Positions 1-27,015 of a stretch of DNA of 27,015 bases are shown in pieces. The notes below the pieces were generated by a model, which saw only the letters and a program-made list of their open reading frames with translations, made no database searches and had not been told where the DNA came from. Location: the IMG/VR virus record IMGVR_UViG_3300047287_000154, positions 1 to 27,015 of that record; one strand, written 5' to 3'. The number at the start of each line of letters is the position of its first letter. The stretch's first letter is position 1. Source of the stretch: a virus. The position numbers were made by a program, and so were the translations under genes.

Positions 1-135
1 CCGCTAGCGTCAGCCCCCAATCGTCCTAAACCCTTGCGGCGCAAGGAGTCTCATGTGAGTCTCAAATGAGACGCCCTTAAGACAGTTTAGGGCGGTTTAG
101 CGGGGTTTAACTTAACGCTAGATCGATTCAACTTT
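1..135. promoter_or_regulatory. Non-coding region upstream of small terminase; candidate cos/TerS-binding or operator region
   Basis: No gene is seen here. The region holds a perfect hairpin, CTTGC-GGC-GCAAG (33-45). It has two direct copies of GAGTCTCA (46-53 and 57-64), the second followed by an inverted TGAGAC (67-72). Three tandem 10-bp repeats begin GTTTAG, GTTTAG and GTTTAA at 85, 95 and 105, exactly one helical turn apart. CCTAAAC at 25-31 is an inverted copy of the start of the first repeat. Phages with GpA-type terminases usually carry cos next to the small terminase gene, so a packaging site is the first idea. A promoter/operator region for the late operon is the alternative. The repeats are seen; the function is inferred. 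Confidence 0.5.
85..114 (+). repeat. Three 10-bp iterons, GTTTAG-type
   Basis: GTTTAG, GTTTAG and GTTTAA occur at 85-90, 95-100 and 105-110 with a strict 10-bp period, so all lie on one face of the helix. They sit 22 bp before the GTG start of the small terminase gene. Such phasing suits cooperative binding by an HTH protein, for example the terminase small subunit itself. Confidence 0.6.
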
Positions 136-669
136 GTGCTGGTCACGTTCGCTGAGTTTGCAGCGATCAGAGGGTGCAGCAAGGGTGCTGTGACTCATGC
201 GACGAAGAGCAGGATTGCTGGCGCCGTTGTTGTGAAAGATGGCAAGCGCTGGCTGGATCGTGATCTGGCGTTGGAACTATGGAACAAGAACACGGTTGCC
301 AATGCGCAGAGCAAGGTGAGCAGGCCGGATCCGGTCGAAGAGCCTGTGAAGGATGCGGATGAGTTGCGGCGTCGGGTGAATGGATTGCCGGATGATGCGA
401 TCCCGGACCTGAATGAATCACGCGCACGGCGTGAGCATTACCAGGCGGAGCTAGCGAAGCTGCAGGTGGCGCAGCAGCGGGGTGAATTGGTGCCAGCTGA
501 TGAGGTGAAGAAAGAGGCGTTTAAGGTTGGCCGCGGCGTAAGGGAAGCATTGGCGAATCTGGCGGATCGTTTGAGCCATCAGCTAGCGGGTGAGACCGAT
601 CCGACGGTGATTCATCAGGTGCTGACGCAGGAACACCGTGCTGCGCTGGTGGAGCTGTGTGATGGCTAA
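136..669 (+). CDS. terS: Terminase small subunit (Nu1-like)
   Basis: This 177-aa protein probably recognises phage DNA and loads it onto the large terminase during packaging. The N-terminal ~55 residues look like a winged-HTH DNA-binding domain of the Nu1/MerR-like kind (CSKGAVTHATKSRI region, then KDGKRWLDRDLALELW). A polar linker follows, then a basic helical region around residues 95-130 (ARREHYQAELAKLQVAQQRG) typical of oligomerising small terminases. The start is GTG at 136 with no clear Shine-Dalgarno. The stop overlaps the start of the large terminase gene by 8 bases, so the two are probably translationally coupled. Gene order and the HTH make the assignment fairly safe; the exact family is less sure. 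Confidence 0.8.
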   Translation: MLVTFAEFAAIRGCSKGAVTHATKSRIAGAVVVKDGKRWLDRDLALELWNKNTVANAQSKVSRPDPVEEPVKDADELRRRVNGLPDDAIPDLNESRARREHYQAELAKLQVAQQRGELVPADEVKKEAFKVGRGVREALANLADRLSHQLAGETDPTVIHQVLTQEHRAALVELCDG

Positions 670-2521
670 CGCATGGCGCGATGGCTTCATGGACGGGTTG
701 CGGCCTGAGCAACCGTTGACGGTTAGTGAGTGGGCGGATCGTTATCGGCGGCTGAGTAGCAAGGCCAGTGCGGAGCCGGGGCCATGGCGGACGGATCGGA
801 CGCCGTATCTGCGAGAGCCGATGGATTGCCTGAGCAGCGAGAGCACGGTGCAGCGGGTGGTGATGATGTTTGCGGCGCAGACGGGCAAGACTGAGGCCGG
901 CAGTAACTGGCTGGGCTATGTGATCGACCATGCGCCGGGGCCAATGTTGTGCGTGCAGCCAACGGTGGAGATGGCGAAGCGGCTTAGCAAGCAGCGGCTG
1001 GAGAGCATGATCACGGAGACGCCGTGCTTGGCAGAGAAGATCGCGCCGGCACGGGCGCGGGACTCTGGCAACACGATGTTCAGCAAGGAGTATTCAGGCG
1101 GAATCATGTTGCTCACCGGGGCGAATTCCGCCACCGGGTTGCGATCAGCGCCGTGTCGGTATCTGTTCTGCGATGAGGTGGATGGATTCCCGAGTGATGT
1201 GGACGGGGAGGGCGATCCGGTTGCGTTGGCGGAGCGACGGACGACGACGTTTGCGCGGCGCAAGATTCTGTTGACCAGCACGCCGACCGTGAAGGATTTC
1301 AGCCGTATTGAGGCGGAGTATTTGCGGAGCGATCAGCGGCGGTTCTATGTGCCGTGTCCGAGCTGTGGCGCGATGGAGTGGTTGAAGTGGGGCCAGTTGA
1401 AGTGGGACGACGGCAGGCCGGAGACTGCGCGATATCAGTGCGAGCACTGCGGCGAACGATTCGAGGAGCTGCATAAGCCGGCGATGTTGCGCCGTGGCGA
1501 ATGGCGTGCAACGGCACCGGCAGGCAATGGCAGGACTGCTGGGTTCCAGCTAAGTGGGTTGTATAGCCCGCTGGGTTGGTGCAGCTGGGAGCAGCTGGTG
1601 GAGGATTTCCTAAGGGCTAAGGGTGATGCGCCGGCGTTGAAGGCGTTTGTGAATACGCGGCTAGCGGAGACATGGGAAGAGGACTATGCGGCGAAGATCA
1701 GCGCCGATGGATTGATGGAACGGCGGCTTGATTACAGGAGTGGGCTGTGCCCTGCTGGCGTGGTCCTGCTGACTGCTGGCGTCGACGTGCAGGACAACCG
1801 GCTAGCGGTGAGCGTGTGGGGATGGGGCGAGGGCGAGACGGGGTGGCTGGTGTGGCACCAAGAACTAATGGGCGATCCGACGATGACCGACGTGTGGAAC
1901 CAGCTGGACACGGTGCTTGCGACTGAGTGGGAACACGAGAGCGGCAAGACTTTGAAGGTTGCTCAGATGGCGGTGGACTCTGGCGGCCATTGCACGCATG
2001 AGGTGTATCGGTATGTGCGCGACCGCGTGGGTCAGGGTGTGGTTGCGATTAAGGGCAGCAGCCGGCGCAATAGTGCGGCTGTGGGTAAGGGCAGCAAGCA
2101 GGATGTGAACTGGCGTGGCCGGGTGATTAAGCGCGGTGTGACGCTCTATCAGCTGGGTACCGACACGATCAAGACGACGCTGTTCGGCCGGCTGCGTCAT
2201 AACGAGGCGACCGGCGGACTGCACTTCGGGATGGCCGCGGATGAGGATTACTTCAAGCAGGTCACGAGCGAACGGCAGGCGTTGCGATATCACCGCGGCT
2301 TCCCCATCAGGGAGTGGGTGAAGAAAGCGGGTGATCGAAATGAAGCGTTGGATTGTCTGGTGTATGGCTACGCAGCGATGTTGCTTTATGGGAGGCGGAT
2401 GAATCAGGCAACGATGTGGGAACAGTTGAGAGTGCAGTTGGAAGAGGGCAAGAAAGCACCGCTAAGATCGAGGAAGCAACAGCCGGCAGCGGCTGGGCCT
2501 GGCTTTGTTGGCAACTGGTAG
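662..2521 (+). CDS. terL: Terminase large subunit, GpA family
   Basis: ATPase and nuclease of the DNA-packaging motor, 619 aa from ATG 662. I prefer this start to the upstream TTG at 638 because GGAG lies at 651-654 and the ATG overlaps the terS stop by 8 bases. Visible motifs: Walker A AAQTGKTEA (residues 71-79), Walker B LFCDEVD (about 168-174), a coupling motif ILLTSTPT (202-209) and a CPSC...CEHC zinc ribbon (Cys 232, 235, 260, 263). The C-terminal half holds the nuclease domain with acidic residues such as the TAGVDVQDN segment. Length and motif order match lambda GpA-type terminases, which cut at cos sites and leave 5' overhangs; whether this phage does so is inferred. Confidence 0.96.
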   Translation: MANAWRDGFMDGLRPEQPLTVSEWADRYRRLSSKASAEPGPWRTDRTPYLREPMDCLSSESTVQRVVMMFAAQTGKTEAGSNWLGYVIDHAPGPMLCVQPTVEMAKRLSKQRLESMITETPCLAEKIAPARARDSGNTMFSKEYSGGIMLLTGANSATGLRSAPCRYLFCDEVDGFPSDVDGEGDPVALAERRTTTFARRKILLTSTPTVKDFSRIEAEYLRSDQRRFYVPCPSCGAMEWLKWGQLKWDDGRPETARYQCEHCGERFEELHKPAMLRRGEWRATAPAGNGRTAGFQLSGLYSPLGWCSWEQLVEDFLRAKGDAPALKAFVNTRLAETWEEDYAAKISADGLMERRLDYRSGLCPAGVVLLTAGVDVQDNRLAVSVWGWGEGETGWLVWHQELMGDPTMTDVWNQLDTVLATEWEHESGKTLKVAQMAVDSGGHCTHEVYRYVRDRVGQGVVAIKGSSRRNSAAVGKGSKQDVNWRGRVIKRGVTLYQLGTDTIKTTLFGRLRHNEATGGLHFGMAADEDYFKQVTSERQALRYHRGFPIREWVKKAGDRNEALDCLVYGYAAMLLYGRRMNQATMWEQLRVQLEEGKKAPLRSRKQQPAAAGPGFVGNW

Positions 2522-2523
2522 CC

Positions 2524-3090
2524 GTGAACATCCCCGCGACAATCAGGGCAGGCGACACGGTGAAGTGGCGTGATGTTGCGGGCGTCGACAATCTGGGCAA
2601 TGAGATCAGTAGCGGCACGTGGACGCTGACCTACTACCTGCGGACTAACACCGCTAGCGAAGGCGCCACGGTGGTGGGCACTGCCTATGGCACCGGATGG
2701 GAGTTCACCATCGCGGCTAGCACCAGTGCTGGGTTCGATGCTGGGCAGTGGTATTGGCAAGCGATAGCAACTGCCGGCAGTGAGAAGGTGACGCTGGGCG
2801 CCGGCCAGTTGACTGTGGATGCGGCGTTGTCTTACGCCGGCAGCCCAGGTGCATTTGATGGGCGGTCGCAAGCGCAGATTGATTTGGATGCCGTACAGGC
2901 TGCAATCCGCGCGATTGTTAGCGCTGGCGCGAAGCAATACACAATCGGCAGTCGGAGTTTCACCAAGCTGGATCTAGGTGAGCTGATGGAGCGCGAAAGT
3001 AAGCTGAAGGCTGAGGTGAAGCGCGAGCAGATGGCGGACCTGATCGCCAACGGCCTGGGCAATCCGCACAACCTATTCGTGAGGTTCTGA
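2524..3090 (+). CDS. gpW-like head-tail connector with N-terminal beta domain
   Basis: 188 aa from GTG 2524, two bases after the terminase stop. The frame is open back to 2353, but that would lie inside the terminase gene, and the sequence reads like a clean N-terminus (NIPATIRAGDTVKW). Residues ~3-100 form a beta-rich domain of a type often found downstream of phage terminases. Residues ~115-175 (DLDAVQAAIRAIV, then YTIGSRSFTKLDLGELMERESKLKAEV) resemble lambda gpW, the small protein that completes the head and prepares the portal for the tail. gpW alone is about 68 aa, so this would be a longer, fused form. Its stop overlaps the portal start (TGATG). The gpW link rests on pattern and position. 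Confidence 0.65.
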   Translation: MNIPATIRAGDTVKWRDVAGVDNLGNEISSGTWTLTYYLRTNTASEGATVVGTAYGTGWEFTIAASTSAGFDAGQWYWQAIATAGSEKVTLGAGQLTVDAALSYAGSPGAFDGRSQAQIDLDAVQAAIRAIVSAGAKQYTIGSRSFTKLDLGELMERESKLKAEVKREQMADLIANGLGNPHNLFVRF

Positions 3091-4670
3091 TGGGATTGCG
3101 GACGCGGCTATTCAAGGCGATGGGTTTTGAGCCGATGCGGCCACGTGCGCGGGCGTATCAGGGCGCAAGGGTTAGCCGGCTCACGGCTGACTGGGTGACA
3201 AGCGGCACGAGTGCCGACAGCGAAATCAAGAGCAGCTTCAAGGCGCTGCGCAATCGTGCGCGTCAGCTGTGCCGTGACAACGACTATGCGCGGCAAGCAT
3301 TGCGGAGCATCCAGAACAATGTGATTGGGCACGGCATCAAGCACCAGTCGCAGGTGCGGATGCTGCGTGGCGGCCGGTTGGATGAGGCGATCAACGGCCA
3401 GATCCACGAGGCATGGGAGCGGTGGATGCACAAGAGCCGCTGTGATGTGAGCGGCCTGCTGGGCTTCCACGATATGGAGCGCCTGCTGTGCCGCAGCTTG
3501 GCGGAGAGCGGCGAGGTGTTCGTGCGGATGATCCGCAAACCGTTCGGTGGATCGCGCGTGCCGTTCGCGCTGCAGATCCTCGAGGCGGATTATCTGATTG
3601 ACGACGATATCCCGCAGGCCAAGGAAGGCAACACGGTGCGGATGGGTATCGAGGTGGATGGCTACCTACGGCCGCAGGCTTATCACTTCTATGCCAACCA
3701 TCCGGGCGACACGTATGCGGGCAATCCGCGCACCAATGGGCGGCGTGTGCGCGTGCCTGCTGATGAGGTGATTCATCTCTTCCTCCCTGAGCGCCCTCAG
3801 CAGACACGAGGAGTCACTTGGTTCGCCTCGGCGCTGATGCGGCTGCACATGCTGCAGGGCTATGAGGAGGCCGAGGTGGTGCGGGCTAGGGCGAGCAGTG
3901 CGCTGATGGGCTTCATCCAATCGCCCGAGGGTGAGCTGATTGGCGATGAGGTGTATGAGAACGAGCGCGTAAGCGATTTCCAGCCTGGTGTGTTCAAGTA
4001 TCTAGCGCCGGGCGAAAGCGTGACGGTGCCGGATCTGAATGCACCCGATGGCCAGCTGGAACCATTCACCCGTTCGATGCTGCGTGCTGTGGCGGCTGGC
4101 GTTGGCGTGAGCTTCGAGAGCATTAGCAAGAACTTCTCAGAGAGCAACTACAGCAGCAGCCGGCTGAGCCTGCTCGAGGAGCGCGACACGTACAAGGTGC
4201 TGCAGCGGTTCTTCATCGAGAACTTCCATCAGACGGTCTACGAGAACTGGCTCGAGATGGCGGTACTGAGCGGTGAGCTGAACCTGCCGGCATATGAGAC
4301 GAACCCGGATCGCTACCGCGCCAGCCGCTGGATCCCACGCAGCTGGGAATGGGTGGACCCGCAGAAGGAAGTGAACGCCTACAAGGATGCGGTGCGCTGT
4401 GGCTTCAAGACATTGGGCCAGGTAATCAGCGAGCAAGGTGGTGATCTCGATGATGTGCTGATGGCGCGTCAGTCAGAGCTGGCCATGCTGGATGAGATGG
4501 GCATTGTGCTCGATACCGATCCGAGCGAGGTAAATGCTGGCGGTGGTTCGCAGCCTGCTGTGACGATGGGCGGCCAGCCGGCGTTTGAGGATACGGAACC
4601 GCCGATGGATGAAGAGGAATACGAAGAGGAATCAGTTCTCGAGGATCCGCTCGAAGGGCCTGAGGACTGA
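3090..4670 (+). CDS. Portal protein, lambda family
   Basis: 526 aa. Forms the dodecameric ring at one capsid vertex through which DNA enters and to which the tail is joined. The N-terminal half matches the lambda gpB-type pattern: a basic start, the RNRARQLCRDNDYARQALRSI segment, then SGEVFVRMIRKPF and QILEADYLID. Later segments such as GVSFESISKNFSESNYSSSRLSLLE and the RWIPRSWEWVDPQKE block are also typical. The C-terminal ~35 residues are strongly acidic (MDEEEYEEE). ATG 3090 overlaps the preceding stop, and the stop overlaps the next gene (TGATGG at 4668), so expression is coupled on both sides. Confidence 0.95.
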   Translation: MGLRTRLFKAMGFEPMRPRARAYQGARVSRLTADWVTSGTSADSEIKSSFKALRNRARQLCRDNDYARQALRSIQNNVIGHGIKHQSQVRMLRGGRLDEAINGQIHEAWERWMHKSRCDVSGLLGFHDMERLLCRSLAESGEVFVRMIRKPFGGSRVPFALQILEADYLIDDDIPQAKEGNTVRMGIEVDGYLRPQAYHFYANHPGDTYAGNPRTNGRRVRVPADEVIHLFLPERPQQTRGVTWFASALMRLHMLQGYEEAEVVRARASSALMGFIQSPEGELIGDEVYENERVSDFQPGVFKYLAPGESVTVPDLNAPDGQLEPFTRSMLRAVAAGVGVSFESISKNFSESNYSSSRLSLLEERDTYKVLQRFFIENFHQTVYENWLEMAVLSGELNLPAYETNPDRYRASRWIPRSWEWVDPQKEVNAYKDAVRCGFKTLGQVISEQGGDLDDVLMARQSELAMLDEMGIVLDTDPSEVNAGGGSQPAVTMGGQPAFEDTEPPMDEEEYEEESVLEDPLEGPED

Positions 4671-7300
4671 TGGCAACAATCCAAGGCGAGACCGTTGACT
4701 TGATGCCAACGGATGGCATGAGGGAAGAGGCTCAGCGTTATCGCGATTGGAAGGCTGAGGGCGAGGCAGGCGGTACTGAAGTCGCAGCACGCCGCGCCAG
4801 CCAGATCCTGAGCGGTGATGAGCTGAGCCCTGACACGGTGATCACGATGGCGGCATGGTTCGCTCGCCATAAGGTTGATAAGCAAGGCGAGGGATTCAGT
4901 CCTGGCGAGGATGGCTATCCATCAGCCGGCCGCGTTGCATGGGCCGCATGGGGCGGTGATGCCGGACAGAGTTGGGCGAATGAGAAGGCGGATAGAATCA
5001 AGGCATTGCAGGATAGACAAATGGAAGAGGCGCGCCCTTATCCAAATGAACATGCCGCGAGGTTGACTGATCCTGATCAGTACGACGAACTGCGCCGTGA
5101 GAATGATGCCGGCGGCGATGGGATTGATTTCATCTACGGCATCAAGGAAGGCGAGAGCGAGATTCAGGCAGTGAGGTTTGATGCGCAGCAGTTCACGCCA
5201 TCTGAAGCGCGTGATTGGCTGAGTGAGCACGAGATGGATCCGATCATGTTTGAAGAGGCAACCGGCGAGCAGCGCGTGATGCGTGCTGAACCGGATGAGC
5301 TTTCCGAGGGTGATTTCGTGCAGTGGGATTCGAGCGGCGGTACGGCCCGCGGTCGGATCGAACATGTGATGCGCGAGGGCACGTTAGGCGTGCCCGGCAC
5401 CGAGTTCAGCATTGAAGCCAGCGCTGAGGATCCGGCTGCATTGATTCGGATCTACAGCGAGGGCGAGGATGGATGGGAGGCCACCGAGACATTGGTGGGC
5501 CACAAGTTCTCGACGCTGCGCAAGATTGCTGAGCTGCGTGCGATGCCAGGCATCGGCCGCCACCAACGCGCTGAGATCACAACCTTCGATGAGGTTGAGG
5601 ATCGCACCTATGAGTTTCCTTTCAGCTCTGAGTATCCGGTTGCGCGTTACTTCGGCAACGAGATCTTGAGCCACGAGGGCAATGCCGCTGATCTCAGCCG
5701 CCTGAATGATGGTGCACCGCTGCTGTTCAATCACAACCCTGATCGAGTGATCGGCGTTGTGGAGCGTGCATATATCGATGGCAAACGTCGCCGCGGTTAT
5801 GCACGTGTGCGGTTCAGCCGCAATCCATTCGCTCAGGAAGTCCTGAACGATGTGAAGGATGGCGTTCTTCGGAATGTCTCCTTTGGCTACTCCATTGACA
5901 AAATGGAGGAGCGCGGCAGCGGTGACTTTGTTGCCACTGCCTGGTCTCCTTATGAGGTTTCTGTTGTCTCGGTGCCGGCTGATCCCGGCGTCGGGATCGG
6001 CAGATCCTTAGAGGCCGAGCAAGCTGCCTCGGCAGCACCTACACCTGATCCCATTCCTGCAATGGAAAACACCACCCCTGATCTGGCAGTGGTGCGGGCC
6101 GAAGCCGCTGAGGCTGAGCGCTCCCGCATCGCTGGCATTTCTGCACTGACCGAAAAGCACGGCATGGCCGACCTCGGCCGTCAGCTGATCGAGTCTGGTC
6201 GTTCTATCGACGAGGCCCGCGCTGCTGTGCTCGACAACCTCGACATCAAACAGGAGCCTGTGAACATGAGCGCCGCTGAAATCGGCCTGACTGAGAAGGA
6301 GAGCCGCAGCTTCTCCTTCATGCGTGCCATTAACTATTTGGCCAACCCGACCGACCGCGCTGCCCGTGAGGCTGCCGCGTTCGAGATCGAGGCATCTGAA
6401 GCCGCTGCTGCAAAGCTCGGCCGTCAGTCCCGCGGCATCACAATCCCCCAGGATGTGCTGCGCCGTGACCTGAATGTTGGCGCTGCAACCGCTGGCGGCA
6501 ACCTGGTTGCCACTGAGCTGGATGCTGGCAGCTTCATCGATCTGCTGCGCAACGCCTCCGCTCTGGATCAGGCAGGCGCCACTGTGCTGACCGGCCTCAC
6601 CGGCAACGTGGCCATTCCCCGTCAATCCGGCGCTGGCACTGCTTACTGGGTTGCTGAGTCCGGTGCCCCCACCGAATCCCAGCAGACCGTGGATCAGGTG
6701 AGCCTGACTCCTAAGACTGTGGCCGCCTTCACTGACTACAGCCGCCGCCTGATGATCCAGTCCTCCATCGATGTGGAGAACATGGTGCGCACCGACCTGG
6801 CTCGTGTGCTCGCACTCAAGATCGACCTGGCTGGTCTCTATGGCACCGGCTCCAACGGCGAGCCCCTCGGCCTGAAGCTCACCACCGGCATCGGCACCGA
6901 GGACTTCGCCGCTGACACCCCTACCTTCGCTGAGGTGGTGGCACTGGAAAGCGACGTGGCAACCGCCAACGCCCTGCTCGGCAGCCCCGTCTACCTGATG
7001 AACGCTGCCATGCGCGGCGGCCTCAAGACCAAGGCCAAGGACGCAGGTTCCGGCCTGTTCGTCATGGAAGGCAACGAGGTGAACGGCTATCAGGGCGTGC
7101 TGTCCAACCAAGTTGCTTCTGGTGATCTGTGGTTCGGCAACTTCGCTGACCTGATCATCGGCTACTTCTCCGGCCTGGATCTGATGGTGGACCCCTACAC
7201 CAACAGCACCTCTGGCACCGTGCGCGTGGTTGCCATGCAGGATGTGGACATTGCCGTCCGTCACCCTGAATCCTTCAGCCGCGGCAACAACACTCTCTGA
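4670..7300 (+). CDS. Fused prohead protease (U35) and HK97-type major capsid protein with extra N-terminal modules
   Basis: 876 aa in one uninterrupted frame. Residues ~20-110 are a module ending GFSPGEDGYPSAGRVAWAAW, seen near phage capsid proteases. Residues ~122-200 (PYPNEHAARLTDPDQYDELR) form a second module. Residues ~211-282 (GDFVQWDSSGGTARGRI) resemble the HVA1/DUF2945 Tudor-like fold. Residues ~300-450 are an HK97 prohead protease with His355 (LLFNHN) and Ser404 (RNVSFGYSI). A charged helical linker follows, then an HK97 capsid fold from ~585 to the end. The protease should mature the capsid by cutting after assembly. A Shine-Dalgarno-like AGGAG at 6252-6256 before ATG 6266 could also give a separate 344-aa capsid protein. 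Codon style changes near 6060, with Ser TCC replacing AGC. The protease and capsid calls are firm; the N-terminal module names are from memory. Confidence 0.93.
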   Translation: MATIQGETVDLMPTDGMREEAQRYRDWKAEGEAGGTEVAARRASQILSGDELSPDTVITMAAWFARHKVDKQGEGFSPGEDGYPSAGRVAWAAWGGDAGQSWANEKADRIKALQDRQMEEARPYPNEHAARLTDPDQYDELRRENDAGGDGIDFIYGIKEGESEIQAVRFDAQQFTPSEARDWLSEHEMDPIMFEEATGEQRVMRAEPDELSEGDFVQWDSSGGTARGRIEHVMREGTLGVPGTEFSIEASAEDPAALIRIYSEGEDGWEATETLVGHKFSTLRKIAELRAMPGIGRHQRAEITTFDEVEDRTYEFPFSSEYPVARYFGNEILSHEGNAADLSRLNDGAPLLFNHNPDRVIGVVERAYIDGKRRRGYARVRFSRNPFAQEVLNDVKDGVLRNVSFGYSIDKMEERGSGDFVATAWSPYEVSVVSVPADPGVGIGRSLEAEQAASAAPTPDPIPAMENTTPDLAVVRAEAAEAERSRIAGISALTEKHGMADLGRQLIESGRSIDEARAAVLDNLDIKQEPVNMSAAEIGLTEKESRSFSFMRAINYLANPTDRAAREAAAFEIEASEAAAAKLGRQSRGITIPQDVLRRDLNVGAATAGGNLVATELDAGSFIDLLRNASALDQAGATVLTGLTGNVAIPRQSGAGTAYWVAESGAPTESQQTVDQVSLTPKTVAAFTDYSRRLMIQSSIDVENMVRTDLARVLALKIDLAGLYGTGSNGEPLGLKLTTGIGTEDFAADTPTFAEVVALESDVATANALLGSPVYLMNAAMRGGLKTKAKDAGSGLFVMEGNEVNGYQGVLSNQVASGDLWFGNFADLIIGYFSGLDLMVDPYTNSTSGTVRVVAMQDVDIAVRHPESFSRGNNTL
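6252..6268 (+). promoter_or_regulatory. Possible internal ribosome binding site for stand-alone capsid protein
   Basis: AGGAG at 6252-6256 is followed nine bases later by an in-frame ATG (6266). Translation from it would give a 344-aa protein beginning MSAAEIGLTEKESRSF, that is, the capsid with a short N-terminal arm and no protease. Most genes here lack such a good site, which makes it stand out. Another in-frame ATG at 6062 has no visible Shine-Dalgarno. Confidence 0.4.
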
Positions 7301-7302
7301 TC

Positions 7303-7509
7303 ATGTTGATCGAGGTCCTACGGCAGACGATGCTTTCGGGCCGGGTGGTGAAAGTCGGGGAAGTCCTAGAGGCTTCCCCCTCTGACGCCAAACTCCTGAT
7401 CGGTATCGGCAAAGCTGTTGAGGCTGTCGCCTCTGTAGTAGACGCAGTTGAGGCCATCGCTCAACCTGCACCTAAACCAACCACCCCCCGACGGAGGGCA
7501 AAATCATGA
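7303..7509 (+). CDS. Small head-region protein, unknown function
   Basis: 68 aa, two bases after the capsid stop. The pattern LRQTMLSGRVVKVGEVLEASPSDAKLLIGIGKAVE resembles a short family often encoded just downstream of phage capsid genes, in which a loading-platform-like strand pair precedes an Ala-rich tail. The C-terminus is basic and Pro-rich (PKPTTPRRRAKS). The stop overlaps the next ATG by four bases. Codon style matches the capsid gene. No function can be assigned beyond a probable structural or assembly role. Confidence 0.8.
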   Translation: MLIEVLRQTMLSGRVVKVGEVLEASPSDAKLLIGIGKAVEAVASVVDAVEAIAQPAPKPTTPRRRAKS

Positions 7510-7895
7510 CCATCCACAACCTCGGATCTAAGACCGATCTGCTCGAGCTGCACAACAACGCAGTCGTTGCATCCACCGGCGCTGGCACCCCCGCCAACGT
7601 TGATCTCGTGGACTATGAGGGCGACGTTGCCTTCATCATCGATGCAGCTGCTGCCGGCTCTGGCGTCACCCTGACCGCCAAGATCCAGCACAGCAACACC
7701 ACCACCTCCGGCGATTTCGTGGATGTGACCGGTGGCGGCTTCACCGCTGCTGCTGCTAACACCGCATTCCAAGAGAAGATCTACCTGAACAGCAACGATC
7801 TCCGTCGTTACGTTCGCGTGCTCTTCACTGTGACCGGCGGCACCGGCACCGGCGCCGTTTCCGTGGTGGCTCTCGGCTCTAAGAAGTACAGCTGA
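7506..7895 (+). CDS. Probable head decoration or minor structural protein
   Basis: 129 aa, rich in Gly, Ala, Thr and Val, with alternating hydrophobic patterns (VTLTAKIQHSNTTTSGDFVDV, then RRYVRVLFTVTGGTGTGAVSVVAL) that suggest an all-beta virion protein. It has the clearest Shine-Dalgarno in the window (GGAGGG at 7493-7498, seven bases before ATG 7506) and the same highly expressed codon style as the capsid. Strong expression next to the capsid gene suggests a decoration or stabilising protein present in many copies. Position and composition are the only support. Confidence 0.75.
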   Translation: MTIHNLGSKTDLLELHNNAVVASTGAGTPANVDLVDYEGDVAFIIDAAAAGSGVTLTAKIQHSNTTTSGDFVDVTGGGFTAAAANTAFQEKIYLNSNDLRRYVRVLFTVTGGTGTGAVSVVALGSKKYS

Positions 7896-7897
7896 GC

Positions 7898-8176
7898 ATG
7901 GCGTTCACTGAGGATCTGGATGTGTTCCTCGCAGACTTCGGCGTCAGCTGCACCGCTGGCGCCGTTACTGCGAAAGGAATCCTGGACATGCCAAGCCAGG
8001 TGATCAGCAATGGGATGGTGCTCAGCACTGACTACACGCTGACGGCCAGATCCTCAAACTTCGGCAGTCTCATCCGCGGCGATTCGATCACTGTGGATGG
8101 GGCTGCTTATACCGTCAGAGAGACCATGCTCATGGATGACGGCAAGTTCGTACAACTCGGATTGCAAAAGACATGA
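7898..8176 (+). CDS. Head-tail joining protein, lambda FII-like
   Basis: 92 aa. The order of elements fits the gpFII-like head-tail attachment family: DLDVFLADFGVSCTAGAVTAKGILD, then a strand-rich middle, then LIRGDSITVDGAAYTVRE and a final QLGLQKT. Members form a ring under the connector to which the tail docks. The gene starts two bases after the previous stop and its TGA overlaps the next ATG (ATGA at 8173). Location between capsid and tail-tube genes agrees. Confidence 0.75.
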   Translation: MAFTEDLDVFLADFGVSCTAGAVTAKGILDMPSQVISNGMVLSTDYTLTARSSNFGSLIRGDSITVDGAAYTVRETMLMDDGKFVQLGLQKT

Positions 8177-8811
8177 GCGGTCCATTCAAGGTCAACACCA
8201 GAAGCCAATGGGCAGCGCTGAATCCTGTGCTGATGGCAGGAGAGCCTGGCCTTGAGAGTGATACGCAGAATCTAAAGATCGGCAATGGTCTGACGCCATG
8301 GAGCAAGCTGCCGTATCACGGCTGCCCTGGCTACTGGGGATCGTTCTGGGATACGACTTCACAAGTTGCGGCGGCGATCAACACTGCCTATCCGATTTTT
8401 TTACGACAGGTTGATCTGACAAGCCGTGGCGTAAGAATCGTCTCGGATAGCCGGATCACGGTTGACCATCCGGGAATCTATAGCTTCACGTTCTCGATCC
8501 AGTTCAGCAATAGTGACACGCAGATCCATGATGTGAACGTCTGGTTGCGCAAGAACGACAGCGGTAGCAGTGGTGATGTGCCTGCTAGCGACAGCAAGTT
8601 CAGTGTCATTTCCGGCCATGGAGGCGTGGAAGGCAACGTTATCGGCACCGTAAACTTTGTGCTGGGCTTGGTAGGTGGTGACTACATTGAGCTGATGTGG
8701 ATGACCAGCAATGTGGCAGCCTATATAAATGCCGATCCGGCATCAAGTAGTCCGGCACATCCCAGCATCCCCGGCATCATCTGCACAGTGGTGCAGGTTG
8801 CCTCCGCATAA
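8173..8811 (+). CDS. Virion fibre-like protein: Mtd-type N-terminal domain plus jelly-roll head
   Basis: 212 aa. Residues ~8-48 (WAALNPVLMAGEPGLESDTQ...LKIGNG...PWSKLPY) match the N-terminal domain of phage tropism determinants and fibres (Mtd_N-like). A similar domain starts the tail fibre at 16573. The rest (SRGVRIVSDSRITVDHPGIY, WLRKNDS, GGDYIELMWMT, PSIPGIICTVVQV) looks like a C1q/TNF-type jelly roll known from phage structural proteins, which may bind a receptor or cell surface. Its place among head and connector genes suggests a head or neck fibre and not the main tail fibre. Function is inferred from domains. Confidence 0.75.
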   Translation: MSGPFKVNTRSQWAALNPVLMAGEPGLESDTQNLKIGNGLTPWSKLPYHGCPGYWGSFWDTTSQVAAAINTAYPIFLRQVDLTSRGVRIVSDSRITVDHPGIYSFTFSIQFSNSDTQIHDVNVWLRKNDSGSSGDVPASDSKFSVISGHGGVEGNVIGTVNFVLGLVGGDYIELMWMTSNVAAYINADPASSSPAHPSIPGIICTVVQVASA

Positions 8812-8813
8812 CC

Positions 8814-9242
8814 ATGACTACCAAGCGCGAACAGGTACTGACGGCGATCCGCACGGCGCTCACCGGAACCACCGGCGTCAGCACCCGGATCTATCGCAGC
8901 AGGGTGGAACCACTGAGCCGCGGCGAAAGCCCGGCGCTTGTGATTGAGCCGATCTCAGATACAGCGCAGCAGAACACCAGTCTCCCCACGCTGGATTGGA
9001 GTCTGACGGTTCGGATCGCGGTGATCGTGCGAGGCACGGTGCCGGATCAGACGGCTGATCCGATCATCGAAAGCCTGCACGCCAAGATCATGGCCGATCT
9101 GACCCTGGGCGGATATGCCATTGATGTGCAACCGCAATCGGTGAGCTTCGAGATGGTGGAAGCTGATCAACCGGCTGGCGTGATTGGCTGCGAATATCTT
9201 GTGCGTTATCGCACCTCAGTCACCAATTTGACTATCAGCTGA
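8814..9242 (+). CDS. Tail terminator/completion protein (gpU-like)
   Basis: 142 aa. The pattern REQVLTAIRTALTGTTGV...RIYRSR...PALVIEP followed by LDWSLTVRIAVIVRG and a final YLVRYRTSV is that of the small alpha/beta proteins that cap the tail tube and join it to the head (lambda gpU type). It lies just before the tail-tube gene, as expected. The start context is AACC-ATG without Shine-Dalgarno. The assignment depends on gene order and general pattern. Confidence 0.65.
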   Translation: MTTKREQVLTAIRTALTGTTGVSTRIYRSRVEPLSRGESPALVIEPISDTAQQNTSLPTLDWSLTVRIAVIVRGTVPDQTADPIIESLHAKIMADLTLGGYAIDVQPQSVSFEMVEADQPAGVIGCEYLVRYRTSVTNLTIS

Positions 9243-9276
9243 GCCGGCTACGATGGGTTGAAAGATTCCATCCGGC
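9243..9276 (+). other. Stem-loop between tail terminator and tail tube genes
   Basis: GCCG (9243-9246) can pair with CGGC (9273-9276), and GATGG (9252-9256) with CCATC (9268-9272), leaving a five-base bulge and an 11-base loop. There is no T-run after it, so it is not a normal terminator. It may be an RNA processing or stabilising hairpin in front of a highly expressed gene. Confidence 0.35.
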
Positions 9277-9282
9277 CAAGCC

Positions 9283-10221
9283 ATGCCGCTGCTTTCCCGC
9301 CGCCAGCTGCTGCTGGCCGAAATCGAGACTACTTATGGCGTTGACCCTACGCCAACTGTTGGCGCCAACGCCATCCTGGTGCGCAATATCGAGGTGACGC
9401 CGCTCGAGGCTGACACCGTTAGCCGTGAGCTGATCCGCCCTTACCTCGGCCAATCCGAGCAGCTGCTGGCGCAAACCCGTGTGCTGGTGAACTTTGAAGT
9501 GGAGCTTGCAGGTTCTGGTACTGCCGGCACTGCGCCCGCCTATGGCCCACTGCTGAAAGCATGTTCGTTCACTGAGACCGTATCGGCCAGCACGAGCGTG
9601 ACCTATACGCCCAATAGCAATACCTCGCCCGGTTCGGTCACCATCTATTTCAACAACGATGGCGTGCTGCACAAGGCCACCGGCTGCCGCGGCACGTTCT
9701 CGCTGAACTGCACCGTGGGCGAGATCCCCACGATTGCGTTTGAGTTCACCGGTATCTACAACGCGCCGACCGCATCGGCCATCAGCAGCCCCACCTACGC
9801 CAACCAGGCTGACCCGGTGGTGTTCAAGCAGGGCAACACCACTAGCTTCCAAGTGTTCAGCTATGCCGGTTGCCTTCAGAGTTTCACGATGGAACTGGCC
9901 AATGAGCTGGTCTATCGCGAGCTGGTGGGCTGCACCAAGGAAGTGATCATCACCAACCGCGCCCCTGCTGGTGAAGTGATGATTGAGGCCGTCTCGGTAA
10001 GCGCTCACAACTTCTTTAACGATGCCACCGGCAGCAGCACTGGAAACCTGACCTTCCAGCACGGCCAGACCGCTGGCAACATCGTCACGTTCACCGCTGA
10101 TCAGATCGATCTGGGCAACCCGTCCTATAGCGATGAAGACGGCATCCAGATGCTGACCCTGCCATACATTGCCACCCCGACCGATTCGGGCAATGATGAG
10201 ATGGAGATTGTCTTCACCTGA
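9283..10221 (+). CDS. Major tail tube protein
   Basis: 312 aa. The N-terminus (RRQLLLAEIETTYGVDPTPT) and the middle segments YGPLLKACSFTETV and SPGSVTIYFNNDGVLHKATGCRG are typical of siphophage tail-tube proteins, which stack in hexamers to form the tail. The C-terminal TFQHGQTAGNIVTFTADQIDL and EDGIQMLTLPYIA also fit. Codons are C-ending as in the capsid gene, consistent with a protein needed in hundreds of copies. A stem-loop lies in the 40-base gap before it. No Shine-Dalgarno is seen (AAGCC-ATG). Confidence 0.88.
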   Translation: MPLLSRRQLLLAEIETTYGVDPTPTVGANAILVRNIEVTPLEADTVSRELIRPYLGQSEQLLAQTRVLVNFEVELAGSGTAGTAPAYGPLLKACSFTETVSASTSVTYTPNSNTSPGSVTIYFNNDGVLHKATGCRGTFSLNCTVGEIPTIAFEFTGIYNAPTASAISSPTYANQADPVVFKQGNTTSFQVFSYAGCLQSFTMELANELVYRELVGCTKEVIITNRAPAGEVMIEAVSVSAHNFFNDATGSSTGNLTFQHGQTAGNIVTFTADQIDLGNPSYSDEDGIQMLTLPYIATPTDSGNDEMEIVFT

Positions 10222-10226
10222 TCCGC

Positions 10227-10607
10227 GTGGCATTTGTCCTTAAGCAGTCGGACTCCTACACCTGGCCGGTGAGCATCAAGCTCCCGGCCAACGGTGGGAA
10301 ACGAGAGCGGCAGACATTTGACGCTGAGTTCAAGCGGCTGGCACAGAGCCGCATCAATGAGATTCAGCGCGAGGTGCAGCTGCGCGTTAAGGCGAACGAA
10401 AAGGGCGAGGATACCGGCGAGGGCATCAGCGATCAGAGCATTGCTGATGAGATCCTGGTGGGCTGGGATGGAATCATCGATGGCGATGGTGAGCCCGTGC
10501 CCTTCAGCAATGCGGTGAAGGCGCAACTGCTGGATGTGCCGATGATGGCCGGTGCATTGGTTGCCGCCTACTTCGAGTCACTGGTGGAGCAGAAGAGAAA
10601 AAACTGA
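10227..10607 (+). CDS. Tail assembly chaperone, short form (gpG-like)
   Basis: 126 aa from GTG 10227. The start YTWPVSIKLPANGGKRERQTFDAEFKRL and the helical rest match the first chaperone encoded between tail-tube and tape-measure genes in siphophages. It coats the tape measure and recruits tube subunits, and is usually absent from the finished virion. The gene ends aga-aaa-aac-tga. The A AAA AAC heptamer at 10598-10604 sits in the zero frame directly before the stop, so a fraction of ribosomes should slip back and make a longer protein. Confidence 0.88.
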   Translation: MAFVLKQSDSYTWPVSIKLPANGGKRERQTFDAEFKRLAQSRINEIQREVQLRVKANEKGEDTGEGISDQSIADEILVGWDGIIDGDGEPVPFSNAVKAQLLDVPMMAGALVAAYFESLVEQKRKN

Positions 10608-10636
10608 TCGGGGCCGCTGAGCATTGGCTAGGCGGC
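10598..10636 (+). promoter_or_regulatory. Programmed -1 ribosomal frameshift site: A AAA AAC slippery heptamer and stem-loop
   Basis: The canonical slippery heptamer A AAA AAC is at 10598-10604, in phase with the upstream gene (aga aaa aac) and directly before its TGA. After an eight-base spacer, GCCGCT (10613-10618) pairs with GGCGGC (10631-10636) including one G-T wobble. After a G-A mismatch, AGC (10620-10622) pairs with GCT (10627-10629) around the loop ATTG. The -1 frame is open from the heptamer through 10927. Site, spacer, hairpin and reading frames all agree with the lambda G/GT strategy. Confidence 0.85.
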
Positions 10637-10927
10637 ATGGAGGTTGACGACACAGCAAAGGATGCAGCTGTGTTCGGCATCGAACCACCACCGAGCAAAG
10701 CGGCCATCAACTTTGAGGTGGAGCCAGAAGCATGGGCGGCCGTGCGTGTGTTCCTAAAGGTGCAGACGCAATGGCGTACTGATTCCGGCACCATGATCGG
10801 CCTCGACTATGGCGCTGTGCGCTGGGTGTTTGATCTACTGCAGATCGATGATCCGGCCGAGGTTCTAGGTGATCTGCAGATCATCGAGGCTACAGTGGTT
10901 GCAGCAGTCAACAAGCGCAAGAAATAG
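10637..10927 (+). CDS. Tail assembly chaperone extension, DUF1799-like, made by -1 frameshift
   Basis: The 96 residues from ATG 10637 are probably only part of the product. The frame is open back to the slippery site, so a slip at 10604 would add LIGAAEHWLGG and fuse the whole to the 126-aa upstream chaperone, giving about 233 aa. The segment EAWAAVRVFLKVQTQWRTDSGTMIGLDYGAVRWVFDLL is the hallmark of DUF1799, the T-like half of gpGT proteins. The T domain contacts the tape measure or tube subunits in lambda. Independent translation from 10637 is possible because GGCGG precedes the ATG, but that sequence also forms the hairpin arm. The gene ends two bases before the tape measure. Confidence 0.85.
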   Translation: MEVDDTAKDAAVFGIEPPPSKAAINFEVEPEAWAAVRVFLKVQTQWRTDSGTMIGLDYGAVRWVFDLLQIDDPAEVLGDLQIIEATVVAAVNKRKK

Positions 10928-10929
10928 CC

Positions 10930-12852
10930 ATGGCGCTGGACATGACAACCGCCCTGACGATCAGGGCCAAGGTTGACGGTCTGGCGCAGATTGATGGCTT
11001 GACCCGTTCGCTTGATAAGGCGAACAATCAAGCCAGCGGCTTGAGTGGTGCGTTCAGCAAGCTTGGCGGTGTGGCCAAGAATGCCGGCATCGCCATTGCC
11101 GGTCTCGGTGCTGCTGCAGTTGGCGGCCTTGCGGTGCTTGGCAAGAACGCGATTGATGCAGCAGACAACCTCAACGATCTAAGCCAACGCACTGGTGTTG
11201 GCGTTGAAACGCTCAGCAAGTTTGGCGCAGCAGCAGAAGATAGCGGCAGCAGCATCGAGGAAGTCGCCAAGGCGATGGGCAAGCTGTCGAAGGGGATTGT
11301 TGATCCATCGTCAAAGGTCAATGAAGCCCTGAGATCGATTGGCGTCAGTTCAACTGATGCACAAGGCAAGATCCGCAGCGTCGATCAGGTGATGCTGGAC
11401 ATTGCCGACAAGTTCAGCAAGCTGCCAGATGGTGCGCAGAAGACTGCCTTGGCTATGGAGATCTTCGGCAAATCAGGTGCAAACCTGATCCCGATGCTGA
11501 ACGGCGGCCGCGAAGCGATGAGTCAATACTCAGCAACCATCACCAAGGAGATGGCTGAAGCTGCCGACCGATTCAATGATGCGATCAACATGATCATGCG
11601 TGAACTGGCGGGGCCGTTTAATCAGGCGATTGCGGCCGCTTTGCCGTACATCACGCAACTGGCGCAACAGCTTGGCGCTGCCTTACCTGGCGCAATTGCT
11701 GCGCTAGTTCCAATCTTGACTGGCTTTGTCAGCACACTGGCTCAGATCGGCCAGTGGTTCGCCACGCTTACGCCACAACAGCAGGGATTTGTGGCTGGTG
11801 CTGCTGCGCTCACAGTGGCTTTCATTGCATTGGCGCCTGCCATCACGGCAATCGTCACGGTGTTGACTGCGTTCGGCCCACTAGTTGCTGGCATTGCGGC
11901 AGCGATTGTTGGCATCCCTGCATTGATCGCCGGCTGGGCTGGTGCCATCGGTCCGCTAGTGGCTGGGCTTGGCAGTCTCGGTCAGATTCTGGTGGCGGTG
12001 TTCAGCGGCCCAGTTGGATGGGTGGCACTTGCTGTTGCCGCTGGCGTAGCGATCTATGCCTTCCGTGATCAGATCGGTGCAGCGTTTCAAGCGATTGGCG
12101 GATTCATTTCTGATGCAGCGATGGGATTCAAGACGGTCTTTATCGATCCCGTGATCCAGCTTGGGCAGCAGGTCATCGATTTCTATGCCAAGCCATGGAT
12201 TCAGATTTTTGAATTTCTCAAACAACCATTTGAGCAAGGCTGGCAATGGATTCAGCAAAACTTCATCACGCCACTGCAGAGTGCCTTCCAGCAATCGGTG
12301 CAGTTCATCAAAAACGCATGGGCCGGGATGCAAGAGATCATCTCAAGCCCATTCACCGCTGCCCTAAACATCGTGAAGGGTGCTCTCAATGGCATCATGG
12401 CTGCGATTGAAGGTGGGATTAATGGAGCTGTGGGTGCGATCAATGCATTGATCGCCGCAGCCAACCGCGTTCCTGGCGTGAATATCCCGACTGTTAGCCC
12501 GGTCGCCCTGCCCCGCTTTGCCGAGGGTGGTGTGGTGAATGGTCCGACCGTTGCAATGGTTGGTGAAGGCGGCGAGCCGGAGTACATCGTGCCCCAATCC
12601 AAGGCCAGCGGATTTGCCGCTAACTGGATGGCCGGCAAGCGTGGCGCTAGCGCCATTCCCCGCTTCGCCGAAGGTGGCGTGGTGGTCCCAAGCGCCAATG
12701 TCAGCATTCAAACCGGCCCGGTCACACAGATGAATGGCACTAACTACGTGACCACGCAAGATCTGAGCCGTGCCGTACAGGCTGGCGTCAATCAGACGCT
12801 GAGCCTGATCGCAGGCGATGGCAGTGTGCGCCGCCAGCTGGGGATGGCGTGA
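10930..12852 (+). CDS. Tape measure protein
   Basis: 640 aa. It sets tail length and probably helps DNA delivery. The N-terminus (MTTALTIRAKVDGLAQIDGLTRSLDKANNQ) and the TLSKFGAAAEDSGSSIEEVAKAMGKLSKG segment are typical, as is the Ala/Gly-rich hydrophobic centre around residues 240-385. That centre holds several possible membrane-spanning stretches (for example the FIALAPAITAIVTVLTAFGP segment). The C-terminal part carries two similar units, LPRFAEGGVVNG and IPRFAEGGVVVP, with GGEPEYIVPQSKA between them, common near tape-measure ends. At about 0.15 nm per residue the tail would be near 100 nm, which is short to medium. No lytic domain is seen. Confidence 0.95.
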   Translation: MALDMTTALTIRAKVDGLAQIDGLTRSLDKANNQASGLSGAFSKLGGVAKNAGIAIAGLGAAAVGGLAVLGKNAIDAADNLNDLSQRTGVGVETLSKFGAAAEDSGSSIEEVAKAMGKLSKGIVDPSSKVNEALRSIGVSSTDAQGKIRSVDQVMLDIADKFSKLPDGAQKTALAMEIFGKSGANLIPMLNGGREAMSQYSATITKEMAEAADRFNDAINMIMRELAGPFNQAIAAALPYITQLAQQLGAALPGAIAALVPILTGFVSTLAQIGQWFATLTPQQQGFVAGAAALTVAFIALAPAITAIVTVLTAFGPLVAGIAAAIVGIPALIAGWAGAIGPLVAGLGSLGQILVAVFSGPVGWVALAVAAGVAIYAFRDQIGAAFQAIGGFISDAAMGFKTVFIDPVIQLGQQVIDFYAKPWIQIFEFLKQPFEQGWQWIQQNFITPLQSAFQQSVQFIKNAWAGMQEIISSPFTAALNIVKGALNGIMAAIEGGINGAVGAINALIAAANRVPGVNIPTVSPVALPRFAEGGVVNGPTVAMVGEGGEPEYIVPQSKASGFAANWMAGKRGASAIPRFAEGGVVVPSANVSIQTGPVTQMNGTNYVTTQDLSRAVQAGVNQTLSLIAGDGSVRRQLGMA

Positions 12853-13361
12853 TGGCGTATTACGATCTGCTTTGCTTCCTTGAGTATTACGCTGATCGCA
12901 GCAGCGTGTACGATCCGAGCACGGGCAAGCGAGCACCAACGCGCCGCTGGCAGAACTTCTATCAAGTGCCGCAGGATCTATCAACAGTCGATAGTGCAGT
13001 GCAAGGCAGATTCGTCTACATCCCTTTCAGCGCCTCTGGTTTCACGCTACGGCCTGCCGATAGCATTGGAGAGCTATCCGTTGAGATCGCAGCAACTGGC
13101 GACATCATTGATCTGACCGATACGGCCATCGGAGCGAACCGCCTCGTGATCGCCTCGCTCTACCTGCAGGATGCTGGGGAGGATCAGCTTGATCCCGCTA
13201 GCGCCACGCTTGTCAGCAGATATATTGGCGGCATTGATAGCGCTCAAGTGGACGACACCTCCGTCACGTGGGGCATCAGTCCAGTCCTGGACAAAAGCAA
13301 ACCGCAGATTCCAACGCGCAAGGTGGCATCTGATTTGATCGGGCGTTTTGTGGGGCGATAA
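12852..13361 (+). CDS. Minor tail protein, unknown family (tail tip region)
   Basis: 169 aa from ATG 12852, whose A is the last base of the tape-measure stop (TGATG); a GTG three bases earlier is the alternative. The sequence is beta-rich (GRFVYIPFSASGFTLRPADS, VEIAATGDIIDLTDTAIGANRLVIASLYLQDAG). It ends SKPQIPTRKVASDLIGRFVGR. It occupies the place held by gpM/gpL-type tail-tip proteins in lambda-like phages, but lacks the C-terminal cysteine cluster of gpL. A distal-tail or hub-adapter role is likely from position only. Confidence 0.75.
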   Translation: MAYYDLLCFLEYYADRSSVYDPSTGKRAPTRRWQNFYQVPQDLSTVDSAVQGRFVYIPFSASGFTLRPADSIGELSVEIAATGDIIDLTDTAIGANRLVIASLYLQDAGEDQLDPASATLVSRYIGGIDSAQVDDTSVTWGISPVLDKSKPQIPTRKVASDLIGRFVGR

Positions 13362-13363
13362 CG

Positions 13364-13576
13364 ATGCAACTGCTGGCGATCAATGTTGAGGTGCAGTGTT
13401 GCGATGGCACAGTGCATCAAGATGCGAAGCTTGCTGTTGACGGTACGCGGCGCATTTACCTTGCTGCTGATGGCACTGAAATCGAGGGCGTTGAGGCCAT
13501 GACGAAATGCACCGTTGTTGTGGCTCCAACGATCTTGGCGGCGGCACTGCACCGCTGTATGGAGTGTGAACAATGA
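13364..13576 (+). CDS. Small cysteine-rich tail-region protein
   Basis: 70 aa, two bases after the previous stop, overlapping the hub gene by four bases (ATGA at 13573). It has six cysteines (CC near residue 12, then single cysteines in TKCTV, HRCMECEQ), three of them near the ends of hydrophobic stretches. Metal or Fe-S binding is conceivable, as in lambda gpL, but the spacing is not a pattern I recognise. Codons and coupling suggest a genuine gene. Confidence 0.7.
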   Translation: MQLLAINVEVQCCDGTVHQDAKLAVDGTRRIYLAADGTEIEGVEAMTKCTVVVAPTILAAALHRCMECEQ

Positions 13577-15702
13577 CAAGTAGTTTCCGCCGTGGTTTTG
13601 TTGGACCCATCAAACCGCAAGGTGGCGAATCTGGATCTAGTCGCGCTCAAGAAAATGCAGAAGCAGCGAAAAAGCTATTAGATAATTCTCTTAAAAGAGA
13701 AATCACTAAGCGCGAGCCAATGGCGCCGTTGGCTCCGATTAGCATATCGCCTATTAGGCGCAATACTGGAGCAGCTACTTCTCAACGTCGATCAGCACCT
13801 AATCAAGCTGTTGCACAGCAAGACAAAGCACCCGCAAATCGCAAAACACCAAAAGCTGATCTAGGTGCTGAACAACGCATCGCGACAGCTGGTGAGACCG
13901 TGCCGATTGTGTTCGGCAAACGTGTGAGTGGCAATGGTGGGATCTGGGTGCAGCCCTCACTCGCCCGTGCTGGATCCTATTTCTTTAAAGGCAGCTTTCT
14001 GTTTCCAATCAGCCAGGGGCAGATCGTCAGCAGTCCGGTGAAATACCGCACATGGGTTGGACTGCGCAATATGGCATTCCTTGCTGATCAGACAATCACG
14101 ATCAGCGCGATCTACAACAGTGCTGCCACACTCGCGGCAAGCCCTGGCACCTGCCCGATCCTAGGTGCCGGGTTGTATTGCGGGAATGAAACTTATTCAT
14201 TTGTGGAGGCGCTACACGAGCCATCTGGCACGTTCACAGAACGATTGACCCAGATCGATGTGACATACAGAGGGAACAGAACGATTGCGCGTGGCACTGG
14301 CAACACGACAAATACTGGTTTCTACATGACCATTGATGCCATATACGACAACGATACTGGTAACGACATCACCTCTGCCTACTTCACTTACTTCGGCATT
14401 TCATCTAGCACTCAGTTTTTATTCAATGGTCGATTCGACGGTAGCTTCAATCTAATTGGTGGCGGTGCCATTGGAACGGTTCAGGATTTCATTGATGATC
14501 CTGTGTTTGGCACTGGCTACGTATCACCGGCAACATGGCCCGCTGCGATTGGCGCAAGTGGAAACATCACCTTTGTATGGGCTTTCGACTCAATCGACAA
14601 TCAGCTGAATCTGAGCAATCCAGCAACAACTGGGACACTCGAGGGTGTTCAGTATGAAAATGTCGTCAGCAAGTACGCCGATCCCGCCAGCACACCAACA
14701 GCCAATAACTCAGCCTTTGCCGACATTACCTTTCTAAAGGTTGTTGGCGACATTTACGATCCACCGGAGGCTGGATCGTATCCCACCACGACACGCCAGA
14801 TCTCGGTTTACTACGAGCAGGGCGTGAGCGTTGATCTTTATAGCGTCGGCCTTGTGAGTGGCGTCTATACGCAAGGCGCCAGCAATCAGCTGGTCGACTT
14901 GGCGATGTACCTTTTCACGATCTACAAGCGCACAAGCAACACCGACCCTGATGTGGCGGCGCCGATCTATACCGGCAACATGGAGGATCTGGCGACGTTC
15001 TGCAATGAATACAGCCTCCACTTCAATGGTGTGATCTCGGACTCTCTAAACATCGTGGAGTTTCTGAGCGAGACCGCGCCCTACTTCCTGCTGTCCTTCC
15101 AGTCCAATGGTGGGCAATATCGGTTCGAGCCGCTGCTGCCATTGAACGGCAGCCAAGAGATCGACGTAACTGCGCTCACGCCAGCAGCAACGTTTACCGA
15201 AGATGAGATCTTGCCAGGCTCATTCAGCAAGACCTATGTGGCGGCGGCGGACAAAACCGACGTGAATGTCACAGTGCTGTATCGGTTGAATGATCCAGCT
15301 TCCATCGGCACGCAGCAAAGCGTGCAAGTGCGTTACAGCAGCGTGAGCCTTGATGCACCGGTTGAGCAGTTTGATATGTCGGACTTCTGCGCCAATCGCG
15401 ATCATGCCGTGATCTACGCCAAGCACTACCTGGCCCGGCGCAAGTATTCCGTGCACTCGATCAGTTTTGCTACGCCGCTCTCGACGGCTGGCCTGATTCC
15501 CACCGACGTGATCAAAATTGAGAGGCAGCGCATCACCAGCACCGGCGATAACCGTACCGAGATTGAGTGGTATCAAATCACTGCGATCAACCACCAAGCC
15601 GATGGGACCACCAGCATCGAGGCAGCCCAGTTCCCGGTGAACGGCAGCGACATTGCTCGCATCAGCAATGATGTGCTCAATGGCACCTTTACAGTGGTGT
15701 GA
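13573..15702 (+). CDS. Central tail hub / tip attachment protein (gpJ-like core)
   Basis: 709 aa. The core begins near residue 97 with AGETVPIVFGKRVSGNGGIWVQP, the usual entry to gpJ-type hubs. The LVDLAMYLFTIYKRTSNTDPD segment through LHFNGVISDSLNIVEFLSETAPYFLLS corresponds to the Phage-tail_3-like hub domain. The C-terminal part (IYAKHYLARRKYSVHSISFATPLS, IPTDVIKIERQRIT) is the usual hub beta domain. It closes the tail tube and anchors fibres. The first ~95 residues are an unusual charged, Gln/Ala/Pro-rich extension of low complexity, encoded by more AT-rich DNA than the rest. At 709 aa it is shorter than lambda gpJ (1132 aa), consistent with receptor binding being done by the separate fibre. 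Confidence 0.87.
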   Translation: MTSSFRRGFVGPIKPQGGESGSSRAQENAEAAKKLLDNSLKREITKREPMAPLAPISISPIRRNTGAATSQRRSAPNQAVAQQDKAPANRKTPKADLGAEQRIATAGETVPIVFGKRVSGNGGIWVQPSLARAGSYFFKGSFLFPISQGQIVSSPVKYRTWVGLRNMAFLADQTITISAIYNSAATLAASPGTCPILGAGLYCGNETYSFVEALHEPSGTFTERLTQIDVTYRGNRTIARGTGNTTNTGFYMTIDAIYDNDTGNDITSAYFTYFGISSSTQFLFNGRFDGSFNLIGGGAIGTVQDFIDDPVFGTGYVSPATWPAAIGASGNITFVWAFDSIDNQLNLSNPATTGTLEGVQYENVVSKYADPASTPTANNSAFADITFLKVVGDIYDPPEAGSYPTTTRQISVYYEQGVSVDLYSVGLVSGVYTQGASNQLVDLAMYLFTIYKRTSNTDPDVAAPIYTGNMEDLATFCNEYSLHFNGVISDSLNIVEFLSETAPYFLLSFQSNGGQYRFEPLLPLNGSQEIDVTALTPAATFTEDEILPGSFSKTYVAAADKTDVNVTVLYRLNDPASIGTQQSVQVRYSSVSLDAPVEQFDMSDFCANRDHAVIYAKHYLARRKYSVHSISFATPLSTAGLIPTDVIKIERQRITSTGDNRTEIEWYQITAINHQADGTTSIEAAQFPVNGSDIARISNDVLNGTFTVV

Positions 15703-16073
15703 TGGCCACCTTCCCTGCGCTGGCACCGCGTACACGGGCGCTCTCCTTGGGCGACATACCGCAGCAGCAATACGTGGGCACCAGTGGCGGCGAGGTGCGA
15801 TTCAAGCAGGGCAACTCCTACATCGCTCAAACGCTGAACATTGGCTATGAGTATCTGACAGAGGCTGAGGCCCAGCTGCTGCTGGATCACTATGCCGGGC
15901 AAGAGGGCAGCCTGATCCCGTTCGATCTATCGGCCGAGGTATGGGGCGGCTACACCACGCCGCCAGTCAGCTCAGCCAGCTACCAGTGGCGCTATACCGG
16001 GCCATTCGGCGTGGATATTGCAGCGCCAAGGCGATACAACATCAGCATCGAGCTTGAAACGGTGCCGATCTAG
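15702..16073 (+). CDS. Minor tail protein, paralogue 1
   Basis: 123 aa from ATG 15702 (TGATG overlap with the hub stop). It is similar along most of its length to the next protein: both start with (F)PAL.P..R..(S/T).GD(I/V)PQQQ and share a QGN...I.QTL(N/Q) segment and LSAEVW(G/N)GYTTPPV. It ends YNISIELETVPI. The pair lies between hub and fibre, so a tail-tip accessory, such as a fibre adapter, is a reasonable guess. I do not recognise a named family. Confidence 0.78.
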   Translation: MATFPALAPRTRALSLGDIPQQQYVGTSGGEVRFKQGNSYIAQTLNIGYEYLTEAEAQLLLDHYAGQEGSLIPFDLSAEVWGGYTTPPVSSASYQWRYTGPFGVDIAAPRRYNISIELETVPI

Positions 16074-16075
16074 CC

Positions 16076-16576
16076 ATGGCCTTTCCTGCTCTGATCCCAT
16101 CGGCTCGCGTCTACACGCCTGGCGATGTGCCGCAACAGCAACAGGTGACCCTCTCAGGCGTCAATAGCGGCTACAGGCAGGGCAACCGCAGGATCGGGCA
16201 GACGCTGCAGCTGGCGTTCAACAACATCAGCGAATCAGATCTGAACATCATCAAGGCTCATTACCTAGATCGGCAGGGCACCTTCGACATTTTCTTTCTG
16301 TCTGCCGAGGTATGGAACGGCTACACCACGCCACCAGTTCCGCTGCTGAGTGATTACGCATGGCGGTATGCCGGGCCGCCGGTCATCACAGATGGATCCT
16401 GCGATCTTTGGAGCGTCGAACTGGAGCTAACCACCTACGCGATCAACACCGGCGATCTGATTTTCGATGGCGGCTTAGCGGCTGCAACCCCAGCCCGCGA
16501 CTATATTCTTAACGGTGGGCTGGCTGCTGCCACGCCAGCACGCGACTATGTGATCAACCCTGGCGCAGCGACATGA
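16076..16576 (+). CDS. Minor tail protein, paralogue 2, with C-terminal repeat
   Basis: 166 aa, two bases after paralogue 1 (TAGCC-ATG). It shares the GDVPQQQ, QGNRRIGQTLQLAF and LSAEVWNGYTTPPV blocks with its neighbour, so the pair arose by gene duplication. It has an added tail of ~45 residues with an internal repeat, GGLAAATPARDY(I/V), present twice. The stop overlaps the tail-fibre ATG by four bases (ATGA at 16573). The repeated tail may dock to the fibre; that is inference from adjacency. Confidence 0.78.
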   Translation: MAFPALIPSARVYTPGDVPQQQQVTLSGVNSGYRQGNRRIGQTLQLAFNNISESDLNIIKAHYLDRQGTFDIFFLSAEVWNGYTTPPVPLLSDYAWRYAGPPVITDGSCDLWSVELELTTYAINTGDLIFDGGLAAATPARDYILNGGLAAATPARDYVINPGAAT

Positions 16577-18975
16577 GTATCACCCTCTCAGCACTGCAAC
16601 GGCAGCGCCGCGATACAGCAGCCAACTGGACGGCTGAAAATCCAACGCTGCTGGCTGGTGAGATTGGTGTTGAGAGTGATACCGGCTACTGGAAGATCGG
16701 CAACGGCAGCACCGCATGGGCCAGCCTTGGCTATGTACGTGGCACGCAGCTGAGCGCCTATCCGCTGACGAATGCGGATATCGCCAGCAATGCCGAAATC
16801 GCCGTTAGCAAACTGGCCGATGGCACGGCGCGGCAGCTGCTGCAGACCGCAGCCAATGGCAACGATGTTGAGTGGACAAGCAACATCGACGTGCCAGGCA
16901 CGTTGGACGTGACAGGTGCGGCAACCTTTGACAACAACGTCATCATTCAAGGCGATTTAACGGTCAATGGCACCGAGACGATCATCAATACTCAGACGCT
17001 GGACGTTGAAGATAAAAACATCGTCATCGGCAAGGTCACCACACCATCGGATGTGACGGCCGATGGTGGCGGCATCACACTCAAGGGGACCACCGACAAA
17101 ACGATCAGTTGGCTCGATGCCACCGACGCGTGGACGCTGAGCGAGCACGTCAACATTGCCAGCGCTAAGGAATACCGCATTGCTGGCACCAAGGTGCTGG
17201 ATGCCACCAGCTTGGGTAGTGGCGTCACCGGATCCAGCCTCACCAGTGTTGGCACCATTGGCACCGGCACATGGCAGGGCAGCACAATCGCCACTGGTTA
17301 TGGCGGCACCGGGCAGACCACCTATACCGACGGCCAACTGCTGATCGGCAAGACTGATGGAACGCTTGCTAAAGCCACAATCACGGCCGGCTCCGGTATT
17401 TCAGTAACAAACGGCAATGGCTCAATCTCCATTTCAGCCACTGGCGCAGGCGTTACTAGCATTTCTCAAGGAGATACAAAGGCGGAAGTTATAGACACAG
17501 GTACAGATGGGCGTTTTGTTGTCACGACAGAAAACAGCGAAAGGCTAAGAGTTGATAACGTTGGCCGTGTGGGGATTGGCGTAACGCCATCAACTATTGA
17601 TTCAACGGCAAGCCGTGGCGTGCTTGCATTGGATGGCGGAACAAGTGTTGCTTTTTGGGCCAGTATTGCCGGTACTGGCAAAGGCACTTTTCAGCATGAC
17701 GGCACTAATGCCATTTTGTACAATTCAGCGAATGGCTACCTAGCGTTTGGCACTAACAATACAGAACGTCTGCGTATATCGTCTTCCGGTGCGATTACAA
17801 CTAGCAATGACATCACACTGAACGCTCAATCTGATCTGCGCTTTGCCGACGCTGACAGCAGCAACTGGGTTGCCTTCCAAGGTCCTGCATCGATCACCAG
17901 TAACGTCACTTGGACCCTGCCCAGTGCAGATGGCACCAGCGGACAAGTTCTGAGCACTAATGGCTCAGGCACATTGTCTTGGGCTACGGCTTCCGGTGGC
18001 GGCGGATCAAGCATTACTCAAGGCAATACCACCGCTGAAGTCATCGACACCGGCAGCGATGGCCGATTTGTTGTGACGACGGAGGGCAGTGAGAGAGCGC
18101 GTATTGACAGCTCCGGCAGGCTCTTAGTTGGTACGTCTACTAGCCTTAGGAGTTCAGCACTTGTTCAAATTGCAGGAACAAATTATCCTGGCTTTGATAT
18201 TAACTCATTTGGCTCAAGTAGTGCCTGTGAATTGGCATTAAGACGGGCTCGGGGCACTCAAGGTTCGCCAACTGTTGTGGCAAGTGGCGACACTGTAGGG
18301 GTTGTTTATTTTCAGGGATATGATGGCGCTAATCATATAACCGCAGCAACAATTCAGGCAAACATAGACGCCACTCCCGGCACTAACGACATGCCGGGCA
18401 GGTTAGTGTTCTCCGTTTCGAGCGATGGCTCGGCATCGCCAACCGAACGCATGAGGGTAAGAAACGATGGCTGGGTGGGGATTTTTAGCGCCACAGAAAC
18501 GTTATCGTTGCGTTCTGCTGCAGCAGCCAGCAGCACCTCCGCATTCTTGGATGGTCGCCCTAGTGCGACTAACACTACCGATGGCGGATCCTCAACTATT
18601 AAGATTTACACAAACGGCAACGTTTTCAATACAAATAACTCCTACGGCTCCATTTCTGACATCAAGCTAAAGGAGAACATTGTTGATGCCAATTCGCAAT
18701 GGAATGATCTTAAGGCTCTACAGGTTCGTAACTACAATTTTAAGGAAGGTCAAACCCATACTCAAATCGGTCTGATTGCCCAAGAAGTCGAACTTGTTTC
18801 CCCTGGACTTGTCAGCGAAACCCCTGACCGCGACGAAGATGGCAACGACCTTGGCACCGTTACCAAGAGCGTCAACTATTCCGTCCTCTACATGAAGGCG
18901 GTGAAGGCACTGCAAGAAGCAATGGAGCGGATTGAAGCTCTGGAAGCCAAAGTCGCAGCCTTTGAGGCGTCGTAG
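16573..18975 (+). CDS. Tail fibre with Mtd-like N-terminus and C-terminal S74 chaperone
   Basis: 800 aa. Residues ~15-55 (NPTLLAGEIGVESDTGYWKIGNGSTAWASLGY) form the Mtd_N-like attachment domain. Residues ~105-185 (GDLTVNGTETIINTQTLDVEDKNIVIG, GGGITLKGTTDKTISW) resemble cyanophage T4-like fibre shafts. A Gly/Ser/Thr-rich shaft follows with two ~42-residue repeats at ~297 and ~480 (AEVIDTG.DGRFVVTTE.SER.R). The end is an intramolecular chaperone of peptidase family S74: SDIKLKEN with catalytic Ser695 and Lys700, and a final coiled coil (KALQEAMERIEALEAKVAAF). The chaperone trimerises the fibre and then cuts itself off before Ser695. DNA for parts of the shaft and tip is more AT-rich than its flanks, a hint of exchanged receptor-binding segments. 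Confidence 0.93.
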   Translation: MSITLSALQRQRRDTAANWTAENPTLLAGEIGVESDTGYWKIGNGSTAWASLGYVRGTQLSAYPLTNADIASNAEIAVSKLADGTARQLLQTAANGNDVEWTSNIDVPGTLDVTGAATFDNNVIIQGDLTVNGTETIINTQTLDVEDKNIVIGKVTTPSDVTADGGGITLKGTTDKTISWLDATDAWTLSEHVNIASAKEYRIAGTKVLDATSLGSGVTGSSLTSVGTIGTGTWQGSTIATGYGGTGQTTYTDGQLLIGKTDGTLAKATITAGSGISVTNGNGSISISATGAGVTSISQGDTKAEVIDTGTDGRFVVTTENSERLRVDNVGRVGIGVTPSTIDSTASRGVLALDGGTSVAFWASIAGTGKGTFQHDGTNAILYNSANGYLAFGTNNTERLRISSSGAITTSNDITLNAQSDLRFADADSSNWVAFQGPASITSNVTWTLPSADGTSGQVLSTNGSGTLSWATASGGGGSSITQGNTTAEVIDTGSDGRFVVTTEGSERARIDSSGRLLVGTSTSLRSSALVQIAGTNYPGFDINSFGSSSACELALRRARGTQGSPTVVASGDTVGVVYFQGYDGANHITAATIQANIDATPGTNDMPGRLVFSVSSDGSASPTERMRVRNDGWVGIFSATETLSLRSAAAASSTSAFLDGRPSATNTTDGGSSTIKIYTNGNVFNTNNSYGSISDIKLKENIVDANSQWNDLKALQVRNYNFKEGQTHTQIGLIAQEVELVSPGLVSETPDRDEDGNDLGTVTKSVNYSVLYMKAVKALQEAMERIEALEAKVAAFEAS

Positions 18976-19012
18976 TCCTACTCTCTAAACGTTCTTGCGC
19001 GTAACAGGTCTG

Positions 19013-19046
19013 GCTGACACATTTTTTGTCAGTCGGATCTATTTTT
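19013..19046 (+). terminator. Weak terminator-like hairpin after tail fibre
   Basis: CTGACA (19014-19019) pairs with TGTCAG (19027-19032) around a T-rich loop; five Ts follow at 19042-19046 after a nine-base gap. The distance between stem and T-run is longer than in a good intrinsic terminator, so partial termination or an RNA-processing hairpin is possible. Confidence 0.35.
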
Positions 19047-19070
19047 GCGCAATGGCTTTTTTGCTGTAAT
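19042..19070 (+). promoter_or_regulatory. Candidate promoter for the small-gene and lysis block
   Basis: TGTAAT at 19065-19070 is preceded by an extended TG (19062-19063), and TTTTTG lies 17 bases upstream at 19042-19047. The -10 is good (five of six), the -35 is poor. It falls in the largest gap of the late region (18976-19125), where a change of transcription level is plausible. Confidence 0.35.
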
Positions 19071-19125
19071 GTGGTGGGGCAGCGAGTTTGCACCTCCTGC
19101 CCCTGGCCACAGTTCCCTAAAAACC

Positions 19126-19299
19126 ATGACCCAACAAGCTTACCGGGGCACGCCCCACACACCTTGGGCGAGAGACGGGAAAGTCTTTCTGTCCAATGAC
19201 GAAGACAGTCATTACACCCAAGAGTTCCAGAGCCGCGAAGAGCTGGAAGTGTTCATCCAGCAGTTACGTGCCACGGCTGATGAAGCTTGGCCAAACTGA
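19126..19299 (+). CDS. Small hypothetical protein, 57 aa
   Basis: I start it at ATG 19126 (AAAACC-ATG). The frame is open back to 19045, but the first 27 codons overlap the promoter-like region and include a Cys-free, Trp-rich stretch that does not look conserved. The product (TPHTPWARDGKVFLSNDEDS, then SREELEVFIQQLRATADEAW) is acidic, with a predicted beta pair followed by a helix. It has the style of short cyanophage proteins. No function known. Confidence 0.65.
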   Translation: MTQQAYRGTPHTPWARDGKVFLSNDEDSHYTQEFQSREELEVFIQQLRATADEAWPN

Positions 19300-19317
19300 G
19301 TAACCATTACCACTTCT

Positions 19318-19539
19318 ATGTCTGAACTTTCACCAAGTGCGCAGGCGGTGCTGGATGCCTACCGCTCGTCGCACCTCAGCATCAACAACCTCGCCGCTGC
19401 CCTGCGTGCTGCTGCGGATCAGGTGGTGCCGGAGGAGCCGCTTTACGGCGGTGACCAACGTTGGATGTTTGAGCGCGATGCCCGTCAGGCTTGTCGCAAG
19501 AAACTCCTCGCAATCGCTGATGAGCTTGAAGCCCAGTAG
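19318..19539 (+). CDS. Small helical hypothetical protein, 73 aa
   Basis: All-alpha composition: LSPSAQAVLDAYRSSHLSINNLAAALRAAADQV, then RDARQACRKKLLAIADELEAQ. The motif of an Ala-rich helix pair linked by a VVPEEPLYGG loop recalls short proteins seen repeatedly in marine cyanophages and Synechococcus prophages, where they are often found in several copies. Start ATG 19318 lacks Shine-Dalgarno. Function unknown. Confidence 0.7.
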   Translation: MSELSPSAQAVLDAYRSSHLSINNLAAALRAAADQVVPEEPLYGGDQRWMFERDARQACRKKLLAIADELEAQ

Positions 19540-19616
19540 TCACCTTCACTAGGCGGGCAACCGGCCTGTTCAACAGGTTGCACCCACCAATAAGCTGGAA
19601 CATCGCCACCTCATCC

Positions 19617-19949
19617 ATGGCTAAAGCCGCGCCTGCACCTGAACCGACCGTTACGGTTGCTTGGAACATCGCCAACCTCGAGCGCGAAACCGCCGATGGC
19701 TATGTCTATACAGCGCACTACACCGTTGACGCGACAGACGGCACCTACTCAGCTGGTGCCTATGGCTCCATCGGGTTTGAGCGCCCCGAACAGCTGATCC
19801 CATTTAAGGATCTCACCAAGGATCAGGTAATTGAGTGGGTCAAGGAAGTCCTTGGTGATGACAAGGTGCTAGAGATCGGTCAGGCACTGCTTAGCCAGAT
19901 CGAAGAACAGCGCCAGCCCACCAAGCAAGCTGGCGTACCGTGGCAGTAA
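19617..19949 (+). CDS. DUF7936-like cyanophage protein, 110 aa
   Basis: I choose ATG 19617 (CATCC-ATG) over the open TTG at 19578. The pattern TVAWNIANLERETADGYVYTAHYTVDATDGTYSAG.YGSIGF, followed by IPFKDLTKDQVIEWVKEVLGDDKVLEIGQALLSQIEEQ, fits a small family I associate with cyanophage genomes (DUF7936-like): a beta domain, then two helices. Its function is unknown. The 3' end overlaps the 45-aa gene that follows by ten bases. Confidence 0.75.
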   Translation: MAKAAPAPEPTVTVAWNIANLERETADGYVYTAHYTVDATDGTYSAGAYGSIGFERPEQLIPFKDLTKDQVIEWVKEVLGDDKVLEIGQALLSQIEEQRQPTKQAGVPWQ

Positions 19950-20077
19950 AAGCCAAAACCGGCACAGCGCGGATCGACCACCAGCCCGGTCCCCCGAAAA
20001 CAACCCGCCAGGGCTTCGGGCAAAACAGCCGCCCACGCCGGCGCGGCAAGAAACCCCTACGCGGGCAGGGTCGGTAA
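19940..20077 (+). CDS. Tiny basic protein (45 aa) of cyanophage type
   Basis: A GTG at 19940, overlapping the previous gene by ten bases, opens a 45-codon frame ending TAA at 20077. The product starts MAVKAKTGTARIDHQPGPP, continues KTTRQGFGQNSRPRRRGKK and ends RGQGR. It has about a dozen Arg/Lys and no acidic residue except one Asp. The pattern TG.aR.DH.PG.PK.TRQG...RGQG(R/K) is one I recall from many marine cyanophage genomes. Such a basic peptide could bind nucleic acid, but no function is established. The reading frame alone would be weak evidence; the resemblance raises confidence. Confidence 0.7.
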   Translation: MAVKAKTGTARIDHQPGPPKTTRQGFGQNSRPRRRGKKPLRGQGR

Positions 20078-20102
20078 GCTGAAGGGGTAGCCCCATGGCG
20101 CC

Positions 20103-20351
20103 ATGATCGAAGTCATCGCTGCCATCGCTGGCGCTTCAATATCAGTTGCAGCCATGGGTGCTGCTGGTTTCAGCCGCAAATCTGATGAAGCCCGCGAGGC
20201 CGTTATACGCCTCACCTCAGCTGTGGAGCACATCGCCTCACAGCTCGAGGTGCTTCATAGCGATATCAAGGAAGATCGCAAGGAGACATTCACCCGGCTA
20301 TCGACGGTAGAGCAGCGGGTCTCTAGGTTGGAAGCATCGCCACCCCGTTAG
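20103..20351 (+). CDS. Small membrane protein with coiled coil, possible lysis protein
   Basis: 82 aa. One N-terminal hydrophobic segment (IEVIAAIAGASISVAAMGAAGF) is followed by a charged helical region (EAVIRLTSAVEHIASQLEVLHSDIKEDRKETFTRLSTVEQRVSRLEAS) with heptad spacing suggesting a coiled coil. This is the layout of many phage membrane proteins located near lysis genes, including some holin-associated proteins. It lies just before a second small membrane protein and the endolysin. A holin or antiholin-like role is plausible but not shown. Confidence 0.7.
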   Translation: MIEVIAAIAGASISVAAMGAAGFSRKSDEAREAVIRLTSAVEHIASQLEVLHSDIKEDRKETFTRLSTVEQRVSRLEASPPR

Positions 20352-20353
20352 CA

Positions 20354-20500
20354 ATGGAACAGGCAACCACTCTCGCCATCATCGCCATCATCGTGGCTGC
20401 CGGCTCTGAGATCATCGCCGTCTCACCGCTGAAGTCCAACAGCTGGGTGCAGCTGATCTTTCAAGCGCTACGGATCGCCTTCCCAAAGCAGCGTCGCTGA
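20354..20500 (+). CDS. 48-aa membrane protein, candidate holin
   Basis: ATG 20354 is two bases after the previous stop; TGA is at 20498-20500, three bases before the endolysin. The N-terminal stretch ATTLAIIAIIVAAGSEIIAV is a good transmembrane segment; SPLKSNSWVQLIFQALRIAF forms a second, amphipathic or membrane-associated helix and the tail PKQRR is positive. I recall closely similar short proteins (SEII..SPLK.NSWVQL) in cyanophages. Size, topology and position directly upstream of the lysozyme make it the best holin candidate here, though two-helix peptides of 48 aa are at the small end for holins. Confidence 0.7.
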   Translation: MEQATTLAIIAIIVAAGSEIIAVSPLKSNSWVQLIFQALRIAFPKQRR

Positions 20501-20503
20501 ATC

Positions 20504-21583
20504 ATGGCCAACGACGCGCCAATCACCCTGCAGCAGCTCTTCAAGTATTTCAAGGGCCAGCCGCATCAGAGCGCCGCGATTCAGCAGCTCGATCAGGATC
20601 TCTCCGCCAACGGCTACGACGCCGCAATGCGTCGCGACCGCGAATGGTTCCAAACCTGGAGCCAAGACGGCAAGCAAACCGATCTCGCCGGCGCCATCAA
20701 GCTCATTAAGGAGTTCGAGGGCTGTCACCTCAGCGCCTACCCCGATCCGCTCAGCGGTGGCGAGCCGTGGACCATCGGCTATGGCACCACGCGCTATAGC
20801 AATGGCACGCCCGTGAAACGTGGCGACATGATTAACGTGATCGAGGCCGATATGCTGCTGCGCCTTGAGATCGACCGCATCACTGACAAGCTGCGCACCA
20901 CCGTGCCGCACTGGAATGTGATGGATGACAATCAGCGCAGTGCCCTGGTGAGCTTCGCCTACAACCTCGGCGCTGGCTTCTACGGATCAGCAGGATTCGA
21001 GACCATCAGCAAGCGTCTGCGAGAGCGCAACTGGGCAGCAGTGCCAGCAGCGCTCGAGCTCTACCGCAACCCTGGCACCAATGTGGAGGCTGGCCTGCTG
21101 CGCCGCCGCCGTGCTGAAGGCAAATTATGGGGGCAGCATCAGGCTGCAGCACAGCCGGAGACCGCCAAGCTGCGCCCCGGCAGCCCCTTCACGGCCAGGA
21201 TCACGCCGCACATCAGGTTGGGGGAATTTGCGCTGGATCAGGAGGCCCGCAGATTCCAGAATCAGGGTCAGCTCGATATTGCTGCAGAGCTAGCGGCGTT
21301 CTTGGAGCGGGTGCGCGTGCAATTCGGAGGGAAACCCATCGTGATCACATCGGGCTATCGCCCGCCTGCTATCAATGCCGCAGCCGGTGGCGCCAGCAAC
21401 AGCGAGCACCTCTACAAACCTGGATGCGGTGCGGTCGATTTCGTGATTCAAGGCGCCGACATGATGGCGGTGCAACGCTGGTGCGATCAGAACTGGCCCT
21501 ATTCGCTGGGCTACGCCGCTCCTCAGTTCATCCATCTAGGCATCCGCGCTGGCAGACCTAAAGTCCGCTGGGATTACAACTGA
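20504..21583 (+). CDS. Two-domain endolysin: GH24 lysozyme plus M15 peptidase
   Basis: 359 aa cell-wall hydrolase. After a ~60-residue N-terminal region, residues ~62-208 are a T4-type lysozyme: the catalytic triad is visible as Glu72 in EFEG, Asp81 and Thr90 in WTIGYG, with ALVSFAYNLG further on. Residues ~233-357 are an M15-type zinc peptidase with SGYRPP (283-288), His302 and Asp312 in SEHLYKPGCGAVDF, and His344 in FIHLG. The two activities would cut the glycan strands and the peptide cross-links or stems. No signal peptide is seen, so a holin is needed. Fusions of these two domains are known but uncommon. Confidence 0.93.
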   Translation: MANDAPITLQQLFKYFKGQPHQSAAIQQLDQDLSANGYDAAMRRDREWFQTWSQDGKQTDLAGAIKLIKEFEGCHLSAYPDPLSGGEPWTIGYGTTRYSNGTPVKRGDMINVIEADMLLRLEIDRITDKLRTTVPHWNVMDDNQRSALVSFAYNLGAGFYGSAGFETISKRLRERNWAAVPAALELYRNPGTNVEAGLLRRRRAEGKLWGQHQAAAQPETAKLRPGSPFTARITPHIRLGEFALDQEARRFQNQGQLDIAAELAAFLERVRVQFGGKPIVITSGYRPPAINAAAGGASNSEHLYKPGCGAVDFVIQGADMMAVQRWCDQNWPYSLGYAAPQFIHLGIRAGRPKVRWDYN

Positions 21584-21587
21584 GCCT

Positions 21588-22103
21588 GTGCTGCTACCTG
21601 ACCACGAGATCCGCCGGCTGTGCCAACAGCATTCAATGCTGTCGCCATACAACGAAGAACAGCTCAATCCAGCCAGCTATGACGTGACGCTCGGCACGCA
21701 GGTGATGATGGAGGTGGCCAGCACCGCCGAGCTGCAGAAGGTGCAGCTGCATGGCCATACACAACAGGATCCGTTCTGGATTCAGCCTGGTGAGTTCTTT
21801 TTGGCTGAAACGCAGGAGATCTTCAACCTGCCCAACCACGTCGGCGCTCAGTTTGTGCTCAAGTCCAGCCGCGCACGCGAGGGCTGGGATCATGCTGAGG
21901 CTGGCTGGGCAGATCCAGGATGGTTTGGCAGCAGACTCACCATGGAGCTACGCAACCAACGGCGACTGCATCCGCTGCCGATCTGGCCTGGCTTACGCAT
22001 CGGTCAGATGAAGTTCCTACTAGTAAGCGGCACCGTGGAGCGCAGCTACGCAGAAACCGGAAGATATAACGCAGACCTGGGCGTTACCGGATCCAAGGGC
22101 TAG
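21588..22103 (+). CDS. dCTP deaminase/dUTPase-like protein
   Basis: 171 aa from GTG 21588. The family pattern is clear: EEQLNPASYDVTLG, then a GEFFLAETQEIFNLP strand pair, then SSRAREGWDHAEAGWADPGWFGSRLTMELRN. Glu120 in TMELRN aligns with the catalytic Glu of dCTP deaminases. The end RSYAETGRYN..LGVTGS resembles their nucleotide-binding tail. Such enzymes convert dCTP to dUTP, and related phage proteins keep dUTP low or alter pools for DNA synthesis. Its place as last gene of the late operon, downstream of the endolysin, is unexpected for nucleotide metabolism. Whether it deaminates dCTP or hydrolyses dUTP cannot be told. Confidence 0.85.
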   Translation: MLLPDHEIRRLCQQHSMLSPYNEEQLNPASYDVTLGTQVMMEVASTAELQKVQLHGHTQQDPFWIQPGEFFLAETQEIFNLPNHVGAQFVLKSSRAREGWDHAEAGWADPGWFGSRLTMELRNQRRLHPLPIWPGLRIGQMKFLLVSGTVERSYAETGRYNADLGVTGSKG

Positions 22104-22129
22104 CGTTCAATCGGAGAGCCAAAGGTCCA

Positions 22130-22342
22130 CTAAGCGCCGGCCTGAGCAACTGGCGCTTTTTTCATGGGATGCGATAGCTCACCCATCCGTAGGCGATAGA
22201 TCTTGTTTGGCGCTTCGGCAGGATCATCCATTGGAATCATCGTGTAATCATCGCAGCCGTGCGATTCAGCGAAGTGGCTGGCGGCTGTGTGGCTGAGGAA
22301 CGGGCCAACGTGCCACGGGCCGATGCGGAGGATGTAGGTCAT
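22130..22342 (-). CDS. Small hypothetical protein, leftward, 70 aa
   Basis: Start at ATG 22342 (MTYILRIGPWHVGPFLSH); an upstream open frame to 22381 is less likely. The product has a beta start (YILRIGPWHVGPF), then AASHFAESHGCDDYTMIPMDDP and a basic tail. The layout recalls a short cyanophage family whose members begin with IL(R/K)IGP.HVGPF. It is isolated between two rightward blocks and converges on the late-operon terminator, which lies inside its last ten codons. Function unknown. Confidence 0.6.
   Translation of the reverse strand: MTYILRIGPWHVGPFLSHTAASHFAESHGCDDYTMIPMDDPAEAPNKIYRLRMGELSHPMKKAPVAQAGA
22132..22162 (+). terminator. Intrinsic terminator of the rightward late operon
   Basis: AAGCGCC (22132-22138) pairs with GGCGCTT (22152-22158), seven base pairs plus a G-T, followed by a T-run to 22162. 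It works only for rightward transcription, 29 bases after the dCTP deaminase-like gene. It overlaps the last codons of the leftward gene on the other strand. Confidence 0.78.
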
Positions 22343-22446
22343 GCGCGAGACCGTAGCGCGAATCCTGCGCTGCAATCCCATAGCAAATCTGTAATCCCAT
22401 GAGACTCAGTGGCGACCGCTACCGTTAGCCAAGCGGCGGCCAGCCC
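22343..22446. promoter_or_regulatory. Divergent intergenic region with repeated motifs
   Basis: This gap separates a leftward and a rightward gene, so it probably holds promoters for both. AATCCCAT is repeated directly at 22374-22381 and 22393-22400. TGAGACTCA at 22400-22408 is the reverse complement of TGAGTCTCA at 56-64 near the left end. No convincing -35/-10 pair was found. Confidence 0.4.
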
Positions 22447-22629
22447 ATGCGGGCGTTCTACCTGGAGATCTCCGCCAAGCTGATCATCCGCTCTGATTCC
22501 GAACCCGACGACCTGCCATCTGACATTTACAGCCACCTGGCCGAGTTCATCCCCTCCGATGACGACATCATCGACATCGAAGTGAACTGCGTTCCCCTGC
22601 CGCCGGATCTTGGAACGTCACCACATTGA
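22447..22629 (+). CDS. Small acidic hypothetical protein, 60 aa
   Basis: Starts MRAFYLEISAKLIIRSDSEPDD and ends DDDIIDIEVNCVPLPPDLG. A beta strand, a helix (PSDIYSHLAEFI) and a second strand suggest a compact alpha/beta fold. The frame overlaps the HNH gene by 20 bases. I recall similar short proteins from marine cyanophages but know no function. The start context is CAGCCC-ATG without Shine-Dalgarno. Confidence 0.65.
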   Translation: MRAFYLEISAKLIIRSDSEPDDLPSDIYSHLAEFIPSDDDIIDIEVNCVPLPPDLGTSPH

Positions 22630-22915
22630 AGAGACGCGACTGGTCACACGGCGATCAGCACGTGATCAGATCCTCCTGGCGTGGAACTATCAGTGCGCAT
22701 ACTGCGGCGATGATCTGGGCCGCAGCCCAACCATTGATCACATCATCCCAAAAGCGCATGGCGGCCTCACAGTGCGCAGCAACATGGTGGCCTGCTGCAT
22801 GGGATGCAACTGCAGCAAGGGGCATAAGCCATGGGTGGACTGGTATCGCCAGCAGCCGTTCTGGACTGCGCTCGGTGAATGGGCCATCGCGCAATGGCTG
22901 CAGGATGGCGGCTAG
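22610..22915 (+). CDS. HNH endonuclease
   Basis: 101 aa from TTG 22610; no better start exists before residue 59. The HNH core is clear: CAYCGDDLG (Cys29, Cys32), TIDHIIPKAHGG (Asp43, His44, His50), Asn58, and the second zinc pair CMGCNCSKG (Cys63, Cys66, Asn67). HNH enzymes nick or cut DNA with a single metal ion. Many phages use one beside the terminase for packaging, but this one lies over 20 kb from it (adjacent only if the genome is circular or very short). A free-standing homing-type or recombination enzyme is the alternative. It may be co-translated with the 60-aa gene it overlaps. Confidence 0.9.
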   Translation: MERHHIEETRLVTRRSARDQILLAWNYQCAYCGDDLGRSPTIDHIIPKAHGGLTVRSNMVACCMGCNCSKGHKPWVDWYRQQPFWTALGEWAIAQWLQDGG

Positions 22916-22950
22916 GCTTTGCGTTCTGTTGATCTTCGGATCTCAGTCGT

Positions 22951-22969
22951 CCGCTGCGCCCGGCAGCGG
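22951..22969. terminator. GC-rich hairpin at the convergent junction
   Basis: CCGCTGC (22951-22957) and GCAGCGG (22963-22969) form a seven-base-pair perfect stem with loop GCCCG. It lies between the end of the rightward HNH gene and the end of the leftward block (22916-23052 has no other convincing gene). No T-run follows on either strand, so it is at most a weak or factor-dependent terminator, or a barrier to read-through. Confidence 0.3.
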
Positions 22970-23052
22970 TGAGGTTGGCACCTCGTGCGGACCATCCACC
23001 GGGCACCCCATTGCACAGCCCGATGCCGAAGCAGAGCGGGAACCTGCTCAGG

Positions 23053-23139
23053 CTACGGCAGAATCCTGCTGCAGACCCACATCGCAATCCAGCAGGTTAC
23101 CCAATACTCAACGATCAGGATCAGCACATCGCGTAGCAT
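23053..23139 (-). CDS. Putative 28-aa membrane peptide
   Basis: The ATG (23139-23137) shares its first base with the stop of the preceding leftward gene (TGATG), and the frame ends TAG at 23053. The product MLRDVLILIVEYWVTCWIAM followed by WVCSRILP is a nearly continuous hydrophobic helix rich in Trp and Ile, suited to span a membrane. It is the last member of the coupled leftward chain. The coupling and composition argue for a gene; its tiny size argues for caution. Confidence 0.42.
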   Translation of the reverse strand: MLRDVLILIVEYWVTCWIAMWVCSRILP

Positions 23140-23309
23140 CAGCGGGCCAGCAGATGATCGAGATACAGCTCCGCCTGCCATAGATCGGAGCTATACCGGC
23201 AGACACTACCGACGCAGCTGCGGTAGTAGACCTCACCCTGCACTGGCATCAGGGTTTCGATGTAGCCGCCGTCTCGGTCAGTGCGGCTGATGACTTCCGT
23301 GCCGAACAT
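23139..23309 (-). CDS. Small hypothetical protein, 56 aa
   Basis: ATG 23309 gives MFGTEVISRTDRDGGYIETL, then PVQGEVYYRSCVGSVCRYSS and a helix SDLWQAELYLDHLLAR. It overlaps the end of the upstream gene by 32 bases, the longest overlap in the chain, but no later start exists that keeps the beta-rich part. Two cysteines lie five residues apart in RSCVGSVCR. No family recognised. Confidence 0.6.
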   Translation of the reverse strand: MFGTEVISRTDRDGGYIETLMPVQGEVYYRSCVGSVCRYSSDLWQAELYLDHLLAR

Positions 23310-23616
23310 ACAACTCGCACCTGGCCGCGTAACGGCCGCCGCTTCTCTTTGATTCTGGCAACTCAAAAGCGCAGCGCTGCCTGCCCATATCCCACTGCTG
23401 ACAATCCCAGCACATCAATGGCTCATCAGGCCGTAACTTCCGCCGTGCGGCCTGGTAGAACTGCTGGGCCTTCAACAATGCTGGTTGCAGCTGAATGGCA
23501 CCGGTATCCATCTCAATCTGATGCTCTGGCTTGGGCCCCAGAATCACTCGAGCGTGCCAGGTGCGATCTGAGCGACTGCACAGCAGCAACAATCGGCCGC
23601 CGTGCAGGCTGATCAT
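23278..23616 (-). CDS. Hypothetical protein with C-terminal four-cysteine motif, 112 aa
   Basis: ATG 23616 overlaps the previous stop (ATGA). The C-terminal half has CWDCQQWDMGRQRCAFELPE and AARCELY, giving Cys-x2-Cys, then Cys, then Cys, a likely zinc site. The middle (LQPALLKAQQFYQAARRKL) is helical. I have a weak memory of cyanophage proteins with a similar C(x2)C...PES(K/R)RSGGR(Y/F)AA.C end. Function unknown; nucleic-acid or protein binding would be typical. Confidence 0.65.
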   Translation of the reverse strand: MISLHGGRLLLLCSRSDRTWHARVILGPKPEHQIEMDTGAIQLQPALLKAQQFYQAARRKLRPDEPLMCWDCQQWDMGRQRCAFELPESKRSGGRYAARCELYVRHGSHQPH

Positions 23617-23846
23617 TCCACCTCGCCTGCCGCTGGCTGGTGATAGATCCGCTCGAGCAGCATTGAAGCCGGCTCGCTTGGCGTATCGGTCACATACGCG
23701 GCAACCGGATCAGTGCCATCAGATGCCACATAGATGCAGGGGTAGCCGTATGGCTTCACCACCACTAGCCCGGTGTTACGGCTGCGCGTGAGAATCCGAA
23801 GCGCAAGGCGCTCGAGGATATTCAGGCCCGGCAGCTGTTGCATCAT
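23613..23846 (-). CDS. Hypothetical protein, 77 aa
   Basis: Two consecutive ATGs (23846 and 23843) overlap the stop of the DUF3310 gene. GGAGG (just upstream on the minus strand) is better spaced for the second. The product starts with a helix (LNILERLALRILTRS), then beta-type GLVVVKPYGYPCIYVASDGTDPVAAYVTD and a helix SMLLERIYHQPAAG. The layout resembles a small alpha/beta protein of unknown function. Coupled on both sides. Confidence 0.65.
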   Translation of the reverse strand: MMQQLPGLNILERLALRILTRSRNTGLVVVKPYGYPCIYVASDGTDPVAAYVTDTPSEPASMLLERIYHQPAAGEVE

Positions 23847-24064
23847 CCCTCCAGTTTGGCAATCAATCGCTCGATATACCATCGGCACTTGCGGGCATCC
23901 TCGAGGGCGTTCCCTTTGCACCAGATCCGCAGCAGATATTTCAGCGCCTGGCCCTGCAGATAAGCGGGCACCATGTGGGGCGCATCGCTCACCGCAGCCT
24001 CGATCACATCAATCGCCTCGACTGGGCCGCGGCGGTAGTGCGGTGGGTTAATCGGGTCGGTCAT
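23843..24064 (-). CDS. DUF3310 protein (SaV-like)
   Basis: 73 aa from ATG 24064, which overlaps the previous stop (ATGA). The family signature is plain: NPPHYRRGPVEAIDVIEAAV, a short insert, AYLQGQALKYLLRIWCKGNALEDARKCRWYIERLIAKLEG. DUF3310 proteins are small, common in phages of many hosts, and have been annotated as nucleotide-kinase-like, but their biochemical role is not settled. The N-terminal HYR and the C-terminal KY..R..KGN.LED..K..WY.ERL are the most conserved parts. It lies mid-chain in the leftward block. Confidence 0.88.
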   Translation of the reverse strand: MTDPINPPHYRRGPVEAIDVIEAAVSDAPHMVPAYLQGQALKYLLRIWCKGNALEDARKCRWYIERLIAKLEG

Positions 24065-24270
24065 GCCGCAACCTGCCGCTCGGCATTCTTCCAGCGCTTG
24101 CGGTTCACAATGTCGCAAACGTGCGCGGTACTGATGCCATAGGTCAGCGCGATATCGAGCATCGTCTGCCCCTTGGCGTACAGCTCGCGGATCTCGATGG
24201 CGTTCTGCGGCGTCAGCACGGCAGTGCCTGGGATGTGGCCGGCCTTGAAGCGGTGGGGGTTGCCGTTCAC
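24061..24270 (-). CDS. Small helix-turn-helix protein
   Basis: 69 aa if started at GTG 24270, which overlaps the previous stop by four bases (GTGA); an open frame to 24303 is less likely. After a short basic start, LTPQNAIEIRELYAKGQTMLDIALTYGISTAHVCDIVNRKRWKN is a resolvase/homeodomain-like HTH: helix, then GQTMLDIALTYGIS as the turn, then a recognition helix. This matches the DNA-binding tail found on homing endonucleases and on stand-alone phage proteins. It may bind DNA as a regulator; no nuclease domain is attached. Confidence 0.75.
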   Translation of the reverse strand: MNGNPHRFKAGHIPGTAVLTPQNAIEIRELYAKGQTMLDIALTYGISTAHVCDIVNRKRWKNAERQVAA

Positions 24271-24560
24271 TTCCACTTGTCTCTCAGGAGCTGCTGACGG
24301 CACGCCTCGATGGCCTGCTGCGCATTCTTCTGTGTCATCACTGACTCGGTTGCATCCATGGCACGCACCACGCGATCCAGCAGATCGGGGTAATACGTGT
24401 CGCGGAAATTGGCGGCCAGGTCACGGGCAAACTCATCCCAGAGGCCGGTATAGGTGCAGCGCAATGGGTGACCGTATGGCAGGTCATCACGACCGCTGCG
24501 CTGATAGAGCGCCTCCATCATGTCGACGCGTTGCTGATCCAATCGAATGCGGTCGTTCAT
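24267..24560 (-). CDS. Hypothetical helical protein, 97 aa
   Basis: ATG 24560 overlaps the preceding stop (ATGA). Charged and helical throughout: NDRIRLDQQRVDMMEALYQRSGRDD, then YTGLWDEFARDLAANFRDTYYPDLLDRVVRAM and KNAQQAIEACRQQLLRDKW. No catalytic motif or metal site seen. It may be a small protein-binding factor. Coupled to the HTH gene downstream through GTGA. Confidence 0.65.
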   Translation of the reverse strand: MNDRIRLDQQRVDMMEALYQRSGRDDLPYGHPLRCTYTGLWDEFARDLAANFRDTYYPDLLDRVVRAMDATESVMTQKNAQQAIEACRQQLLRDKWK

Positions 24561-24745
24561 GGCTCAAGTAGCTGGGAGATGTGTTGCAGTTCAGCGCAGA
24601 GCTGCTGAGTTCGGGGTATGGCACGAAGCTGCTGGATTCTGATATCGATCAGATGCTGCAGGCGCTCACGCTCATCCTGCCTCCCCTGCTGGTATGCGCC
24701 GGAGTCTGTGATCAGCTGGTTGATGCGGTCTCGGATGGTACTCAC
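24557..24745 (-). CDS. Small coiled-coil protein, 62 aa
   Basis: Begins at GTG 24745, overlapping the previous stop (GTGA). The upstream open frame to 24919 is antisense-like noise inside another gene. The sequence STIRDRINQLITDSGAYQQG, RQDERERLQHLIDIRIQQLR and ELQHISQLLEP is almost all helix with a heptad trend, so probably a coiled coil. I recall similar short proteins (a two-helix unit linked by AYQ.GRQ.ER) in phages. Function unknown. Confidence 0.6.
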   Translation of the reverse strand: MSTIRDRINQLITDSGAYQQGRQDERERLQHLIDIRIQQLRAIPRTQQLCAELQHISQLLEP

Positions 24746-24975
24746 ACCACCTCCACAGTGGCGCCTGGCCAGCGGTTCTGCGCGTATTTGGCGGCGGCCG
24801 TCTTGGACTCGGCGCGTGTGTACCACTTCAGCGGTTGCGCACCACGTGGGCGCACCAGCACCGTGAAATCCTTCACGCGGGCATTGTGGCGTGGCCGGCT
24901 GACGCCTTCGCCATAGCAACCAGTCTCGTGTTCTTCAGTGCGCCAGTGCAGTAGTGCGCCTTTGATTTCAGCCAT
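24742..24975 (-). CDS. Hypothetical protein, 77 aa
   Basis: ATG 24975 overlaps the stop of the preceding 55-aa gene by eight bases. The second half FTVLVRPRGAQPLKWYTRAE, then SKTAAAKYAQNRWPGATVEV looks like a compact beta-beta-alpha-beta domain with a conserved-looking WYTRA and YAQNRWPG. I associate this pattern with small cyanophage proteins but know no role. Confidence 0.65.
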   Translation of the reverse strand: MAEIKGALLHWRTEEHETGCYGEGVSRPRHNARVKDFTVLVRPRGAQPLKWYTRAESKTAAAKYAQNRWPGATVEVV

Positions 24976-25135
24976 TGATGGGTTCCTGTTCAGAATTGAG
25001 CCATTCAATCTGCGACCACCATTCCAGCCACGTGTCAGCAGCGATCAGCTTGGCCTCGGTGAGGCTGGAGGCTGTGACGCACTCCAGCACGTTGGCGCTG
25101 GGGATCTTGAAGTAGAAGCGGCGGGGGTTAGTCAT
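24968..25135 (-). CDS. Small protein, 55 aa
   Basis: ATG 25135 sits at the edge of a 24-bp tandem repeat and overlaps the upstream stop by eight bases (ATGACTAA). The 55-codon frame ends at 24968. The product has a beta start (RRFYFKIPSANVLECVTASS) and then a helix rich in Trp (LTEAKLIAADTWLEWWSQIEWLN). Overlaps on both sides and a sensible composition make it a real gene despite its size. No function known. Confidence 0.68.
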   Translation of the reverse strand: MTNPRRFYFKIPSANVLECVTASSLTEAKLIAADTWLEWWSQIEWLNSEQEPING

Positions 25136-25403
25136 ACTTCAACTTGAGGTGTTCTTCATACTTCAACTTGAGGTGTTCTTCATAGCCTTCTTCAGATGCT
25201 TGCTTGATGGGACCGGGGAGTTCTACCCAGTTGGCAAACTCGGTGATTTTCATGTTGTGATAAGCCCAAGCGGTCACAAGCTGGATGCTTGCAGCGTGGA
25301 TGCGCTCTCTTTCAATTCTTGTTAGAAGCATCCCATTCAGCACGCTTAGCTCGTAAACGGCTTTGGCGAGTTCTTCCTTGGTCGGCTCAGGTTTGATAGT
25401 CAC
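25128..25403 (-). CDS. Helical hypothetical protein ending in an 8-residue tandem repeat, 91 aa
   Basis: GTG 25403 overlaps the previous stop (GTGA). The body is helical (KEELAKAVYELSVLNGMLLTRIERERIHAASIQ, then TAWAYHNMKITEFANWVELP). The C-terminus repeats YEEHLKLK twice before a final YD, produced by a perfect 24-bp duplication at 25133-25180. The repeat sits exactly at the junction with the next gene. No family recognised. Confidence 0.68.
   Translation of the reverse strand: MTIKPEPTKEELAKAVYELSVLNGMLLTRIERERIHAASIQLVTAWAYHNMKITEFANWVELPGPIKQASEEGYEEHLKLKYEEHLKLKYD
25133..25180. repeat. Perfect 24-bp tandem duplication
   Basis: Two identical 24-bp units (25133-25156 and 25157-25180), starting CATACTTCAACTTGAGG, with only four further bases of a third copy. 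In the leftward gene each unit encodes eight residues (YEEHLKLK). The unit length keeps the frame. It looks like a recent replication-slippage event. Confidence 0.95.
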
Positions 25404-25528
25404 TTCCGCACCACCTGCTGCGTGCCGGAGTGAGTGGGGCTGTGATGTGCGCCGGACTCGATGCCGATCATGGCGAACACAGCCGCGGCGATCAGCAGAC
25501 AGATGGCGTTGTTGATGCGGTTGATCAT
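25400..25528 (-). CDS. Small membrane protein, 42 aa
   Basis: ATG 25528 overlaps the preceding stop (ATGA); the longer open frame to 25798 crosses two other genes and is ignored. The product has a short basic start (MINRINNA), one transmembrane segment (ICLLIAAAVFAMIGIE) and a polar His/Ser/Thr-rich tail (SGAHHSPTHSGTQQVVRK). It is sandwiched between a membrane-anchored HTH protein and a helical protein in the coupled chain, so it may act at the membrane with them. Confidence 0.6.
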   Translation of the reverse strand: MINRINNAICLLIAAAVFAMIGIESGAHHSPTHSGTQQVVRK

Positions 25529-25719
25529 GATGCGAGCGCCTGACGGACGCGGTGACGGGTGGTATTGAGGCGGGTGGCGATCTGGCGCTGGCTGAGGCCC
25601 GTGCGACGCAGAACGCGAACGCGGCGGGTTTCTGATGCGGTTAGCCAATCGATCACTGCCACAACGAACAGCAGCGGCAGGATCAGCTTCCAGATCAGCA
25701 GCAGGGTGGCGGTGAGCAT
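25525..25719 (-). CDS. Membrane-anchored helix-turn-helix protein, 64 aa
   Basis: ATG 25719. Residues ~2-25 (LTATLLLIWKLILPLLFVVAVIDWL) form a strong transmembrane segment. Residues ~27-64 (SETRRVRVLRRTGLSQRQIA, TRLNTTRHRVRQALAS) form a compact HTH of the homeodomain/resolvase type, with GLSQRQIATRLNTTRHRVR as helix-turn-recognition helix. The whole protein is just these two parts. The basic HTH side should face the cytoplasm, so the protein could tether DNA to the membrane or work as a membrane-bound regulator. It starts the unbroken chain of overlapping leftward genes. I recall similar proteins in cyanophages but no known function. Confidence 0.72.
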   Translation of the reverse strand: MLTATLLLIWKLILPLLFVVAVIDWLTASETRRVRVLRRTGLSQRQIATRLNTTRHRVRQALAS

Positions 25720-25740
25720 GGGTGGAGTGGATAAAGGAGA

Positions 25741-25756
25741 GAGCCCCGGAGGGCTC
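25741..25756 (-). other. Perfect GC-rich hairpin at the stop of the 44-aa gene
   Basis: GAGCCC (25741-25746) and GGGCTC (25751-25756) form six base pairs with loop CGGA. Read leftward it is followed by TCTCTCCTTTATC, which is only moderately T-rich. It may be an attenuator that lowers transcription into the coupled chain. Confidence 0.35.
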
Positions 25757-25889
25757 ACATCTCGTCCAGACGGCGAGCGATTTCCCGGCGGCGCTCATTG
25801 ACTGCCCACCACTCGTCGAACCGCATGGCCTCTGTCAGTGCATCAGCCTGATCGTTCAACTCAGACAGTTCGAGGAGCAGAGCTTCCAT
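25755..25889 (-). CDS. Tiny acidic helical protein, 44 aa
   Basis: ATG 25889 gives MEALLLELSELNDQADALTE, AMRFDEWWAVNERRREIARR and LDEM, a single or paired amphipathic helix with heptad spacing. A longer open frame upstream (to 26180) crosses the zinc-ribbon gene and has a composition unlike protein, so the short start is chosen. A 104-base gap (25890-25993) precedes it and may hold its own promoter. Function unknown. Confidence 0.55.
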   Translation of the reverse strand: MEALLLELSELNDQADALTEAMRFDEWWAVNERRREIARRLDEM

Positions 25890-25993
25890 GTTCAGCGCAG
25901 CCTCTGGGCTGCCGAGTGGAGGACCGATCGCCTCCGGTCCCCTAAGTATGCACCGCCGGCGGGTCACCCTGCTAGGGGGGCTGTAACAGTTCT
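25890..25993 (-). promoter_or_regulatory. Intergenic gap with hairpin, possible leftward promoter
   Basis: The gap between the zinc-ribbon gene and the 44-aa gene contains GGACCG (25921-25926) paired with CGGTCC (25935-25940). Read leftward there is a TGCATACTT extended -10-like sequence near 25945-25953. No -35 at correct spacing was found, so the promoter call is weak. Confidence 0.28.
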
Positions 25994-26221
25994 TCACACT
26001 GCGTTGCTGCCCACGGCCAGCTCCACCGGCACCCGCAACACCGGCATTGATTTGCCACGGCCGCGAGACCATCCGATCACCGCCACGCTTACGGGCAGTT
26101 CCACCGTGTACCAGACGTGCCCGCAGCCTACGCAACGCCGTTGCCGCGTGATCTGATGTGATTCCTTGCCGTTGGTACACAGCGCTCTAATCTCATCACC
26201 ACCGCAACGCGGGCAGTCCAT
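25994..26221 (-). CDS. NrdR-like zinc ribbon protein, 75 aa
   Basis: ATG 26221 gives MDCPRCGGDEIRALCTNGKE, then RQRRCVGCGHVWYTVELPV. The two CxxC pairs (CPRC and CVGC) with RQRRC..CG..W.T.E closely resemble the zinc-ribbon head of NrdR, the repressor of ribonucleotide reductase genes, but the ATP-cone domain is missing. The rest (SVAVIGWSRGRGKSMPVLRV) is unassigned. GTG at 26248 is an alternative start. As first gene of the leftward block, divergent from the 67-aa gene by 36 bases, it may regulate this intergenic promoter; this is inference. Confidence 0.75.
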   Translation of the reverse strand: MDCPRCGGDEIRALCTNGKESHQITRQRRCVGCGHVWYTVELPVSVAVIGWSRGRGKSMPVLRVPVELAVGSNAV

Positions 26222-26257
26222 AGGTATGCTTGGAATGTACACCGCCACGGTAGCACT
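26222..26257. promoter_or_regulatory. Short divergent promoter region
   Basis: Only 36 bases separate the starts of the leftward zinc-ribbon gene and the rightward 67-aa gene, so promoter elements for both directions must overlap the genes or each other. No convincing consensus boxes were seen. Confidence 0.3.
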
Positions 26258-26461
26258 ATGAACTTCGGGCAGTGGATGGCGGTGGAGCTATCGCCAGAAC
26301 AACAGTTTGAGATTGAAAAACAGGCCCGCACCCTGCTAACCAGCAAGGATGCAGGCCCAATGGCTGCGGCGCTTCTGAAGCAAGCCTGCTACCAGCAGCA
26401 GCTGTTGCAGCAAGCCGTTAACGAGATCGCTCGGCTCGAATGCGAGCTGATGGGTCGTTAG
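26258..26461 (+). CDS. Small helical cyanophage-like protein, 67 aa
   Basis: MNFGQWMAVELSPEQQFEIE, then KQARTLLTSKDAGPMAAALLKQACYQQQLLQQAVNEIARLECELMG is all-helical with two helices and a Gln-rich second half. I recall a similar pattern (ELSPEQ.FE.EK..R......AA.L.KQ..YQQQLL.QAV..I..LE) in cyanophage genomes. Function unknown. Its stop overlaps by four bases the stop of the leftward gene that follows (convergent ends). Confidence 0.72.
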   Translation: MNFGQWMAVELSPEQQFEIEKQARTLLTSKDAGPMAAALLKQACYQQQLLQQAVNEIARLECELMGR

Positions 26462-26826
26462 AAGAGATCAGCGTCCACCACGTCCACCACAGCGCCATCA
26501 GTTGCCTTAGCCAGGCTTTCAGCGGCGCCCTTGGCCTCAATGGCCTGTTGCGTCTTCCAGTCGGGCTTAGCCACAACACTGAGATACTTCATGCCGCTGT
26601 TGGCAGTCTTGGCCCAACCACTAAGCCGCACAGGGATTTCGTTGCGGTCACCCTGCGGATCGGCGTTCATCAAATACTGCGCCAAGGCATACGCCTGATC
26701 GGCAGGCACATTCAGCACACCATCAAACTCGGGGTAGTTTTTGCCCGCCTGGAACTTGTCACCCATCCGTTTTTGCCAGTCGGCCTCGGATTGCTTAAAC
26801 AGTGCGCCGTTAACAGAAAAAGTCAT
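26458..26826 (-). CDS. Hypothetical protein, 122 aa, possible ssDNA- or replication-associated
   Basis: ATG 26826 overlaps the stop of the HTH gene (ATGA); the open frame beyond it to 26970 is noise. The product has SVNGALFKQSEADWQKRMGD, then PEFDGVLNVPADQAYALAQYL, IPVRLSGWAKTANSGMKYLSVVAKPDW and an acidic end DGAVVDVVDADLF. The beta-strand pattern with a GW.K....G.KYLS.V segment and acidic tail resembles OB-fold proteins of the DUF736/ssDNA-binding kind. The likeness is loose. Its placement behind an HTH protein and ahead of unknown upstream genes fits an early DNA-related function. Confidence 0.6.
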   Translation of the reverse strand: MTFSVNGALFKQSEADWQKRMGDKFQAGKNYPEFDGVLNVPADQAYALAQYLMNADPQGDRNEIPVRLSGWAKTANSGMKYLSVVAKPDWKTQQAIEAKGAAESLAKATDGAVVDVVDADLF

Positions 26827-27014
26827 GGTTGCTCGTGGGTGATGGTGTTGGCCTGTTCGTATTGCTCCACCTCGGCCAGTGGGTAGAGCACAAATCCCGG
26901 CGTCCGGAAGTAAGCGGGCCCCTTGCCAGCCTTCCGCCAGCGGCTGAGCGTATCGGGGTGGAGCCCCCAACGCTGAGCTAACTGCGTGGCCGTTAAGTAA
27001 TCAGAAGAGCTCAT
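26823..27014 (-). CDS. HTH_17/excisionase-like DNA-binding protein
   Basis: 63 aa from ATG 27014, two bases from the window end, so a longer upstream start cannot be excluded. DYLTATQLAQRWGLHPDTLSRWRKAGKGPAYFRTPG, then VLYPLAEVEQY is the classic winged-HTH of the MerR/excisionase (HTH_17) family: LT..QLA.R......TL.RWR..G.GP.......V.Y....VE.Y. In temperate phages this domain serves as excisionase or as a regulator; in lytic phages it can be a small terminase or transcription factor. No integrase is in the window, so excisionase cannot be claimed. Coupled to the downstream gene by ATGA. Confidence 0.8.
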   Translation of the reverse strand: MSSSDYLTATQLAQRWGLHPDTLSRWRKAGKGPAYFRTPGFVLYPLAEVEQYEQANTITHEQP

Positions 27015-27015
27015 C

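Follow-up and report, generated by a model that had tools for sequence, protein, structure and literature searches.

A probable cosB region of a lambda-type cos site in front of the small terminase gene of an IMG/VR virus

Results

A candidate cosB region upstream of terS

The first 135 bases of the window (the whole stretch of DNA analyzed here, a virus record of 27,015 bases) most probably make up the greater part of cosB in a lambda-type cos site, with base 1 separated from the left end of the virion chromosome by 22 nt. We put the probability of this reading, which derives from sequence comparison, at about 0.86. The initial annotation had proposed a cosB-like array for the small terminase at this place, and this proposal was strongly supported, mainly by the finding that the class of the array tracks the recognition helix of TerS; binding as such is predicted.

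From position 136 on, the window encodes a terminase (small and large subunits), a portal, a head protein, tail genes, and an endolysin. The small subunit gene terS (136-669, + strand, GTG start, 177 aa) matched phrog_57, terminase small subunit (E 1.4e-25), and its product scored just under the cut-off for DUF1441 in Pfam. The large subunit gene terL (638-2521, + strand, start codon not settled) matched phrog_15 (E 1.4e-265), and the Pfam domains GpA_ATPase and GpA_nuclease scored far over their cut-offs, identifying TerL as GpA-type, as in a lambda-type terminase. By TerL, the top isolates among the matches listed were the Synechococcus siphophages S-CBS3 (51.0%) and S-CBS1 (50.6%); for TerS, the values among the matches listed were 58.1% over 80% of the query for S-CBS3 and 62.5% over 50% for S-CBS1. 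The window's TerS matched 21 phage records, and the four Synechococcus ones were all S-CBS3 or S-CBS1. These two phages and S-LBS1 were considered as isolate tests and set aside, their records being without an intact cos-to-terS stretch in front of terS. The scan of genome contigs for a host gave a single relative, a Planctomycetota MAG contig (L377, JAPOKD010000005.1) whose cos region is similar and whose TerS shows 73% identity; it may be a misbinned phage contig.

Elsewhere in the window, an 876-aa single frame (4670-7300) matched both head maturation protease and major head protein families, so that protease and capsid appear to be fused. The endolysin (20504-21583) has two catalytic domains, phage lysozyme and peptidase M15, and the tail fibre (16573-18975) carries an Mtd_N domain and a C-terminal Peptidase_S74 chaperone domain.

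Contigs of relatives end at fixed bases

Relatives were collected in three IMG/VR scans with TerS queries (best 80 of 404, of 386, and of 434 kept), which gave 111 distinct terS neighborhoods after identical flanks had been merged; L038, L363, and L364, without upstream sequence, were dropped before this count. The region upstream of terS was read through in 24 of the 111, and the other 87 stopped within 230 nt upstream of terS. Among these 87 distinct relatives, 53 shared one end point, 22 nt upstream of the position equivalent to window base 1: 41 exactly at GGT, nine with one extra base (T in seven), and three behind foreign letters. The latter contigs carried 7-20 foreign letters directly before GGT; two of the strings ended in CCGATCT, and the third looks like another sequencing adapter. 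Adapter-like letters are expected at this position if adapters were ligated to a physical end. The remaining 34 contigs stopped elsewhere, 9 to 159 nt from terS, a count that includes L375, which starts with GGT and was not fitted by the script's pattern. Alignment with the relatives placed window base 1 at bp 23 of the chromosome, the window's end being located through them since its own record begins inside.

The right end was approached through a pattern scan for cosQ and the nick site, which gave 80 loci among the matches listed, chosen by pattern and not by kinship. In 19 of them the contig ended no more than 200 nt beyond the nick. The distance was exactly 13 nt in 13 of these, 14 nt (with a trailing A) in one, 11 nt in one, and greater in four. 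The right-end strings belonged to several lineages; GGTCGTTCGTTCG, the string of the present lineage, was found exactly in three and, with an A appended, in one more. One contig (G008) had both ends, with a 13-nt overlap between them; a second (G044) showed the same 13-nt overlap once one leading T was trimmed, and the right end of a third (G025) overlapped the left end of a different contig (L039) by 13 nt after removal of one leading T. The 13-mer was single in all 22 read-through loci checked. The packaged DNA of the relatives thus begins with GGT(C/G), and right-end contigs stop after the same 13 nt, giving the fixed ends and short terminal repeat of a lambda-type cos site, as seen in assembled contigs rather than in virion DNA. 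If ends were filled in during library making, the presence of the 13 nt at both contig ends points to 5' overhangs, since 3' overhangs would vanish from both ends; from these assemblies we infer 13-nt cohesive ends. Assembled metagenome contigs are therefore sufficient to locate cohesive ends to the base.

In four relatives (L074, L279, L281, and L305) the conserved boxes lie one base further from the nick, a shift that could reflect an overhang of 14 nt. The two-fold symmetry of cosN was weak, involving 2-6 of 16-17 bases in 13 read-through loci, against 10 of 16 for lambda cosN with the same script.

A lambda-like cosQ, GGGTCCYT, was found before the nick in 21 of 22 read-through relatives, at 26 nt in 19 and at 25 nt in two, L338 being the one without it; in a wider count it was present in 23 of 24. 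Lambda has GGGTCCTTTC 30 nt before its end. The window's own record does not include this part. GGGTCCYTY occurred once in 18 of 45 records searched and was absent from 27, many of them fragments ending at the nick; 17 of the 18 matches were at the cos site or nick or at a matching contig end, and the one in L095 was elsewhere.

Several further elements were seen around cosQ. A palindrome of the TGC-N3-GCA type, like that at window 32-46 described below, stood just before cosQ in L014, L022, L074, L377, and the right ends L104 and L106, that is, in six of 50 stretches, at a distance of 16-17 nt in the five with a complete cosQ; ten further stretches had such a match 55-72 nt from cosQ. L074 had a second row, GTTTAG/GTTTAG/GTTAAC, left of cosQ. 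By eye, TTCTCAATAA or its complement was found in the cosB of L013, L014, L022, and L039 and upstream of cosQ in L104, L106, L142, L154, and L377; this element thus flanks the nick on either side in lineages whose other boxes differ. Distant phages (L133, L142, and L143) had a similar cosQ and nick site, a different TerS, and repeated boxes of their own, such as TGTCAACC in L143 and GGTTAA in L142.

Repeats in the first 135 bases of the window

Several repeats had been noted from the sequence of this region, and some of them needed correction. Three GTTTA(G/A) boxes were indeed present, GTTTAG at 85 and 95 and GTTTAA at 105, with a spacing of exactly 10 bp; together with the CTTAAC that follows, they form a row of R-like boxes on the + strand (85-110). 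The inverted CCTAAAC was likewise found, at 25-31; it reads GTTTAGG on the - strand and occupies the position of lambda R3. The perfect 13-base hairpin exists as the inner part of a longer palindrome, CCTTGCGGCGCAAGG, which spans 15 bases (32-46) with two 7-bp arms around one base and has TGC-N3-GCA as its conserved core. GAGTCTCA does occur twice, at 46-53 and 57-64, but its supposed inverted copy is limited to TGAGAC (67-72), 6 of the 8 bases, the whole making an imperfect dyad (46-72) of which only (A/G)TCT is widely kept. A pair that had been overlooked, CTAGCGT (4-10) and its inverted partner ACGCTAG (115-121), encloses the repeat block; ACGCTAG is absent from some relatives. The conserved box CTAGCGTCAG (4-13, + strand) lies just past the cohesive end, with its TAGCG at bp 27 from the nick.

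Chance levels were obtained from dinucleotide shuffles of window 1-135. Any 5-mer occurring three times at an equal spacing of 6-21 was seen in six of 5000 shuffles, any repeated 8-mer in 331 of 5000, and a perfect hairpin with arms of at least 7 and a loop of up to 3 in 34 of 1000. By these counts, the phased GTTTA triplet is unlikely to have arisen by chance, whereas the GAGTCTCA pair alone and the hairpin alone are only mildly unlikely. When both strands were scanned, three GTTTA(G/A) at 10 bp occurred once in the 27-kb window.

Two classes of array among relatives

The geometry of the boxes was followed in 75 nick-to-terS sequences, 72 of them distinct. The 36 of the 111 neighborhoods outside this set were mostly cut short, and some were missed by the script's start pattern (e.g. 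L081, L297, L299, and L375). The 72 relatives fell into class A (52) and class B (20). TAGCG started at bp 27 in 68 and at bp 28 in four; TAGCG(T/C/A)(C/T)A was present in all 72 and TAGCGNCAG in 70. The left R-like box (TAAA, CAAA, or TTAA) started at bp 49 in 68 of 72 and at bp 50 in four, as expected for a lambda-type site. It had the TAAA form in 51 of the 52 class A relatives (TTAA in L279) and the form TCAAAC/CCAAAC in 18 of the 20 class B relatives, the left box of L065 and L079 being class A-like. Of the 72 relatives, 67 kept the palindrome core TGC-N3-GCA (50/52 in class A, 17/20 in class B), and the same class counts were obtained for (A/G)TCT. GAGTCTCA was present in 20 of 72 relatives and twice in six.

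The exact GTTTA(G/A) triplet recurred in only three of the 72 (L031, L032, and L035), and its third exact GTTTA copy is nearly private to the window. Conservation of the 10-bp period, which the initial annotation had suggested checking, was found in part. In class A, 45 of the 52 relatives had three copies of a TTA core at 10-bp spacing; three copies at any other equal spacing from 6 to 14 were seen in none of them. Class B differs: its row consists of GTTTGA- and GTTCAA-type boxes, 8 bp apart in 18 of 20. The 10-bp period is thus a property of one class. Genome ends mapping elsewhere, together with repeats not conserved in relatives, had been named as the outcome that would speak against a cosB array. 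This combination did not arise: in relatives the left end was placed 22 nt before the position of window base 1, and boxes and register are kept.

WATCAANNNNTTR, which we take to be the IHF consensus, had no exact match in the 72 relatives and a match with one mismatch in nine; lambda itself had none and one, respectively. The IHF site I1 in cosB is absent in N15. A wider column count over 54 pattern loci (near copies removed from the 65 with sufficient sequence) found CTA/TAG near bp 25-30 in 29 of 54 and gave nothing firm, the signal being likely diluted by chance matches and unrelated phages.

The array class follows three residues of TerS

The AlphaFold2 model of TerS (mean pLDDT 79.8, pTM 0.33) is usable at domain level only. 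Its order of elements, H5-12, H16-22, E31-34, E37-41, and H42-52, fits a winged helix, in which residues 16-22 would form the recognition helix (181-201, + strand). Foldseek with this model returned nothing at E 0.001 (best E 0.17); weak matches included 7lwr_A (E 0.53, probability 0.98) and 1j9i (E 1.1, probability 0.80), and structure comparison gave Z 6.0 over 65 residues for 1j9i and Z 6.5 over 52 for 7lwr. Terminase DNA-binding domains were among the top structure matches, beside MerR and Xis folds, and on the strength of the model these matches would indicate a fold class, not special kinship. A phmmer search of TerS against solved structures gave one weak match (E 0.18).

The class of the array matched the class of the recognition helix, as defined by residues 15, 18, and 21, in 72 of 72 relatives; residue 21 was His in 52/52 of class A and Ala in 20/20 of class B. 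These residues, spaced by three and on one face of the helix, were the sole fully diagnostic TerS columns save for one gappy column with six letters. Columns 50 and 62 (97%), 25 (96%), and 6 (94%) were nearly diagnostic, and in them some hitch-hiking is apparent. At the DNA level, five bases in the 200 nt around the start codon were diagnostic. Codon 6 had one of them and codons 15, 18, and 21 the other four, and within this stretch no third codon position was fully diagnostic. A tree of the C-terminal part of TerS, a quick one with few columns and many open forks, implied 11 class changes, at least five of them forced by well-supported branches, and two sets of identical C-termini were shared by both classes. 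The 42-row protein alignment (A1) is a hand-picked subset.

The concordance is strong, but it does not amount to independent proof of a coupling between TerS and array: array and helix lie close together on the DNA, so one recombination event would move both. It is from this concordance and from residues 15, 18, and 21 that binding of the R boxes by TerS is predicted. CTAGCGTCAG and TGC-N3-GCA are unlikely to be read by the recognition helix, as they are unchanged across the array classes (TGC-N3-GCA in most relatives); that they contact TerL or another partner is a guess.

Alternative explanations for the repeats

We considered the possibility that the region is a promoter or regulator region for the late operon, read by a phage activator or sigma factor, as the initial annotation had offered as its alternative. 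The repeats do stand directly upstream of the structural operon, and sigma-factor genes are annotated in related Synechococcus phages. Yet the one test applied, a scan for sigma-70-like promoters in positions 1-700, found none (0.3 expected) and so lent no support, and packaging is favored by the constant distances of the boxes from the genome end and by their agreement with the TerS helix. We regard regulation in place of packaging as improbable; a dual role as packaging and regulator site is conceivable.

A leader of the terS transcript that folds into the window's long stem, and either controls the late operon or is itself functional, seems slightly less probable still. The + strand of the window folded at -51.1 kcal/mol (z -5.08), with none of 200 shuffles as good. 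However, folding was also good for the - strand (-49.1 kcal/mol, z -3.21), a result to be expected from DNA boxes that face in opposite directions. Conservation was assessed in a 29-row DNA alignment (A2), a hand-picked subset consisting of the window and 28 class A relatives. Single-sequence folds had z below -3 in 12 of 29 (window included), with a median of -2.4, and the window's fold applied to all 29 gave 35 cells with double changes against 27.1 (6 of 500 shuffles as high). It also beat slid versions of itself (74.9% paired against at most 51.3%), which is expected of a fold derived from one of the sequences. Against shuffles, in contrast, the paired cells stood at 74.9% versus 74.3% (51 of 500 as high), the pairs with double changes at 11 versus 10.6, and the covariation score at 0.105 versus 0.098 (46 of 500), so that one of five measures of covariation across relatives was raised. 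The consensus fold of the 29 sequences reached -1.0 kcal/mol, with none of its 12 pairs changed on both sides, and individual pairs of the CTAGCGT/ACGCTAG helix were unpaired in up to 10 of 29. An Rfam scan of the window gave no family at gathering threshold, and a tRNA scan found nothing. The RNA element, striking at the level of the window, fails at that of the family.

Least probable of all is a headful (pac) start, in which a first cut near terS would be preferred and the other ends permuted. In its favor, 34 of 87 left contig ends do fall elsewhere, and S-LBS1, a Synechococcus siphophage described as close to S-CBS1 and S-CBS3, is headful by PhageTerm according to the part of PMC6157547 available. 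Against it, right ends gather at a single exact position 13 nt beyond the left end, where headful ends would spread, the contig ends show no permuted, variable pattern, and S-LBS1 is not among the 21 records matched by the window's TerS. In the S-LBS1 record (MG271909), GGGTCCYT is missing from the + strand and present once on the - strand, within a gene (32961); the termini of this phage are worth a second look.

Discussion

A packaging site that uses the elements described above would work as follows. TerL would make staggered nicks at cosN, leaving the 13-nt 5' cohesive ends. Through its N-terminal domain, a predicted winged helix, TerS would bind both the inverted box that starts at bp 49 and corresponds to lambda R3 and the GTTTA row, whose boxes lie one helical turn apart. 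Bound to its boxes, TerS would anchor TerL on cosN; packaging would start at the left end and proceed rightward across terS, with termination at the next cos served by GGGTCCTT, the cosQ that precedes the nick. The CTAGCGTCAG and TGC-N3-GCA boxes would probably be contacts for TerL or another partner.

A bolder proposal, which we put forward tentatively and hold to be rather doubtful, is that cosB here is a phased row of TerS sites and that this row, together with the three helix residues, forms a swappable packaging-specificity cassette exchanged within the lineage. If so, a ring or filament of TerS could sit on this row along one face of the DNA with no need of an IHF hairpin, and the cassette would keep co-infecting relatives from packaging each other's DNA. 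Packaging specificity would then have been recoded in nature by the change from 10-bp to 8-bp spacing along with residues 15, 18, and 21.

The ways in which a packaging enzyme can change its DNA target and stay functional were established with coliphages such as lambda, 21, and N15. The present lineage offers dozens of natural variants, in which two array types change together with three residues in backgrounds that are otherwise shuffled. It would provide a ready-made panel for testing the packaging-specificity switch and the possible replacement of the IHF bend by an array in helical phase. Among the matches listed in our literature search, which covered few subscription journals, no title or abstract opening named a cos site in this lineage, and GGGTCCTT gave no match in the literature on phage terminases.

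Comparison with known packaging sites

HK97 resembles the present site in its cos packaging and in TerS binding just downstream of the cut (bp 15-29), and differs in its 10-nt 3' overhang, both according to the available portion of PMC11331095; the repeat at both ends found here implies 5' overhangs. Pac sites such as that of SPP1 also have several TerS sites near the packaging start, as the accessible part of PMC4669245 describes, and differ from the ends found here, which are fixed to the base. The S-CBS3 and S-CBS1 records both begin inside terS and so hold no cosB next to it; GGGTCC(C/T)T stands near the end of both.

The closest likeness is to lambda cos (gpNu1/gpA; also 21, phi80, and N15). 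The order cosQ, nick site, boxes, terS, and terL is the same, GGGTCCTT is common to both as cosQ, and a TTTCGCTA-like element lies at the same distance from the second nick, the 15 nt after this nick having a median identity to lambda of 10 (range 1-13, 72 relatives). The CTAGCGTCAG box stands where lambda has TTTTCGCTA, a first R box is found near bp 50, and R boxes occur in both orientations; TerL is GpA-type and TerS, here by model, of the winged-helix type. The part of PMC9026076 available places R3 at bp 50-65 in lambda and at bp 48-60 in N15, describes a 3-bp deletion between cosN and cosB as severe, and locates the recognition helix of lambda TerS at 17-24. In lambda and 21, as far as the sections of PMC4669245 at hand relate, recognition helix and R boxes differ together, cosQ and cosN are shared, and the helix and R-site differences result in a more than 1000-fold preference for self DNA.

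Several features set the present site apart from that of lambda. Its cosN symmetry is weak and cosQ is 25-26 nt from the nick, against 30 nt in lambda. It has a GTTTA row at 10-bp (or 8-bp) spacing where lambda has three separated 16-bp R sites, no clear IHF site, and a conserved TGC-N3-GCA palindrome. The cohesive ends are 13 nt long here and 12 nt in lambda, e.g. GGTCGTTCGTTCG versus GGGCGGCGACCT, and for this reason the phage is not filed as lambda-like, although the site would work like lambda cos. The site is thus of an ordinary kind, located where a cos site is to be expected, and at the same time a clear variant, marked by 13-nt ends, a phased row of boxes, and what appears to be a specificity switch in nature.
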